Below are positions 1 through 64,000 of a stretch of 64,000 nucleotides of DNA, one piece after another. Source of the stretch: Mycobacteroides saopaulense (GTDB taxonomy: Bacteria > Actinomycetota > Actinomycetes > Mycobacteriales > Mycobacteriaceae); assembly GCF_001456355.1 (NCBI RefSeq), contig NZ_CP010271.1:3348001-3412000 (forward strand). The letters are read 5' to 3'. Positions within the stretch are counted from its first letter, which is position 1; every line of letters starts with the position of its first letter. A program made the translations under genes and the position numbers. Under the pieces are notes generated by a model, which was not told where the DNA came from, ran no database searches, and saw only the letters and a list, made by a program, of their open reading frames with translations.

Positions 1-232
1 AGGTGAGCAGCCGCGCGCTGTTCTGCGACACGATCGCCACCCGCTCCCCCGGACCCACACCCAGACCGTCCAGCGCCGCGGCCTGTCCGCGTGCCCGCGC
101 CGCGAGCCGCCGGTAGGTCACAGAACCCCAGGACGGCGCCGGTTGCGTCGGCTCGTCGACGACACCGACGCGGTCGGGGTACACCAGCTCGGCACGGTCC
201 AGGAAATCTCGCACGCTCAGGTCGAAGAACAC
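1..232 (-). CDS. Acyl-CoA synthetase / AMP-binding ligase, N-terminal part (cut by window edge)
   Basis: Only the first 77 codons lie in the window; the 3' end is cut at base 1. The reading begins VFFDLSVRDFLDRAELV and continues with a YRRLAARARGQAAAL helix and GERVAIVSQNSARLL, the usual opening of fatty-acid or medium-chain acyl-CoA ligases (ANL superfamily), which activate carboxylates with ATP and CoA. The GTG at 232 is preferred because an AGGA-type ribosome site lies about 7 bases upstream; an in-frame ATG at 292 is possible but adds unconserved residues. Substrate cannot be judged from this fragment. It is transcribed away from the mgtC leader. Confidence 0.75.
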   Translation of the reverse strand, partial: MFFDLSVRDFLDRAELVYPDRVGVVDEPTQPAPSWGSVTYRRLAARARGQAAALDGLGVGPGERVAIVSQNSARLLT

Positions 233-370
233 GCACCAATCCTGCCGTCCCGCTCCCGTTGTGGCGTGGATATCCACGAAGCAAAGGGGCATCTTGCCGC
301 TCACCGGTCGACAGGTGTTTAATGATGGCGCTTTGTTCAGCAGTGGTTCATGTGCGCTTTGCGCCAGCGC

Positions 371-485
371 TTAGGAGGTGACGCGACTATGTCCGATAGT
401 CAACCTCCGAGTATCCACAGCGCCTTCTAACGCAGACCCGGGTCGCGCTCGAAGGCGCTCTTGTTGCACCACACATCTGTGTGCA
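371..485 (+). ncRNA. Highly structured 5' leader upstream of mgtC-corA (candidate cis-regulatory RNA)
   Basis: This is the main content of the 286-base gap 233-518. Three hairpins can be drawn in tandem. First, GGAGGT (374-379) pairs with ACCTCC (403-408), enclosing a second helix GACTAT (385-390) with ATAGTC (396-401) and loop GTCCG. Second, AGCGCCTTC (419-427) pairs perfectly with GAAGGCGCT (451-459), with GACCCGGGTC in its loop. Third, TGCAC (465-469) pairs with GTGCA (481-485), or alternatively CACAC with GTGTG. It precedes two magnesium-transport-type genes, so a Mg2+-responsive leader is an attractive inference. I could not match it to the M-box (ykoK) consensus, and no U-run terminator is obvious. 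Confidence 0.55.
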
Positions 486-518
486 CCTCGAAGCCACTGC
501 GAGAGAACAGGACCCGTC

Positions 519-1241
519 ATGAGTCATTGGGATGTAGTCATCCGCATCGCCCTGGGTTTTGGCCTGGGGTGCGCCATCGGCATCGAGCGGCAGTGGCGCG
601 CCAAGAACGCCGGCCTGCGCACCAACGCGCTGGTATGCCTGGGCGCGACACTATTCGTCATCATGGGCGCCTACAGCTTCCATGGACCCGGTGCCGACCC
701 CACTCGGGTTGCGGCACAGATTGTTTCGGGCATCGGCTTCCTCGGTGCCGGTGTGATCATGAAGCAGGGCGCCACCATCACCGGCCTGAACACCGCCGCC
801 ACCATGTGGGCAACCGCCGCCGTGGGAGCACTGGCCGGCGGCGGGATGTACGAGGTGGCGATCCTCGGTGCGGCAGCCATCGTGGTGGCCAACCTGCTCC
901 TACGCCCACTGGGCCACCTGCTTGACCGCCAGCCGGCCACTGGCCGCGAGTCCGAGCCCGCCGCCTATCTCTTCGAGGTCACCACCACCGACGAGACCGA
1001 GGCGCATATTCGGGCACTCACCGTGCAGGCGGTCAGCAGGCCGGAATTCGCGCTGCAATCGGTGCGGTCCTATGACGTCGAGGACGGTAAGCATGTGCGG
1101 GTCGTCGCCAAGCTGAGTGCCGAGCAGCGCAACGACTCACTGCTGGAGTCCGCGGTGAGCAGGCTGTCGATGGAACCCGCGGTCTCGTCGGTGCGCTGGC
1201 ATGTGGATCGCGAAGAAGAGGTCGAAGCCAGCGAATGGTAA
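519..1241 (+). CDS. mgtC: MgtC/SapB family membrane protein
   Basis: A 240-residue protein starting MSHWDVVIRIALGFGLG. The first 145 residues hold about four to five membrane helices and the family hallmarks GIERQWRAKNAGLRTNALV, GIGFLGAGVIMK and the GLNTAATMWATAAVGAL stretch. The last 80 residues form a soluble ACT-like domain. MgtC proteins in intracellular pathogens aid growth at low Mg2+ and in macrophages, by modulating ATP synthase or membrane potential rather than by carrying Mg2+ (family knowledge). The ATG at 519 is chosen over an upstream start at 378 because the conserved sequence begins there and an AGGA site precedes it; the upstream extension would run through the folded leader. 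corA follows 19 bases later. Confidence 0.9.
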   Translation: MSHWDVVIRIALGFGLGCAIGIERQWRAKNAGLRTNALVCLGATLFVIMGAYSFHGPGADPTRVAAQIVSGIGFLGAGVIMKQGATITGLNTAATMWATAAVGALAGGGMYEVAILGAAAIVVANLLLRPLGHLLDRQPATGRESEPAAYLFEVTTTDETEAHIRALTVQAVSRPEFALQSVRSYDVEDGKHVRVVAKLSAEQRNDSLLESAVSRLSMEPAVSSVRWHVDREEEVEASEW

Positions 1242-1260
1242 GGGGTGAAAGGAGATCGGT

Positions 1261-2379
1261 GTGATCACGCTACGCAGGGGCGCCCTCAAACCCATGCCAT
1301 CACCCGAAGAATTCATGGCGGTGCATCGAGATCACGATCCGCAGCCGAATTGTTCGGTGGAGGACAGCATCGTCAACAGCGCGGTGTACCGCGATGGGCT
1401 CAGGATCAGCACCACCAAGTCACTGTCCGACGCACTCGACAGCCTGCCCGACGACTCCTCGATGGCATGGATCGGCCTATACCGCCCGAACGACGACCAA
1501 CTGCACGCGGCGGCAGAAGAATTCGGGCTGCATCCGCTGGCGGTCGAAGACGCGATCGACGCACATCAACGCCCGAAGCTGGAGCGTTACGGCAACACCC
1601 TTTTCGTGGTGCTGCGCGCGGCACGTTATGTCGACCGCACCGAACGGGTGGACTTCGGTGAGCTGCACGTGTTCTGCGGCAGGAACTTCATCCTCACCGT
1701 GCGCCATGCTGAGTCTCCGGATCTGTCGGCAGTGCGTGCCCGCATGGAAAACCACCCCGAGCTACTCAGACTGGGGCCCGAGGCGGTGCTGTACGCCATC
1801 TGCGACGCCGTGGTGGACGGATACGCACCCGTCATCGCCGGTCTGCAGAACGACATCGACGAGATCGAGACCGAGGTGTTCAGTGGCGATCCCAATGTGT
1901 CACAACGCATCTACAACCTGTCTCGCGAGGTCATCGAATTCCAGCGAGCCACCAAGCCACTGCTGGCGATGCTCAACAATCTCTCGACGGGCTTCTCCAA
2001 GTACCACTCGAACGAGGAACTGCGCAGCTACCTGCGCGACGTCACCGACCACGCCACCATCGTGGTGGAGCGGGCCGACGGGTTCCGGCAACTGCTGGAC
2101 AACATCCTTACGGTGCATTCCACACTGGTGACACAGGAACAGAATGTGGCGATGCGCAAGCTCGCCGAGACGGCGTATCAGCAGAACGAGGAGATCAAGA
2201 AGGTGTCGGCCTGGGCGGCGATCCTGTTCGCTCCCACGCTGATCGGCACTGTATACGGCATGAACTTCAACCACATGCCGGAGCTGTCGTGGGCCTTCGG
2301 CTATCCGTTCGCGCTGGGGCTGATGCTGTTGACCTGCGTTGGGCTCTACACCGTGTTCAAGGGGCGCAACTGGCTCTGA
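1261..2379 (+). CDS. corA: CorA-type magnesium/cobalt transporter
   Basis: A 372-residue protein with a long soluble N-terminal domain (about residues 1-305) and two C-terminal membrane helices. The ion-selective YGMNFNHMPE loop (GMN motif) sits between the helices near residue 340, and the tail ends in KGRNWL, the basic ring typical of CorA. These homopentameric inner-membrane channels admit Mg2+ and sometimes Co2+ or Ni2+. The GTG start at 1261 has an AAAGGAG site 6-7 bases upstream. It sits directly behind mgtC and is probably cotranscribed from the structured leader. It ends 3 bases before the convergent tmk gene. Confidence 0.93.
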   Translation: MITLRRGALKPMPSPEEFMAVHRDHDPQPNCSVEDSIVNSAVYRDGLRISTTKSLSDALDSLPDDSSMAWIGLYRPNDDQLHAAAEEFGLHPLAVEDAIDAHQRPKLERYGNTLFVVLRAARYVDRTERVDFGELHVFCGRNFILTVRHAESPDLSAVRARMENHPELLRLGPEAVLYAICDAVVDGYAPVIAGLQNDIDEIETEVFSGDPNVSQRIYNLSREVIEFQRATKPLLAMLNNLSTGFSKYHSNEELRSYLRDVTDHATIVVERADGFRQLLDNILTVHSTLVTQEQNVAMRKLAETAYQQNEEIKKVSAWAAILFAPTLIGTVYGMNFNHMPELSWAFGYPFALGLMLLTCVGLYTVFKGRNWL

Positions 2380-2382
2380 GCC

Positions 2383-3018
2383 TTACCCGCCAAGCAGTGA
2401 GGCCGCCAATGCATCCGGCTCCCCGCCGTCGGTGACCACCCACCGCCCGCCCCAACTTCGTTGCGCCAGATCCGCATACGCCGCAGAGACCCTCGACTGC
2501 AGATCCGCATCGCGCTCGTAGGTGTCGCGGGTGCGATCCGCATCCTGCTGCTCACGGTTCCGTGCCCGCTGGGCCGCGAGCGCCGGGGAAACATTCAGGA
2601 ACACCTGCCAATCGGGTTGCGGCAGACCGAAGCGCCCGTATTCGAGCTCATACACCCAACGGGCCATATCGCCACCGCCGTCCTGGTGTAGCCGCGCCGC
2701 ACCGTATGCGGCGTTGGAGGCCACCCACCGATCCAGGATCACCAGATCGTTGACGCGTGCCAGCCCCGTCAACTCGTCGAGAGCATCGCGCCGGTCCAGC
2801 GCGAACAGCAACCCCATCGCATATGCGGAGGACACCACATCACCGTGCCCGCCTTTGAGCGACTCGGCGGCGAGGTCGGCGTGCACCGAGCGGCCGTAGC
2901 GCGGGAAGTCCAGCGTCGCAACGGATAACCCCTGGGAGTTGCCACGCGCTATCAACTTCTCGGTCAGCGTGCGCTTGCCCGCGCCGTCGACACCCTCGAT
3001 CGCAATCAGCTGGCCCAC
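2383..3018 (-). CDS. tmk: Thymidylate kinase
   Basis: A 211-residue dTMP kinase that makes dTDP from dTMP and ATP for DNA synthesis. The P-loop GVDGAGKRT is at residues 9-17, and the DLVILDRWVASNAAYGAA stretch matches the substrate-binding DRY/W segment of mycobacterial Tmk. Length agrees with the M. tuberculosis enzyme (214 residues). It is downstream of sahH on the same strand, as in M. tuberculosis, but the two-component genes mtrA-mtrB that normally follow tmk are absent; the convergent corA abuts instead, marking a rearrangement point. Confidence 0.93.
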   Translation of the reverse strand: MGQLIAIEGVDGAGKRTLTEKLIARGNSQGLSVATLDFPRYGRSVHADLAAESLKGGHGDVVSSAYAMGLLFALDRRDALDELTGLARVNDLVILDRWVASNAAYGAARLHQDGGGDMARWVYELEYGRFGLPQPDWQVFLNVSPALAAQRARNREQQDADRTRDTYERDADLQSRVSAAYADLAQRSWGGRWVVTDGGEPDALAASLLGG

Positions 3019-3037
3019 GGCTGGTCAGCCTACGCAA

Positions 3038-3067
3038 AGGCCCCCGGCACCGGGGTGCAAGGGGCCT
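3038..3067 (-). terminator. Hairpin between sahH and tmk
   Basis: AGGCCCC (3038-3044) pairs with GGGGCCT (3061-3067), and inside it GCACC (3047-3051) pairs with GGTGC (3054-3058). Read on the minus strand it lies just after the sahH stop and ends in CCTTTG, a short T-run. It may end or attenuate sahH transcription before tmk. Confidence 0.55.
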
Positions 3068-3086
3068 CTACGCGAATTAGCGGCGA

Positions 3087-4547
<1,461 letters not shown>

Positions 4548-4571
4548 CGCCACCTCAATCGAGTCTCTTGA

Positions 4572-4600
4572 ATATGTCGTATATGTCAATTTAACTGACA
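4572..4600. promoter_or_regulatory. Inverted and direct repeats upstream of sahH
   Basis: The 131-base gap between the TetR gene and sahH holds an inverted repeat TGTCA-N7-TGACA (4584-4600) and two direct copies of ATATGTC (4572-4578 and 4581-4587) whose second copy overlaps the left arm. On the minus strand this reads TTGACA followed by AT-rich DNA, so it may double as the sahH -35 region. The symmetry suggests a regulator site; the protein that binds is unknown. Confidence 0.45.
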
Positions 4601-4678
4601 CACACGGGTCCGCCACCAGGTTAGCGCGTGGGAGCGACGGATAGTTAGATCAGGTAGCGAGATTTTTCGACATGCAGG

Positions 4679-5410
4679 TCATTGGGGGAACCCCCCGCTT
4701 GCGGGGGCCTTGTCGGCGAGCGCGTTGGCCTCCACGAACGGAGACAACAGCCGCGCCATGTCCAGCGCCACGTCATGGTCGGATTCCGGCGGCATCGACA
4801 CGTAACTGATCGCCAGCCGCACAATCGACCGCGCCAGGATCGCCGCGTCCTCCTCGCTGGCGGCCACCCAACTGTTCATGAACGATTCGGTCAGCCGCGC
4901 CGAGGCCGGCACCACGATCAGCGCGCTGTCCACGGTGACGATGCGCATCAGTTCGGGCTTGGCCTCACCGGTGATCAGCGAGATGACCATGGGATCGGCG
5001 GCACTCTCGGCGAAGAAGTCCGAGAAGCCCGAATGCAGGGCACCGTGGATATCGCCGACATGGGAGTAGATCGCGTCGCCGACGGCATCCACCAGGCGAT
5101 GTGCCAGCCTCAGTGCGTACCCCTGGGCCAGACCCTGCCGGGATCCGAACTCGTTGTACAGCGTCTGACGGCTCACCCCGGCCCGACGGGACACATCGGA
5201 CATGGTGACCGCCGACCAGTCGCGCTGGCGCAGCAGGTCACCGAGTGCATCGAGGACCGATTCGCGAAGCAGCGCCCGCGCGGCCTCGGCATACGGCACT
5301 CGTGGCGTCACACCGGGGAGCCTGGCAGGGGCGCCGGCAGACGTCAATGCGTCCCCGCCTGGCAGCACGTTGCTCGCGGATGAGCCGCTAGCGCGAAGAC
5401 CAGCCGTCAT
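4679..5410 (-). CDS. TetR-family regulator of the alkB-rubredoxin operon (AlkX-like)
   Basis: A 243-residue TetR protein with a helix-turn-helix at about residues 58-85 ([21 protein letters not shown]) and an all-helical ligand domain. It is the last gene of the alkB-rubA-rubB-tetR operon and overlaps rubB by 4 bases, the arrangement of Rv3249c, which is reported to repress alkane hydroxylase genes. The first 35 residues, [16 protein letters not shown] and on, are not typical of the family and contain the GLRASGS-coding repeat also seen in PurK, Maf and, in a variant, WbbL. The last codons form a CCCCCGC/GCGGGGG hairpin. Confidence 0.85.
4692..4707. terminator. GC hairpin at the end of the TetR gene
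   Basis: CCCCCGC (4692-4698) and GCGGGGG (4701-4707) form a 7-bp stem with a TT loop, immediately followed on the minus strand by GGTTCCCCC. It overlaps the last coding codons and the stop of the alkB operon's final gene. Termination is a guess because no T-run follows closely. Confidence 0.35.
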
Positions 5411-5598
5411 GGCCGCGCGATCTCCACCATCACGAAGTCGGCCTTGGCCGCCCCGCAGTCCGGACAGCTCCAGTCCTCGGGAATGTCATCCCAGCGGGTG
5501 CCCGGCTCGATTCCGTCCTCCGGCCAACCGATTGCTTCGTCGTACTGGAATCCGCACTGCATGCATTCGTACAGCTTGTAGTCGGTGTCGTCGCTCAT
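5407..5598 (-). CDS. rubB: Rubredoxin RubB
   Basis: A 63-residue rubredoxin with both iron-binding pairs: CMQCG near residue 12 and CPDCG near residue 45. It carries one Fe(Cys)4 centre and passes electrons to the alkane hydroxylase AlkB. It overlaps rubA by 4 bases upstream and the TetR gene by 4 bases downstream, so translation of the three is probably coupled. Confidence 0.95.
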
Positions 5599-5783
5599 GA
5601 GTCCGCTCCTACTACTTCCTCGAAATCAAGCTTCTCGCGTACACCGCAGTCGGGGCAGCACCAGTCGTCGGGAATCTCCGACCACGCCGTCCCGGCCGGG
5701 AACCCCTCGCGAGGGGCACCCGAGCTCTCGTCGTACACGTACTGACATATGGGGCAACGGTACTGGGATATCTTGGCGGACAT
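5595..5783 (-). CDS. rubA: Rubredoxin RubA
   Basis: A 62-residue rubredoxin with iron ligands in [10 protein letters not shown] and [10 protein letters not shown]. It begins one base after the alkB stop and overlaps rubB by 4 bases. Two consecutive rubredoxins behind alkB is the usual actinobacterial layout (Rv3251c-Rv3250c); one of the two is commonly the more effective AlkB partner, but the sequence alone does not tell which here. Confidence 0.95.
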
Positions 5784-5784
5784 T

Positions 5785-7017
5785 TTATGCCGCCTCGTCC
5801 GTCACGCCGTACTTAGCCAGAATCTTTGTGCGCTTGCTCGGCTGGATGTTCACCCGGGTGATATCGCCGTCGTAGTGATCGAGCACCCGGTGATCCATGA
5901 CCTTGCGCCATAGCGGCGGGAAGTAGGCCAGCGTCAGCATGGTGGCGTACCCGCTGGGCAGGTTGGGTGCGCCATCCATGCTGCGCAGGGTCTGGTAGCG
6001 CCGCGTCGGGTTGGCGTGGTGATCGCTGTGCCGCTGCAGGTGGTACAGGAAGATGTTGGTCACCAGGTGATCGGAGTTCCAGCTGTGCTTGGGGGTGCAG
6101 CGCTCGTACCGCTCCCCGTTCTTCTGACGCAGCAGCCCGTAGTGCTCCAGGTAGTTCACCGTCTCAAGGAAGGTGAAGCCGTAGATGGCCTGGATGATGA
6201 GGTACGGGATGACCGCGGTGCCGAAGATGGCGATGGTGACCCCGAACAACACCACCGTCATCAGCCAAGCGTTCACCACGTCGTTGCTCGGGTGCAGCAC
6301 AAAGCGATTCAGCCGCTTCATGCGCGTGGCCTCCAGATTCCAGGAGGACTTCAGCGAGCCCCACACGCTGCGCGGCCAGAAGCCCCAGAACGTCTCGCCG
6401 AATCGCGAGCTGGCCGGATCCTCGGGGGTGGCGACACGCACGTGGTGTCCCCGGTTGTGCTCGATGTAGAAGTGGCCGTAGAAGGTCTGCGCCAGCGTGA
6501 TTTTCGAGAGCCAGCGCTCCAACTCGTCCTTCTTGTGCCCCATTTCGTGGGCGGTGTTGATACCGACCCCGCCGAGCACGCCGATCGAGAGCGCGATGCC
6601 CAGCTTGGAGATCCAGCTGATGCCGTGGTCGAAGCCGATCCAGCTCAGGTCGGTGGCGGTGAAGTAGTAGGCGCCCAGGAAGAAGCTCGCGTACTGGAAC
6701 GGGATGAAGATGTAGGTGCAGTACCGGTAGTACTTGTCGTTCTCCAACGCCTCCATCACCTCATCGGGCGGGTTTTCACCGTCGGCGCCGAAGTTCAGAT
6801 CCAGCAGCGGCAGGATCACGTAGACCAGCAGCGGGCCGATCCAGAAGAAGACGGGTGAGACCTGCTGCCAGCCGAGCTGGTTCATCGCATAGACCAGCGC
6901 TGTCGCGATGAAGATCGCGGTGGGCGGGATCATGCCGTACAGCCACATGTAGCGCTTGCGGTCGCGCCACTGGACGGGCAATTCCGGGGCTGCATCAAGG
7001 TTTGACGTCATCGTCAC
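5785..7017 (-). CDS. alkB: Alkane 1-monooxygenase
   Basis: A 410-residue integral-membrane di-iron enzyme that hydroxylates the terminal carbon of medium- to long-chain n-alkanes using O2 and rubredoxin electrons. It has about six membrane helices and the full set of histidine boxes: HEMGHK (157-162), EHNRGHH (186-192), LQRHSDHH (327-334) and the family signature NYLEHYG (288-294). It heads the leftward operon alkB-rubA-rubB-tetR. A perfect 12-base palindrome lies about 70 bases upstream of its start. Confidence 0.96.
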   Translation of the reverse strand: MTMTSNLDAAPELPVQWRDRKRYMWLYGMIPPTAIFIATALVYAMNQLGWQQVSPVFFWIGPLLVYVILPLLDLNFGADGENPPDEVMEALENDKYYRYCTYIFIPFQYASFFLGAYYFTATDLSWIGFDHGISWISKLGIALSIGVLGGVGINTAHEMGHKKDELERWLSKITLAQTFYGHFYIEHNRGHHVRVATPEDPASSRFGETFWGFWPRSVWGSLKSSWNLEATRMKRLNRFVLHPSNDVVNAWLMTVVLFGVTIAIFGTAVIPYLIIQAIYGFTFLETVNYLEHYGLLRQKNGERYERCTPKHSWNSDHLVTNIFLYHLQRHSDHHANPTRRYQTLRSMDGAPNLPSGYATMLTLAYFPPLWRKVMDHRVLDHYDGDITRVNIQPSKRTKILAKYGVTDEAA

Positions 7018-7085
7018 TCCTCCTCGTCGATATCTGCGTGAGGTACGTCACCGAACAGACTTGACGATATGGCATGTTTCGTCGC

Positions 7086-7097
7086 TTGTCTAGACAA
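7086..7097. promoter_or_regulatory. Perfect palindrome in the alkB promoter (candidate TetR operator)
   Basis: TTGTCTAGACAA is a perfect 12-base palindrome in an AT-rich stretch 70-80 bases before the alkB start. The partly repeated words CATGTTTCG and CATGTTTTG flank it. The TetR encoded at the end of the operon is the obvious candidate binder; this is inference from position and symmetry. Confidence 0.6.
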
Positions 7098-7146
7098 ATC
7101 ATCATGTTTTGTAAAGTGCCTGGTGGCGCGCGTCACCCCATCAGGA

Positions 7147-7208
7147 CGCCGAAAGTAACCGCACGCAGATGATTCGGTCTGAATTCCTGCGTGCGGTTAC
7201 TTTCGGCG
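7147..7208. terminator. 22-bp-arm perfect inverted repeat between the permease gene and alkB
   Basis: The 22 bases at 7147-7168 (starting CGCCGAAAGTAACCG) are repeated exactly as their reverse complement at 7187-7208, with an 18-base loop. The hairpin starts 26 bases after the permease stop and precedes the alkB promoter. It is most simply a Rho-independent-like or bidirectional barrier to transcription, although no U-run follows. Confidence 0.7.
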
Positions 7209-7234
7209 CGCTGACGCGCCTGGTGAATGGGGAG

Positions 7235-8710
7235 TTACCGGTCGACGGCTACGCGCAGCCCGAGTACCGAGTGCCGCCGGCTGTAGACGAAATAGACGAC
7301 GACGCCGACAACCATCCAGGCCAGCGCGAACATCCAGGTGCGCACCGCCAGGTTGAGCATCAACCATCCGCACGCCACGATCGCCACGACCGGCAGCCAC
7401 GGCACACCCGGCGTGCGGAAACTCCGGGGCAGATCGGGCCGGGACCGTCGCAGCACGATGACCCCCGCCGAGACCAACACGAACGCGAAGAGCGTGCCGA
7501 CGTTGACGATCTCCTCCAAGCCCTCGATCGGGGTGAGGGAGGCGGCTATCGCGACGAGGAAGCCCACGATCAAGGTGATGCGTATCGGGGTGCCGTGCGA
7601 TCCGGTCCGCGCGAGCTCTCGCGGCAGCAGTCCGTCGCGGCACATCGCGAAAATGACCCGGATCTGCCCCAGCATCAACACCATGACCACGGTGGTCAGC
7701 CCGGCCAGCGCACCGATGGCGATCACCTTGGCGGCCCAGTCGACGCCGTTGAGATGGAACGCCGTGGACAGGTTCGGGTGCGAGTCGGCGGCCCGCAGAT
7801 CGCTGTACTTGACCATCCCGGAGAGCACCACCGTGACCGCGACATACAGGACGGTGACGATCACCAGCGAGGCGATGATGCCGCGCGGCACGTCCTTCTG
7901 CGGGTTCCGGGTTTCCTCGGCGGTCGTGGCGACGACGTCGAAACCGATGAAGGCGAAGAACACGATCGACGCCCCCGCCAGCACACCGAACCACCCGTAC
8001 TGGCTTCCGCTGCCCCCGGCGATGAAGGAGAACAGCGACTGATCCAGTCCCGTCCTGCTGGAACTACCGGCCTCGGCCGGAGGAACGAACGGTGTGTAGT
8101 TGGCCGTCTTGATGAAGAACGCGCCGACGATGATCACCAACAGCACCACCAGAACCTTGATGGTCGTGATGACGAGGGACACGCGCGAGGAAAGCTTGGT
8201 ACCGACGGCCAGCAGCACCGTCAACACCGAAACAATGAGCAACGCACCCCAGTCGACCTTCACCGATCCGAGATGCACTGTGCCACTCGATAACCCGAAC
8301 ACGGTGCTCAGGTAACTCGACCAGCCCTTCGCGACGGTGGCCGCGCCCACCGAGAACTCGAGGATGAGATCCCATCCCAGAATCCACGCGGCGAACTCAC
8401 CGAACGTCGCGTAGGAGAACGTATACGCGCTACCGGCAACCGGGATGGTAGACGCGAATTCGGCATAACACATCGCCGCCAGGCCGCATCCGATCGCGGC
8501 CATGATGAAGGAGAGGGAGATCGCCGGCCCGGTGACATTGGCGGCCGTCGAGGCGGTGACGGTGAAGATACCGGCTCCGATGACCACCGAGACCCCGAAA
8601 ACGGTGAGATCCCACCACGTTAGGTCCCTACGAAGCTTGGTCTCCGGCTCGTCTGTATCCGCGATCGACTGCTCGACAGACTTTGTTCGCCACAATCCGC
8701 TACCTGGCAT
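7235..8710 (-). CDS. APC-family cationic amino-acid permease
   Basis: A 491-residue protein with about 12 membrane helices, homologous in place and sequence to Rv3253c. The opening SVEQSIADTDEPETKLRRDLTWWDL is typical of mycobacterial cationic amino-acid transporters, and the first helix carries GVSVVIGAGIFTVT, the APC substrate-binding loop. It likely imports or exchanges basic amino acids. ATG 8710 is preferred to a TTG at 8728. It lies 53 bases downstream of the cation-efflux gene on the same strand and ends ahead of the long hairpin. Confidence 0.87.
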   Translation of the reverse strand: MPGSGLWRTKSVEQSIADTDEPETKLRRDLTWWDLTVFGVSVVIGAGIFTVTASTAANVTGPAISLSFIMAAIGCGLAAMCYAEFASTIPVAGSAYTFSYATFGEFAAWILGWDLILEFSVGAATVAKGWSSYLSTVFGLSSGTVHLGSVKVDWGALLIVSVLTVLLAVGTKLSSRVSLVITTIKVLVVLLVIIVGAFFIKTANYTPFVPPAEAGSSSRTGLDQSLFSFIAGGSGSQYGWFGVLAGASIVFFAFIGFDVVATTAEETRNPQKDVPRGIIASLVIVTVLYVAVTVVLSGMVKYSDLRAADSHPNLSTAFHLNGVDWAAKVIAIGALAGLTTVVMVLMLGQIRVIFAMCRDGLLPRELARTGSHGTPIRITLIVGFLVAIAASLTPIEGLEEIVNVGTLFAFVLVSAGVIVLRRSRPDLPRSFRTPGVPWLPVVAIVACGWLMLNLAVRTWMFALAWMVVGVVVYFVYSRRHSVLGLRVAVDR

Positions 8711-8763
8711 TACGGCAGTCTCGCACAACCCCCATGCTCACGACGGTTGATCACACCGGCTGG

Positions 8764-9687
8764 CTAAGAATTCGCTGTCGTACGATCCAAATCCGGCTCA
8801 AGGTAAATCACCCGCGCGATCGGAACCGCCTCGCGAACCCGCTGCTCGGCGGCGTCGATCGTGGCAGCGATCCGAGGCAGGTCGGCGTCGGGCGAGAGCG
8901 CGATCTTGGCCGCGACCAAGAGTTCCTCCGGGCCCAGATACTGGGTCCGGCAATGGATTACCCGCTCGACGGAATCGGTGGCGGCCAGCGCATCCAGAAT
9001 CTGCTGCTCCTGTACCGCGGTCGCACCCTCCCCGATCAGCAGGCTCTTCATCTCGACCATGAGAACGATGGCGATGATGCCCAGCAGCACACCGATCGCC
9101 ATGGTGCCGATCCCGTCCCACACCGGATCGCCTGTCGCGATGGTCATGCCGACGCCGAAGAGCGCGAAGAGTAATCCCAGCAGTGCTCCGGTGTCCTCCA
9201 GCAGCACGACCGGGAGCTCGGGGTTACGCGAGTTGCGGATGAACTGCCACCAGCTGGCCGTGCCCTTCAGGGGCTTGGACTCCACGAAAGCGGTGCGAAA
9301 GCTGTAACCCTCCAGCCCAACCGCCACCACCAGGATGACGATCGCGACGATCGGAGACGACAGATGCTCGGGAGCGTGGATCTTGTGATAGCCCTCATAC
9401 AGGGCGAAGACCGAACCGAGCGTGAACAGCACCAGCGCGACCACAAAGGAGTAGAAGAATCGGCTACGCCCATATCCGAACGGATGCAGGCGATCTGCTT
9501 CCTTGCTCGCCGCGCGCTGTCCGTAGAGCAGCAGTCCCTGGTTCGAGGTGTCCGCCACCGAGTGCACCGACTCGGCGAGCATCGACGAACTTCCGGTGAT
9601 CAGGAAGCCGACGAACTTGGCCGCCGCTATACCGGCGTTGGCCGCCAGCGCCGCGATGATCGCCCTCTTACTGCCGCCTGCCGACAT
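8764..9687 (-). CDS. Cation diffusion facilitator family transporter
   Basis: A 307-residue CDF protein with about five to six membrane helices followed by a soluble C-terminal domain. The metal-site motif SVHSVADTSNQ in helix 2 (H and D ligands about residues 41-45) and the HPFGYGRSRFFYSF stretch before helix 3 are diagnostic. Such proteins export Zn2+, Fe2+ or Mn2+ in exchange for protons; the sequence does not fix the metal. It sits between manA and the permease gene on the same strand, 43 bases from manA, and may be cotranscribed. Confidence 0.9.
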   Translation of the reverse strand: MSAGGSKRAIIAALAANAGIAAAKFVGFLITGSSSMLAESVHSVADTSNQGLLLYGQRAASKEADRLHPFGYGRSRFFYSFVVALVLFTLGSVFALYEGYHKIHAPEHLSSPIVAIVILVVAVGLEGYSFRTAFVESKPLKGTASWWQFIRNSRNPELPVVLLEDTGALLGLLFALFGVGMTIATGDPVWDGIGTMAIGVLLGIIAIVLMVEMKSLLIGEGATAVQEQQILDALAATDSVERVIHCRTQYLGPEELLVAAKIALSPDADLPRIAATIDAAEQRVREAVPIARVIYLEPDLDRTTANS

Positions 9688-9730
9688 CGACTCTCCTTCT
9701 GTTCCCGAATCGCCTTGCCCCCGCGGCCGC

Positions 9731-10948
9731 TTATGCGTCCGCGTCGACCGTTGCCATGAACACCCGGGCGTCCGATTGCCCGATCAGCGTCACAGTTCCA
9801 CCGTCGGCCGGTACCCACACCGACTGTCCGGCATGCACCGTGAGGTCCGCCCCCGAACCCTCCAGCTGCACCCCGCCCTGAGTGCACAGCAGTATCCGCG
9901 GCCCCTTGACCCCGACGGAGGTGGGCTCGCCGTCCACCAAATCGAAGCGCGACAGCGCGAACTCCTTGGCGGGCGTTCGATATCGGGTCTGTGCGCCGTC
10001 GCTGACCGTCTCGACGTGCAGATGCTTCTCGGCGGCAGGTGAAAAATCCAGTACCCGAAGCAATTCGGGTACGTCGACGTGTTTCGGGGTCAATCCGCCA
10101 CGCAGCACGTTGTCGGAGTTGGCCATGATCTCCACTGCCAGGCCGCGCAGGTACGCGTGCAGGTTTCCGGCAGGCAGGTAGATCCCCTCCCCCGGTTCGA
10201 GGGTAAGACGATTCAACAACAACGAGGCGAGCACGCCCGCGTCGGCGGGATATCGCTCACCCAATTCCAGAAGAGTGCGCGCCTCACCCACGAAGCGCTC
10301 GCTGCCGGACGAGAGGTACCGCACGGCGCCCTCGAGCACCGCCGGCACCAACAGGTCCAGGCTCGGCTGGGGAAGAGTTATCCAGGTGGTGAACAAGGCC
10401 CGCAACCCGTCGGCGTCGGACTGGCCGGCCAACAGATTCACATACGGTGTCAGCTCGTCGACATCCAGCGCACGGAACAATTCCACCGTGTCGCCGGGAT
10501 CGCGAAAGCCCGCCAACGCCTCGAAACGGTCCAGGGCGACAACGAGTTCCGGCTTGTGGTTGCGGTCGCGATAGTTGCGCACCGGCGAGTTGAGCGGCAC
10601 ACCGGCCGCCTCTTCGCGCGCATACCCGTCGGCCGCTTGCTGCGCGCTGGGATGGGCCTGCAGGGAAAGCGGCTCATCGGCCGCCAGCACCTTGAGCAGG
10701 AAGGGCAGCTGATCGCCGAACTCCGCCACCGAGGCCGAACCCAGCTGCCCGGCCGGATCCGCGGCCACCACATCGAGCAATGACTGTGCACCGCTGCTGG
10801 TTTCCAGATAGGCAGGGTCGGCAGGATGCGCACCCAGCCATAGCTCGGCTTCCGGATGCGGTGTGGGCGTGGGGCGTCCGGTGAACTCGGCGATGGCCGT
10901 CCGCGAACCCCAGGCGTACGTCCTGATCGCCCCCCTGAGCAGATTCAC
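9731..10948 (-). CDS. manA: Mannose-6-phosphate isomerase, class I
   Basis: A 405-residue type I phosphomannose isomerase that interconverts fructose-6-phosphate and mannose-6-phosphate, feeding GDP-mannose for lipomannan, LAM and mannosylated proteins. Zinc and substrate motifs visible are LSLQAHPS, RNHKPEL, IYLPAGNLHAYL and NSDNVLRGGLTPKH. Length and motifs match Rv3255c. It starts with GTG at 10948 and overlaps the preceding gene by 4 bases (GTGA). Confidence 0.94.
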   Translation of the reverse strand: MNLLRGAIRTYAWGSRTAIAEFTGRPTPTPHPEAELWLGAHPADPAYLETSSGAQSLLDVVAADPAGQLGSASVAEFGDQLPFLLKVLAADEPLSLQAHPSAQQAADGYAREEAAGVPLNSPVRNYRDRNHKPELVVALDRFEALAGFRDPGDTVELFRALDVDELTPYVNLLAGQSDADGLRALFTTWITLPQPSLDLLVPAVLEGAVRYLSSGSERFVGEARTLLELGERYPADAGVLASLLLNRLTLEPGEGIYLPAGNLHAYLRGLAVEIMANSDNVLRGGLTPKHVDVPELLRVLDFSPAAEKHLHVETVSDGAQTRYRTPAKEFALSRFDLVDGEPTSVGVKGPRILLCTQGGVQLEGSGADLTVHAGQSVWVPADGGTVTLIGQSDARVFMATVDADA

Positions 10949-12012
10949 AGCCCGGATCTCCCCCCACCGAGCCGGGCGTACACCGAGGCCATTTCGAGCC
11001 GCGTCGAGAGCATCATCAACTGTGCGAACTCCGACGGCCTGGCCGCGGTTTCGCCGAGGTCGGTGGTGCTCACCACCTCGGCGTCATCGATGCCCTCGAT
11101 TCTCGCTGCGACCGAGGGAAAGTCGGCATCGGTTGCGAGTGCCAGTATTCGCGGCGGACCGTCGCCGCGAGGACCGTCGATGAATTCATCGTGGAACAGC
11201 GAACTCTCACCAGCGCTCGTGCCTGACAAAGCATCCCGGAGCGCGGCCAATGCCTGCGAGAGTCCACACGCGGTCGCGGTGCGCTGAGTCATTCGCAGCA
11301 GCGTCGCCGCCGCGTGTCCCGCCAACGCCAGCGTGGCCGGGCGGTCCCCGCAGAGCACCGCGGGGCCACCGGTCACGCGCGCGGCGATTGCCTTGGCCGC
11401 GTTGGTGAACACCTCTCGGTCCACCGTGTTCCGGGACACCTCTCCGTCCACTTCGTCGGCAATCGTCATGACGTCGGGCGTCACGGACCTGTCCAGCACG
11501 CCGAGGACGGCGGCACCCACCGCGAGGTTGTGGGCAAGGCCGAAGGTATCCGGTATGCGCAATCGGGGCGCCAGCGAAATCGCCCGACCGGCACCAGAAT
11601 CGGCCAGGGGCCCCTCATCGGGAGCGGCGATCACCACGCGTGCCCCGCGACGGGTACCGACCGACACCGCGGCGCTGAGGGCCGGATCACCGGCGTCATC
11701 ACCGGCGACCACCATCACGTCCAACGGGCCCACCCAGACCGGCGCCCGGGTGGCAGTCACGAACGGAATGCTCACCGTATCCGACAGCGCGCCAGCCAGA
11801 ATCGCTCCCGCGGTGGCGGCGGCACCCCGTCCGGAGACCCATACGACGGCACGAGAGCGATCCTCCGAGCGCAGCGGCTCCAGAGCGCCCTCGGCGACGG
11901 CGGTGCCCACCGCGCGCACCTGCGCACCGGCCATGGACGCGGCCTGCAGCGAACCATCGCGGTCCGCCGCCAACAGAGCCCCGGCGTCGTCCAGGTCGAT
12001 GGTGGCGTTCAT
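10945..12012 (-). CDS. SIS-domain-like phosphosugar isomerase homologue (Rv3256c-type)
   Basis: A 355-residue protein that resembles the bifunctional phosphoglucose/phosphomannose isomerase fold: an N-terminal sugar-isomerase lobe (WVSGRGAAATAGAILAGAL, DVMVVAGDDAGDPAL) and a C-terminal lobe. It is always found between manB and manA in mycobacteria. Whether it is an active isomerase is not clear from sequence. It overlaps manB by one base and manA by 4 bases, so the three are translated together. Confidence 0.8.
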   Translation of the reverse strand: MNATIDLDDAGALLAADRDGSLQAASMAGAQVRAVGTAVAEGALEPLRSEDRSRAVVWVSGRGAAATAGAILAGALSDTVSIPFVTATRAPVWVGPLDVMVVAGDDAGDPALSAAVSVGTRRGARVVIAAPDEGPLADSGAGRAISLAPRLRIPDTFGLAHNLAVGAAVLGVLDRSVTPDVMTIADEVDGEVSRNTVDREVFTNAAKAIAARVTGGPAVLCGDRPATLALAGHAAATLLRMTQRTATACGLSQALAALRDALSGTSAGESSLFHDEFIDGPRGDGPPRILALATDADFPSVAARIEGIDDAEVVSTTDLGETAARPSEFAQLMMLSTRLEMASVYARLGGGRSGL

Positions 12013-13412
12013 CAGGTCGCGGCCTCGGAGCGGTCGACCAATTCGGTGACGCGGGCAACCACCGCGTCCACGTCTTCATCGGTGCGCGCCTCCACGTTGA
12101 GCCGCAGCAACGGCTCGGTGTTGGACGTGCGCAGGTTGAACCAGGTGCCTGCACCGATGTCGACGGTGACACCATCGAGATGGTCGATCGAAACTATCTG
12201 TGTGCCAAAAGACTTCAGCACCTCGTCGATGCAGGCCTTGGCATTCGAGACGCGGAAATTGATCTCACCGGAGGACGCGTACCGCTCGTAATCCGACATG
12301 AGATCCGAGAGCGGCCGGTCTTGCTCGCTCAGGGCCGCCAGTACGTGCAGGGCCGCAAGCATGCCGGAGTCGGCCCCCCAGAAGTCCCGGAAGTAGTAGT
12401 GCGCGGAGTGCTCTCCACCGAAGATCGCACCCGTCTCGGCCATCAGCGCTTTGATGAACGAGTGCCCAACCCGGGACCGCACCGGGGTGCCGCCATGCTC
12501 GACGACGAGTTCGGGGACGGCGCGCGAGGTGATCAGGTTGTGAATGACGGTGCCGCCGATTTCCCGCTCCAGCTCCCGGCGCGCCACCAAAGCGGTTACC
12601 GCGGAAGGCGATACGGCGCGTCCGCGTTCGTCGACCACGAAACACCGGTCGGCATCACCGTCGAAGGCAAGTCCGATATCGGCGCCTTCGGCGGAAACGA
12701 ATGCCTGTAGATCGCGCAGATTCTCGGGATCGAGCGGGTTGGCCTCGTGGTTGGGGAAGTTTCCGTCCAATTCGAAATACAGGGGCGCGAGCGTGATCGA
12801 CGAAATCTCGCCCAGCACCGCGGGTGTGGTGTGTCCCGCCATGCCGTTTCCGGCATCCACCGCCACCCGGAGCGGCCGCGCCCCGCTCAACTGAACCAGC
12901 GACCGCAGGAAATCGCCGTACTCGGCGAGCACATCGCGTTCGGTGACGGTACCCGCGGGGCCGTCGTAGGCCGGCACGCCATTGATCAGCTCATCGCTGA
13001 TGAACGACAGGCCGGTGTCCTTGCCCACCGGCTTGGCACCGGCACGGCACAGCTTGATCCCGTTGTACGCGGCCGGATTGTGGCTGGCGGTGAACATGGC
13101 GCCCGGGCAGTCCAACAATCCGGAAGCGAAGTACAGCTGATCGGTGGATGCGAGTCCGATCTGCACGACGTCGACGCCCTGGGCGGTGGCACCGTCGGTG
13201 AACGCCTGCGCCAAACCGGGTGACGAGTCCCGCATATCGCGCCCCACGACGATCCGCAACGGCGCAGAGGGGTCGGCCTGCTCGGACTTGACCAGGCGCG
13301 CGAACGAGGAACCCACGTCGAATACGAAGGACTCGTCGATCTGCTCACCCAGTAGGCCACGGACGTCGTACGCCTTGATGACAGCGTGGACAGCGTCGGC
13401 GGACCGGGCCAT
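12012..13412 (-). CDS. manB: Phosphomannomutase / phosphoglucomutase
   Basis: A 466-residue alpha-D-phosphohexomutase converting mannose-6-phosphate to mannose-1-phosphate. The phosphoserine loop TASHNPAAYNG places the catalytic serine at residue 110; the Mg2+ loop DGDADRC is at 251-257 and the GEHSAHYYFRDF sugar loop follows. It matches Rv3257c and starts the leftward manB-(SIS-like)-manA unit. Confidence 0.94.
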   Translation of the reverse strand: MARSADAVHAVIKAYDVRGLLGEQIDESFVFDVGSSFARLVKSEQADPSAPLRIVVGRDMRDSSPGLAQAFTDGATAQGVDVVQIGLASTDQLYFASGLLDCPGAMFTASHNPAAYNGIKLCRAGAKPVGKDTGLSFISDELINGVPAYDGPAGTVTERDVLAEYGDFLRSLVQLSGARPLRVAVDAGNGMAGHTTPAVLGEISSITLAPLYFELDGNFPNHEANPLDPENLRDLQAFVSAEGADIGLAFDGDADRCFVVDERGRAVSPSAVTALVARRELEREIGGTVIHNLITSRAVPELVVEHGGTPVRSRVGHSFIKALMAETGAIFGGEHSAHYYFRDFWGADSGMLAALHVLAALSEQDRPLSDLMSDYERYASSGEINFRVSNAKACIDEVLKSFGTQIVSIDHLDGVTVDIGAGTWFNLRTSNTEPLLRLNVEARTDEDVDAVVARVTELVDRSEAAT

Positions 13413-13554
13413 GAGGAAGTCGCTCCTATTGATCTGTGGAGAAAGGGACGTTAGGTGTCGCTGGCCAGCCTAGTGGTCGGCGAGTGTCCAACGTGAACGT
13501 CCGGCGAGAGGGTACATAATGTCGTCAGAACGCGTCGAAAGTACCTGATCAGCG

Positions 13555-13965
13555 CTACTCGGCCGGATCAGGCAGTACCCGCAGGTGTCCCCGGCGCCGC
13601 CCAACCGGAGCCGGATGAACCGGGCGTGGCGCGGCATTGGGGGCAGGAGTGCCGACATCAAGCACCGGCTCGCTGAATCCGGCTGCGGCCACTCGGACAC
13701 CAGTGGGTTCGCGTACCGCATCGGCCAGGGCTACCAGGTCGTCGTCCTCTGGATTCGACGGCATGGGCCCGCTGTAGCGGACCAGCTCCCATCCGCGGGG
13801 CGCGGTGATCCGGCTCGCGTGCTGCGCGCACAGATCCCACGAATGCGGCTCGCTGGACGTGGCCAGCGGCCCGACCACGGCCGTCGAATCCGCATAGACG
13901 AACGTCAACGTCGCCACGGCGGAACTCGGGCACCCGGGTCGACAGCAGCGACGGGGGGCTCTCAC
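13555..13965 (-). CDS. DUF3499 family protein (Rv3258c-type)
   Basis: A 136-residue protein of a conserved actinobacterial family of unknown role. The first residues, RAPRRCCRPGCPSSAVATLTFVYADSTAVVG, carry a CCxxxC-type cluster, and DLCAQHASRITAPRGWELVR adds further Cys and His, which suggests a small metal-binding domain; the C-terminal 60 residues are low complexity. The GTG at 13965 is supported by the conserved N-terminus and by a TAGCCT box 8 bases upstream (leaderless). The frame continues open to 14070 but those residues are not conserved. Confidence 0.8.
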   Translation of the reverse strand: MRAPRRCCRPGCPSSAVATLTFVYADSTAVVGPLATSSEPHSWDLCAQHASRITAPRGWELVRYSGPMPSNPEDDDLVALADAVREPTGVRVAAAGFSEPVLDVGTPAPNAAPRPVHPAPVGRRRGHLRVLPDPAE

Positions 13966-13973
13966 AAACGTTG

Positions 13974-13979
13974 AGGCTA
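13974..13979 (-). promoter_or_regulatory. -10 box of a leaderless DUF3499 transcript
   Basis: TAGCCT on the minus strand, 8 bases before the GTG at 13965, fits the mycobacterial TANNNT -10 with transcription starting at the start codon. No ribosome site is present. Confidence 0.6.
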
Positions 13980-14082
13980 GCGTGCGCAAACACGTTCCGA
14001 CCCGCAGACACGCGCTGTGAGCCCACCGAGACCCTCCGGTGATCGGCTCGTTGTGATTCGTCAACCACACGAGTCACACCGT

Positions 14083-14088
14083 TACCAT
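14083..14088 (+). promoter_or_regulatory. -10 box of a leaderless transcript (Rv3259-type gene)
   Basis: TACCAT lies 7 bases before the ATG at 14096 and no Shine-Dalgarno sequence is present between them. Confidence 0.6.
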
Positions 14089-14095
14089 CTCTCGT

Positions 14096-14596
14096 ATGTC
14101 ACGTGACGGACGGCGCGGCGGGGCCTCTGGAGGACCCGGCTCGCAGGGCTCTCGCAGGGGACGCGATTTCCGCGGACCTCTGCTGCCACCGACCGTTCCC
14201 GGCTGGCGTTCCCGCGCCGAGCGTTTCGACATGGCGGTGCTGGAGGCCTACGAACCGATTGAACGGGCATGGCAGTCACGGCTGGAGGGCTTGGATGTCG
14301 CAGTCGACGAGATCCCGCGCATTCAGCCCAAAGATCCGGATTCGGTGCAGTGGCCGCCGGAGGTGATCGCAGACGGGCCGATACCGCTGGCAAGACTGAT
14401 TCCCGCGGGCGTCGACACCCGGGGTAACACCACCCGAGCGCGGATTGTCCTGTTTCGCAAGCCGATCGAACTACGCGCGAAGAAATCTGGGGATTTGTCG
14501 GATCTGCTGCACGACCTGTTGGTCGCACAGGTTGCCACCCACCTGGGGGTGGAGCCATCGGTGATCGACCCGACCATCACCGATGAGGGCGACTAA
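14096..14596 (+). CDS. Rv3259-type protein, zincin-like metallopeptidase family remnant
   Basis: A 166-residue conserved actinobacterial protein. The first 35 residues are Arg/Gly rich (SRDGRRGGASGG), followed by a compact domain ending LLHDLLVAQVATHLGVEPSVIDP. Its order next to whiB2 and DUF3499 matches Rv3259. Related proteins belong to the minimal zincin family, but no HExxH motif is present here, so peptidase activity is doubtful. It is divergent from DUF3499 and convergent with whiB2. Confidence 0.7.
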   Translation: MSRDGRRGGASGGPGSQGSRRGRDFRGPLLPPTVPGWRSRAERFDMAVLEAYEPIERAWQSRLEGLDVAVDEIPRIQPKDPDSVQWPPEVIADGPIPLARLIPAGVDTRGNTTRARIVLFRKPIELRAKKSGDLSDLLHDLLVAQVATHLGVEPSVIDPTITDEGD

Positions 14597-14618
14597 CGGC
14601 GCCCTGCCGAGCGCGGAG

Positions 14619-14975
14619 TCAGATGATGCCCCGCTTCAGGCGGCGGCGCTCACGCTCCGACAGCCCGCCCCAAATACCGAACCGCTCGTCGTTGGCCAGC
14701 GCGTACTCAAGGCACTCGTCCTTGACTTCGCAACCCTGGCAGATGCGCTTGGCTTCACGAGTCGACCCACCCTTCTCAGGGAAGAACGCCTCGGGATCGG
14801 TCTGTGCGCACAGCGCCTTTTCCTGCCACTGATCGTCAGCGACGGCAGCAAGCGCGTCAAAATCGTTCTGCACCAACGTCAGATGCGGACGTGCGGGCGG
14901 TAAGCCCGTCGCACCCGTGCCAACGCCGGAACTCAGCTCGTCGTGTACGCCGAATTCATTGCGCCCGAACAGCAT
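14619..14975 (-). CDS. whiB2: WhiB-family transcription factor WhiB2 (WhmD)
   Basis: A 118-residue iron-sulfur regulator needed for septation and cell division in mycobacteria (WhmD in M. smegmatis). The four [4Fe-4S] ligands are visible at C56, C79, C82 and C88 (ALCAQTD, CQGCEVKDEC), followed by the WhiB signature FGIWGGLSERERRRLKRG. The ATG at 14975 has a GGAGG site 7 bases upstream, so the unconserved first 45 residues are real. The 288-base gap to fbiA holds its promoter and leader. Confidence 0.95.
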   Translation of the reverse strand: MLFGRNEFGVHDELSSGVGTGATGLPPARPHLTLVQNDFDALAAVADDQWQEKALCAQTDPEAFFPEKGGSTREAKRICQGCEVKDECLEYALANDERFGIWGGLSERERRRLKRGII

Positions 14976-15132
14976 CGTCCCGCCTCCTCACTGTTTCCTC
15001 TTGCATCCCAATACAGCTCGTATTGCCCGGTTTCGTGCCCACATCTTCGTTTCCCGGCCATTCCATTCGAACATTTGATCGAATCCCGGTCTGCGCCTGA
15101 GACTTACAAACTCAGCCCGAGGAATGACACTG

Positions 15133-15146
15133 GTGTGATTACACAC
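15133..15146. promoter_or_regulatory. Inverted repeat in the whiB2-fbiA intergenic region
   Basis: GTGTG-ATTA-CACAC is a perfect inverted repeat about 158 bases before whiB2 and 118 before fbiA. The half-site spacing does not suit the mycobacterial CRP motif (GTG-N6-CAC). A GACAC word, the core bound by WhiA in Streptomyces, lies just upstream at about 15126-15130. Apart from the promoter elements, nothing else stands out in the 288-base gap. Confidence 0.35.
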
Positions 15147-15249
15147 GTGTTCGCTGCCGGGGTCAAGCGAAGGACGAAAATTCATACCATCTGCGACCGA
15201 CAAAACCGGCGTGGCGCCCTCGTGGCGTGTCGCATCATTGCCGGCGCAC

Positions 15250-15255
15250 TAGTCT
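15250..15255 (+). promoter_or_regulatory. -10 box of a leaderless fbiA transcript
   Basis: TAGTCT ends 8 bases before the fbiA GTG at 15264. No ribosome-binding site is seen, so the mRNA probably begins at the start codon. Confidence 0.6.
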
Positions 15256-15263
15256 CGGTCAGC

Positions 15264-16232
15264 GTGAAAGTCACCGTCCTCGTCGGCGGCGTCGGCGGAG
15301 CACGCTTCCTGCTCGGCGTCCAGCGCTTGCTCGGATCAGATCCCAGCAAGCATCAGATAAATGCCATCGTGAACATTGGCGACGATGCCTGGATGCACGG
15401 TGTCAGGATCTGCCCTGACCTGGACACCTGCATGTACACCCTGGGCGGAGGCGTCGATCCGGAGCGGGGCTGGGGGCATCGCGGCGAGACCTGGAATGCC
15501 ATGGAGGAGCTGGCGGCCTACGGCGCTCAGCCCGACTGGTTCTCCCTCGGCGACAGGGACCTGGCCACCCACCTGATACGCAGCCAAATGCTGCGGGCCG
15601 GCTATCCGCTATCGGCGGTCACCGAAGCGTTATGCAATCGATGGCAGCCCGGAGTCCGGCTGTTACCCGCCAGCGACGACCGCTGCGAGACCCACGTGGT
15701 GATCACCGACCCCGCGGACGGAGAGCAGCGTGCCATCCACTTCCAACAGTGGTGGGTGCAACACCGCGCGCAGGTTCCGACCCACAGCTTCGCGTTCGTC
15801 GGAGCCGACGAAGCAAAGTCGGGTCCGGGCGTTGCCGAGGCCATCGGCGAGGCCGATGTGGTCTTGCTGGCGCCGTCCAATCCGGTGGTCAGCATCGGGG
15901 CCGTACTGGCGGTCGGCGGAGTTCGCGGGGCGCTCCGCACAACGTCCGCTCCGGTCATCGGATACTCGCCGATCGTGTCCGGCAAGCCGCTGCGCGGAAT
16001 GGCCGACGAATGTTTGCGCGTGATCGGTGTCGAGGTGAGCTCACAAGGTGTGGGAGAACACTTCGGCGCCCGCTCACAGACCGGCATCCTGGACGGCTGG
16101 CTGGTGGACGAGGGTGACGCGGCTCACATTGCGGGAGTTCAGGTACGGTCGGTTCCGCTGCTCATGACCGATCCGGACACGACGGCGGAGATGGTACGTG
16201 CGGGACTTGACCTGGCCGGAGTTACTCTATGA
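15264..16232 (+). CDS. fbiA: FbiA, 2-phospho-L-lactate/PEP guanylyl transferase of F420 synthesis
   Basis: A 322-residue CofD/FbiA protein that joins the activated phosphoenolpyruvate (or phospholactate) unit to the deazaflavin Fo, giving (dehydro-)F420-0. The start [19 protein letters not shown], the [26 protein letters not shown] segment and [15 protein letters not shown] match the M. tuberculosis protein closely. The GTG at 15264 is set by that conserved start and the leaderless -10 box. It overlaps fbiB by 4 bases. Confidence 0.95.
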
Positions 16233-17605
16233 CCTCACCTGCGGATTCCCCTGCACCGGAACATGGTTCGGCGGCACCGGTCGAGATTCTACCCGTGCCG
16301 GGGCTCCCTGAATTCCGCCCCGGTGACGACGTGGCCGCGGCCATCGCGACGGCGGCACCCTGGGTGCGCGACGGCGATGTGATCGTGATCACCAGCAAGA
16401 TCGTTTCCAAGGCGGAGGGCAGGATCGTCGCCGCGCCTACCGATCCCGAGGCCCGAGACAACTTGCGACGCAAGCTGATCGACTCCGAGTCGGTCCGAGT
16501 GCTAGCCCGCAAGGGCAAGACACTGATCACCGAGAACTTCATCGGCATCGTGCAGGCCGCCGCCGGAATCGACGCATCCAACGTCGACACCGCTGAACTC
16601 GTGCTGCTGCCCGTAGACCCCGATGCCAGCGCGGCCGAAGTCCGCGCCGCACTCTCGCGACGCCTGGGCGTGAACGTTGCGGTGGTGGTAACCGACACCA
16701 TGGGGCGAGCCTGGCGCAATGGCCAGACCGATGCTGCCATCGGTTCCTCCGGCATCCCCGTCCTGTACGGCTACGCCGGCGCAAAAGATAAGCACGGCAA
16801 TGAGCTTCAAGTCACCGAGGTGGCCATCGCCGACGAGGTCGCCGCCGCGGCCGACCTGGTCAAGGGCAAGCTCACCGATGTGCCGGTCGCGGTGGTGCGA
16901 GGCCTGGCGGTACCCGACGACGGCAGCACCGCTCGTGGTCTCCTCCGTTCGGGGCCGGACGACCTGTTCTGGCTCGGCACCGCCGAAGCCCTAGCACAGG
17001 GTCGCCGCGAAGCGGTGCTCGTGCGCCGGTCCATCCGGCAATTCGCCGACACCGCAATCGATCCCGACTTGTTACGGGAAGCCATCGGCGAAGCGCTGAC
17101 GGCCCCGGCGCCGCATCACACCCATCCGGTTCGATTCGTATGGGTCCGGGATGCGACGACGCGACGCGCGCTCCTGGACGCCATGAAGCAGGCGTGGACC
17201 GTCGACCTCACCGGAGACGGACGCACCCCCGAGTCCGTCGAGAAGCGAGTGGCGCGCGGACAGATCCTCTATGACGCACCAGAGATCGTCATCCCGTTCC
17301 TCGTGCCTGACGGCGCACACGACTATCCGGACGAACGCAGGAACGCTGCCGAGCGCACCATGTTCACCGTCGCCGTCGGAGCCGCGGTGCAGGCCCTGCT
17401 GGTGACGTTGGCCGCACGGGGCGTGGGAAGCTGCTGGATCGGGTCCACCATCTTCGCAGGCGATGTCGTACGCAAGCAGCTGGAGTTGGATGCCTCGTGG
17501 GAACCGATGGGTGCCATCGCGATTGGCTATCCCCACGGTTACCCGGAAGAGGGACTGCAACCCCGCACTCCCCTGCCGCCCGGCCAGATGCTGGTCGAGC
17601 TGTGA
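16229..17605 (+). CDS. fbiB: FbiB, bifunctional F420 gamma-glutamyl ligase / dehydro-F420-0 reductase
   Basis: A 458-residue two-domain protein. Residues 20-250 are the CofE-like GTP-dependent glutamate ligase ([32 protein letters not shown]); residues 260-458 are a nitroreductase-like FMN domain ([21 protein letters not shown]) that reduces the double bond of dehydro-F420-0. It adds the polyglutamate tail to F420. It is coupled to fbiA (ATGA overlap) and to the Nudix gene downstream (GTGA overlap). Confidence 0.95.
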
Positions 17606-18144
17606 CCGGGCTACGCGAGTCTGCCGTCGAGCTGCTGTCCGCGTGGGAGGCGCCCGATGCCGAGCAGGACAGCCTGCGGCACTCCGTGCTGGCGTTCCTC
17701 GACGCCAACCCGGACGCCTGCCGTCGGCGCAGCGCTGCCGGCCACATCACCGCCTCGGCTCTCGTGGTCAATCACGACCGATCGCAGGCGCTGCTGACTC
17801 TGCATCCACGGGTGGGTAAGTGGTTGCAGCTCGGTGGCCACTGCGAGGAAGAGGACCCCACCATCGCGTCCGCCGCCCTGCGGGAGGCCACCGAGGAGTC
17901 GGGGATAGCGAATCTCACGCTGGCCCCGAACCTGCTCAGAATCCACGTACACCCGATCACCTGCTCGCTGGGCGTACCCACGCGCCATCTCGATCTCCAG
18001 TTCCTGGCGTGCGCACCGGAGGGCGCCCAGATCGCGGTCAGCGAGGAATCACTCGACCTGCGCTGGTGGCCCATCGACCAGATTCCGGACGAAGATCCAT
18101 CGGTGGTCGTGCTGGCCGCGAGGGCGAGGGCCCGCCTGCGCTGA
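17602..18144 (+). CDS. Nudix hydrolase
   Basis: A 180-residue protein with a Nudix box variant [24 protein letters not shown] at about residues 75-98; the REATEESG helix with its Mg2+-binding glutamates is intact, while the front half has the GGHxE form common in actinobacteria. It presumably hydrolyses a nucleoside-diphosphate derivative. The GTG start overlaps the fbiB stop by 4 bases, so it belongs to the F420 operon; a link to F420 or FAD/Fo turnover is only a guess. Confidence 0.85.
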
Positions 18145-18228
18145 AAGTCGGGTAGTGCATTACTCGCGTCCAGCCTCGCCAACCGTCGTATCGTCGCCCC
18201 ATCAGCGACGATTCGGTGAGGGGCAGAC

Positions 18229-19584
18229 ATGGAAATCAAGATTCAGACCCCGTTCGGCAGCACCGCGAGCATCGCCAAGAGCGAACCGGATCCCTCGCCT
18301 GGCGAGGACGAGCCCCCGCCTCCGTTCACACTCGGCGACTTGGGATGGCGGATCCGCACCCTCTTGGTGTCATGTGTGGCCGTCGACAGCGCGGTGGTGT
18401 TGTGGCTGGCCGCCTGGAACGCCACGTTGACCCAGACCGTGTGGGACTTGGTCGGAACAGCATTGCTCCTCGCCATCGGCATCACCTGCGCGCTGGCGAT
18501 CGGCGCGATCGTCAAGAACTTACCCAGTTCGGTACTCACCGCGCTTGCCAGCCAGGTCTTCGTGGTGTGCCTGGCCACCTATGTCTGGCTGCTCGACCTG
18601 CGCAGCCCGACGAGCCAGGTGTGGGGCATCACCGGAATCGCCTTGGCGTTGGGTGCGATTGCCTTGTGCTGGGTGCTGTACCTGAGCAGGTACGCGGCCG
18701 GCGCGCTCACCCGGACCGGAATCGTCGTGGTCGCACTGTTCCCCCTGATCGGTTTGGGGCAGTTCTGGATTCAGAACGAGTACATGCCGCACAGTTCCCT
18801 TCCGCTCATCGACGTGCAGGCCGAGCTGACTCCGGTGGGTTCGACCGGCCCCATCATCCACGTCCTCGCGAAGACCACGCTGCACAACCGCGGATCGTTC
18901 CGCGTCGATCTGCCGGCAGCGCTCACTCGCGTCGTGGTCTACCCGAAGGACACACTGATCGAGCCTCCCACGCCCGAAAACGTTGCCTCACATCTGAACG
19001 CGCTCGGAAGTCAGTTCGGCGACTACCGCGAGACTCCGGCGATGGCCGGAAACGCACGACTGATCTACGCGGGTTCATCCGGGGCGGCGGGCGGAGCCTT
19101 CCTGGCCCCCGGATCGACGAGCCAGAGCACCACCATTGTCGATATAGATTCCCGCAGAGACCGATTGGCCATCATGAAGGTCTCCACGATCGCCGTCACC
19201 CATCGATCGGTCAAGGAGACACGCACCTGCTACTCCCCGCAGAAGGCCCTCGGACAGGACGTGGTGGGTTTCCTCCTGGAATCGGCCGTCGTCCATGACT
19301 TCCTGGGCGGCAAGGCACTGTGCACCGAGACGCAGTTCGCATCCCGGGGCGCTGTCGAGGAATTGGTCTCAGACCACCCCTTGCTGCGGATCTACACGAT
19401 GGTGCAGGCCCAGGGAGCGACCACACCGGTGTTGATTCCGTTCTTCGGCACCCAAAAGTCGCTGGCAGATCCGCTGTCGGCCACCAAAGAAGCCACCGCC
19501 ATCGAAAATGGCAATCCCTCAGGCATATTCGGCTCCGCCGCCGAGTACGCGACGTCCGACGCCGACGTGCGGCCGGGCGCCTAG
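18229..19584 (+). CDS. Membrane protein of unknown function, 451 residues
   Basis: I do not recognise the family. The N-terminal 40 cytoplasmic residues are acidic and Pro rich. Four membrane helices follow between residues 45 and 185 (VAVDSAVVLWLAAW, LLLAIGITCALAIGAIV, LTALASQVFVVCLATYVWLL, IALALGAIALCWVLYL and a fifth, TGIVVVALFPLIGLGQFW). The last 250 residues are an extracytoplasmic, mostly beta domain starting DVQAELTPVGSTGPIIHVLAKTTL with two cysteines (CYSPQK, LCTETQ). GAGGGG lies before the ATG. Its stop overlaps the convergent GDP-mannose pyrophosphorylase gene by 4 bases. It sits where M. tuberculosis has Rv3263, so it is accessory here. Confidence 0.75.
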   Translation: MEIKIQTPFGSTASIAKSEPDPSPGEDEPPPPFTLGDLGWRIRTLLVSCVAVDSAVVLWLAAWNATLTQTVWDLVGTALLLAIGITCALAIGAIVKNLPSSVLTALASQVFVVCLATYVWLLDLRSPTSQVWGITGIALALGAIALCWVLYLSRYAAGALTRTGIVVVALFPLIGLGQFWIQNEYMPHSSLPLIDVQAELTPVGSTGPIIHVLAKTTLHNRGSFRVDLPAALTRVVVYPKDTLIEPPTPENVASHLNALGSQFGDYRETPAMAGNARLIYAGSSGAAGGAFLAPGSTSQSTTIVDIDSRRDRLAIMKVSTIAVTHRSVKETRTCYSPQKALGQDVVGFLLESAVVHDFLGGKALCTETQFASRGAVEELVSDHPLLRIYTMVQAQGATTPVLIPFFGTQKSLADPLSATKEATAIENGNPSGIFGSAAEYATSDADVRPGA

Positions 19585-20660
19585 ACGTCCGAGGAGTACC
19601 TGATGCCGCCGTCGGGAATGGTGATTCCCGGCCATACTCGGGCACCGCGTAACAGCTCACAGCGCGCACCGATATCGGCGCCGTCGCCGATCACCCCGTC
19701 ACGCACCAGTGCGCGCGGTCCGATCCGCGCACCGAATCCGATGATGGAACGTTCCACCACGGCACCCGCCTCGATGCGCGCTCCATCGAAGATGACCGCG
19801 CCGTCCAGCCGTGCCCCCGGTCCGATTTCGGCACCCCGACCCACCACGGTGCCACCGATCACCAGCGCGCCCGGCGCCACCGAGGCACCGTCGTGTACCA
19901 GTGCCTCGCCCGGATGCTCGGGGATCGCCGGTGACGGCGCGATACCGCGAACCAGATCGGCCGACCCGCGCACGAAGTCCTCCGGCGTACCCATGTCGCG
20001 CCAGTAGCTGGTGTCGACGTATCCGCACACCTTGGCGCCGCTGCTGAGCAGACCCGGGAAGACTTCCCGCTCAACCGAAACCGGGCGACCCGACGGGATC
20101 TGTTCGATCAACTCGCGCCGGAAGACGTAACACCCGGCGTTGATCTGATCCGTGGGCGGGTCTTCGGTCTTCTCCAGGAACGCGGTCACACGCCCGTCGG
20201 AATCGGTAGGCACACAACCGAATGCGCGCGGATCGCCCACGCGCACCAAGTGCAAGGTCAGGTCGGCCTGAGTCTGTTCATGCTGCGCGAGAAGATCTTT
20301 CAGATCCAGACCGGACAGCACATCACCGTTGAAGATCAGTGCGGTGTCGTGGCGCAGGTGGTCCAGCACATTCCGGATGGCCCCGCCGGTACCCAGCGGC
20401 TCCTCTTCGTACACATAGGTGATCTGCAGCCCCAGCTTGGATCCGTCGCCGAACTCCGACTCGAAGACCTCGGCCTTGTAGGACGTCCCGAGCACCACGT
20501 GATCGATCCCGGCCGCCGCGACCCGCGACAGCACGTGGGTCAGAAACGGGAAGCCCGCGATCGGCAGCATCGGCTTGGGCGCCGACAGCGTGAGCGGACG
20601 CAACCGGGTGCCCTGCCCACCCACCAAGATGACGGCATCGGCTTTCACATGGTCAGACAT
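19581..20660 (-). CDS. manC: Mannose-1-phosphate guanylyltransferase (GDP-mannose pyrophosphorylase)
   Basis: A 359-residue nucleotidyltransferase making GDP-mannose from mannose-1-phosphate and GTP. The N-terminal Rossmann-like domain has GGQGTRLRPLTLSAPKPMLPI and NGDVLSG; the C-terminal 110 residues form a left-handed beta-helix of hexapeptide repeats (APGALVIGGTVVGRGAEIGPGARL). Length equals Rv3264c, which is called manB in some annotations. ATG 20660 follows GGAGGGTG, and the gene starts just after the wbbL stop. Confidence 0.92.
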   Translation of the reverse strand: MSDHVKADAVILVGGQGTRLRPLTLSAPKPMLPIAGFPFLTHVLSRVAAAGIDHVVLGTSYKAEVFESEFGDGSKLGLQITYVYEEEPLGTGGAIRNVLDHLRHDTALIFNGDVLSGLDLKDLLAQHEQTQADLTLHLVRVGDPRAFGCVPTDSDGRVTAFLEKTEDPPTDQINAGCYVFRRELIEQIPSGRPVSVEREVFPGLLSSGAKVCGYVDTSYWRDMGTPEDFVRGSADLVRGIAPSPAIPEHPGEALVHDGASVAPGALVIGGTVVGRGAEIGPGARLDGAVIFDGARIEAGAVVERSIIGFGARIGPRALVRDGVIGDGADIGARCELLRGARVWPGITIPDGGIRYSSDV

Positions 20661-20661
20661 A

Positions 20662-21576
20662 TCACCCTCCTTGCTTGTCCCGGCGCCGATTGGCGCGGAT
20701 GGCCGCTCGCACCACGATCGCGGATCGCGCCGCCAGCGCGCCCCGAATGCTCCAGCGCAGCGGCGCCTGCCACCAGTGCGGATGCCGGTCCGATTGAAAA
20801 ATGTAGACGCTGTCGTGGTGCGCGGTGAGGCTGCGCGCCGGATCACGCCCGGCCGCATGGCCTTTCGCATGCACAACTTCCGAGCTGGGGGCGTACACGT
20901 TCTGCCAACCGGCACGTGCCAGCCGGTCCCCGAGATCGACGTCTTCCATGTACATGAAGTACCGCGCGTCGAACCCGCCGATGGAATCGAACGCCTTGCG
21001 CCGAAGCAACAGGCAAGAGCCCGAGAGCCATCCCACGACGCGTTCGGACGGTTCCATCCGGTCCTGGCGGTAGGCCGCGGTCCACGGGTTGGTGGGCCAC
21101 ACCGTGCCCAGCAGTGCGTGGAGTCCGCCCCCGGTCAGGGTCGGCATCACCCGCGCCGAGGGATACACGGTGCCGTCCGGCTCACGAATCAGCGGACCCA
21201 GCGCACCCGCGGCGGGCCAGCGCTGTGCGACCTCCAGCAGCGCATCGATGCTTCCCGGCCCCCACTGCACATCGGGGTTCGCGACCACGATCCATTCGGC
21301 GTCGGGGTCGATCTGCGCGACTCCCAAGTTGGCGGCCTTGCCATAGCCGACATTGCCTCCGGTGCGGAGCAGCTCGACATCGGGTTCCTCGGCAGCGGCC
21401 TCGGGGGCGCCATCCGTCGAACCGTTGTCGGCAAGGATCACCCGCAGCGGCAGCTCCGTGGCATGCCGCAGCGTCCGCAGGAAACGGTGCAAGTGCTCGC
21501 CGGGCGAGTACGTCACCGTCACCACGGCGACCTGCTCGGTCGCCGAAGGGCCGCTTGCGCGATGAGGATCCAGCAC
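20662..21576 (-). CDS. wbbL: WbbL, dTDP-Rha:GlcNAc-PP-decaprenyl rhamnosyltransferase
   Basis: A 304-residue GT2 glycosyltransferase that adds L-rhamnose to decaprenyl-PP-GlcNAc, forming the linker between peptidoglycan and arabinogalactan; essential in mycobacteria. Motifs are VVTVTYSPGEHL, ADNGSTDGAPEA, VVANPDVQWGPGSIDALL and YFMYMEDVDLGDRLARAGW. The first 14 residues MLDPHRASGPSATE are not conserved with Rv3265c and contain an RASG-coding variant of the repeat found in PurK, Maf and TetR; an internal start cannot be excluded. Confidence 0.93.
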   Translation of the reverse strand: MLDPHRASGPSATEQVAVVTVTYSPGEHLHRFLRTLRHATELPLRVILADNGSTDGAPEAAAEEPDVELLRTGGNVGYGKAANLGVAQIDPDAEWIVVANPDVQWGPGSIDALLEVAQRWPAAGALGPLIREPDGTVYPSARVMPTLTGGGLHALLGTVWPTNPWTAAYRQDRMEPSERVVGWLSGSCLLLRRKAFDSIGGFDARYFMYMEDVDLGDRLARAGWQNVYAPSSEVVHAKGHAAGRDPARSLTAHHDSVYIFQSDRHPHWWQAPLRWSIRGALAARSAIVVRAAIRANRRRDKQGG

Positions 21577-21591
21577 GGTGCTAGAGGGTAC

Positions 21592-22446
21592 CTACCCTTG
21601 GTGTGTGGCCAACGCCTCAGCCAGCGCCGCATGCCACGGGCGCAGCGGCGGCAAGCCCGCGGCGGCCCATTGGCTGCCATCGAGGGCCGAGTAGGGCGGG
21701 CGCGGGGCCGGCCTCGGCATGTCGGCGGAAAGGCAGGGCTGGACTCGCAAACTATCGGCACCGACCAGGTCGAACACGGCCTTGGCCCAATCGAAGCGGT
21801 TCACCACGCCGCCCCCGGTGGCATGCAGGATCGGGGCATCGACGTCGGCCGCCGCCAAGTCCAACAGCGCCTCGGCGAGATCTGCGGCGTATGTAGGGGA
21901 TCCGGTCTGGTCGGTCACCACCCGCACTGGCCCGTCGCCGGCGGCAAGCCTTCGCATGATTCCGACAAAATCGCCACCCACCCCCGTGTACACCCAGGCC
22001 GTACGCACCACATGCGCAGACGGCAGCGCCTCGTGCACTGCCTGCTCCCCGGCAAGCTTGGTCCGGCCGTACACCCCCTGCGGGTCCGTGGCGGCATCGG
22101 GCCGATACGGCGTAGGCGCGATGTCCCCGAAATCACCGTTGAAGACGTAGTCGGTGGATATATGGATCAGCTTGGCGCCAACATCTCGGCACACCCGCGC
22201 GACGTTGGCAGCGCCGGTGGCGTTGACCGCATAGGCCCTGGCTTCGTCTGATTCCGCGGCATCGACGGCGGTGTAGGCCGCGCAGTTGATGACGGTGTCC
22301 CCGTTGGCTACCACGCCGCTAGGTGCATCACCGGCGGTAACATCCCAATCAGACGACTTCAGCGCCCTGATGGGGATGCCACGACGGGCCGCGCGAGCAA
22401 TGAGATGGGTGCCCAGCTGGCCACCCGCTCCGGTGATAACAAGCAC
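21592..22446 (-). CDS. rmlD: dTDP-4-dehydrorhamnose reductase
   Basis: A 284-residue NADPH-dependent short-chain enzyme, last step of dTDP-L-rhamnose synthesis. The Rossmann loop TGAGGQLGTHL is at residues 6-16, with the catalytic Y and K in VYGRTKLAGEQAV, and STDYVFNGD. The GTG at 22446 begins VLVITGAGG as in Rv3266c; the frame is open upstream to 22605 but those residues read through the divergent promoter. It is 15 bases upstream of wbbL, matching the rmlD-wbbL-manC order. Confidence 0.94.
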   Translation of the reverse strand: MLVITGAGGQLGTHLIARAARRGIPIRALKSSDWDVTAGDAPSGVVANGDTVINCAAYTAVDAAESDEARAYAVNATGAANVARVCRDVGAKLIHISTDYVFNGDFGDIAPTPYRPDAATDPQGVYGRTKLAGEQAVHEALPSAHVVRTAWVYTGVGGDFVGIMRRLAAGDGPVRVVTDQTGSPTYAADLAEALLDLAAADVDAPILHATGGGVVNRFDWAKAVFDLVGADSLRVQPCLSADMPRPAPRPPYSALDGSQWAAAGLPPLRPWHAALAEALATHQG

Positions 22447-22467
22447 ACCGAGAGTCTGGCACGCCGA

Positions 22468-22481
22468 CTTCGCTTGCGAAG
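22468..22481. promoter_or_regulatory. Perfect inverted repeat between rmlD and the LCP gene
   Basis: CTTCGC-TT-GCGAAG is a perfect 6-bp-arm inverted repeat in the 122-base divergent gap, 22 bases before rmlD. It could be an operator for one or both genes, or a small hairpin in the rmlD leader. It contains the CGCAAGCG word also present in the N-terminal repeat. Confidence 0.4.
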
Positions 22482-22568
22482 GATGGGCGCCACCGCGACG
22501 TAGCCTTGACAAGGCTTGAGACACGTTGCCCGGCGAATGCCGGCCCGGAGAGGAAATGGACCCACATC

Positions 22569-24077
22569 GTGACTGACCCTCACGCTCCACGCGCGGGGGC
22601 CTCATCGCAGGCGGAGGCGCCGCGCCCGCTGTGGCGTGGCATCGCGATGGTGGCCGCGGTCGCCGTCATGGTGGTCACGGGCGCCGCGTGGGGGAAGATC
22701 GGCAACATCGATCCGAACATTGCCCGGTTCGATCTTCCCGGCCTGTTCGGCAATGCCGGGAAGCCCAACGACGGCGCGATCGACATTCTGATGGTGGGTG
22801 TCGACAGCCGCAGCGATGCTCACGGCAATCCCCTCTCGCAGGACGAACTCTCGATGCTGCGAGCCGGCGACGAGACGGCCACCAATACCGACACCATCAT
22901 CCTCATCCGCATCCCCAACAACGGGAAGTCGGCCACCGCGATCTCGATCCCACGCGACTCCTATGTCTCGATCCCGGACGGCACCAAGGGAAAGATCAAC
23001 GGCGTCTACGGCGAAGCCAAGGAGAACGACCGTCAAAAACGCGTCGAGTCCGGTGAGACGTTGGAGGCCGCCGAGCGCGAGTCGGTGGACGCCGGACGTT
23101 CCGCGCTCATCCAGACCGTCGCCAAGCTGACCGGTGTCACCGTGGATCGCTACGCCGAGGTCAGCATGCTCGGATTCGTGCTGATGACCAATGCACTCGG
23201 TGGCGTGAACGTCTGCCTCAACGAGGCGGTCTACGAACCGATGTCGGGCGCCGACTTCCCGGCCGGCCCGCAGACACTCGACGGCCCGAACGCGCTCAGC
23301 TTCGTGCGCCAGCGCCACGACCTGCCGCGCGGCGACCTCGATCGGGTGGTCCGCCAGCAGGTGGTGATGTCGTCGCTGGCCCATTCGGCGCTCTCCGGGG
23401 GAACGCTGACGAATCCCAGCACGTTGGGTGCGCTCCGCGATGCGATCACCCGCACGGTCGTACTCAGCCAGGGCTGGGACGTCATGGACTTCATTCAACA
23501 GCTGCAGAAGCTCTCCGGGGGCAACGTGGCATTCGCGACCATCCCCATCCTGCGTGAGGACGGCTGGACCGAGGACGGCACGCAGAGTGTCGTGAAGGTC
23601 GATCCCGACCAGGTACGCAGCTGGGTGGGCAGCCTGCTGGATCAGCAGGAGCAGGGCAAGACCGACGAGGCCACCTACTCCAAGGACCAGACGACCGCCG
23701 ACGTCGTCAACGAGACACAGATCAACGGTCTGGCCGCCGCGGTGTCGGAGCTGTTGGTGGGCAAGGGTTTCACGGCCGGGAAGGTCGGCAACAACGAGGC
23801 CGACCACGCGGGCAGCAGTCAGGTCCAAGCCGCGCAGGAGGACGACATGGGCGCCAAGGCGGTGGCCGAGGCCTTGGGGTTGCCCGTGGTGCAGAAGCAG
23901 GGTCTGCCCGAACGCACCGTCCGCGTGGTGTTGTCGAACGATTACCACGGTCCGGGGTCCGGCCGCGAGACCACGCCGGCCGCCTCGGAGACCGGTTCCA
24001 CCATGGAGGAAGACGCGCCCCCGCCACCCCAGTCGCCCATCTTCACCGCGGCCAACGGACCTCGCTGCGTCAACTGA
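22569..24077 (+). CDS. lcpA: LytR-CpsA-Psr (LCP) ligase, arabinogalactan-peptidoglycan attachment
   Basis: A 502-residue membrane-anchored enzyme. A signal-anchor helix (IAMVAAVAVMVVTGAAW) is at about residues 24-42; the LCP catalytic domain spans residues 75-300 (ILMVGVDSRSD, TDTIILIRI, AISIPRDSYVSIPD, ALSFVRQRHDLPRGDLDRVVRQQ) and a LytR_C-type domain lies at 390-475. The Rv3267 orthologue transfers the galactan linker to peptidoglycan outside the membrane. The GTG at 22569 is chosen from the family start. It overlaps the next gene by one base (TGATG). Confidence 0.92.
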   Translation: MTDPHAPRAGASSQAEAPRPLWRGIAMVAAVAVMVVTGAAWGKIGNIDPNIARFDLPGLFGNAGKPNDGAIDILMVGVDSRSDAHGNPLSQDELSMLRAGDETATNTDTIILIRIPNNGKSATAISIPRDSYVSIPDGTKGKINGVYGEAKENDRQKRVESGETLEAAERESVDAGRSALIQTVAKLTGVTVDRYAEVSMLGFVLMTNALGGVNVCLNEAVYEPMSGADFPAGPQTLDGPNALSFVRQRHDLPRGDLDRVVRQQVVMSSLAHSALSGGTLTNPSTLGALRDAITRTVVLSQGWDVMDFIQQLQKLSGGNVAFATIPILREDGWTEDGTQSVVKVDPDQVRSWVGSLLDQQEQGKTDEATYSKDQTTADVVNETQINGLAAAVSELLVGKGFTAGKVGNNEADHAGSSQVQAAQEDDMGAKAVAEALGLPVVQKQGLPERTVRVVLSNDYHGPGSGRETTPAASETGSTMEEDAPPPPQSPIFTAANGPRCVN

Positions 24078-24757
24078 TGAACCTGACGTCTCTGCTACTG
24101 GGCGACGTGAACAGTCCGGCCCCACGGATCACCTACTACGACGACGCCACCGGCGAACGCATCGAGCTCTCGACCGTGACGCTGGCCAACTGGGCCGCCA
24201 AGACCGCGAACATGTTGCGCGACGAGTTCGGCGCGGGTCCGGGTTCGACGGTCGCGGTGCGACTGCCCGCACACTGGCAGACCGCGGGTGTGCTGCTCGG
24301 AATCTGGTGGGCCGGAGCGGAAGTGGTGTTCGCTGACGACGGCGCCGACGTGGCCTTCTGCACGCTCGGTGACGAGCCGGACGCCGATGAGGTGTGCGTG
24401 CTGTCTCTCGACGCGTTCGGGCGCCCGGTGCCCGACCTACCGCTCGGGTTGACCGATTATTCGACGGCGGTCCGGGTACACGGCGATCGCTTCTCCCCCG
24501 GCGGCGCCGGACCCGCGCTGGACGGTCAAGGCGTTGACGAGATCGCCGCCGCCGCACGTGAAAGTGCCGCCGAACAAGGAATCACCGCCGAGGATCGAGT
24601 GCTGAGCGCGGGCTCCTGGGGTACCCCGCAGTCGCTGATCGCCAACCTGCTGGCGGTGCTCATCGCCGGGGCATCGCTGGTGCAGGTGGCCAATCCCGAT
24701 GCCGCCGCGCAAGAACGACGGGTGGCAACCGAGAAGGTCACAAAGCGTCTCCCCTAA
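24077..24757 (+). CDS. TIGR03089-type protein (Rv3268 homologue)
   Basis: A 226-residue conserved actinobacterial protein that looks like a truncated, inactive AMP-binding fold: TLANWAAKTANMLRDEFGAGPGSTVAVRLPAHWQTAGVLLGIWWAG resembles the N-terminal part of acyl-CoA ligases, but the ATP-binding and A8-A10 motifs are missing. It overlaps the LCP gene by one base and is probably translated with it. Its function is unknown. Confidence 0.8.
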   Translation: MNLTSLLLGDVNSPAPRITYYDDATGERIELSTVTLANWAAKTANMLRDEFGAGPGSTVAVRLPAHWQTAGVLLGIWWAGAEVVFADDGADVAFCTLGDEPDADEVCVLSLDAFGRPVPDLPLGLTDYSTAVRVHGDRFSPGGAGPALDGQGVDEIAAAARESAAEQGITAEDRVLSAGSWGTPQSLIANLLAVLIAGASLVQVANPDAAAQERRVATEKVTKRLP

Positions 24758-24759
24758 CG

Positions 24760-24815
24760 CGAGATGACGTTGGCGCTGGTGTTTAGTCGAAAACACCAGC
24801 GCCAATGTCATCTCG
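24760..24815. terminator. 25-bp-arm hairpin between convergent genes
   Basis: Bases 24760-24784 (CGAGATGAC then TTGGCGCTGGTGTTT after one base) are repeated in reverse complement at 24791-24815 with one mismatch (a G-T pair at 24769/24806) and a 6-base loop AGTCGA. It stands exactly between the end of the Rv3268 homologue and the end of fadE25, so it most likely terminates both. No long T-run is present on either strand. Confidence 0.75.
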
Positions 24816-24826
24816 ACATCACGGTG

Positions 24827-25990
24827 TTAGGAAGTCAGCAGCGCGCGACTCATGACGACGCGCTGAATCTGGTTGGTGCCCTCGTAGATCTGGGTGATCT
24901 TGGCATCGCGCATCATGCGCTCCACCGGGAAGTCCGTGGTGTACCCCGCGCCACCGAACAACTGCACGGCGTCGGTGGTGACCTCCATGGCCACATCGGA
25001 CGCGAAGCACTTCGAGGCCGACGAGATGAAGCCCAGCCCCTTCTCGCCACGCTCGGCGCGGGCCGCGGCCGTGTAGACCATCAACCGGGCGGCTTCCACC
25101 TTCATCGCCATGTCGGCGAGCATGAACTGCACACCCTGGAAGTCACTGATGGACCGGCCAAACTGCTTGCGGTCCTTGGTGTATGCGATGGCCTGGTCCA
25201 GCGCACCCTGCGCGATGCCGAGGGCCTGCGCGCCGATGGTCGGACGGGTGTGGTCCAGCGTCTCGAGGGCGGTCTTGAAGCCGGTACCCGGCTGCCCGAT
25301 GATTCGGTCACCCGGGATGCGGCAGTTCTCGAAGTACAGCTCGGCCGTCGGCGAACCCTTGATGCCGAGCTTGTGCTCCAGCGGACCGACGGTGAATCCC
25401 TCGTCGTCCTTGTGCACCATGAACGCGGAGATTCCATGCGCCTTCTTCTCCGGGTCGGTCACTGCCATCACGGTGTACCAGGAGGACTTCCCGCCGTTGG
25501 TGATCCAACACTTGGAGCCGTTGATGACCCAGTCATCACCATCGGCCTTGGCGCGGGTGCGCATGCCGGCCGCGTCGCTGCCGGCCTCTCGCTCGGAGAG
25601 CGCGTAGGAGGCCATTGCCTCGCCACTGGCAATCGAGGGCAAGACCTGCTTCTTCAGCTCTTCCGAACCGCTGAGGATCAGGCCCATGGTGCCGAGCTTG
25701 TTGACGGCGGGGATCAGTGACGACGACGCGCAGACCCGGGCCACCTCTTCGATGACGATGCAGGCGGCCACGCTGTCGGCGCCCTGACCGTCGTACTCCT
25801 CCGGGACGTGCACGGCATTGAAGCCGGAGGCAACCAGTGCGCTGAGCGCTTCCTCGGGGAAACGCGCCTTCTCGTCGACGTCCTTGGCGTAGGGAGCGAT
25901 CTCTTTCTCGGCCAGACCACGGATGGCAGCACGCAACTCGTCGTGCTCCTCAGCCAGCTTGAACAGGTCAAACGACGGGTTTCCTGCCAT
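24827..25990 (-). CDS. fadE25: Acyl-CoA dehydrogenase FadE25
   Basis: A 387-residue FAD-dependent acyl-CoA dehydrogenase that forms the trans-2-enoyl-CoA in fatty-acid or branched-chain oxidation. It follows Rv3274c almost residue for residue (NPSFDLFKLAEEHDELR, SYALSEREAGSDAAGMRTRA, WITNGGK, HTRPTIGAQALGIAQGALDQAI, QLFGGAGYTTDFPVERMMRDAKITQIYEGTNQIQ; the glutamate in YEGTNQI is the usual catalytic base). ATG 25990 is chosen because the conserved sequence starts there and GGAGG lies just upstream; an ATG at 26008 is the alternative. Confidence 0.93.
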   Translation of the reverse strand: MAGNPSFDLFKLAEEHDELRAAIRGLAEKEIAPYAKDVDEKARFPEEALSALVASGFNAVHVPEEYDGQGADSVAACIVIEEVARVCASSSLIPAVNKLGTMGLILSGSEELKKQVLPSIASGEAMASYALSEREAGSDAAGMRTRAKADGDDWVINGSKCWITNGGKSSWYTVMAVTDPEKKAHGISAFMVHKDDEGFTVGPLEHKLGIKGSPTAELYFENCRIPGDRIIGQPGTGFKTALETLDHTRPTIGAQALGIAQGALDQAIAYTKDRKQFGRSISDFQGVQFMLADMAMKVEAARLMVYTAAARAERGEKGLGFISSASKCFASDVAMEVTTDAVQLFGGAGYTTDFPVERMMRDAKITQIYEGTNQIQRVVMSRALLTS

Positions 25991-26040
25991 CATGCCTCCA
26001 GCGTCCATCAGAGTTAGTCGGCATTAACTGTACGTCACGG

Positions 26041-26556
26041 TCAAATCTCTTCGCCCATCAGTCTGCGCCGCAGGGCCTCGTCTTTCTCCAAAACGGTGGC
26101 TTCCATGCTCGCCTGGAAGGCGACGACCTTGTCCCGCAGCGCGGCGTCGGAGACGCCGAGGATTCGTGCGGCAAGCAGTCCGGCGTTGCGGGCTCCACCG
26201 ATGGACACCGTCGCGACCGGAACGCCGGCGGGCATCTGCACGATGGACAGCAGGGAATCCAGGCCGTCCAGCCGGGCCAGCGGTACCGGCACACCGATCA
26301 CCGGCAGCGGGGTCGCCGAGGCCACCATGCCCGGCAGGTGCGCGGCACCACCGGCGCCGGCGATGATCACTTCAATGCCCCGCTCAGCGGCTGTCTGTGC
26401 GTACTCCAGCATGCGCCCGGGGGTGCGGTGCGCCGAGACGACACCCACCTCGAACGGAATCTCAAACTCCGCCAAGGCATTCGCGGCATCCGACATCACC
26501 GACCAGTCGCTGTCGCTGCCCATGATCAAGCCGACCCGTGCGCTCACTTGTGCCAT
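26041..26556 (-). CDS. purE: N5-carboxyaminoimidazole ribonucleotide mutase
   Basis: A 171-residue class I PurE that moves the carboxylate of N5-CAIR to carbon 4 of the imidazole ring in purine synthesis. The nucleotide loop [25 protein letters not shown] and [12 protein letters not shown] (with the catalytic histidine) are intact. It lies 12 bases downstream of purK, its pathway partner, as in Rv3275c-Rv3276c. Confidence 0.95.
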
Positions 26557-26568
26557 CCCTTCTTCGCG

Positions 26569-27825
26569 TTAGCGCTCATCAGCATGTGCCCGCCAACCAT
26601 CCGTCCATATCCCGTGTGACAACCAGTGCGCCGCGCGCTCGGCGCGCTCGCGGACCTCCGCGACATAGTGCGGGTCGGCCAGCGAACCATCCACGCGGCC
26701 TTGAATATTCACATGCCCGAGCTTGCGGCCCGGGCGCTCGCCCTTGCCGTACAGATGCACCTTCGCCTCCGGGATGCGGCCCATCAGGTGGTGCATGCGC
26801 TCGTCGAGCGACATCGCCGGCGTCTCCGGCGCACCCAGCACGTTCGCCATCACGGTGACGGGGGCCAGCGGCGCGGTGGAGCCGAGCGGGTAATCCAGCA
26901 CGGCACGCAGGTGCTGCTCGAACTGCCCGGTCCGCGCGCCGTCCATGCTCCAATGCCCGGAATTGTGCGGTCGCATCGCCAACTCGTTGACCAGCAGCCG
27001 ACCGTCGTTGGTTTCGAACAGCTCCACCGCCAGACACCCGGTCACACCGAGTTCGTCGGCGATCCGCAACGCCAGCTGCTCAGCTTCCAGCGCCAGGTTC
27101 TCGGGCAATTCGGGCGCCGGAGCGATCACCACGGCGCAAATCCCGTTCCGCTGAACGGTTTCCACCACCGGCCAGGCGGCACCCTGCCCAAAGGGAGAGC
27201 GGGCCACCATGGCCGACAGTTCGCGCCGCATGTCCACGCGCTCCTCGGCAAGCAGCTCCACTCCGGCGGCCAGTTGCTCGGCGGCCACCGCACGCGCCTC
27301 GTCGAGATCATCGGTGATCCACACCCCGCGACCGTCGTATCCGCCACGCACCGCCTTCAGCACGACCCGGCTACCCGTCTCCGCGGCGAATCGCTCGACA
27401 TCGGCGACGGTTCGGACGTCGGCGAAACCAGGCACCGGCGCGCCGATGTCCCGCAGCTTGCGCCGCATGAACGTCTTGTCCTGCGCGTAGATGAGGGCGG
27501 ACGGCGGCGGCTGCACGTTGACGCCCTCGTTCTGCAGGGTTTCCAGGAACGCGGTGGGAACATGCTCGTGATCGAAGGTGACCACGGTGGCGTCCTTGGC
27601 GGCACGACGCAGGTCGTCCAGGTCGGTATGCGAACCAAGGACGACATCGGGGGTTACTTGAGCCGCCGGTTCATCGGCGGCATGGGCCAGCACCCGCAGG
27701 GTCTGACCGAGAGCGATCGACGCCTGATGGGTCATCCGGGCCAGCTGACCGCCACCGATCATGGTGACCACGGGAGTCGCGGACACAGCTGAGCCGCTTG
27801 CGCGAAGACCATCAGACACAGACAT
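26569..27825 (-). CDS. purK: N5-carboxyaminoimidazole ribonucleotide synthase
   Basis: A 418-residue ATP-grasp enzyme that carboxylates AIR with bicarbonate and ATP. Motifs include MIGGGQLARMT, VLKAVRGGYDGRGVW, LLVNELAMRPHNSGHWS and the C-terminal HLYGKGERPGRKLGHV. The family sequence starts at about residue 18 (VVTMIGGGQLAR). The preceding MSVSDGLRASGSAVSATP is extra and carries the GLRASGS-coding repeat. Length otherwise matches Rv3276c. Confidence 0.95.
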   Translation of the reverse strand: MSVSDGLRASGSAVSATPVVTMIGGGQLARMTHQASIALGQTLRVLAHAADEPAAQVTPDVVLGSHTDLDDLRRAAKDATVVTFDHEHVPTAFLETLQNEGVNVQPPPSALIYAQDKTFMRRKLRDIGAPVPGFADVRTVADVERFAAETGSRVVLKAVRGGYDGRGVWITDDLDEARAVAAEQLAAGVELLAEERVDMRRELSAMVARSPFGQGAAWPVVETVQRNGICAVVIAPAPELPENLALEAEQLALRIADELGVTGCLAVELFETNDGRLLVNELAMRPHNSGHWSMDGARTGQFEQHLRAVLDYPLGSTAPLAPVTVMANVLGAPETPAMSLDERMHHLMGRIPEAKVHLYGKGERPGRKLGHVNIQGRVDGSLADPHYVAEVRERAERAAHWLSHGIWTDGWRAHADER

Positions 27826-27852
27826 ATGTTGTCATGCTGGCCGCATCACCCG

Positions 27853-28827
27853 TCACAGTGAGAAGACGGACTGCCCGACCGTGACACCGGACTCCAGATC
27901 GCGATGCGCCTGCACGGCCTCGTCGAGCGCGTAGCGGCGCCCGATGTCGACGCGTATCCGGTGCGCGGCGATATGCCCGAACAACTCCCCGGCAAGCTCT
28001 GCCCGCTCGGCCGGGTCGGCGATGTAGTCGGCCAGCGCCGGTCTGGTGACGTATAGCGACCCCTTGGCCGCCAACTGCATCGCATCGATCGGCGGCACCG
28101 GCCCCGATGCGGTGCCGAAACACACCAGCAGCCCCCGCCGCGCCAGCGAGTCCAGTGAGGATTGATGGGTCGTCTGGCCGATTCCGTCGTAGACGACGGA
28201 AACTCCCGCTCCATCGGTGAGCTCGCGTACCCGTCGGGCAACATCCTCCCGCGGGTAGATGAGCACGTGCGCGCAACCGTTGGCCCGGGCAATCTCGGCC
28301 TTTTGCTCGGTAGAGACGGTGCCAATGACGTTGACGCCCAGCAGCTTCGCCCACTGCAGGAACATCAGCCCGACGCCGCCCGCGGCGGCGTGCAGCAGCA
28401 CGGTGTCTCCAGGCCGCAGCGGATGAATCCGCCGCAGCAGGTATGCGGTGGTCAGTCCCCGCATGGTGACAGCCGATGCGGTATCGAAGGAAACGTCGTC
28501 GGGCAGAGCGATGAGATGCGCGGCGGACATGACGCGTTCGGTGCTGTAGGCACCCAACGGGCTGCCCGTGTACGTGACCCGCTCACCCACGGTGAACTCG
28601 CGCACCCCGGGCCCGGTCGCCTCGATGACACCCGACGCCTCCACCCCCATACCCGCGGGCAGCGCTACGGGGTACACACCGGTCCGGAAATAGGTGTCCG
28701 CGAAGTTCAAACCCACCGCGTGATGCCGAATCCTCACTTCGCCGGGTCCCGGGTCACCGACTCGAACGTTCGCCCCGCGCAGAACCTCCGGTCCGCCGGT
28801 CTCGTGAATCCGTACCGCGTAGGCCAT
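27853..28827 (-). CDS. NADPH:quinone oxidoreductase (Qor-like, zinc-less MDR family)
   Basis: A 324-residue medium-chain reductase: N-terminal GroES-like domain (AVRIHETGGPEVL, GLNFADTYFRTGVYP) and a Rossmann domain with AAAGGVGLMFLQWAKLLG binding NADPH. The zinc ligands of alcohol dehydrogenases are missing, as in quinone oxidoreductases. It likely reduces quinones or enals. It is divergent from an AraC regulator across a 103-base AT-rich gap, so control by that regulator is likely. Confidence 0.88.
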   Translation of the reverse strand: MAYAVRIHETGGPEVLRGANVRVGDPGPGEVRIRHHAVGLNFADTYFRTGVYPVALPAGMGVEASGVIEATGPGVREFTVGERVTYTGSPLGAYSTERVMSAAHLIALPDDVSFDTASAVTMRGLTTAYLLRRIHPLRPGDTVLLHAAAGGVGLMFLQWAKLLGVNVIGTVSTEQKAEIARANGCAHVLIYPREDVARRVRELTDGAGVSVVYDGIGQTTHQSSLDSLARRGLLVCFGTASGPVPPIDAMQLAAKGSLYVTRPALADYIADPAERAELAGELFGHIAAHRIRVDIGRRYALDEAVQAHRDLESGVTVGQSVFSL

Positions 28828-28930
28828 GGCCCGCCCTTTCGTCCGAGGTGGTATGCCTCTCCGACGCTAAGCCGATGACCACGTACATACTTATCTTTAG
28901 GAGACTCTTTTCTATTCTTTTGGGGACAAC

Positions 28931-29953
28931 ATGGACGTCCGACTTGTGCGATTCGCGGCCTTGAGCGGATACGTCGAGGTGGCGAAGGCGGCCGGCCTGG
29001 ACCCGGCGCGCATGCTGTTGGACCAGGGGCTCGACCCGGTGGGGCTGATGCAACCCGACCGTTGGGTGGCCGTCGGTGCGGTCGCGGCGCTCTTGGAGGC
29101 GTCCGCCGACGCCAGCGGGCTGGATGACTTCGGCCTCCGACTGGCCGAACGGCGTCGGCTGTCGAGCCTCGGGCCGCTTAGCTTGGTGTTACGGGAACAA
29201 TCCACGGTGCGCGACGTGGTCACGCTGTTGTGCCGACACGAATCGATGTACAACGAGTCCCTGCGGATCCGGGTCGCCGAGCGCGGGGGAATCGCCGCCA
29301 TCCGGCTGGTTCTCGATCTGGAGGAAACCGGTGAGAGCACCCAATCCACCGATTTGGCGATGGCGGCGCTCGCCGGCGTGCTCCGCACCTTCCTGGGCAA
29401 CATGTGGCAGCCGCTGAAGGTCAACCTCCGGCGTGCGACCTCTTCTGATCCACGAATGCATCACCGCGCCTTCGGGCCACACATCGAGTTCGCACAACCG
29501 CTCGACGAGATCCTGGTGTACGCCACCGATCTTGACCGCCGGAACGACAGCTTCGACCCCCTGCTGCGTGAATACAGCCAAACAATTCTCGAGTCGCCGG
29601 ACCGGCCTCGGGACACGACGATGGTCGATCGTGTCCGAGATCTCATCGAGCTGCTGTTGCCACTGGGGCGCTGCTCGGTGGAGCACGTCGCCCGAAGCCT
29701 GGGAGCCGACCGCCGAACCATCCATCGTCATCTGGCCAGTGAAGGCACGAGTTTCAGCGCCCTGTTGGACGCCACCCGGCTCGAATTGGCCGACCACCTC
29801 GTCACGAGCGACCGCCATAGCCTGACCGAGGTCTCCGAAATGCTGGGGTTTTCGTCTCCCAGTAACTTCAGCCGCTGGTTCCGCACCCATCGCGGGACGA
29901 GCCCGCGAGCATGGCGCAATGTGCACGCCGACTCCGGTCCTGGCGGCAACTGA
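28931..29953 (+). CDS. AraC-family transcriptional regulator (OruR/ArgR-like)
   Basis: A 340-residue regulator with an N-terminal arabinose-binding-like domain (about 20-200; GLDDFGLRLAERRRLSSLGPL) and a C-terminal double helix-turn-helix (about 235-335: VEHVARSLGADRRTIHRHLASEG and LTEVSEMLGFSSPSNFSRWFRTHRGTSPRAWR). Its start lies 103 bases from the divergent quinone oxidoreductase, whose gene it probably controls; the inducer is unknown. The pair is not part of the M. tuberculosis order and looks like an insertion between purK and the GtrA gene. Confidence 0.88.
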   Translation: MDVRLVRFAALSGYVEVAKAAGLDPARMLLDQGLDPVGLMQPDRWVAVGAVAALLEASADASGLDDFGLRLAERRRLSSLGPLSLVLREQSTVRDVVTLLCRHESMYNESLRIRVAERGGIAAIRLVLDLEETGESTQSTDLAMAALAGVLRTFLGNMWQPLKVNLRRATSSDPRMHHRAFGPHIEFAQPLDEILVYATDLDRRNDSFDPLLREYSQTILESPDRPRDTTMVDRVRDLIELLLPLGRCSVEHVARSLGADRRTIHRHLASEGTSFSALLDATRLELADHLVTSDRHSLTEVSEMLGFSSPSNFSRWFRTHRGTSPRAWRNVHADSGPGGN

Positions 29954-30013
29954 ACGAACGGCCCATACCCTGCGACGTCAGCCGACCGCTTCGCACTGCC
30001 ATGCCATCTTCCG

Positions 30014-30019
30014 TACACT
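30014..30019 (+). promoter_or_regulatory. -10 box of a leaderless GtrA-family transcript
   Basis: TACACT ends 8 bases before GTG 30028, with no ribosome site between. This spacing supports the GTG at 30028 over the in-frame ATG at 30001. Confidence 0.6.
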
Positions 30020-30027
30020 CGCCATTT

Positions 30028-30756
30028 GTGTCTTTCGCCGATGCCACCATCGCCCGGCTGCCCCGGTTCATCCGGCCTGTCGCCGAGCGGCACCACGAGC
30101 TGATCAAGTTCGGAATTGTCGGCGCCACCACGTTCATCATCGACTCGGGCATCTTCTACGCGCTCAAGCTGACGATCCTGGAGCCCAAGCCCCTCACCGC
30201 CAAGATCATCTCCGGCATCATCGCCGTCATCGCCTCCTACATCCTCAACAGGGAGTGGAGTTTCCGGGACCGGGGCGGCCGGGAGCGCCACCACGAGGCG
30301 CTGCTGTTCTTCGCGGTCAGCGGCATGGGCGTGATCATCGCGATGATTCCGCTGTGGGTGTCGAGCTACATCTTCGAGCTGCGCGTACCGAATGTCAGCC
30401 TGACGGTGGAGAACATCGCCGACTTCATCAGCGCGTACATCATCGGCAACCTGCTGCAGATGGCGTTCCGTTTCTGGGCCTTCCGCCGCTGGGTGTTCCC
30501 CGACGAGTTCGGGCGCCATCCGGAGCAGCCCGTGGCCTTGGTGACCACCGAGCCCTCCGACGAGGACGAGCCCGAGAACGTCACGCCGCTGCACCCGCAT
30601 TCGGGGCTGCCCAACAGCGCCACCGTGCATCACGGCACCGAGGTCGGACGCGGCCTATACGGCTCGGCGCATCACGTGGCGGGCGGCCGTTCCCGGCCGC
30701 GCCCGGTGGAGCGGCTGTCGCCCTCTTCGGAACCGAGGGTGTCGAAGACCTCGTGA
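30028..30756 (+). CDS. GtrA-family membrane protein (Rv3277 homologue)
   Basis: A 242-residue protein with four membrane helices in the GtrA/DPMS3 fold (HHELIKFGIVGATTFIIDSGIFYALK, IISGIIAVIASYILNREWSFRDRGG, LLFFAVSGMGVIIAMIPLW, FISAYIIGNLLQMAFRFWAFRRWVFP). GtrA proteins help flip or present polyprenyl-linked sugars; Rv3277 lies among arabinogalactan genes. The end SSEPRVSKTS is identical to the M. tuberculosis end, although the stretch before it differs. Its last 85 bases overlap the oppositely transcribed PH-domain gene. Confidence 0.88.
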   Translation: MSFADATIARLPRFIRPVAERHHELIKFGIVGATTFIIDSGIFYALKLTILEPKPLTAKIISGIIAVIASYILNREWSFRDRGGRERHHEALLFFAVSGMGVIIAMIPLWVSSYIFELRVPNVSLTVENIADFISAYIIGNLLQMAFRFWAFRRWVFPDEFGRHPEQPVALVTTEPSDEDEPENVTPLHPHSGLPNSATVHHGTEVGRGLYGSAHHVAGGRSRPRPVERLSPSSEPRVSKTS

Positions 30757-31229
30757 TACAGCAGCGAGTGGACGTATTCCACTCGCGGTATCTCATGAAA
30801 TTCCAGCGGGTCCTGTGACGCCGATTCGATGATCAGCGTGCCGGTGCGCAGAATCCTGTCGACCAGGCCGTGCCGGAACTCGACACTGTTGACCCGTGCC
30901 AGCGGGATATCGATCCCCGAACGGCTCAGCAATCCGTGACGGAACATCACCCGCCGGTCGGTGATGACGAAGTGGGTGGTCAACCAGTTCAGGAACGGCC
31001 ACACACTCAGCCAACCGACCAGCACCAGCCAGACCACACCGATGGCGATCATCACCACGTTCTTCGCGGTGGGCTGCCAGTCCGTGTTGTCGACCATCGC
31101 GGCCACGAAGGCGGCGGCACCGGTCGACAGAATCAACACCAGCGCGGGCCCGATCAGCCGCTTCCAATGTGGATGGCGATGCAACACCACCTGCTCGTCG
31201 TCGGCGAGCACGTTTTCCGGATACCCCAC
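30672..31229 (-). CDS. PH-domain membrane protein (Rv3278c homologue)
   Basis: A 185-residue protein with two membrane helices (LIGPALVLILSTGAAAFVAAMV and MIAIGVVWLVLVGWLSVW) and a C-terminal bacterial PH (bPH2) domain, TTHFVITDRRVMFRHGLLSRSGIDIPLARVNSVEF. Function is unknown; it sits between GtrA and birA in all mycobacteria I can recall. Its 3' end overlaps the GtrA gene by 85 bases. It begins 11 bases downstream of birA. Confidence 0.85.
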   Translation of the reverse strand: MGYPENVLADDEQVVLHRHPHWKRLIGPALVLILSTGAAAFVAAMVDNTDWQPTAKNVVMIAIGVVWLVLVGWLSVWPFLNWLTTHFVITDRRVMFRHGLLSRSGIDIPLARVNSVEFRHGLVDRILRTGTLIIESASQDPLEFHEIPRVEYVHSLLYHEVFDTLGSEEGDSRSTGRGRERPPAT

Positions 31230-31240
31230 GTGCAGCGACT

Positions 31241-32035
31241 TTACTGCCCGGTCAGCGGCCGCAGATGCGTAATGTCGCCGGCCGTGACCGCGGTGACGGT
31301 GCCATCGGCATCCTCGATACGCAGCTGTCCGTCATCGCCGAGCCCGACCGCGACGCCGATCAGTTCGCGCTCGCCCGGAAGTTCCGCGCGCACCCGCGAA
31401 CCCAGGGTGACACTGCGCTGCCGGTAGTCCTCCAACAGTCTCTCGTCGACACCCCGGGCGCTCCGCCAGTGCTCGATGCGGCCACTCAGTTCTCGCAGTA
31501 CCGCGCGTGCCAGCGCGTTGCGGTCCGGGTTGGCCCAGCCGAGGATCGTCAGGGACGTTGCGTTGGGGTCGGGCAACTCATGTTCGGTGAAGGTGGCGTT
31601 GAGCCCGAGCCCAAGCACGATGGCCGACTGGGGCGTCGCGACCTCGGCGAGGATCCCGCAGAGCTTGCGCCCCTCCACCAGCACGTCATTCGGCCATTTG
31701 AGTCCGGCCTGGATTCCGCTGACCTCGGCGACGGCGTCGACGATCGCCACCCCGGCCAACAGCGGTATCAGTCCCCACCGGTCCGGAGGCACCTCTCCCA
31801 CCCCGATGCCCACCGACATCGACAGTTGGGTGTGCGCCGGGGCGCCCCAGCTGCGGCCGTGGCGGCCGCGTCCGGCGCTCTGGTGCTCAGCGAGCAGCAC
31901 GACGCCGTCGATGTCCTCCCCTGCCGATGCTCGTGCCACCAGATCGGCGTTGGTGGATCCGGTTTCGTCGACGACGTCGATGCGACGCCATAGTCCGCCG
32001 GGGCTGTCGGTAAGGGTGAGTCTGTCCGAAGTCAC
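31241..32035 (-). CDS. birA: Biotin-[acetyl-CoA-carboxylase] ligase
   Basis: A 264-residue group I biotin protein ligase without an N-terminal DNA-binding domain. It makes biotinyl-AMP and attaches biotin to the AccA3 lysine. Motifs: DETGSTNADLVARA, AEHQSAGRGRHGRSWGAP (the biotinyl-AMP loop GRGRHGR) and LKWPNDVLVEGRKLCGIL. It matches Rv3279c. GTG 32035 has a TAGGCT box 6 bases upstream (32042-32047 on the minus strand), so it may also have its own leaderless start 18 bases after the Rieske gene. Confidence 0.94.
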   Translation of the reverse strand: MTSDRLTLTDSPGGLWRRIDVVDETGSTNADLVARASAGEDIDGVVLLAEHQSAGRGRHGRSWGAPAHTQLSMSVGIGVGEVPPDRWGLIPLLAGVAIVDAVAEVSGIQAGLKWPNDVLVEGRKLCGILAEVATPQSAIVLGLGLNATFTEHELPDPNATSLTILGWANPDRNALARAVLRELSGRIEHWRSARGVDERLLEDYRQRSVTLGSRVRAELPGERELIGVAVGLGDDGQLRIEDADGTVTAVTAGDITHLRPLTGQ

Positions 32036-32053
32036 GGACCCAGCCTAGGGCTG

Positions 32054-33193
32054 TCAGGAAGTTGCCGCGGCCGCTCGCTCGGCGAGATTCTCTTCGACCT
32101 CGTGCACCCACACGTCGTGGGCGTGCGTGGTGTCCACCTCGATCTCGAACCGCTCGGTCATATCCGGGGTGACGTCGGCCTGGTTCACATAGAACTGCTC
32201 ATACCAGCGGCGGTGCTGATAGACCGCGCCGTCCTCCTGCGTGAGCAACGGATTATCGATCCGCGTCTTGTTCTTCCAGATCTCGACATCCTCCAAGAAT
32301 CCATCGCCAAACGATCTGGCCATCGCGGCGGCGAGCTTGCGCGCATTCTCCGGCGGCAGGTCGGGCATCTCCTGGATGGCGACACCCCACTGCAGCACAA
32401 AGGAGTCATGCGTCACCGGGTAGTGGCAGTTGATGAGCGCTACCTCCACGGTGAATCCCGGACCGAGGTCGTTGTGAATCCAGTCGATCATGTACGCGGG
32501 CCCGAAATACGTCGCCTCCGAGCGCACACCCGTTCCTTCCCAAAGCTTTTCAGGGTTCGGAACATAGTCGGGCCGCGGCTTGGACTCCATGAACTGGCTT
32601 GCCGTCTGCCCCTCGATGACATTCTTGAAATACGTGGGATAGGCGTGGTGGATGTAGAAGAAGTGCGCCATGTCCACGTTGTTGTCGACGATCTCGCGAC
32701 AGTGCGACCCCTCGATGAGGATCGAATTCCATTGCCACGACGACCATTTCCCTTCCTCGAAGCCTTCGATCGTCGGCGGAGCCAGCTCCGGGGGCGGCGT
32801 GGACCCTTCCGGGTCGTGCCACACCAGCAGCTGACCGTTCACCTCAAGAGTGGGCCAGCTGCGGGTGCGGGCCAGCTTGGGGGTGCGCTTGGCGTAGGGC
32901 ACCAGCTTGCACTTGCCGTCACCGCCCCAGCGCCAATCGTGGAACGGGCAGGCCACGTTGTCGTCCTTGATCGTGCCCTGTGACAGGTCGCCGCCCATGT
33001 GGCGGCAATATCCGTCCAACACCTTGATATCGCCGTGCGAGTCGGCGAACACCACCAGCTTGGTACCGAACGCCTCGATGCCGTGCGGCTGTCCGTCCTG
33101 GAACGACTCGGCCAAGCCCAGACAGTGCCATCCCCGGGCAAACCTCGTCATCGCTGTGCCGCTGTCGATTTCGCGAATCGCCTCGTCAGTCAT
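32054..33193 (-). CDS. kshA: Rieske oxygenase, 3-ketosteroid 9-alpha-hydroxylase-like (KshA)
   Basis: A 379-residue terminal oxygenase. The Rieske [2Fe-2S] ligands are C63-R-H65 and C82-x2-H85 (YCRHMGGDL, CPFHDWRWG), and the mononuclear iron site shows DNNVDMAHFFYIH with H177 and H182. Sequence and length resemble KshA, which hydroxylates C9 of 3-ketosteroids with electrons from a separate reductase KshB. Mycobacteria and rhodococci carry several KshA paralogues, so the substrate is not certain. AAAGGA precedes the ATG. It lies between fadD and birA, a place where M. tuberculosis has no gene. Confidence 0.85.
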   Translation of the reverse strand: MTDEAIREIDSGTAMTRFARGWHCLGLAESFQDGQPHGIEAFGTKLVVFADSHGDIKVLDGYCRHMGGDLSQGTIKDDNVACPFHDWRWGGDGKCKLVPYAKRTPKLARTRSWPTLEVNGQLLVWHDPEGSTPPPELAPPTIEGFEEGKWSSWQWNSILIEGSHCREIVDNNVDMAHFFYIHHAYPTYFKNVIEGQTASQFMESKPRPDYVPNPEKLWEGTGVRSEATYFGPAYMIDWIHNDLGPGFTVEVALINCHYPVTHDSFVLQWGVAIQEMPDLPPENARKLAAAMARSFGDGFLEDVEIWKNKTRIDNPLLTQEDGAVYQHRRWYEQFYVNQADVTPDMTERFEIEVDTTHAHDVWVHEVEENLAERAAAATS

Positions 33194-33234
33194 CGGGGGC
33201 TGTCCTTTCGCTGACTTGCCTTCAATAGTGCGCT

Positions 33235-34902
33235 CTACAGCAGCCGTTGTCGTCCATATGCCGTGAATTGAGCGTCGAGTTCGGTTTTGTCATCCGAACT
33301 CATGCGCCGGAACAGCGGGGCGCCTCGGCCCGCCCAACGGAACACGGGCTCGTCGGTATGCCAGCGCTGCTCCTGCAGTTCGCGTTTGAGCACCTTGTTG
33401 GAGCCCGTAACGGGCAGGCGGGCCGAAACCCGGAGAAAGCGCGGAATTCCCTTGCTTCCCAAATCCTCCTGTGTCGACAGATAGTCGGTGAACCCGTCCA
33501 CGTCGAAGGTGTCCGGGTCGACCACTTCGATGGAGGCCATCACCTGATCGCCCGAACGCGGGTCGGGTACCGCGTAGACACCGGCAGCGATCACCGCGGG
33601 GTGACGTCGCAGCACCCGCTCGATGGTCAGCGCCGAGATGTTCTCGCCGTCCACCCGGATCCAGTCGCCGCGACGGCCCGCGAAGTACATGAACCCTGCG
33701 CCGTCGAGGTACCCGAGATCGCCGGTCCAGTACCACCCGTTGCGGACGCGATCGGCGTCGGCATCGTCGTTCTTGTAGTAGCCCTCGAAGCCGCGCCGGC
33801 CCTGTTTGTCCACGATCTCGCCGACCGCCTCATCCGGGTTGAGCACGCGTCCATGCTCGTCGAGAACGGCTGCACCACAGTCCCGTAGCGTCTGCGGGTC
33901 GACGATCGCGACACCGTCGTGGGCGGGACGCCCCAACGCACCGGACGGCGCCTCGGGGTCCCGTACCACCGCTCCCCCGCCCTCGCTGGATCCGTAGCCC
34001 TCGAGCAGCTCCGCGCCGAACCGCCGCCGGAACTCAGCCTGATCCTCGGGTGAGGCCTCGGTACCGAATCCGCGCACCAGCGGGTTGTCGGCGTCGTCGG
34101 ATCGCTCCGGGGTGGCCAACAGATATCCGAGCGCCTTGCCGACGTAGGTGAAGAAGGTCGCACCGAAGTACCGCACGTCGGGCAGAAATCGCGACGCGGA
34201 GAAGGCTGGGGTCAAACAGACCGTCGCTCCGTTGGCCAGCGCAGGTGCCCATAACGCCATCAGCGCGTTCCCGTGGAACAACGGCATGCAGCAATAGTCG
34301 ACATCGGAGCGGACGTGCCCGAATTTCTCGGTGGCCAGGTGCGCGATCTGAGCCAGTCGACCCTGACTGCATTTCACCGCCTTGGAGGCGCCGGTCGTGC
34401 CAGAGGTGAACAGCAGCAGAAACAACGAATCGGCACTCACCCCGTCGGAAATCGCTGCCGGAGTGCGGTTCTCGTGGATCTGTGCGAGATACTCGGGGCT
34501 GTCGACCACCAGCAGCCGGTCGGCCGTCACACCGAGATCGAGACCCCGTAGCCGGTCGAGATGCTGAGTGTCGGTGACAATCAGCTGACAGTCGGTGTGA
34601 CGGATCTCGGCGGCCATCTCCGCCGGTCCGCGCGTCGGGTTGATGCCGACGATGGTCGCCCCGCTCAGCGCGGCGCCGCCCAACCAGAAGATGAAATCGG
34701 GGACGTTCTCCAGCAGCACACCGATGTGAAAAGGCCCATCGGTTCGCAGCTTTCGCGCAAGCGTCGCCCGCGCGGCGGACTCACCGATCACCTGATCCCA
34801 CGTCCAGTCGCGGTCGCGGGTACGCAATCCCGGATGGCTGTCGCCGACGCGCTCCAGGAGCATGGCCGCGATACCGGGTCGGGGAATGGACTCAGCGGTC
34901 AT
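33235..34902 (-). CDS. Acyl-CoA synthetase (FadD17-like)
   Basis: A 555-residue ANL-family ligase. The P-loop LLLFTSGTTGASKAVKCSQGR is near residue 170, EGYGSSEGG at about 302 and the hinge motif GDWIRVDGENISA near 435; the lysine of GSNKVLKREL is the adenylation catalytic residue. It resembles FadD17, which activates steroid side-chain acids in M. tuberculosis, and the adjacent KshA-like gene supports a steroid role. Exact substrate is inferred only. It overlaps the upstream small gene by 4 bases and precedes kshA by 41. Confidence 0.85.
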   Translation of the reverse strand: MTAESIPRPGIAAMLLERVGDSHPGLRTRDRDWTWDQVIGESAARATLARKLRTDGPFHIGVLLENVPDFIFWLGGAALSGATIVGINPTRGPAEMAAEIRHTDCQLIVTDTQHLDRLRGLDLGVTADRLLVVDSPEYLAQIHENRTPAAISDGVSADSLFLLLFTSGTTGASKAVKCSQGRLAQIAHLATEKFGHVRSDVDYCCMPLFHGNALMALWAPALANGATVCLTPAFSASRFLPDVRYFGATFFTYVGKALGYLLATPERSDDADNPLVRGFGTEASPEDQAEFRRRFGAELLEGYGSSEGGGAVVRDPEAPSGALGRPAHDGVAIVDPQTLRDCGAAVLDEHGRVLNPDEAVGEIVDKQGRRGFEGYYKNDDADADRVRNGWYWTGDLGYLDGAGFMYFAGRRGDWIRVDGENISALTIERVLRRHPAVIAAGVYAVPDPRSGDQVMASIEVVDPDTFDVDGFTDYLSTQEDLGSKGIPRFLRVSARLPVTGSNKVLKRELQEQRWHTDEPVFRWAGRGAPLFRRMSSDDKTELDAQFTAYGRQRLL

Positions 34903-35141
34903 GTCCCCGATGATCCACCCGTGAGATCGCGGTACTCCTGAGGCAGCTCCTCGGCCGTCAGCTTGGTGATGCTGACCGGGCCGGAGTGATAGGAGTCTTC
35001 ACCTCCGATGAAGCCGTCGGCATCCGGCGAGCTGCGCTGCCGAGCGCACCGCAGCCTCGGTATATCGGCGGCATCGAGCCGGTCGAAATGGGACACGATC
35101 GCGAACACCAGGTCGGCGTCCAGTCCAGGCTGTTTGTCCAT
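34899..35141 (-). CDS. Small hypothetical protein, 80 residues
   Basis: I do not recognise this protein. It begins MDKQPGLDADLVFAIVSHFDRLDAADIPRL and has no membrane helix; the middle is Arg and acidic rich (CARQRSSPDADG). A GAAGGAG ribosome site abuts the ATG and the stop overlaps the acyl-CoA ligase start by 4 bases (ATGA), which supports it being translated. It is the first gene of the leftward unit leading through the ligase and kshA to birA, divergent from accD5. Confidence 0.65.
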   Translation of the reverse strand: MDKQPGLDADLVFAIVSHFDRLDAADIPRLRCARQRSSPDADGFIGGEDSYHSGPVSITKLTAEELPQEYRDLTGGSSGT

Positions 35142-35233
35142 CTCCTTCTATCTACCGCGATTGATGTGAATCATTCGACAAAATTTCTGAGAACTCTCTA
35201 AGGCCCATGCGCATTCTCCCGGGTAGGTCGCGA

Positions 35234-35239
35234 TAGCAT
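35234..35239 (+). promoter_or_regulatory. -10 box of a leaderless accD5 transcript
   Basis: TAGCAT ends 8 bases before ATG 35248 and no Shine-Dalgarno sequence is present. Confidence 0.6.
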
Positions 35240-35247
35240 CGGGACCC

Positions 35248-36858
35248 ATGACGACCACCGAGCCCGATATCCACACCACTGCGGGCAAGCTCGCCGATCT
35301 GCGCCGGCGCAGCGAGGAAACGCTGCACCCGGTCGGTGAGGCCGCCGTCGAGAAGATCCACGCCAAGGGCAAGCTGACCGCCCGCGAGCGCATCTACGCG
35401 CTGCTGGACGAGGGCTCGTTCGTGGAACTGGACGCGCTGGCCAAGCACCGCAGCTCCAACTTCGGCATGGAGGCCAAGCGACCGCTCGGCGACGGCGTGG
35501 TTACGGGTTTCGGCACCATCGACGGCCGTGACGTCTGCATCTTCAGCCAGGATGTCTCTGTCTTCGGCGGCAGCCTCGGCGAGGTCTACGGCGAGAAGAT
35601 CGTCAAGGTGCAGCAGCTGGCCATCAAGACCGGCCGCCCGCTGATCGGCATCAACGAAGGTGCCGGCGCCCGCATCCAGGAGGGTGTGGTGTCGCTGGGC
35701 CTATACAGCCAGATCTTCCACAACAACATCATCGCCTCGGGCGTCATCCCGCAGATCTCGCTGATCATGGGCCCGGCCGCTGGTGGGCACGTGTACTCCC
35801 CCGCGTTGACCGACTTCATCATCATGGTCGACCAGACCAGCCAGATGTTCATCACCGGTCCCGACGTCATCAAGACCGTCACCGGCGAGGACGTCACCAT
35901 GGAAGAGCTGGGTGGTGCGCACACCCACGAAGCCAAGTCCGGCACCGCGCACTATGTCGCCTCCGGCGAACAGGACGCGTTCGACTACGTCCGCGATGTC
36001 CTGAGCTACCTGCCGTCCAACAATGCCTCCGAGCCCCCGCGCTACCCGGGCCCCGAGCCCACCGACGGCGCGATCGCGGACCACCTCACCGACGAAGACG
36101 TCGAGCTGGACACCCTGATCCCGGATTCTCCGAACCAGCCGTACGACATGCACGAGGTCATCACCCGCATCCTCGATGACGACGAGTTCCTCGAAGTGCA
36201 GGCCGGCTACGCGCAGAACATCATCGTCGGCTTCGGCCGGGTCGACGGCCGCAGCGTCGGCATCGTGGCCAACCAGCCCACCCAGTTCGCCGGCTGCCTG
36301 GACATCAACGCCTCGGAGAAGGCCGCGCGGTTCATCCGCACCTGCGACTGCTTCGGCGTCCCGATCATCACTCTGGTGGATGTGCCCGGCTTCCTGCCCG
36401 GCACCGAGCAGGAGTACAACGGCATCATCCGTCGCGGCGCCAAGCTGCTCTACGCGTACGGCGAGGCCACCGTCCCGAAGATCACGGTCATCACACGCAA
36501 GGCCTACGGCGGCGCGTACTGCGTCATGGGTTCCAAGGACATGGGTGCCGACGTCAACGTCGCCTGGCCCACCGCACAGATCGCCGTCATGGGCGCCTCC
36601 GGCGCGGTCGGGTTCGTGTATCGCTCGCAACTGGCCGAGGCTTCCAAGAGCGGTGAAGACGTCGACGCGCTTCGTCTGCAGTTGCAGGCCGAGTACGAGG
36701 ACACCCTGGTGAACCCGTACATGGCTGCCGAGCGCGGATACGTGGATGCGGTCATCCCCCCGTCGCACACTCGCGGCTACATCGCCACCTCGCTGCGCTT
36801 GCTCGATCGCAAGATCGTGCGGCTCCCACCGAAGAAGCACGGAAACATTCCGCTGTGA
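35248..36858 (+). CDS. accD5: Propionyl/acetyl-CoA carboxylase carboxyltransferase beta subunit AccD5
   Basis: A 536-residue carboxyltransferase of two crotonase-like domains. It moves CO2 from biotin on AccA3 to propionyl-CoA (and acetyl-CoA), giving methylmalonyl- and malonyl-CoA for mycolic and multimethyl-branched lipids. Motifs: [19 protein letters not shown], the oxyanion-hole glycines in [11 protein letters not shown] and [18 protein letters not shown]. It follows Rv3280 closely. It is coupled to accE5 by a 4-base GTGA overlap. Confidence 0.96.
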
Positions 36859-37157
36859 CGAATGAAGAAGGTGCGTCCGTGACCGACGAGACCAGCGAGA
36901 CCGTAACCACCGAAGCCGATTCCGGGAAGGTCAAGGCTGCCGACGTGCAGGTGCTCAGCGGCAACCCAACCGATGAGGAGATCGCGGCGCTGGTCGCGGC
37001 GCTCAGCGCGCTGGCCTCCAAGTCCGAGGCCGCCGACCTCAAACCCCGGAACCTCTGGGCCGAGCCGATCGACATGCTGCGCTACAGCCCACAGAGCTGG
37101 CAGCGGGTCACGCTCTTCGAGCGCGCCAAGCTGGCTCGCCCGCAGGGTTCTTACTAA
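36855..37157 (+). CDS. accE5: Acyl-CoA carboxylase epsilon subunit AccE5
   Basis: A 100-residue acidic small protein that binds and activates the AccA3-AccD5 complex. The first 35 residues are low complexity ([15 protein letters not shown]); the conserved part is [23 protein letters not shown] and the C-terminal [19 protein letters not shown]. Its GTG start overlaps the accD5 stop by 4 bases. Confidence 0.92.
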
Positions 37158-37182
37158 CTGTCACGTAGAGACGGGCGGACAG

Positions 37183-37188
37183 TAGAGT
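37183..37188 (+). promoter_or_regulatory. -10 box of a leaderless maf transcript
   Basis: TAGAGT ends 7 bases before GTG 37196. The start lies 38 bases after accE5, and no ribosome site is seen. Confidence 0.55.
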
Positions 37189-37195
37189 TCCGCGC

Positions 37196-38920
37196 GTGAC
37201 TCCTGGTCTTCGCGCAAGCGGTTCGTCCGCCTTTGTCCTGGCTTCCGCGTCACCGGCTCGCGAGCGGATCCTGGAGCAGGCCGGTCTCAATCCGGTCGTC
37301 ATCGTGTCGCATGTCGACGAACATCTCGTCATGGCGACGCAGCCCTCGGGCACCACCCCGGCACGTGCCGTAGAGGTGCTGGCCTGTGCCAAGGCCTTTG
37401 ACGTCGCCACGACCCTCGCCGGTGAGGTGGCTGCCGACGCGGTGGTGCTGGGTTGCGATTCGCTGCTCCTGCTCGACGGCTCGTTGCAGGGCAAGCCGGG
37501 AACCGTCGAGGAGGCGCGGCGCCGCTGGGCCCTGATGGCCGGACGCTCAGCCGAGCTGCTCACCGGACACTGTCTGGTACGGGTCATCGACGGCAAGCCT
37601 GTCGCGCGCGTGAGTGAAACACGCTCGACCACTGTGCGTTTCGGTTCGCCTTCGGCCGAGGATCTCGAGGCGTACCTGGCCACGGGCGAGCCGCTCCAGG
37701 TGGCCGGGGCATTCACGCTCGACGGCCTGGGAAGCTGGTTCGTCGACGGCATCGACGGCGATCCGTCGAACGTGATCGGGGTCAGCGTGCCGCTGGTCGG
37801 TCGGCTGCTGGACAAGCTCGGCCTGTCCGCCTCGTCGCTGTGGGTTCGCCACGAAAAGCATGTGCCACCAAAGCCGTTCCATCCGGACACGCCCACCGTG
37901 ACCCCGCTGCCGCCACACATGGTGGCACTGGTCGACTCCCTGCTGATGGTCGGACCCACTCAGCAGCAGGAGTTCAAGGATGCCCAGGGCAACCCGATTC
38001 CGCACATGGCGTCGGTCAATGCCAGCTTCCAAGCCGCCTGCCGCGACGATTCCTTCGACCTCGGTGTGCACACCAACCGTGGTGCCTGTCTGTGGACCGG
38101 CGACTACCTCAACACCGGCGACGGCATTCAGTTGATACCCGTCGATCCCGCGAGCCCGTCGGTTGCACTGGGCGGGCGTTCCAAACCCCTTGTGCTGCCC
38201 GCGGACGCACAAGACGGCGCCCGGCTGCTGCCCACCGGGTCGGCGGAGTTGGCACACCGGTCGCTGTTGTTCGCCTCCTGCATTCCCTCGCCCGGGTGCA
38301 GCACCTTCGTGTCTGCCGACACGACCGTGTACGACGTCAGTGAGCCGGGCAAGTCGTCCTACCGGCCGATGGGCGTCATGGCTGGCATCTCCCAACCGAG
38401 TGGGGTTGCCGCGCCGGGCCGACGGATGCTGGTGGCGGGAAACGTCGGAACCGGCCCCTGGGCACCACGTTTCGCGTGGCTCACCCCTCCGATCGACGAT
38501 CCGGCATTTCTGGACTCGTCGGCATGGGAGAAGGTCGGAGAGATCAAGGGCGGCGGAGATCGGGAGAACCAGTTGTTCGCCCTGCCCGCAGGCGGTTTCG
38601 GACTGCTCGATGCGAACGGTTCGGGCGATGCGCATATCGGTCTCAAGCTCTTCCGGACTCCACAGGAACTGGTCAGCGAGCCCATGACCGTCCTCATCCG
38701 CAACGATCCGTCCGACCCGCGGCCGGACGACCCATTCATCTCCCGCGACCCACACAAGCTGCTGCAACCATACGGACCGCAGGTCGTCAAGATCACCATG
38801 AACAGCGACGGCACTCAAACGCTGTATTTCCTGGTGAGCCAATGGGTTACCGATCCGACGCGCGCCTACCGGACAATCCTGTACTCCATTGTGTTGGCGC
38901 CGCAATACCTGAGCATCTAG
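37196..38920 (+). CDS. maf: Maf-family nucleotide pyrophosphatase fused to a large C-terminal domain of unknown function
   Basis: A 574-residue protein in one uninterrupted frame. Residues 12-216 are a Maf/HAM1-fold nucleoside triphosphate pyrophosphatase (FVLASASPARERILEQAG, VVLGCDSLLLLDG, LQGKPG, VAGAFTLDGLGSWFVDGIDGDPSNVIGVSVPLVGRLL), which hydrolyses non-canonical or excess pyrimidine NTPs. The Rv3282 protein stops at this point (222 residues). Here about 350 more residues follow, starting PFHPDTPTVTPLPPHMVAL and rich in Gly, Pro and beta-type segments (HTNRGACLWTGDYLNTGDG, DAHIGLKLF), with no membrane helix. I do not recognise that part. No ribosome site precedes the internal ATG at 37919. 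The N-terminus [12 protein letters not shown] carries the repeat element. Confidence 0.85.
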   Translation: MTPGLRASGSSAFVLASASPARERILEQAGLNPVVIVSHVDEHLVMATQPSGTTPARAVEVLACAKAFDVATTLAGEVAADAVVLGCDSLLLLDGSLQGKPGTVEEARRRWALMAGRSAELLTGHCLVRVIDGKPVARVSETRSTTVRFGSPSAEDLEAYLATGEPLQVAGAFTLDGLGSWFVDGIDGDPSNVIGVSVPLVGRLLDKLGLSASSLWVRHEKHVPPKPFHPDTPTVTPLPPHMVALVDSLLMVGPTQQQEFKDAQGNPIPHMASVNASFQAACRDDSFDLGVHTNRGACLWTGDYLNTGDGIQLIPVDPASPSVALGGRSKPLVLPADAQDGARLLPTGSAELAHRSLLFASCIPSPGCSTFVSADTTVYDVSEPGKSSYRPMGVMAGISQPSGVAAPGRRMLVAGNVGTGPWAPRFAWLTPPIDDPAFLDSSAWEKVGEIKGGGDRENQLFALPAGGFGLLDANGSGDAHIGLKLFRTPQELVSEPMTVLIRNDPSDPRPDDPFISRDPHKLLQPYGPQVVKITMNSDGTQTLYFLVSQWVTDPTRAYRTILYSIVLAPQYLSI

Positions 38921-39573
38921 CCCTCGTCGAACAGGTCGGGGCGCTCGGCAACGTCGCGCCAGTCCTGCGGCGTACCCACCAGCGCCAGCGCGCTGCGCAG
39001 CATCGCGGCACGCACCGCCGGACGACCGGCCTCGGGTGTGGACAGGTACCGATAGCAGCCCGCCTGCATGCTGGCCATCAACACGGCCGACGTCTCCGCG
39101 GTGGGTGCGGGCCTTCCGCTCGCGACCAGGGCCTGCCGCATGACCTCGATGAGGCGCTTCTCGTACGCGGTCCGCAACCGGCGCGCCGGCGAGGAGGGAT
39201 CGTTTTGTTCGACATGGAAGACGAGCCATGAGTCGCGGCCGCGTTCGGCGGTCTGCAGGTATGTATCCAGACCCGCACTGACCTGCTCGACCAAGTCGCC
39301 GCCGACGTTGGCCACCGGCTCCCATTGCGCCAGCATCTGCTGTTGGCTCTCCGTGACCAGCGCCGTGATCGCTTCGGCCACACCGTCGAAGAACGTGTAG
39401 AAGGTGGGTTTCGACAGCTCCGCGCGCTCGGCGATACGCGCGACGGTGGTGCCCCGGTAGCCGTACTCGGCGTAGACCGCGCCCGCAGCCGCCAGGATGC
39501 GGGCGCGTGTGGTGGCGCGCTGCTCGTCGGTTTGGGGCGGGCGCCCCCTGGACCGCCGGGCATTGACAGACAT
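38917..39573 (-). CDS. TetR-family transcriptional regulator
   Basis: A 218-residue TetR with the helix-turn-helix at residues 20-65 (ARILAAAGAVYAEYGYRGTTVARIAERAELSKPTFYTFF) after a basic NARRSRGRPP arm. It is divergent from the dienelactone hydrolase gene across 71 bases that hold TTGACG-TCAG-CGTTAA, a near-perfect inverted repeat around a TGACGTCA palindrome, so it probably represses that gene and itself. The 3' end overlaps maf by 4 bases. Confidence 0.9.
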   Translation of the reverse strand: MSVNARRSRGRPPQTDEQRATTRARILAAAGAVYAEYGYRGTTVARIAERAELSKPTFYTFFDGVAEAITALVTESQQQMLAQWEPVANVGGDLVEQVSAGLDTYLQTAERGRDSWLVFHVEQNDPSSPARRLRTAYEKRLIEVMRQALVASGRPAPTAETSAVLMASMQAGCYRYLSTPEAGRPAVRAAMLRSALALVGTPQDWRDVAERPDLFDEG

Positions 39574-39600
39574 CGCGCCGCAGCCTACCTTTCATTTAAT

Positions 39601-39616
39601 TTGACGTCAGCGTTAA
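39601..39616. promoter_or_regulatory. Candidate operator between TetR and dienelactone hydrolase genes
   Basis: TTGACGTCAGCGTTAA is an inverted repeat (TTGACG against CGTTAA, one mismatch) and includes the 8-base palindrome TGACGTCA. It overlaps a possible -35 (TTGACG) for the rightward gene. Confidence 0.45.
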
Positions 39617-39644
39617 GCAATTATGTCACGGAGGCCAGGCAGGC

Positions 39645-40355
39645 ATGACCGACATCCGCATACCCACGCCCAGCGGCGAGATCGACGCGATCCTGGAGAA
39701 GCCCGGGGGCGACGGGCCCTGGCCCTCGATCGTCGTACTGCACGACATCAACGGGTCGACCCCCGATCTGCGCCGCATCACCAAGAACGTGGCGGCCAAC
39801 GGCTACGTGGCCCTGGCCCCCGACCTGTACTCCCGTGGCCGGATCCGTTGCATAGCCAGGGTCTTGACCAATCTCGCGACCCGGCGTGGCCGCGCTGTCG
39901 AGGAGGTACTGGCCGCGCGCGAGTACGCCGAAGCCTTGCCCTACACCACATCCTCGGTCGGAGTGGCCGGCTTCTGCATGGGCGGTGGTTTCGTGCTGAT
40001 CACCGCCACCAAGGGGTTCGACGCCGCCGCTCCCTTCTACGGCGCGATGCCCGGCCCCTACGGGGACCACTTCGAAGAGTCATGTCCCGTCGTCGCGAGT
40101 CTGGCGAGGCGCGACCCCTTCGTGATTCGCGGCGAGCCGCGGTTGCGTAAGGCGCTGGATGCCCATGGCGTCGAGCACGACATCAAGACCTATGACGCGG
40201 GGCACAGCTTCGCCAATCAGCTGCCGATGCAACCGCTGATGCGCATCGCCGGATTCGGGTACTCCGCCGAGGCCGAAACCCATGCATGGCAACGGGTCTA
40301 CGCCTTCTTCGCCCAGCATCTTCGCGACGACGACCGCGTCCGGCAGGCCCAATGA
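39645..40355 (+). CDS. Dienelactone hydrolase family protein
   Basis: A 236-residue alpha/beta hydrolase. The nucleophile elbow GFCMGGGF carries a cysteine near residue 111, as in carboxymethylenebutenolidase; aspartate and histidine are in the DPF and YDAGHSF segments. It begins MTDIRIPTPSGEIDAIL and has GGAGG upstream. The substrate is unknown; such enzymes open lactones from aromatic breakdown but many act on other esters. It overlaps the methyltransferase gene by 4 bases. Confidence 0.88.
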   Translation: MTDIRIPTPSGEIDAILEKPGGDGPWPSIVVLHDINGSTPDLRRITKNVAANGYVALAPDLYSRGRIRCIARVLTNLATRRGRAVEEVLAAREYAEALPYTTSSVGVAGFCMGGGFVLITATKGFDAAAPFYGAMPGPYGDHFEESCPVVASLARRDPFVIRGEPRLRKALDAHGVEHDIKTYDAGHSFANQLPMQPLMRIAGFGYSAEAETHAWQRVYAFFAQHLRDDDRVRQAQ

Positions 40356-41104
40356 CGACGACGGCGGCATTGGATCGGCTCCGCGAGATCGTCCGTCCCC
40401 AAGCACTCAGTGGTGGCGTGCATTGCTCGGCCGGGTACCTCGATCTGTTGCCACCGCCATCGGATCAGCCCCAGCGCAGCGCCCAACGCGCCATGAACAA
40501 TCCGCTGGTGGCCGCGGTCTACGAAGGGCCGTGGCGCTGGGGGCAGACCGTCGCCTACACCGGCATCACCCCGTCCGCCGAACGACGCCGCGCAGCGACC
40601 GCACTGCGCCTCACCGGTACCGGTCGGCTCCTGGATGTCGCATGCGGGCCCGGAAACTTCACCAAATACCTGGGACGGCAATTGAATCCGGATGCCCTTG
40701 CGGTCGGACTCGATTTCTCCGAACCCATGCTGCGCCGGGCGGTCCGGGTCAATGCCGCCGACGGCGTGGCCTACCTGCGTGCGGATGCCCGGACGCTACC
40801 GTTCGATGACGGGAGCTTTGATGCGGTGTGCTGCTTTGCCGCGCTGTACTTGGTGCCCGAACCCTTCAAGGTTCTCGACGAGATGATCCGGGTGTTGGCG
40901 CCGGGGGGCCGTATCGCGGTGATGACCAGTTGCACCCGTGGCCCCGCAGCATTGCGGTCGGCCTCGGTCACGCTGGCGGCCCGCGGTGGCCTGCACGGTT
41001 TCGACCGATCCGACATCACCTCGGTGCTGCGCGACAAGGGTTTTCAGGAGATCGAACAGGAAATCCGCGGCCTGTCACAGTTCATCAGCGCGACGAAGAG
41101 CTAG
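40352..41104 (+). CDS. SAM-dependent methyltransferase (class I)
   Basis: A 250-residue protein with Methyltransf_11-type motifs: LLDVACGPGNFTKYLG (SAM glycine loop, near residue 92), GLDFSEPMLRRA, RADARTLPFDDGSFDAVCCFAAL and VLAPGGRIAVMTS. The first 60 residues resemble a small recognition domain (SGGVHCSAGYLDLLP). The methyl acceptor is unknown. ATG 40352 overlaps the hydrolase stop by 4 bases; the last 4 bases overlap the convergent gntP gene. Confidence 0.85.
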   Translation: MTTTAALDRLREIVRPQALSGGVHCSAGYLDLLPPPSDQPQRSAQRAMNNPLVAAVYEGPWRWGQTVAYTGITPSAERRRAATALRLTGTGRLLDVACGPGNFTKYLGRQLNPDALAVGLDFSEPMLRRAVRVNAADGVAYLRADARTLPFDDGSFDAVCCFAALYLVPEPFKVLDEMIRVLAPGGRIAVMTSCTRGPAALRSASVTLAARGGLHGFDRSDITSVLRDKGFQEIEQEIRGLSQFISATKS

Positions 41105-42489
41105 ACGACGGCGCTGAGCAGCAGCACCATCGCGAATCCGACCACCGAGATCAGCGTTTCCATCACCGACCACGATTTGAGGGTCTGCCCCACCGTCATC
41201 CCGAAATACTCTTTCACCAACCAGAATCCGGCATCGTTGACGTGGGAGAAGAACAGAGACCCCGCACCTATCGCCAACACCAGCAGCGCCACATGTGCCG
41301 AGGGCATGTCGGCCGCGAGCGGGGAGACAATGCCGGCCGCGGTAATGGTGGCCACCGTCGCCGAGCCGGTGGCCAGCCGGATGAGCACGGCGATCAGCCA
41401 ACCCAGCACCAGCGCAGGGATCTGCCATTTCTCCGACCAGGTGCTTACCGCGTCACCCACGCCCACGTCGATCAGGGTCTGCTTGAATCCGCCTCCCGCA
41501 CCGACGATGAACACGATTCCCGCGATGGGGCCCAGCGATTTCTCGATGACGCCCGAGACACCGATACGGTCAAGACCCGAGGCTCGACCCAATGTCACCA
41601 TCGCCACCAGCGTCGCTGCCAGCAGCGCCACCAGCGGTGCGCCGAATGCGTCGAAAATCCTCTGCACCAAGGATTTCGGATTGTCGATCACCACATCCGA
41701 AAGCGCCTTCGCCAGCATCAGTGTCACCGGTAGCAAGATCGTCGCCAGCACTGCGACGACGCTCGGAGCGGGCCCCTTGCGCTCGACCTCGGGCGCCGTC
41801 GCAGTGGGAATCTCCAACGGCCCCACCCAGCGTTCGGCGACCCGGGCATAGAGAGGCCCCGCGACGATCAAGGTGGGCACCGCCGCCAGGAGCCCCAGCG
41901 CCAGGGTGATACCCAAGTCCGCTTTCAGCGCGTCCACCGCCACCAGCGGACCCGGATGCGGGGGAACCAATCCATGCAATACCGACAGGCCGGCCAGCGC
42001 AGGGATCCCCACCCTCAGTAGCGGCACATTTCCCCGGCGCGCCACCAACAGCACGATCGGAATCAGCAGCACCACACCTACTTCGAAGAACAGCGGTAGG
42101 CCCAGCACCGCCGCTATCAACGCCACTGCCCACGGCAGCATGCGTGAACTGGACCGGGCGAGCACCGCATCGGCCACGATATTGGCACCGCCGGAGTCGG
42201 CCAACAGGCGTCCGAGCATCGCCCCCAAACCGATGAGCAGTCCCACACCGGCGATGGTCGAGCCGAAGCCCGCCACAAAGGATCCGAGTAGTTTGTCGAA
42301 GGGAACACTCGCGACGGCGGCGAGCGTTCCCGACCCCAACAACAGTGCCAGGAACGGATGCAGTTTGAGCCGGGTGATCAGCAGGATGATCACTCCGATG
42401 CTCAGCACCACGGCGGCCAGCAGCCGAGCATCGCTGGTGGTGTGCGGAACCTTCGCCGGGTCGGCCAACAACAGCACGCAGGCGTTCAT
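41101..42489 (-). CDS. gntP: Gluconate permease (GntP family)
   Basis: A 462-residue transporter with 12-14 membrane helices. Family motifs: FLALLLGSGTLAA, GFGSTIAGVGLLIGLGAMLGRLLADSGGA, GLVPPHPGPL and FIVGAGGGFKQTLIDVGVGDA. It imports gluconate or a related sugar acid with protons. It overlaps gntK by 4 bases, so uptake and phosphorylation are coupled. Confidence 0.92.
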   Translation of the reverse strand: MNACVLLLADPAKVPHTTSDARLLAAVVLSIGVIILLITRLKLHPFLALLLGSGTLAAVASVPFDKLLGSFVAGFGSTIAGVGLLIGLGAMLGRLLADSGGANIVADAVLARSSSRMLPWAVALIAAVLGLPLFFEVGVVLLIPIVLLVARRGNVPLLRVGIPALAGLSVLHGLVPPHPGPLVAVDALKADLGITLALGLLAAVPTLIVAGPLYARVAERWVGPLEIPTATAPEVERKGPAPSVVAVLATILLPVTLMLAKALSDVVIDNPKSLVQRIFDAFGAPLVALLAATLVAMVTLGRASGLDRIGVSGVIEKSLGPIAGIVFIVGAGGGFKQTLIDVGVGDAVSTWSEKWQIPALVLGWLIAVLIRLATGSATVATITAAGIVSPLAADMPSAHVALLVLAIGAGSLFFSHVNDAGFWLVKEYFGMTVGQTLKSWSVMETLISVVGFAMVLLLSAVV

Positions 42490-43001
42490 GCGCCGAGCTG
42501 CCTCAACGCCTCTGCCACCAGTTCATCCGGCCCGGCGCTGACGTCCAGCACCGCACCTCGCTCATCGGGCTGCAACGGTTCGAGAATGTCGTACTGCGAA
42601 TCGAGCAACGATGTCGGCATGAAATGTCCTGCGCGATGGGACATTCGGTCGCCGATGAGAACACGGTCCCCGGACAGATGGACGAAGAAGGCGTCCGGGT
42701 ACCCCGCACGCAGCACGTCGCGGTAGCGACGTTTGAGCGCCGAGCAGGTGATGACCCCACCGGCGCCCTCGCGCCCACGCTCGGACATCCATTCGGCAAT
42801 CTGCCGCAGCCATGGCCATCGATCATCGTCGTCCAGCGGGATTCCTGCCGACATCTTGGCGATGTTCGCCTCCGGGTGGAAGTCGTCGGCCTCGGCGTAC
42901 GGGGCACCCAACCGCTGTGCGAGCAGGCGCGCCACCGTGGTCTTTCCCACTCCAGCAACGCCCATGACCACGACAACCGGCGGTGGCGACGCCTCTACCA
43001 C
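42486..43001 (-). CDS. gntK: Gluconokinase
   Basis: A 171-residue kinase making 6-phosphogluconate from gluconate and ATP. P-loop GVAGVGKTT is at residues 14-22; EADDFHPEANIAKMSAGIPLDDDDRWPWL and ITCSALKRRYRDVLR are diagnostic of GntK. It starts with GTG at 43001, sharing one base with the stop of the upstream acyl-CoA dehydrogenase, so the five leftward genes 45524-41101 may form one transcript. Confidence 0.93.
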   Translation of the reverse strand: MVEASPPPVVVVMGVAGVGKTTVARLLAQRLGAPYAEADDFHPEANIAKMSAGIPLDDDDRWPWLRQIAEWMSERGREGAGGVITCSALKRRYRDVLRAGYPDAFFVHLSGDRVLIGDRMSHRAGHFMPTSLLDSQYDILEPLQPDERGAVLDVSAGPDELVAEALRQLGA

Positions 43002-44263
43002 TAGACCCCCTTGGGTGCCTTCTGACTCATGAAGCCGAACATGTACCCGGCCACCCTACGCATCTGGATCTCCTCGGCGCCCTCGGTGATCCGGTAACGC
43101 CGATGGTGGCGGTAGATGTGCTCGAACGGCATGTGGCGCGAATATCCCATCCCACCGTGCACCTGCATGGCACGGTCTGCGGCTTCACAACACAACCGGT
43201 TGGCTACGTAGTTGCACATCGACACCTGCTCGGAGACCGAGAAGGGGCCATAGGTGTCCATGGACCAGGCCGTCTTGTGGATCAGCGCGCGCAGCATCTC
43301 GCACTGCGTCTGCAGCTCGACGAGTGGGAATTGGATCGCCTGGTTGGATGCCAGCGGCTTTCCAAAGGGTTTGCGCTCCTTGGCGTATTCGACAGACCGG
43401 TCGATGCAGAACTGTGCCGCACCCAGGCTGGAGGCGGCCTGTCTGATCCGGTTCTCGTTGAAGAAGTGCTGCACGACACCCAGCCCGCGTCCCTCTCCGC
43501 CGAAGATCGCCGAGTCGGGCACCCGCACGTCGGTCAGGGATATATGAGCATGATCGGTCGGCATGTTGAAGGTCCACAGGTACTCCTCGACCCTGAATCC
43601 GGGCGCGTCCGCGGGCACCAGGAACGCGGTGATGCCGCGACCATCACCGGGACCACCGGAGGTACGGGCGAAGATCAGGTCGGCGTCGGCGATGTGCACA
43701 CCGGTGTTCCAGGTCTTTTCTCCGTTGATGACCCAGCCGTCGCCGTCGCGCACGGCCCGCGTCTCCATATGGGTGGCATCGGAGCCGTGCTCCGGCTCGG
43801 TGATGCCGAACGCGAAGAACTTGGTTCCGTTGGCCAGTCCCTCCACCCACTCGGACTTCTGCTCTGCCGAACCGTATTCCAGCATGAGGAGCAGTCCCAC
43901 GTTGTTGCCGACGATGGCGTGCTCGTTTTGCAGGTCGCAATGCAGCCCGAGGCCGCGACGCGCCAGGTGCTCACGGATGACCGCCATGCCCAGATTTGAC
44001 CCGTCCCGCCCGCCGAACTCCCGGGGGAACGGGTACCGAAAGTGGCCCGCCGCATCGGCACGCCGACGCGCCTCCCCGAGTAACTCCTCCCACTGTCCGT
44101 TGGGCAGACCGCCACGTTCCCAGTCGGTTCGGGCGTCTTCTCGCCGGTGATCGAAGAATCTGATGTTGTCATCGGCTTGTTCGAGCGGAACGATCTCACG
44201 CTCGATGAAATCGTCGAGTTCGGCCAGATAGTCGACAAGCTCGGAGGGTAGTTCGAAATTCAT
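43001..44263 (-). CDS. Acyl-CoA dehydrogenase, ACAD10/11-type
   Basis: A 420-residue acyl-CoA dehydrogenase starting MNFELPSELVDYLAELDDFI. FAD and substrate motifs are FGITEPEHGSDATHMETRA, WVINGEKTWNTGVHIADADLIFART and QVHGGMGYSRHMPFEHIYRHHRRYRITEGAEEIQ. It is close in style to the dehydrogenase half of ACAD10/11. The neighbouring upstream gene is a phosphotransferase like the kinase half of the same eukaryotic proteins. ATG 44263 is set by a GGAAGGA site and the family start; the frame continues open to 44437. Confidence 0.88.
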   Translation of the reverse strand: MNFELPSELVDYLAELDDFIEREIVPLEQADDNIRFFDHRREDARTDWERGGLPNGQWEELLGEARRRADAAGHFRYPFPREFGGRDGSNLGMAVIREHLARRGLGLHCDLQNEHAIVGNNVGLLLMLEYGSAEQKSEWVEGLANGTKFFAFGITEPEHGSDATHMETRAVRDGDGWVINGEKTWNTGVHIADADLIFARTSGGPGDGRGITAFLVPADAPGFRVEEYLWTFNMPTDHAHISLTDVRVPDSAIFGGEGRGLGVVQHFFNENRIRQAASSLGAAQFCIDRSVEYAKERKPFGKPLASNQAIQFPLVELQTQCEMLRALIHKTAWSMDTYGPFSVSEQVSMCNYVANRLCCEAADRAMQVHGGMGYSRHMPFEHIYRHHRRYRITEGAEEIQMRRVAGYMFGFMSQKAPKGV

Positions 44264-44280
44264 CTGGTTCCTTCCGGTAC

Positions 44281-45270
44281 CTACGGCTTCGTCAACATCA
44301 ACAGGTCCCACTCGATCTCGGGAATCCGGCGCCCACTGGCCGCCATCACGATGTCGCGCACGCTCCCGTCCAGGTACGACTTGGCTTGTGCGGCAAGGCC
44401 CACGCCCCACCACAGGGTGCCCAGCACCTTCCACCACTGGAACCGATCGAGATCGAAGGTTCCACCGGCCTCTTCGTACGCGCGCACGAAGACCTCACGA
44501 CCCGCGAACCCGCCGAACTCACGGTCGTCGAGACCGAACCGCCACATGCGCAGCGCAGTCCATCCGACGTCGCGCATGGGGTCGCCGAATCGGGTGGTTC
44601 CCTCCCAATCCAGTACAGCGCGCAACCCGTTCTCGCCGACGATGACGTTTCCGTTGCGAATATCGGTGTGCACAAGGCATCGCCGAGGCGGAGGCCCTGG
44701 CATGCGCTCGGTCAACCAGGACAGAGTGCGCTGAAACACCGGCCGATCCGGGAGCAGCGCCGCCACTCCCTCCCGCATCTGCTCCAACAGGACAACCGCG
44801 GGCTCTGCCTCAGGATCGCCCGGCAGGTCGGGAGGCGCCTTCGCCGGATCGATCCCGTGCAACCTGCCCATGGCCGCGCCGAGCTGGCTTGCCACCAGAT
44901 CGTCGATGCCCTGGGACTGCACCAATCGAAGCACCTTGCGCGGCACCGTCTCCCCCGCAATTCGTTCGGAAATCATGAAGGGCGAGCCCAAATAAGTCGA
45001 CTCGGCACAGACGCCGCGCACCCGCGGCACCGGAACACCGTTGCTGCGCGCCAGCTCACGCACTCCGGCCTCACTGCTCACCGGCACCTGTTGCACGACC
45101 GCCGGCACGATGGTCGCCACCAGCTCAAGCGTCTCACCGCCGGAGGTGGCATCCAGCAGCACATTCCTCCGGCGCGCACCCGCAGACACCCCGACCACAC
45201 CCGACACCTCGAACTGCTTGCCGAATTCGTCGTACAGATAACGGGCGAAACCCTCGGCCAGGTCGGTCAT
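44281..45270 (-). CDS. APH-type phosphotransferase (FadE36/ACAD10-kinase-like)
   Basis: A 329-residue protein of the aminoglycoside-phosphotransferase fold: the N-lobe lacks a clear glycine loop, but the catalytic LVHTDIRNGNVIV (Brenner motif with D and N) and metal-binding LDWEGTTRFGDPMRDVGW are complete. Proteins of this type paired with acyl-CoA dehydrogenases phosphorylate hydroxyacyl-CoAs in the ACAD10/11 route (established for the eukaryotic enzymes). It overlaps the DUF6285 gene by 4 bases and lies 17 bases before the dehydrogenase. Confidence 0.85.
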   Translation of the reverse strand: MTDLAEGFARYLYDEFGKQFEVSGVVGVSAGARRRNVLLDATSGGETLELVATIVPAVVQQVPVSSEAGVRELARSNGVPVPRVRGVCAESTYLGSPFMISERIAGETVPRKVLRLVQSQGIDDLVASQLGAAMGRLHGIDPAKAPPDLPGDPEAEPAVVLLEQMREGVAALLPDRPVFQRTLSWLTERMPGPPPRRCLVHTDIRNGNVIVGENGLRAVLDWEGTTRFGDPMRDVGWTALRMWRFGLDDREFGGFAGREVFVRAYEEAGGTFDLDRFQWWKVLGTLWWGVGLAAQAKSYLDGSVRDIVMAASGRRIPEIEWDLLMLTKP

Positions 45271-45524
45271 CGCCCCTCCCAGGCGTCATATCCGGGTTTG
45301 ACCACCGCGAGCTCAGCGCGCACCGAACGGACCAGTTCCTCCCAGGAGAGATCCTCGGCAGGTGGTGTGGCGCTCGCGGTCAGTTCTCGCTGCAGAATCC
45401 TCGCGATGTTGGCACCGACGCGCGCGCGATGCACCGAGGAGGAGGGCAGCTCCGATTGGAGGTCGTCGAGCAGTTCGGCGAGAGCACCCGCCAGTTCCGC
45501 TGCGGTCGGAGTGAAGGGCACCAC
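45267..45524 (-). CDS. DUF6285 family small protein
   Basis: An 85-residue helical protein: VPFTPTAAELAGALAELLDDLQSEL then HRARVGANIARILQREL and EELVRSVRAELAVVKPGYDAWEGR. Proteins like this are regularly found with an APH-type kinase and an acyl-CoA dehydrogenase, so it is probably an accessory subunit of that pair. GTG 45524 (or 45521) follows an AGAAGG site; the frame is open further to 45764 but reads into the divergent gene. It overlaps the kinase gene by 4 bases (ATGA). Confidence 0.75.
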   Translation of the reverse strand: MVPFTPTAAELAGALAELLDDLQSELPSSSVHRARVGANIARILQRELTASATPPAEDLSWEELVRSVRAELAVVKPGYDAWEGR

Positions 45525-45592
45525 CCGTTTGTACCTTCTATGGTGCGTCCCTCGGGGGAATAGCGAAGAAACACCGCGAGTTGCTCTAGTTC

Positions 45593-46591
45593 GTGGCAAG
45601 ACCTCTATCGATACTGGATCTGGCGCGGGTAGGGCCCCACGAGACGGTGGCCGAGAGCTTCGCAGCCAGTGTCGAGATTGCCCGGCATGCCGAAGCGCTG
45701 GGATTTCACCGCGTCTGGTACGCCGAGCACCACAACATGCGGTCCATCGCCTCCTCGGCGACAAGCGTCCTGATCGGCCACGTTGCCACCCAGACGTCGA
45801 CCATCCGGCTCGGCGCCGGCGGCATCATGCTGCCCAACCACTCCCCACTGCAGATCGCCGAGCAGTTCGGCACGCTGGAAACCCTGCACCCGGGCCGCAT
45901 CGACCTCGGACTCGGCCGTGCACCCGGGACAGATCAGGTGACACTGCGCGCGCTGCGGCATGACCCGAGCGCTGCCGAGCACTTCCCGCAGGACGTTCTG
46001 GAACTCCAGGCATACTTGGGCGAGCAGAGCCGCGTTCCGGGCGTGACTGCGACTCCCGGGCACGGGACGCAGGTACCGCTCTACATCCTGGGGTCTTCGC
46101 TGTTCGGCGCGAAGCTGGCGGCGGTATTGGGCCTGCCCTATGGCTTCGCCTCGCATTTCGCGCCTCCGGCACTGCAGGACGCCGTGGCGCTGTATCGCCG
46201 GGAGTTCCAGCCGTCCGAACAACTCGACGCGCCGTATGTCATCGCGGGGGTCAACGTGATCGCCGCGGACGACGAGGCCACCGCACGGGATCAGCACCGG
46301 GCGGCACTGATCGAGCGCGCCAAACTGTTCCTCCATCGCAGCGGCGGCCCGCGCCTGACCGACGAGGAGGCACTCGCCGCGCTGGAGTCACCGGCCGGAC
46401 GACAGATTCAGTCGATGACCAAGTACTTCGCCGTAGGGACCCCCGATGAAGTGCGTGCGTACCTGGATGATTTTGCGCAATTGGCCGATGCCGACGAGCT
46501 GATCGTGGTGCCCAATGCGCCCGACCGGAAGTTGCAGCTGCGGTCACTGGAGATCGTCGCCGAGGTCGGCGAACTAACGCCGCCCGACTGA
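45593..46591 (+). CDS. Luciferase-like monooxygenase family flavin oxidoreductase
   Basis: A 332-residue TIM-barrel protein of the LLM family, group with MsnO8-type names. It starts RPLSILDLARVGPHETVAESF and shows VWYAEHHNMRSIASSATSVLIGHVA, LGAGGIMLPNHSPLQIAEQFGTLETLHPGRIDLGLGRAPGTD. It uses FMN or possibly F420; sequence does not settle which. GTG 45593 is divergent from the DUF6285 gene. Substrate unknown. Confidence 0.85.
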   Translation: MARPLSILDLARVGPHETVAESFAASVEIARHAEALGFHRVWYAEHHNMRSIASSATSVLIGHVATQTSTIRLGAGGIMLPNHSPLQIAEQFGTLETLHPGRIDLGLGRAPGTDQVTLRALRHDPSAAEHFPQDVLELQAYLGEQSRVPGVTATPGHGTQVPLYILGSSLFGAKLAAVLGLPYGFASHFAPPALQDAVALYRREFQPSEQLDAPYVIAGVNVIAADDEATARDQHRAALIERAKLFLHRSGGPRLTDEEALAALESPAGRQIQSMTKYFAVGTPDEVRAYLDDFAQLADADELIVVPNAPDRKLQLRSLEIVAEVGELTPPD

Positions 46592-46647
46592 CTCCACTTG
46601 TCCGTCAACAACATCGACATCTTCACCTGCGGGCCACACCGCATCTG

Positions 46648-46989
46648 CTAACAGTTTCGGCCGAACAGTTCGGTGCGGTTCTTGTCGCCCCACCGCTCGA
46701 GCGGCTCCAAGGCCACGCTCAGTTCCTTGCCGAGCGCCGTCAACGAGTATTCGACCCGCGGGGGAATCTCCGGATAGAGCTCGCGATGCACGATGCCGCT
46801 GGTCTCCATCTGACGGAGATTCTCCGACAACACCTTCTCGCTCACCCCGTCAAGCTTGCGGCGGATCTCACCGAAACGCACCGGCCCCTCGACCAGCACC
46901 CACATCAGGTGCAACTTCCACTTGCCGCCGACGGCGTCGATGGCAAGAGACATGCCACACACATGATCTGAGTCACCACTGGCGGTCAC
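46648..46989 (-). CDS. HxlR-family winged-helix regulator
   Basis: A 113-residue regulator: CGMSLAIDAVGGKWKLHLMWVLVEGPVRFGEIRRKLDGVSEKVLSENLRQME is the HxlR winged helix with its sensing cysteine at the expected N-terminal place. GTG 46989 has a perfect AGGAGG-type site 6 bases upstream. It is divergent from the imine-reductase-like gene and probably controls it. The 3' end faces the luciferase-like gene across 56 bases in which I see no terminator. Confidence 0.88.
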   Translation of the reverse strand: MTASGDSDHVCGMSLAIDAVGGKWKLHLMWVLVEGPVRFGEIRRKLDGVSEKVLSENLRQMETSGIVHRELYPEIPPRVEYSLTALGKELSVALEPLERWGDKNRTELFGRNC

Positions 46990-47074
46990 GGCGGCCTCCT
47001 GACGATATTTCCAACCTCGCGGTAAGTGACCCACCACAAAGTGCGTTCTAGCGCGATCCTACCGATCCCGCCAC

Positions 47075-47097
47075 CATTGGCTTCGACACAGCCAATG
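47075..47097. promoter_or_regulatory. Inverted repeat before the imine-reductase-like gene
   Basis: CATTGGCT (47075-47082) and AGCCAATG (47090-47097) are perfect 8-bp arms around TCGACAC, ending 15 bases before ATG 47113. It overlaps the expected transcription start or ribosome region, fitting a repressor operator, most simply for the divergent HxlR regulator. Confidence 0.5.
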
Positions 47098-47112
47098 TGA
47101 AAGGGACACAAT

Positions 47113-47982
47113 ATGTCTGATGCGAAAAAGGTCACCGTGATCGGGCTGGGGCCCATGGGACAGTCCACCGTCAAGTCACTCGTGGAGGCGGGGTACGAGG
47201 TCACTGTATGGAATCGCAGCCCGGGTAAGGCCGATGCCATGGTGGAACTCGGCGCACGGAAGGCCTCCACCGTGGCCGACGCACTCAACGCGGGTGCCGT
47301 CACGCTGATCAGCCTTACCCACTATTCCGCGATGTACGACGTACTGGGACAAGCCGTCTCCGAACTCACCGGCAAGACGATCGTCAACCTGTCCTCCGAC
47401 TCCCCAGAGAAGGCACGGGCGGGAGCCGCCTGGGTGACCGACCGCGGCGCAGCGTTTCTATCCGCCGGATACATGTCGCAGGGCGACGACATCTCCCATC
47501 CGCTCTCGTATCTCATCGTCAGTGGTCCGCAGGGCCTCGTCACCGAATACGATGGCCTGCTCAACACGTTGAGCCCCGTGCACTACGTGGGCCCCGACTA
47601 CGGCTTCTCGCAGGTCTATTACCAAGCGGGCCTTACCCTGTTCCACCCACTCCTACTCTCCTTCCAGCAGGCGCTGGCCATGGTGCAGCGCGCCGGCGGA
47701 GATCCGGACCGGTACACCGGCTACGCCGTGAAATTCATGGACTCGATGAAGGACTTCATCGTGCAATTCGCGGCGGCCGCCAAGGCAACGGGCGGCTGGG
47801 AGGATGTCGCAGCGCTCAAGATGATGGACGCCGGCGCCCAGCACATCATCGATGCCAGCGAGGAGGTCGGTGTCGATGCCACGTTGTCTCATGCCGCCCA
47901 GTCGATGTGGCGTCGTGCTCTGGATGCCAGCGACGAGCGCGGCGAGGTGGTCACCACCTACCGATTGATGCGCGGCGACTGA
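47113..47982 (+). CDS. NAD(P)-binding imine-reductase-like / beta-hydroxyacid dehydrogenase family protein
   Basis: A 289-residue protein with an N-terminal NADP Rossmann domain (VTVIGLGPMGQSTVKSLVEAGYEVTVWNRSPGKADAM; the NRS suggests NADPH) and an all-helical dimer domain. The C-terminal half (HYVGPDYGFSQVYYQAGLTLFHPLLLSF) is more like imine reductases than hydroxyisobutyrate dehydrogenases, and the usual catalytic lysine of the latter is not obvious. AAAGGGAC precedes the ATG. It is divergent from the HxlR gene and overlaps the next, convergent gene by 25 bases. Confidence 0.82.
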   Translation: MSDAKKVTVIGLGPMGQSTVKSLVEAGYEVTVWNRSPGKADAMVELGARKASTVADALNAGAVTLISLTHYSAMYDVLGQAVSELTGKTIVNLSSDSPEKARAGAAWVTDRGAAFLSAGYMSQGDDISHPLSYLIVSGPQGLVTEYDGLLNTLSPVHYVGPDYGFSQVYYQAGLTLFHPLLLSFQQALAMVQRAGGDPDRYTGYAVKFMDSMKDFIVQFAAAAKATGGWEDVAALKMMDAGAQHIIDASEEVGVDATLSHAAQSMWRRALDASDERGEVVTTYRLMRGD

Positions 47983-49475
47983 CCGGGAGCGGCGGTGAGG
48001 TACGCCCTCGACAACGCAAGGGCGGCCACCGTCACGACCACGAGGACGTACACCGGCAGCAGGTGCTCGAAATGCGTGTACCCGATGGCGAAATGGATCG
48101 CCAGGACCGGCGCCGTGCCGAACGCACATCCGGCCAGTAGGGACCACCACACCCAGCGCTCGCCACGGCGCCAGCCCCACAGGCTGATCAGAAGCACCGC
48201 CAACCCGGCACCCATCAGTGCACCGCCGAACCCCGCGCGGTCGTGCGCGATGAAAGACGGCAGGTGCTCATCGGCGGCATGCAGCGCCTCGAAGCTGGTG
48301 CCGAGGAAGTCCAGATCGGTGGGGACGAACACCGATGTCAGGCCCACCGTCGAAATCACCGCACCGGCAACGAAGAGTCCCCCGCCGACACCGATCATGA
48401 GCAGCTGCCCCCACAAAGCCCGCCGCCGCTGCGATTCCGGCCCCTCGACGATCGGCGGCCAATGTACAACGGACGGAGCGCGCCACACCGCCAGCAGCAG
48501 CATGGGGAACAGCACGACCATCACCAGCGTGTGCAGCGGTTCGAGGAACCCTGTGACCACGAAGTAGAAGTACGTCAGGAACGCGATCAGCCCGGACATC
48601 AGCAAGGCGTTGCGTGCCCACCGGTGCCCTTCCCTGATCCCGCCCGAGGCCAGCCCGAGGTACAGAGTACCTATACCAATCATGTTGCCCGCCATGGTTA
48701 TACGGTCGTGCTGCAAAAACCCCACCAGATGGTGGTTGATCCCGTTCAGGTCGCCCACGGACAAGCCCAGGTAGTCGCGGTCGTACCACAACAGCACCGG
48801 CCCCAATGCGATGGCGGCCGCACCGACGCCCGCGACGATCAGGCCCAGGCCGACCAGCACGCCCCATACCCATGCGGGCCAACCGCGTGGGTCGAACCCG
48901 ATATCCCGCAACGTCTTCGGTGGCTCGGTCGCGGTGCCGGCCTCGATCACCCGGTTGAACCAGCCCGGCCCGGCGGCGATCAGAACCTGCGGGGTGGCAA
49001 GCACCATCGCCGCCGGGTCGGACAGCGCGCGGACCGCCGTGTCGATTGAGGACTCGGTGAGCCTGACGACTGCGGTGTCGCCGGACAGTGACACCGCATC
49101 CACGTAGGGCGCCACCGCCTCGGCCACCTGAGGTGTGGAGGCGACCGCGGTGACCCGGCATCTGCGATCGGCACTCGCCCGACGCACCGCCTCCACATCG
49201 TCGGCGTCGACGGGACCGATCTCCACGACGCTCGCACCCTGTACCGGCAACACCGCCACGGCCTCGCGCGCGATCGAAGGCGGGACCGTCGCACCGAACC
49301 GGCCCTCCCATCGCGGCGGAATCGGCGGATGATCGAACACCCGTGGAATCCAGCGCCTGCCCCCGGCGCGCGTCACCAGCACCGCCAGCACCTTCATCGC
49401 CCACACCCGCGTCCTGCGCTCACCGAAAACCGACGACGCGATCGGGCTCAGCGGATGGTAGGTCCAGTCGGGCAT
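47958..49475 (-). CDS. Large membrane protein of unknown function
   Basis: A 505-residue protein. Residues 1-175 are soluble (PDWTYHPLSPIASSVFG, GASVVEIGPVDADDVEAVRRAS, STPQVAEAVAPYVDAVSLSGD, LATPQVLIAAGPGWFNRVIEAG) and look like a decayed FMN-barrel of the dihydroorotate-dehydrogenase type. Residues 190-500 hold about eight membrane helices. The start ATG 49475 is chosen because sequence beyond it runs antisense through sseA. No function can be assigned. The 3' end overlaps the imine-reductase-like gene by 25 bases. Confidence 0.75.
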   Translation of the reverse strand: MPDWTYHPLSPIASSVFGERRTRVWAMKVLAVLVTRAGGRRWIPRVFDHPPIPPRWEGRFGATVPPSIAREAVAVLPVQGASVVEIGPVDADDVEAVRRASADRRCRVTAVASTPQVAEAVAPYVDAVSLSGDTAVVRLTESSIDTAVRALSDPAAMVLATPQVLIAAGPGWFNRVIEAGTATEPPKTLRDIGFDPRGWPAWVWGVLVGLGLIVAGVGAAAIALGPVLLWYDRDYLGLSVGDLNGINHHLVGFLQHDRITMAGNMIGIGTLYLGLASGGIREGHRWARNALLMSGLIAFLTYFYFVVTGFLEPLHTLVMVVLFPMLLLAVWRAPSVVHWPPIVEGPESQRRRALWGQLLMIGVGGGLFVAGAVISTVGLTSVFVPTDLDFLGTSFEALHAADEHLPSFIAHDRAGFGGALMGAGLAVLLISLWGWRRGERWVWWSLLAGCAFGTAPVLAIHFAIGYTHFEHLLPVYVLVVVTVAALALSRAYLTAAPGQSPRINR

Positions 49476-49562
49476 TGGCGAATTCTCGCACCGCGACCAG
49501 CAACGCACCGCGGATCGGAAGCCTGCGCGCGGCTCGATGAGCCGACTGCCCACGAACGCGAC

Positions 49563-49568
49563 TAGTCT
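49563..49568 (+). promoter_or_regulatory. -10 box of sseA
   Basis: TAGTCT ends 6 bases before GTG 49575. The intervening CAAAGG could also serve as a very close ribosome site, so leaderless initiation is likely but not certain. Confidence 0.45.
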
Positions 49569-49574
49569 CAAAGG

Positions 49575-50480
49575 GTGACCCTCCCGGCCGACCCCAGCCC
49601 CGAATTCGCCGCCTACGCCCACCCCGAACGCCTCGTTTCCGCCGACTGGCTCTCGGGGCACCTGGGCACCCCCGGTCTGTCCATCGTGGAGTCCGACGAG
49701 GACGTCCTTCTCTACGACATCGGGCACGTTCCCGGCGCGGTGAAGATCGACTGGCATGTCGACCTGAACGACGGCACGGTCCGGGACTACATCGACGGCG
49801 TCCAGTTCGCAGAGCTGATGAACCGCAAGGGAATTCGCCGCGAGGACACCGTGGTCATCTATGGCGACAAGTCCAACTGGTGGGCCGCATACGCCCTCTG
49901 GGTATTCACCCTGTTCGGCCACCCCGACGTCCGGCTCCTCGACGGCGGACGTGATCTGTGGATCTCCGAGGGACGCGACACCACGCTTGACGTCCCGTCC
50001 AAATACACCGAGGGCTATCCGGTGGTGGAACGCAACGACGCCCCGATCCGCGCATACGCCGAGGACGTGCTGGCACACCTCGGCCACGGCCCGCTGGTCG
50101 ATGTGCGTTCCCCCGCGGAGTACACCGGCGAACGCACCCACATGCCCGACTACCCGGAAGAGGGCGCGCTACGCGGCGGGCACATCCCTACCGCCGTCTC
50201 GATCCCGTGGGCCAAGGCCGCCGCGGAAGACAGCCGGTTCCGCCGCCGCGGCGAGCTCGATGAGATCTACGGCGATGTCATCGCCTCCGACGGCGACATC
50301 GTCGCGTATTGCCGCATCGGCGAGCGTTCCAGCCACACCTGGTTTGTCCTCACCCACCTGCTGGGCGTCGAGGGCGTCCGCAATTACGACGGGTCCTGGA
50401 CCGAGTGGGGTAACCGGGTCCGCACCCCGATCGTCAAGGGTGACAAGCCCGGTGCCGTGCCCGCCCCGCAAGCACAGTGA
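49575..50480 (+). CDS. sseA: Thiosulfate sulfurtransferase (rhodanese)
   Basis: A 301-residue tandem rhodanese. The first domain is inactive; the second has the active-site loop CRIGERS with the catalytic cysteine at residue 246. It transfers sulfane sulfur from thiosulfate or 3-mercaptopyruvate; the partner gene sufE next door suggests sulfur delivery for Fe-S or thiol metabolism. It matches Rv3283 and overlaps sufE by 4 bases. Confidence 0.92.
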
Positions 50481-50887
50481 CCCTCCCCGCCGCACTCGCC
50501 GAGATCGTCGCCGACTTCAAGGCCGTCGACGGGCAGGACAAGCTGCAGCTGCTGCTGGAGTTCTCTGGTGAATTACCGGACTTGCCACCGCATTTGGAGC
50601 AGGCCGCGATGGAGCCCGTGCCGGAGTGCCAGTCACCGCTGTTCCTGGACGTCGACGCCAGTGACCGCGACGAGGTACGGCTGTACTTCAGTGCGCCGGC
50701 GGAGGCACCGACAACGCGCGGCTTCGCCTCAATCCTGCATCAGGGGCTGGACGGTCAAACGGCCGACGCGATTCTCGCGGTGCCCGACGACTTCTATGCC
50801 GACCTCGGCCTGGCCGCGCTGATCAGCCCGCTGCGACTGCGGGGAATGTCGGCGATGCTGGCCCGAATCAAGCGCCGACTGTCCTAG
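50477..50887 (+). CDS. sufE: SufE-like sulfur acceptor protein (Rv3284)
   Basis: A 136-residue SufE-fold protein that accepts persulfide sulfur; the acceptor cysteine is in [12 protein letters not shown] near residue 51, followed by the conserved [27 protein letters not shown]. It begins 4 bases inside the sseA end, so sseA would be its donor by translational coupling. Confidence 0.92.
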
Positions 50888-50888
50888 A

Positions 50889-50904
50889 CCTACTCGTCAG
50901 TAGG
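50889..50904 (+). terminator. Small hairpin after sufE
   Basis: CCTACT-CGTC-AGTAGG forms a 6-bp stem 2 bases after the sufE stop. It is followed by TAAAAA rather than a T-run, so termination is uncertain. The rest of the gap to accA3 (to 51023) is AT-rich promoter-like DNA ending in the AGGAGG site. Confidence 0.35.
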
Positions 50905-51023
50905 TAAAAACAGGGGCGGCACACCCCATCCCGGATGTGTGTTTGATGCCACGGATGCATAAACTCACTGCCGAGACTTTAAGAAATCGGTAAAGATAAG
51001 CACTAACGATCCAGGAGGCCCCG

Positions 51024-52823
51024 GTGCCCAATCACGCCAGCTCGAAGATCAGCAAGGTACTCGTCGCCAACCGCGGTGAGATTGCGGTTCGAGTGATCCG
51101 CGCGGCCAAGGACGCTGGCCTGGGTAGCGTCGCGATCTACGCCGAGCCCGATGCCGACGCTCCCCACGTGCACCTGGCCGACGAGGCCTTCGGCATCGGC
51201 GGCAACACCGCCGCCGAGTCCTACCTGGACTTCGGCAAGATCCTGCAGGCCGCCGAGAAGTCCGGCGCCAACGCCATCCACCCCGGTTACGGCTTCCTGT
51301 CGGAAAACGCCGACTTCGCCCAGGCCGTCCTCGACGCCGGGCTGATCTGGATCGGGCCCAGCCCGCAGTCCATCCGCGACCTCGGCGACAAGGTCACGGC
51401 CCGCCACATCGCCGCGCGCGCGCAGGCCCCGCTGGTGCCGGGCACCCCGGACCCCGTCAAGGACGCCGACGAGGTCGTGGCCTTCGCCAAGGAGCACGGA
51501 CTGCCGATCGCCATCAAGGCAGCCTTCGGCGGCGGTGGTCGCGGCATGAAGGTGGCCCGCACCCTGGAAGAGGTTCCCGAGCTGTTCGAGTCGGCCACCC
51601 GTGAGGCCGTCGCCGCCTTCGGCCGCGGCGAGTGCTTCGTGGAGCGCTACCTGGACAAGCCGCGCCACGTCGAGGCCCAGGTCATCGCCGATCAGCACGG
51701 CAATGTCATTGTGGCCGGTACCCGCGACTGCTCGCTGCAGCGCCGCTTCCAGAAGCTGGTGGAAGAGGCCCCCGCGCCGTTCCTGACCGACGCTCAGCGC
51801 AAGGAAATCCACGAGTCCGCCAAGCGAATCTGCAAGGAGGCCGGTTACTACGGTGCCGGCACCGTCGAGTACCTGGTGGGACAGGACGGCCTGATCTCGT
51901 TCCTCGAGGTCAACACCCGGCTGCAGGTGGAACACCCGGTCACCGAGGAGACCGCGGGCGTCGACCTGGTACTGGAGCAGTTCAAGATCGCCAACGGCGA
52001 GGCGCTTCAGTTCACCGAGGACCCCGAGCCGCGCGGCCACTCGATCGAGTTCCGCATCAACGGCGAGGACGCCGGCCGCAACTTCCTGCCCGCCCCCGGC
52101 CCGGTCAAGGTGTACGACACCCCCACCGGCCCCGGCGTGCGCCTGGACTCCGGTGTGCAGGCCGGTTCGGTGATCGGCGGCCAGTTCGACTCGATGCTGG
52201 CCAAGCTGATCGTCACCGGTCGCGACCGCAACGAGGCGTTGGCACGTTCGCGCCGCGCGCTGGCCGAGTTCAATGTCGAGGGCCTGGCCACCGTCATCCC
52301 GTTCCACCGCGCGGTGGTCTCCGATCCCGCCTTCATCGGCGACGAGGACGGCTTCACCGTCCACACCCGCTGGATCGAGACCGAGTGGGACAACACCGTC
52401 GAGCCGTTCACCGCTGACGGTGAAGCAGCCGAAGAGGACGAGGCCCTGCCCCGCCAGAAGCTGGTCGTCGAGGTCGGCGGCCGTCGCCTCGAAGTATCGT
52501 TGCCCGGCGACATCTCGCTCGGTGGCGGAGGCGGAGGCGCCGCCAACGGTGTGGTGCGCAAGAAGCCCAAGGCCCGTAAGCGCGGCGGCCACGGCGGCGG
52601 TGCCGCCACCGGCGACTCGGTGACCGCGCCGATGCAGGGCACCGTCGTCAAGGTCGCCGTCGAGGAAGGCCAGGAGGTCGAGGCCGGCGAGCTGATCGTG
52701 GTGCTGGAGGCCATGAAGATGGAGAACCCCGTCACCGCGCACAAGGCCGGCACCATCACCGGGCTGAGCGTCGAGGCCGGCGCCGCCATCACCCAGGGCA
52801 CGGTCATCGCCGAGATCAAGTAA
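51024..52823 (+). CDS. accA3: Acyl-CoA carboxylase alpha subunit AccA3 (biotin carboxylase plus biotin carrier)
   Basis: A 599-residue protein: biotin-carboxylase ATP-grasp (residues 5-455; [42 protein letters not shown]) then a flexible Gly/Lys-rich linker (about 500-525) and a biotinyl domain with Lys565 in [11 protein letters not shown]. It carboxylates its own biotin and serves AccD4, AccD5 and AccD6. BirA in this window would attach the biotin. AGGAGG lies 5 bases before the GTG. Confidence 0.96.
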
Positions 52824-52838
52824 CACGTCGTCACGAAG

Positions 52839-52876
52839 AACGCCGAGTGTGAGCACCTGTGCCCACACTCGGCGTT
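52839..52876 (+). terminator. Intrinsic terminator of accA3
   Basis: AACGCCGAGTGTG (52839-52851) pairs perfectly with CACACTCGGCGTT (52864-52876), loop AGCACCTGTGCC, followed by TTT (52877-52879). This is a classic 13-bp stem with a T-run, 16 bases after the accA3 stop. Confidence 0.85.
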
Positions 52877-52914
52877 TTTCGTTGAGTGCGTGCACCCTCG
52901 CGACAGGAGCAGCC

Positions 52915-53241
52915 ATGGAACCCATCGAGATCAACGCCGGCGCGTGGTACCTGCGCGCCCTGCGCGCCGACGAACGCATGGACGACCGTCCGGCTTTGAC
53001 GTCGCTTGGTGTCGACGACGCCGAGTACGTGACCGCCCGCACCACGGACTGGGAACGCGATCGCCGGTACAGCTGGGCCGTCTGCGAGCCCACCACCGCC
53101 GAGATGGTCGCCGAGGTGCTGCTCGACCCTGCCACCGGGACAATCGAGTCGCGGGCTCGCGCCGACTACCCCGGATCGGACGGCGCTGAACAGGAGGCGA
53201 TCGCCGCGGTGCGGCGCTTCGCCGACGCGATGCTCGCGTGA
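52915..53241 (+). CDS. Small protein resembling the N-terminal half of a GNAT acetyltransferase
   Basis: A 108-residue protein. MEPIEINAGAWYLRALRADERMDDRPAL and TTDWERDRRYSWAVCEPTTAEMVAEVLLD look like the first strands of a RimJ-type GNAT domain, but the acetyl-CoA loop that should follow is absent and the chain ends in a helix. It could be a degenerate or truncated acetyltransferase. AGGAG sits 5 bases before ATG 52915; an upstream in-frame start would read through the accA3 terminator. Confidence 0.65.
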   Translation: MEPIEINAGAWYLRALRADERMDDRPALTSLGVDDAEYVTARTTDWERDRRYSWAVCEPTTAEMVAEVLLDPATGTIESRARADYPGSDGAEQEAIAAVRRFADAMLA

Positions 53242-53292
53242 CGGAAAGAAGCCGCTTGACCTCGAGTGCACTTTAGGTACGACGATGGGCGC

Positions 53293-53883
53293 GTGAACAC
53301 GTCAACCACCCCGTTGCGCCTCGCCGTGATCTGCGCCAGCACTCGTGACGGTCGGTTCGGCCCCACGGTGGCGAATTGGATCGCAGAGAAGGCCCGGCAT
53401 CATCCGTCGTTCCACGCCGGTTACATCGACCTCGCGGATTACCCTCTGCCTCTTCACCTTTCCAGAAGGACTCAAGCCGAGGACACCGCCCAGCTCGCCA
53501 AGGTGACCGCACGGTTGCGCATTGCCGACGCGTTCCTCGTGGTCACGCCGGAGTACAACCACAGCTTCCCCGCCCCGCTGAAGAACCTGATCGACTGGCA
53601 TCACAGCGAGTGGCAGGCCAAACCCGTCGGATTCACCTCGTATGGCGGGATGTCCGGTGGATTGCGCGCCATCGAGCAGCTGCGGCTCGTGTTCGCCGAA
53701 CTCCACGCCGTAACCACCCGGGACGTGGTGAGCTTCCACGGCGTGTGGAGTCAGTTCGACGATGCGGGCCAGCTCATCGACAGCCGCGACGCAGAGACCG
53801 CGGCCAAAACCATGCTCGACGAACTGGCATGGTGGGCCGCGGCGCTACGGACCGCGCGGGAAGAATCCCCTTACGCCTGGTGA
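53293..53883 (+). CDS. NADPH-dependent FMN reductase family flavoprotein
   Basis: A 196-residue flavodoxin-like protein: LRLAVICASTRDGRFGPTVANWIAEKA (FMN phosphate loop), TPEYNHSFPAPLKNLIDW and SYGGMSGGLRAIEQLR (isoalloxazine loops). It probably reduces FMN, quinones or azo/nitro compounds with NAD(P)H. GTG 53293 fits a TTGACC (53256) and TACGAC (53278) promoter about 9 bases upstream, again near-leaderless. The last 13 bases overlap the convergent lat gene. Confidence 0.85.
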   Translation: MNTSTTPLRLAVICASTRDGRFGPTVANWIAEKARHHPSFHAGYIDLADYPLPLHLSRRTQAEDTAQLAKVTARLRIADAFLVVTPEYNHSFPAPLKNLIDWHHSEWQAKPVGFTSYGGMSGGLRAIEQLRLVFAELHAVTTRDVVSFHGVWSQFDDAGQLIDSRDAETAAKTMLDELAWWAAALRTAREESPYAW

Positions 53884-55241
53884 GACAACACCCTCGACAC
53901 CGCGGCCACCGCGGCATCGATTTCCTCTGCGCTGACGATCAGCGGCGGACGGAACCGGACACTGTTCTTGCCGCTGGGCAGCAGGATGACCCGCTCCTGG
54001 TCCCACAGGCGCTGCACCAGACGATCGCGTTCCTGCGCGGTCGGCAGGCTGAACGCACACATCAATCCGCGGCCTCGGACATCACCGATCTCGTCATGGC
54101 GCAACGCGAGGGTCTGCAGACGGTCGAGCAGGTACTCACCCATCCGCGTCGCGTTCTCGAAAAGTCGCTGTGACTCAATAACTTCCAAGATTCGGCGCGA
54201 GCGCACCATGTCGACCAGATTTCCACCCCAGGTCGAGTTGATCCGCGAGCTGACGGCGAAGACATTGTCGGCCACCTCGTCGACACGTCCACCCGCCATG
54301 ACCCCGCATACCTGTGTCTTCTTCCCGAAGGCCACGATGTCGGGAGTCACACCCAGCTGCTGGAATGCCCAGGCCGTTCCGGTGAGCCCACACCCGGTCT
54401 GCACCTCGTCGAAGACGAACAGCGCGTCGTTCTCGTGACACAGCGCGCGCATCGCATGGAAGAACTGAGGACGGAAGTGATGATCCCCGCCCTCCCCCTG
54501 GATCGGCTCGGCAATGAAACATGCTATGTCGTGCGGATTTTCGGCAAAAACCTGACGCGCCTGTGCCAGCGCCGCGGCCTCCAGCTCCCCGATATCGGCA
54601 CCCGGGCGCAGGTAGGGAGCATCGATCCGCGGCCAGTCGAACTTGGGGAAGCGTGCCACCTTGTTGGGGTCGGTGTTGGTCAGCGACATCGTGTAACCAC
54701 TGCGACCATGGAAGGCCTCTCGCAGGTGTAACACCTTGGTACCCAACGCCTGATCGATTCCGTGCGCCTCGTTCCAGCGGCTCTTCCAGTCGAAGGCCAC
54801 CTTCAGCGCGTTCTCCACGGCCAGCGCGCCACCGTCCACGAAGAACAGATGCGGAAGCGCCGGGTCACCGAGCACGCGCGCGAATGTCCGGACGAACCGG
54901 GCCATCTCGACGGTGTAGATATCGGAATTGCTCGGTTTGTTGATGGCGGCTCTGGTCAGCTCGGCACGGAACTCGCCGTCTTGGGCGAGCATCGGGTGAT
55001 TCATACCCAGCGCCGACGAGGCGAAGAACGTGAACATGTCGAGATAAGTGGTCCCGTCCCGGGCATCGACCAGATGCGCCCCACGGGAGCGCTCCAGGTC
55101 GAGCACGAGGTCCATCCCGTCGGCCAAAATGCTGCGTTGCAGCACCTCATGCACCCGATCCGGCGTCACCGGGTCCGGGCACGTCGCCTCGTCATCGGTC
55201 GTGGAGCCAGCCTGGAACCCCGGAAAGATTAGTGCGGTCAT
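53871..55241 (-). CDS. lat: L-lysine 6-aminotransferase
   Basis: A 456-residue PLP enzyme moving the epsilon-amino group of lysine to 2-oxoglutarate, giving 2-aminoadipate semialdehyde (cyclises to piperideine-6-carboxylate). The PLP lysine is in VAFGKKTQVCGVMAG, with VFDEVQTGCGLTGTAWAFQQLGV and INSTWGGNLVDMVR. It matches Rv3290c, which is strongly induced in persistence. The N-terminal 22 residues are not conserved. Its promoter holds two TATTTACG copies. Confidence 0.93.
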   Translation of the reverse strand: MTALIFPGFQAGSTTDDEATCPDPVTPDRVHEVLQRSILADGMDLVLDLERSRGAHLVDARDGTTYLDMFTFFASSALGMNHPMLAQDGEFRAELTRAAINKPSNSDIYTVEMARFVRTFARVLGDPALPHLFFVDGGALAVENALKVAFDWKSRWNEAHGIDQALGTKVLHLREAFHGRSGYTMSLTNTDPNKVARFPKFDWPRIDAPYLRPGADIGELEAAALAQARQVFAENPHDIACFIAEPIQGEGGDHHFRPQFFHAMRALCHENDALFVFDEVQTGCGLTGTAWAFQQLGVTPDIVAFGKKTQVCGVMAGGRVDEVADNVFAVSSRINSTWGGNLVDMVRSRRILEVIESQRLFENATRMGEYLLDRLQTLALRHDEIGDVRGRGLMCAFSLPTAQERDRLVQRLWDQERVILLPSGKNSVRFRPPLIVSAEEIDAAVAAVSRVLSHQA

Positions 55242-55259
55242 ACGGCCACACTAACGCAG

Positions 55260-55298
55260 TATTTACGACTTCTCTACATCAAGACAAGAATATTTACG
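55260..55298. promoter_or_regulatory. Direct repeat in the lat promoter (candidate LrpA site)
   Basis: TATTTACG occurs at 55260-55267 and 55291-55298, 31 bases apart, or three helical turns, on the same face. Feast/famine regulators such as LrpA bind phased AT-rich sites, so this fits control of lat by the neighbouring lrpA. On the minus strand the first copy provides a possible -10 (TAAATA) with TTGTCT 16 bases upstream. Confidence 0.5.
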
Positions 55299-55770
55299 GA
55301 ACGAGCTGGCGACCGTCGTAAAAAGTTTGTAAGATGATGGTGCTTCGCGTGCGAACGTTGGCTGTGGTGCGGATCAGCTGCAGCAGCTCTTCGAGCGCAC
55401 GCGGCGAGGGCACCCGCACCAGGAGGATGTAGCTCTCCTCGCCTGCCACCGAGTAGCACGACTCGATGGCATCGATGTGCTCGAGCCGCGCCGGAGCATC
55501 GTCGGGTTGAGAAGGATCGAGAGGGGTGATGGCCACGAACGCCGACAACAGCTGGCCTACCGACTCTGGATTGACCCTCGCCGCGTATCCGGCGAGAACT
55601 CCGCGAGATTCCAGCCGCCGCACGCGGGTCTGCACCGCCGAGATCGACAAACCGGCCTTGGCAGCCAAATGGGCGAGAGTCGCCCGGCCATCGCGAGCCA
55701 ACTCGCGCACCAGAATTCGATCGACATCATCGAGCGGGCGCTCCGGCGACCTTTCGGAATCCACAGTCAC
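55294..55770 (-). CDS. lrpA: Lrp/AsnC-family transcriptional regulator LrpA
   Basis: A 158-residue feast/famine regulator: winged helix LDDVDRILVRELARDGRATLAHLAAKAGLSISAVQTRVRRLES and RAM ligand domain (SAFVAITPLDPSQPDDAPARLEHID, YSVAGEESYILLVRV). It follows Rv3291c, which responds to amino acids and controls lat. GTG 55770 is chosen because the family starts there and a TACTCT box lies 6 bases upstream (55777-55782, minus strand). It stops 52 bases before lat. Confidence 0.93.
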   Translation of the reverse strand: MTVDSERSPERPLDDVDRILVRELARDGRATLAHLAAKAGLSISAVQTRVRRLESRGVLAGYAARVNPESVGQLLSAFVAITPLDPSQPDDAPARLEHIDAIESCYSVAGEESYILLVRVPSPRALEELLQLIRTTANVRTRSTIILQTFYDGRQLVP

Positions 55771-55848
55771 GGGGGCAGAGTACCGCGACCAGGCACGACA
55801 GGGAACGGACTTGCGCAGGCCGATCACGTCAACTCCCGGACGAATCCG

Positions 55849-57156
55849 ATGACCGCCCTCATCCAGTGCTGGGAACTCCGAGCGCGTTTCGCAGCAGCAC
55901 TCTCACGCATGTATGGGACGGAGGTTCCCGCATACAACACCTTGGTCGATGTCAGTACCGAGGTGAACCAGACTTACGCCACAACACATCCGGATGCCGA
56001 ACGGCTCGGATCAGTCCAGCGGGTGACCGCCGAACGCCACGGCGCGATCCGGGTGGGCGGACCGCGAGAACTCGCCGCCGTCGCCGACCTGTTCGAGGCA
56101 TTCGGGATGTATCCCGTCGATTTCTACGATCTTCGTGATGCGGCGTCCCCCGTGCCCGTGGTGTCCACCGCGTTCCGCCCTATCGACGAGGAAGAGCTGG
56201 CGCTCAACCCATTCCGAGTATTCACGTCGATGTTGGCGACCGGCGATCGCCGGTTCTTCGACGCAGGCTTGCGCACGCGTGTGGAGAACTTCGTGGCGCA
56301 GCGAGAGCTTTTCGACCCGGCCCTGCTGGCGCACGCGCGACTGATCAGCGCCGCAGGCGGCTCCACCCCGGCACAGGCCGATCACTTCATCAACGAGGCG
56401 GTCAACGCCTTCGCGCTGTCCACCACGCCCATCGACCGTGCTTGGTATGACGAACTTTCCGCGGTTTCGCCCGTCGCCGCCGATATCGCCGGTGTGGCCC
56501 GCACACACATCAACCACCTCACCCCACGCGTACTCGACATCGACGACCTCTACCGGCGGATGACGGCACGCGGCATCACCATGATCGATGCGATCCAGGG
56601 CCCGCCCCGGTGGCATGGTCCCGATGTTCTTCTGCGGCAGACCTCATTCCGGGCGTTGGCCGAGCCACGCCGCTTCCGGACGAGTGATGGTTCTGTGCTC
56701 AGTGACACGCTGCGGGTCCGATTCGGTGAGGTCGAAGCGCGAGGCATAGCGCTCACCCCCGCGGGCCGTACCCGCTACGACAACGCGATGGCCGCCATCG
56801 ACGGCGCCCAGGCAGATCCACAGCAGGCAGCGTCCATTTGGGCTGACCACTTTCCCGATACCGAAGCCGGACTGGCCGAGCAGGATCTGGCCTACTTCCG
56901 TACCGAGCTCGGTCCGCGCGGCGAGATCGTGACCAGGCCCGTCGTATACGAGGACTTCCTGCCCCGTTCTGCCGCCGGGATCTTCCGGTCCAACCTCGAC
57001 GACGACGGTTCGTACGGCGACGGCGCCGACGATTGCGCCGCCGACTATTCGAAGGAATGGATGTCCGGCGCCATCGGCCGGGACATACATGATCCGTATT
57101 CGCTCTATGCCGCCATCGCCGCACAATCTGACCTCACGATAGGAGCCGATCGATGA
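55849..57156 (+). CDS. hglS: 2-oxoadipate dioxygenase/decarboxylase family (DUF1338, HglS-like)
   Basis: A 435-residue protein of the DUF1338/VOC-like family, the homologue of Rv3292. The P. putida member HglS oxidatively decarboxylates 2-oxoadipate to D-2-hydroxyglutarate using Fe(II) held by two histidines and a glutamate (established). The same residues are visible here: H64 in AERHGAIRVG, H220/H223 in RTHINHLTPRVLDID and E294 in RFGEVEARGIALTPAGR. It lies between lrpA/lat and pcd and overlaps pcd by 4 bases, which places it in lysine degradation. ATG 55849 begins at the family start; the frame is open upstream only because it is antisense to lrpA. Confidence 0.85.
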   Translation: MTALIQCWELRARFAAALSRMYGTEVPAYNTLVDVSTEVNQTYATTHPDAERLGSVQRVTAERHGAIRVGGPRELAAVADLFEAFGMYPVDFYDLRDAASPVPVVSTAFRPIDEEELALNPFRVFTSMLATGDRRFFDAGLRTRVENFVAQRELFDPALLAHARLISAAGGSTPAQADHFINEAVNAFALSTTPIDRAWYDELSAVSPVAADIAGVARTHINHLTPRVLDIDDLYRRMTARGITMIDAIQGPPRWHGPDVLLRQTSFRALAEPRRFRTSDGSVLSDTLRVRFGEVEARGIALTPAGRTRYDNAMAAIDGAQADPQQAASIWADHFPDTEAGLAEQDLAYFRTELGPRGEIVTRPVVYEDFLPRSAAGIFRSNLDDDGSYGDGADDCAADYSKEWMSGAIGRDIHDPYSLYAAIAAQSDLTIGADR

Positions 57157-58715
57157 CCACCACCCTGCCCACCTCCTCTCCCGGTGTTCTGCCCTCGGCC
57201 GACGAGTTGCGCACACGAGCGCAGAACGCACTGCGCTGGATCGGCGCGGATGTGGAGCTCGACGCGGTGCCTGCGACCGGAGGTGAAGGCGTCACGGTCC
57301 GCACGCCGATTACCGGCGACGCCCTCTTCACGCTCCGAGCGAGCTCGAAGGAGGAGGTTGACAAAGCAATCACTGAAGCCGCCCAAGCATTTTCGCAATG
57401 GCGTACCACCCCGGCACCTGTGCGTGGAGCGCTGGTGGCCCGTCTCGGAGAGCTGCTGACGGAGCACAAGAAGGATCTGGCCGAACTGGTGACCATCGAG
57501 GCCGGAAAGATCGTCTCCGAGGCCCTCGGCGAGGTGCAGGAGATGATCGACATCTGTCAGTTCGCGGTCGGCTTGTCCCGGCAGTTGTACGGCAAGACCA
57601 TGGCCTCCGAGCGTGCGGGGCATCGCCTCATGGAGTCCTGGCATCCCCTCGGCGTGGTCGGAGTCATCTCGGCATTCAACTTCCCGGTTGCCGTGTGGTC
57701 GTGGAACACCGCGATCGCCCTTGTCTGCGGCGACACCGTGGTGTGGAAGCCCTCCGAGCTCACGCCGCTGACTGCCGTTGCCTGCCAGGCACTTCTGGAT
57801 CGCGCGGCCGCCGACGTGGGGGCGCCGCCGGAGGTCAGCCGATTGATCCAGGGTGGCCGCGAGGTTGGCGAACAACTCGTCGACGATCCGCGTATCGCGC
57901 TGGTGAGTGCGACCGGATCGGTACGGATGGGCCAGCAGGTGGGCCCGCGGGTGGCCGCCCGGTTCGGCCGGTCGCTGCTTGAATTGGGCGGCAACAACGC
58001 GGTGATCGTGACCCCCTCCGCCGACGTGGATCTGGCGGTACGGGGCATCGTGTTCTCTGCCGCGGGTACCGCGGGCCAGCGCTGTACCACCCTGCGGCGG
58101 TTGATCGTTCACCACACCATCGCCGACACGCTGGTCGAACGAATCGTCAATGCCTATGGCCAGCTGCCGGTGGGCGATCCCTTCGACGGACGCACGTTGG
58201 TGGGCCCGCTGATCAACGAGAAATCGTTCCGCGACATGCAGGACGCACTGGAAGCCGGCCGCGCGCAAGGCGGGACCGTCATCGGCGGCGAACGCCGCGA
58301 ACTGGGTGACGGATCTTTCTATGTGACCCCGGCCGTGGTGCGGATGCCCACGCAAGGCGATGTGGTGCACCGCGAAACCTTCGCTCCCATCCTGTACGTG
58401 CTCGACTACGACGCCCTCGATGAGGCGATCGCACTGAACAACGCGGTTCCCCAGGGCCTTTCCTCGGCCATCTTCACGCTGGACATGCGCGAGGCCGAGC
58501 GCTTCCTGGCCGCCGACGGGTCCGATTGCGGAATCGCGAACGTGAACATCGGTACCTCGGGAGCCGAGATCGGTGGAGCGTTCGGTGGCGAGAAGGAAAC
58601 AGGCGGTGGTCGCGAGTCGGGCTCCGACTCGTGGAAGGCCTACATGCGACGCGCCACCAACACCGTCAACTACTCGACGGAACTGCCCTTGGCCCAAGGT
58701 GTTCACTTCGGCTGA
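57153..58715 (+). CDS. pcd: Piperideine-6-carboxylate / aminoadipate-semialdehyde dehydrogenase
   Basis: A 520-residue NAD-dependent aldehyde dehydrogenase of the ALDH7 type. The catalytic glutamate is in ELGGNNAVI and the cysteine in AGQRCTTLRRLIVH; NVNIGTSGAEIGGAFGGEKETGGGRESGSDSWKAY matches Rv3293. It oxidises the product of Lat to 2-aminoadipate. It starts 4 bases inside the DUF1338 gene. Confidence 0.92.
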   Translation: MTTTLPTSSPGVLPSADELRTRAQNALRWIGADVELDAVPATGGEGVTVRTPITGDALFTLRASSKEEVDKAITEAAQAFSQWRTTPAPVRGALVARLGELLTEHKKDLAELVTIEAGKIVSEALGEVQEMIDICQFAVGLSRQLYGKTMASERAGHRLMESWHPLGVVGVISAFNFPVAVWSWNTAIALVCGDTVVWKPSELTPLTAVACQALLDRAAADVGAPPEVSRLIQGGREVGEQLVDDPRIALVSATGSVRMGQQVGPRVAARFGRSLLELGGNNAVIVTPSADVDLAVRGIVFSAAGTAGQRCTTLRRLIVHHTIADTLVERIVNAYGQLPVGDPFDGRTLVGPLINEKSFRDMQDALEAGRAQGGTVIGGERRELGDGSFYVTPAVVRMPTQGDVVHRETFAPILYVLDYDALDEAIALNNAVPQGLSSAIFTLDMREAERFLAADGSDCGIANVNIGTSGAEIGGAFGGEKETGGGRESGSDSWKAYMRRATNTVNYSTELPLAQGVHFG

Positions 58716-58772
58716 TCGACGGGCTGATCGATCGGGCTAACCGATCTCGCCAAGTGATTCCGGGCCGGCTAG

Positions 58773-58778
58773 TAAAAT
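58773..58778 (+). promoter_or_regulatory. -10 box of the TetR gene at 58786
   Basis: TAAAAT ends 7 bases before ATG 58786. The GGCAGG between box and start is too close to act alone, so the mRNA is probably leaderless. Confidence 0.55.
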
Positions 58779-58785
58779 TGGCAGG

Positions 58786-59466
58786 ATGACCGACGACTCC
58801 GATGCAGTTCGCCCGAACGGCTCGTCGCCTCGTCGTCGGCTCACGCCCGAAGATCGGCGAGCCGAGCTCTTGGAGTTCGGGACTCAGTTGTTCGGCGAAC
58901 GTCACTATGACGACGTGCGCATGGATGAGGTAGCTGAGCAGGCCGGCGTCTCGCGGGCGCTGCTGTACCGCTACTTCCCCGACAAGCGCTCCTTCTACAC
59001 CGCGGTTATGCAGGCCGAGTACGACAGGCTCTACGACGCCACGATCTCGCTTGATATGGACCAGACGCTCTCGGGCTTCGAGCGGCTTCGGCGCACCCTC
59101 CTGGTATACCTGCACTACCAGGAGGACCACCCGTTCGCACCGGTGACGGTCTTCCGGATGATCGATTCGGCCGACCCCACTGTCATGGCGATCGAGCAGC
59201 AGGAATACGACAAACAGACCGACCGCATCATGGCCGTCGTCGATCATGTCGCGGGCGACGAGATGACTCCGGCCCTGGTGACTGATCTGAAGGTGGTCAT
59301 CCGCGCCTGGCTGGCTTTCAACCAGGAATTGGCCCGGCAGCGCGCACTCAATCCCGACCTGGACGTCGATTGGCTCGCCGACACCTCCGCGCACGCCATG
59401 ATCGACGCGGTACGCCGCGTATCGAACATCCCGCAAGCGGTGGTCGATCTCATGGGCGCCGACTAA
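58786..59466 (+). CDS. TetR-family regulator (Rv3295 homologue)
   Basis: A 226-residue TetR protein. The helix-turn-helix is at residues 24-68 (LLEFGTQLFGERHYDDVRMDEVAEQAGVSRALLYRYFPDKRSFY), followed by a helical ligand domain. In mycobacteria it always lies just before lhr. What it controls is unknown; lhr, 36 bases downstream on the same strand, may be cotranscribed. Confidence 0.9.
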   Translation: MTDDSDAVRPNGSSPRRRLTPEDRRAELLEFGTQLFGERHYDDVRMDEVAEQAGVSRALLYRYFPDKRSFYTAVMQAEYDRLYDATISLDMDQTLSGFERLRRTLLVYLHYQEDHPFAPVTVFRMIDSADPTVMAIEQQEYDKQTDRIMAVVDHVAGDEMTPALVTDLKVVIRAWLAFNQELARQRALNPDLDVDWLADTSAHAMIDAVRRVSNIPQAVVDLMGAD

Positions 59467-59502
59467 ATCCCCGATGTCGGTCCTTGTTGGCACGATGGCC
59501 CG

Positions 59503-62500
59503 ATGAGCAGCGAGCCCGGTCCACTCGCCCGGTTCTCGGCACCCACGCGGGAATGGTTCACCGAATCGTTCCCGGCACCCACACAGGCCCAGTCCGGCGC
59601 GTGGCAGTCCATCGCCAACGGCGACAACACACTTGTCGTCGCGCCCACAGGCTCAGGTAAGACCCTCGCGGCATTTCTGTGGGCCATCGACACCCTGGTC
59701 GGCGCCGAGCCCGAGCTGAATGTCGCCGGCCGTGCAGCTTCGGCCCGGCACGGAACCCAGATCCTGTATGTCTCGCCTCTCAAGGCCCTCGCGGTCGACG
59801 TCGAGCGGAACCTACGCGCTCCCCTGGCCGGGATCGCCCGGACCACGACGCGGATGGGCCTACCCGAACCTTCCATCACGATCGGCGTGCGCTCGGGCGA
59901 TACCCCCGCGCAGCGGCGCCGCGCGTTGATCTCGTCTCCACCGGACATTCTCATCACCACCCCCGAATCACTGTTCCTGATGCTGACCTCTGCCGCGCGC
60001 GAAACCCTGGACACGGTGCGGACGGTCATCGTCGATGAAGTGCACGCGGTGGCCGGTACCAAACGCGGTGCACATCTGGCGCTGTCACTGGAGCGGCTGG
60101 ATGAGCGGCTTTCCCGGCCCGCACAGCGAATCGGTCTGTCGGCGACGGTCAAGCCCGCAGCCGAGGTGGCCCGATTTCTGGGCGGCCGCGCCCCTGCCAC
60201 GGTCGTCGCCCCGGCCAGCCCCAAGACTTTCGACCTGTCGGTGGTGGTGCCTGTCTCGGACATGAGTGCCCCCGACACCTATCCAGACCCCGAGGCGACG
60301 AACGCCGGTACCAACACCATCTGGCCCCATGTCGAACAACGCATCGTCGACCTCATCGAGACACATCGATCCAGCATCGTCTTCGCCAACTCCCGCCGCC
60401 TCGCCGAGCGGCTCACCGCACGGTTCAACGAAATTCACGCCGAACGCCTGGGTGTGGACCTCACCCCCACATCCAATCCGGGGGTACCCGGCGGACCACC
60501 GGCACACATCATGGGCAGCGGACAGACCTACGGTGCGGAACCGCTCCTCGCCCGGGCACATCACGGCTCGGTCAGCAAGGAGCAACGCGCCGACATCGAG
60601 GACGATCTGAAGACCGGACGTCTCAAATGCGTGGTGGCCACCAGCAGCCTGGAGCTCGGAATCGATATGGGGGCTGTGGATCTGGTGGTCCAGGTGGAGG
60701 CACCGCCGTCGGTGGCCAGCGGATTGCAACGCATCGGCCGCGCCGGGCACCAGGTCGGCGAGGTGTCCCGGGGTGTGCTGTTTCCCAAACATCGCACCGA
60801 TCTGTTGGGCTGCGCCGTCACGGTGCGGCGCATGCTTCGAGGAGACATCGAGACCCTCCGGGTACCCGCCAATCCGCTGGACATCCTCGCCCAGCACACG
60901 GTGGCCGCCTGCGCGCTGGACCCTCTGGACGTCGAGAAATGGTTCGACGTGGTCAGGCGCAGCGCTCCCTTCACGTCCCTGCCGCGCAGTGCATTTGACG
61001 CGGTGCTCGACTTGCTCAGCGGCAAGTACCCTTCCACCGATTTCGCGGAGCTGCGTCCGCGCGTCGTATACGACAGAGACGAGGGAACGCTCACGGGACG
61101 CCCCGGAGCACAACGGCTGGCCGTGACGTCCGGGGGCGCGATTCCGGACCGCGGCCTGTTCACGGTCTACATGTACGCCGGGGCCGAGGGAGAGAAGCCT
61201 TCCCGGGTGGGCGAACTCGACGAGGAGATGGTCTACGAGTCGCGGCCCGGCGACGTGATCTCGTTGGGCGCCACCAGTTGGCGTATCACCGAGATCACCC
61301 ACGAACGGGTGGTCGTGGTCCCCGCCTTCGGCCAACCGGGTCGGCTGCCCTTCTGGCGCGGCGATTCAGTGGGTCGACCAGCAGAACTCGGCATGGCATT
61401 GGGACACCTGACCGGAGAACTGGCGGCCGCACGAGAAGCCGAGTTCGAGAAGCTCTGCACCGCTACGGGGTTCGACGAATACGCCATGGGGAACCTGCGT
61501 GCGCTGCTCACCGACCAGCTGCAGTCGACGGGCGCCGTGCCTACCGACACCACGCTGATTGTCGAGAGATTCCGCGACGAGCTCGGTGACTGGCGCATCG
61601 TGCTGCATTCACCCTATGGGCTGCGGGTCAACGGCCCGCTGGCGCTCGCCGTCGCCGACCGGCTTCAGCAGCGCTACGGTGTCAGCGAGTCCCCCACCGC
61701 CACCGACGACGGCATCGTGGTGCGGCTCCCCGATACCGACGACAGCCCACCCGGAGCAGGTCTTTTCGTCTTCGATGCCGCAGAGATCGAGACAATCGTG
61801 ACGCGGGAGGTCGGCGGCTCCGCGTTGTTCGCGGCGCGGTTCCGCGAATGCGCGGCGCGGGCCCTGCTCTTACCGCGCCGAACCCCCGGCCGACGCTCGC
61901 CGCTGTGGCAGCAGCGCCAGCGTGCCGCACAACTGCTGGATGTCGCACGTAAGCACTCCGACTTCCCGATAGTCCTGGAGGCACTACGCGAATGCCTGCA
62001 GGACGTCTACGACATCGGAACCCTGGTGCGGTTGATGTCCGGCATCGAGCAGCGCCAGATCCGGATCGTGGAGGTGCAGACCGATGCACCCTCCCCGTTC
62101 GCGGCCGCCCAATTGTTCAGCTATATCGGCGGTTTCATGTACGACGAGGACCGCCCGCTGGCGGAGCGGCGCGCCGCCGCCCTCTCGCTGGACACCGGAC
62201 TGCTCGCCGAGCTCATGGGCCGGGTGGAACTGCGAGAACTACTCGACCCGGCGGTCATCGAGGCGACCGAACGACAACTGCAGCATCTGGCCGACGAGCG
62301 CAGGGCGCGCGACTCGGAAGGCCTCGCCGATCTGTTCCGGCTCCTCGGCCCGCTTACCGCCGAAGAAATCACCGCGCGCTGCAGCGGCGTCGGCACCGTC
62401 TGGCTCAACGAGCTTGTCGCCGCGCGCAGAGTGGTCCAGACCCACTACGGGCAACGCACCTGGTGGGCCGCCGTCGAGGACGTGGCACGACTACGTGACG

Positions 62501-64000
62501 CACTCGGGGTCCCGGTACCGCCGGGTGTGCCCGCGGCCTTCACCGACATGACGGCCGATCCGCTCGGGGAGCTGCTGGGCCGATACGCCAGAACGCACGG
62601 CCCGTTCACCACCGGCCAGGCCGCCGAACGCTTCGGCATCGGCGTCCGCGTTGCCGCCGACACGCTCTCCGCGATGGCTGCGCGCGGCCAGCTGATACGC
62701 GGTGAGTTCACCTCTGATGCAACAGATTCCGAACAGTGGTGCGACGCCGAGGTCCTCCGCATTCTGCGCAGACGATCCCTGGCGGCACTGCGCGCGCAGG
62801 TGGAGCCCGTCAGCACATCCGCCTTCGCGCGATTCCTGCCCGACTGGCAGTACCTCGATTCGAGCCTGCGCGGGGTCGACGGTGTCGCCACGGTCATCGA
62901 CCAACTCGCCGGCGTCCCGATACCCGCGTCCGCATGGGAGCCGCTGATCCTGGCCCGGCGCGTTCGCGACTACTCACCGCAGATGCTCGACGAACTGCTG
63001 GCCTCCGGGGAGACGGTGTGGTCGGGACACGGCTCGATCACCGCACAGGATGGCTGGATCGCCTTGCACCCGAGTGGGGTTGCACCGGCCACGCTCGCAG
63101 CCGCCGATCCCGTCGTGCTCGATGAGGCGCATCGCGCGATCCTGGACGGTCTTGCCGCTGGCGGAGGGTACTTCTTCCGCCAGTTCGGGGAGGGCGCCAC
63201 CATGGCAGCGCTCTGGGACCTGGTGTGGGCCGGGCTGGTGACGGGCGACACCTTCGCTCCGGTCCGGGCGCTGCTGGGTACCAGCATCAAATCGCGCACC
63301 GCGCACCGGAACCGGCGAGCACCCAGATTGCGTGCCTACACCCCGATCCCCACCGCAGCGCCCGTGGACCCCGCGGTCGCCGGCCGCTGGTCGATGCTGC
63401 CCGAAAGGCTCGCAGACGGTACCGAGCGCTCGCACATGCAGGCCGAGCTGCTGCTCGGCAGGTACGGCGTGGTGACCAAGGGCAGCGTCGTCGCCGAGGG
63501 AGTCGCGGGCGGCTTCGCCTGGCTGTACAAGGTGCTCTCGACGTTCGAGGACAACGGACGCTGCCGCCGCGGCTATTTCGTCGAATCGCTGGGCGGCGCC
63601 CAGTTCGCCTCACCCACGACCGTCGACAGGCTGCGTGAGTACCTCGACACCGTCGACGACGGACGCAAGCCGTATCGGGCGACGGTGTTGGCGGCGACAG
63701 ATCCAGCCAACCCCTACGGGGCGGCGTTGGTGTGGCCGAAGACGGTCTCTGACTCCGGCCACCGGCCTGGGAGGAAGGCAGGGGCCCTCGCTGTGCTTGT
63801 CGACGGCGATCTGACGCTCTACATCGAGCGGGGCGGCAAGTCGCTGCTGAGCTTCGTGACCGATCCCACGGTGCTGCATGCCGCCGCGTTGGGCACGATG
63901 GAGCTGGTACGCGACGGCGCGCTCGACGGTCTGGTGATCGAGCGGGTCGACGGCAGATCGGTCTTCGACATCGGGGAATCCGCCGTGATCGCGGCCCTGC
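59503..64000 (+). CDS. lhr: ATP-dependent DNA helicase/translocase Lhr (3' end cut by window)
   Basis: About 1499 codons are present and the frame is still open at the window end; mycobacterial Lhr proteins are about 1510 residues, so only a few are missing. The SF2 core has Walker A APTGSGKT (47-54), a DEVH box (178-181), IGLSATVKP, and [36 protein letters not shown] (motifs V-VI). A winged helix, a beta-barrel and the large C-terminal Lhr domain follow. It is a 3'-to-5' DNA or RNA:DNA unwinding enzyme of DNA repair. ATG 59503 is chosen from the family start ([20 protein letters not shown]). Confidence 0.95.
   Translation, partial: [1499 protein letters not shown]

Follow-up and report, generated by a model that had tools for sequence, protein, structure and literature searches.

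A dispersed 33-base repeat of mycobacteria, probably mobile, found mostly at gene starts

Very short dispersed repeats without genes are exemplified by the REP elements, which are associated with IS200-type (RAYT) enzymes. The palindromic elements of Rickettsia insert in frame into protein genes; they are longer than the 33-base unit described here, and palindromic. In the coupling sequences of Tn916-type elements, target bases are found at one junction and foreign bases at the other, over a short overlap. BOX and RUP elements are likewise longer and have another sequence and structure. MIRU measure roughly 50-100 bases, and MIRU typing relies on tandem copies, which are common to MIRU and the 33-base unit. 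We know of no described mechanism that accounts for the spread of 33 bases without genes or terminal repeats. MIRU have been described as apparently mobile short repeats of mycobacteria that go into start codons and contain an open reading frame coupled to the gene (PMC12548453), and the BOX and RUP elements of pneumococcus are small interspersed repeats present in many copies (PMC3049150). In the partly displayed text of the open literature, outside which most subscription journals lie, no description was found of the core of this unit, of its peptide LRASGSS or of related topics.

The window, which is the whole stretch of 64,000 nucleotides that was analysed, contains four copies of the unit, each at the start of a gene:

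37195..37227, + strand: unit in maf; core at 37207-37227 with 2 mismatches; reads GLRASGSS
27788..27820, - strand: unit in purK; core at 27788-27808 with 1 mismatch; reads GLRASGS
5379..5411, - strand: unit in the TetR gene; core at 5379-5399 with 1 mismatch; reads GLRASGS
21545..21577, - strand: diverged unit in wbbL; core at 21545-21565 with 3 mismatches; reads HRASGPS

The initial annotation had placed a 20-mer at 5382-5401 (-), 27791-27810 (-) and 37205-37224 (+), and these positions were confirmed. The diverged wbbL copy that it described is also real, its 21-base core lying at 21545-21565 (-) with 3 mismatches. Translations read by eye agree that all four copies are in frame near a predicted start, as (G)LRASGS or HRASGP, in four unrelated proteins (Maf, PurK, TetR and a family-2 glycosyltransferase). 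A common frame and strand had also been claimed; this is correct for the four window copies and fails genome-wide, where 26 copies at starts have the orientation of the gene and 27 the opposite one. Two further sightings of the word were not sustained. At 4692-4707, the end of the TetR gene, no place matches the 21-base core with up to 6 mismatches, and the rmlD-LCP region has one place (22586) at 6 mismatches, a level that two further places of the window also reach.

The four copies differ in their occurrence among relatives. The maf unit is present in M. chelonae S00154 (G100) and absent from the genomes G129, G133 and G188. The purK unit was also found in G100 and M. franklinii (locus L116); no intact copy aligned in G188, and in G129 and G133 the stretch with the motif did not align. 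At the TetR gene, G188 has two units and G100 is without exactly 33 bases. The wbbL copy is old, because it is found, diverged to varying degree, in G100, G129, G133 and G188. The maf open frame itself (window 37196-38920, + strand) extends to 574 amino acids, with the Maf domain at residues 13-207 and no Pfam match at E 0.001 beyond residue 207; the long frame is a fusion, a read-through or a frame open by composition.

A count over the complete genome, which the initial annotation had suggested, revealed that its case was understated. The host genome, a single contig of 4,649,175 bases, has 79 matches to the 20-mer with at most 3 mismatches (42 on the forward strand, 37 on the reverse), whereas a control in which the pattern was read backwards matched at 1 place. 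At the same threshold, 75 copies were found in M. chelonae S00154, 152 in M. franklinii CV002 (G101), 43 in G129, 47 in G133 and 208 in G188. With at most 1 mismatch, the core was detected in 29 of the 59 other genomes of the genus that were sampled, and in 1 of 40 genomes of the same order. The exact core is present in at least 119 stretches from named genomes, and among 80 listed stretches 77 have mycobacterial titles and three are metagenome bins (actinobacterium or Actinomycetes). The sequence is a dispersed repeat of mycobacteria. Viral contigs contained 0 exact core matches; 11 plasmid records had short matches at E 1 or worse, none spanning 80% of the query. One distant genome of the genus (G002:C1) was found to have only 13 copies at up to 1 mismatch, plus arrays of 7 units (step 34) and 4 units (step 33); it also has nine Y1 transposase matches.

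These counts bear on chance or codon usage, by which the initial annotation might have been refuted. The genome count of 79 against 1 excludes such an origin, and 100 shuffled versions of the window yielded no match to the 20-mer with 3 or fewer mismatches. The core is also present in arrays predicted to be non-coding and, at other loci, on the opposite strand from the gene. The probability of this explanation is negligible.

Aligned copies delimit a unit of about 33 bases, in which a conserved 21-base core, TCTTCGCGCAAGCGGCTCATC, occupies positions 2-22. Flank preferences include G at position 0 and, more weakly, GAY at -3 to -1; further preferred bases are C at -11, G at -7 and, on the right, G at 26. 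Within a protein the unit can add about eleven amino acids (33 bases being 11 codons). Copies in gene orientation read GLRASGS, and those in the opposite orientation read DEPLARR, as at loci L009 and L194. Positions 1 and 23, which directly flank the core, are variable yet mutually complementary in 158 of 189 non-redundant copies, a set from which near-identical contexts had been removed beforehand. The pairs are C-G in 101 copies, G-C in 41, T-A in 15 and A-T in 1. Before redundancy removal, complementarity was found in 60 of 74 host copies and in 170 of 199 copies in other loci; a few amplified subfamilies may inflate the figure. The second-strongest pair of columns, the neighbours -3 and -2, carries less than half the information of 1/23.

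Other signs of secondary structure were sought in the unit. Two pairs suggested by the wbbL copy did not stand up: at 4-20, complementary bases were found in 2 of 5 double changes, and at 7-17 in 0 of 4. Some A-T and C-G cases at 7-17 occur in other copy listings, outside the double-change count, and may represent a weak effect. A hairpin reading was rejected, as ten 33-base strands folded no better than their shuffles (z -1.37 to 0.21), and no palindrome or stable fold was found among these ten. Proper terminal inverted repeats are missing from the unit, its inverted similarity being confined to GAYG...CATC.

Most copies lie at the beginnings of genes. When arrays were collapsed, the 74 copies gave 69 loci, of which 53 are within -60 to +75 of a predicted start; these starts come from a crude gene finder, whose training set was 29 open frames of the window, and not from an annotation. 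Stops account for another 8 loci and intergenic stretches for 6; the remaining two, L018 and L201, are inside genes, with the predicted start 138 and 195 bases away, respectively. For 2,716 control points the shares were 9.0% (starts), 5.2% (stops), 1.8% (between genes) and 84.1% (inside genes). The idea of a tiny spreading repeat at gene starts, raised by the initial annotation, is borne out by 53 of 69 loci against this 9.0%, together with presence and absence that differ among relatives. The ratio of starts to stops also exceeds that of the control, in a classification where start sites took precedence over stop sites. Depletion inside genes is as expected of any insertion. The excess at starts may come from target choice, CN-ATG and CN-GTG being compatible with C-NNN-G, or from N-termini that tolerate an insert more easily. 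Gene starts would be over-represented mainly because 33 bases there amount to 11 harmless codons or fall between genes, and the target fit would perhaps add to the excess. In L018, a match to ASdes, a small RNA family (RF01781), lies at positions 663-730 (-), some 770 bases away from the copy of the unit.

The strong excess at gene starts is also what would be seen with a conserved host signal serving translation initiation or acting as a small-RNA site or protein-binding site. Several results speak against this. Orientation at start loci is equal (26 versus 27), no RNA family matched at the motif in the 20 host loci scanned, and 30 of the 59 other same-genus genomes sampled have no core copy at up to 1 mismatch. 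Functional sites are expected to change more slowly than their surroundings. At sites shared by the host genome and G100, the core was found to have 34 differences in 861 bases and the flanks 913 in 23,414, or 3.9% each; in an earlier subset the values were 30 in 609 (4.9%) and 666 in 16,436 (4.1%). Since the core diverges as the flanks do, it is not maintained by selection; given this decay of individual copies, the identical cores found at many loci point to spread that is still going on. A host signal is highly improbable, and the translation or regulatory signal proposed at the outset is not upheld.

Comparison with the near relative M. chelonae S00154 provided direct cases of presence and absence. 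For 51 of the 77 host sites a counterpart was fetched from this genome (26 had none); 41 were shared and 10 different. Eight of the differing sites are without one 33-base unit in G100, three of these alignments having an additional nearby gap of 1 to 3 bases and L203 a split gap, and the other two lie in the L024 array region. In the reverse comparison, counterparts were found for 46 of 52 G100 sites, with 40 shared and 6 different, the differences being net 33, 33, 32 and 31 bases plus two in the L024 array region. A wider alignment listing has 45 rows with net differences of 0 to 61, many of which are arrays or poor alignments. G100, M. franklinii and D16R12 have no unit at the place of L194; G100 and D16Q13 have none at L016, and G100 and CBMA 271 none at L180. 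As the outgroup loci are equally without the unit, L180, L194 and L016 are gains in the host lineage. In the TetR gene, the two units of G188 and the exact 33-base deficit of G100 make loss in G100 the most likely course, so not all differences are insertions. The comparison of orthologues that the initial annotation had called for thus supports it: copies are gained and lost among close relatives, mostly as single 33-base units.

The TetR copy and the change of arrays by whole units are in keeping with a different history, in which all copies are ancestral and relatives differ by loss alone, for instance by slippage between short repeats. Against that history stand L194, L016 and L180, which are missing from both G100 and the outgroup loci, and the copy numbers of 43 to 208 within the clade. 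Loss alone is very improbable.

Tandem copies were found in 48 arrays with 70 steps, of which 52 are 33 bases, 10 are 32, 6 are 34, one is 31 and one is 45. By the predictions of the crude gene finder, each of the 10 arrays in coding sequence has steps divisible by 3, and none of the 9 arrays with steps of another size falls in coding sequence; this test of frame is weak because 29 non-coding arrays likewise step by multiples of 3. The M. franklinii genome G101 has two long arrays, C2:26798-27049 and C3:13-231, with 8 and 7 units listed and the same core variant in every unit except one. One of them touches the very start of its contig, so an array of this kind may break assembly. The L024 array region has two units and an inverted copy in the host genome; its counterpart in G100 (L326) has three units, and the inverted copy is apparently missing there.

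From these results, the repeat is probably a mobile mini-repeat with MIRU-like behaviour, of which one 33-base unit is inserted per event at C-NNN-G-like sites. Each insertion would bring in one unit at a site resembling C-NNN-G, and head-to-tail copies would later expand or contract, mostly by 33. The junctions were studied in 12 clean pairs, which all differ by 33 bases and were chosen by eye as clean, mostly for that difference. Among those excluded were L248/L130 (net 32), L236/L299 (net 33; 34 by eye), L298/L181 (31), the second copy of L324 (32) and L239/L138 (26). Breakpoints slide a few bases relative to the core, with 0-4 bases of junction homology. The five mismatch-free pairs have no single breakpoint in common, yet -10 or -7 is permitted in each; under best placement, with wide intervals, these two are permitted in 9 of 12 pairs and, with one extra mismatch, in 11. 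The pair L140/L303 does not fit breaks at -10 or -7. Constant length and sliding breakpoints suggest that a whole period is inserted. A full 12-base target duplication was not seen, nor was any constant duplication. By eye, L009 and L324 have target bases at the left junction and foreign bases at the right, and L182, L194 and L201 have foreign bases at the left and target bases at the right. Of the 12 pairs, 11 have complementary bases at 1 and 23; in the remaining one, L182, base 23 is the base of the empty site.

The main rival is template switching without an enzyme, in which a 3' end pairs through a few bases with a unit of the repeat, is extended by one period and then goes back to its own template, so that one period is inserted. 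Constant length, sliding breakpoints and 0-4 bases of junction homology would all follow, period-33 tandem arrays are available as possible templates, and flank identity at lag 33 is in excess by 0.43 base per site (z 3.3), which is real but small. However, no spacer of a new unit was found beside another copy, and template switching leaves both the 1/23 complementarity and the equal orientations at starts unaccounted for. It is a plausible account, with less than an even chance of being correct. Copying of the spacer from near flanks gave no signal, and no donor copy was identified through shared spacers, the slight excess of similar spacer pairs being partly due to start codons.

If the unit is instead moved as an element, its mobile form might be one 33-base unit, either a circle or one period copied from the repeat. 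Joining could occur through a brief staggered exchange spanning about 3 bases, which would leave the target NNN at one junction and the donor NNN at the other, with bases 1 and 23 paired in the mobile form only and a putative recombinase acting in trans. Taken alone, this exchange mechanism is tentative and rather more apt to be wrong than right; it is a model suggested by about a dozen events. An IS200-type/RAYT enzyme was considered and rejected, as PF01797 had no match in the host genome, although it matched in 11 of the 61 genomes searched. Two pairs of near copies enclose genes that look like housekeeping genes and not transposases, and no enzyme moving the unit was found.

If the mobile reading is right, 33-base units are able to spread without genes or terminal repeats and add short N-terminal peptides to enzymes, by which start-site annotation can be misled. 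The unit would then be usable as a presence/absence and copy-number marker in the clade, and the 1/23 complementarity would offer a concrete handle on the mobile form. The most far-reaching version is less likely than not: a self-spreading 33-base element among the smallest known, without a gene or proper terminal repeats, with a putative mycobacterial recombinase, required 1/23 pairing, insertion at C-NNN-G, loss of exact units and protein steps of 11 codons.

Compared with the described systems, the unit resembles other elements in single respects. The hosts of BOX and RUP are other bacteria. Like the Rickettsia palindromic elements it is found in frame, but it has no palindrome or stable fold. 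Its junctions, judged by eye and within wide breakpoint intervals, may resemble those of Tn916-type elements, whereas the unit measures 33 bases in all and comes with neither a gene nor a known integrase. Unlike REP elements and their RAYT enzymes, it goes with no Y1 transposase match in the host genome and no hairpin better than shuffles. The terminal inverted repeats and fixed target duplication of a MITE or insertion sequence remnant are missing from it. MIRU are similar in being a short mycobacterial repeat with start-codon placement (here 53 of 69 loci at starts) and gains and losses. They differ in that the 33-base unit is shorter, occurs in both orientations equally (26/27), has no gene-coupled open reading frame, and is inserted in frame or between genes. 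The 1/23 complementarity is a feature of the 33-base unit and is counted as a further difference, the two being set apart by description and not by sequence. Because the unit is shorter, free in orientation and without a coupled open reading frame, it is not filed as a MIRU.
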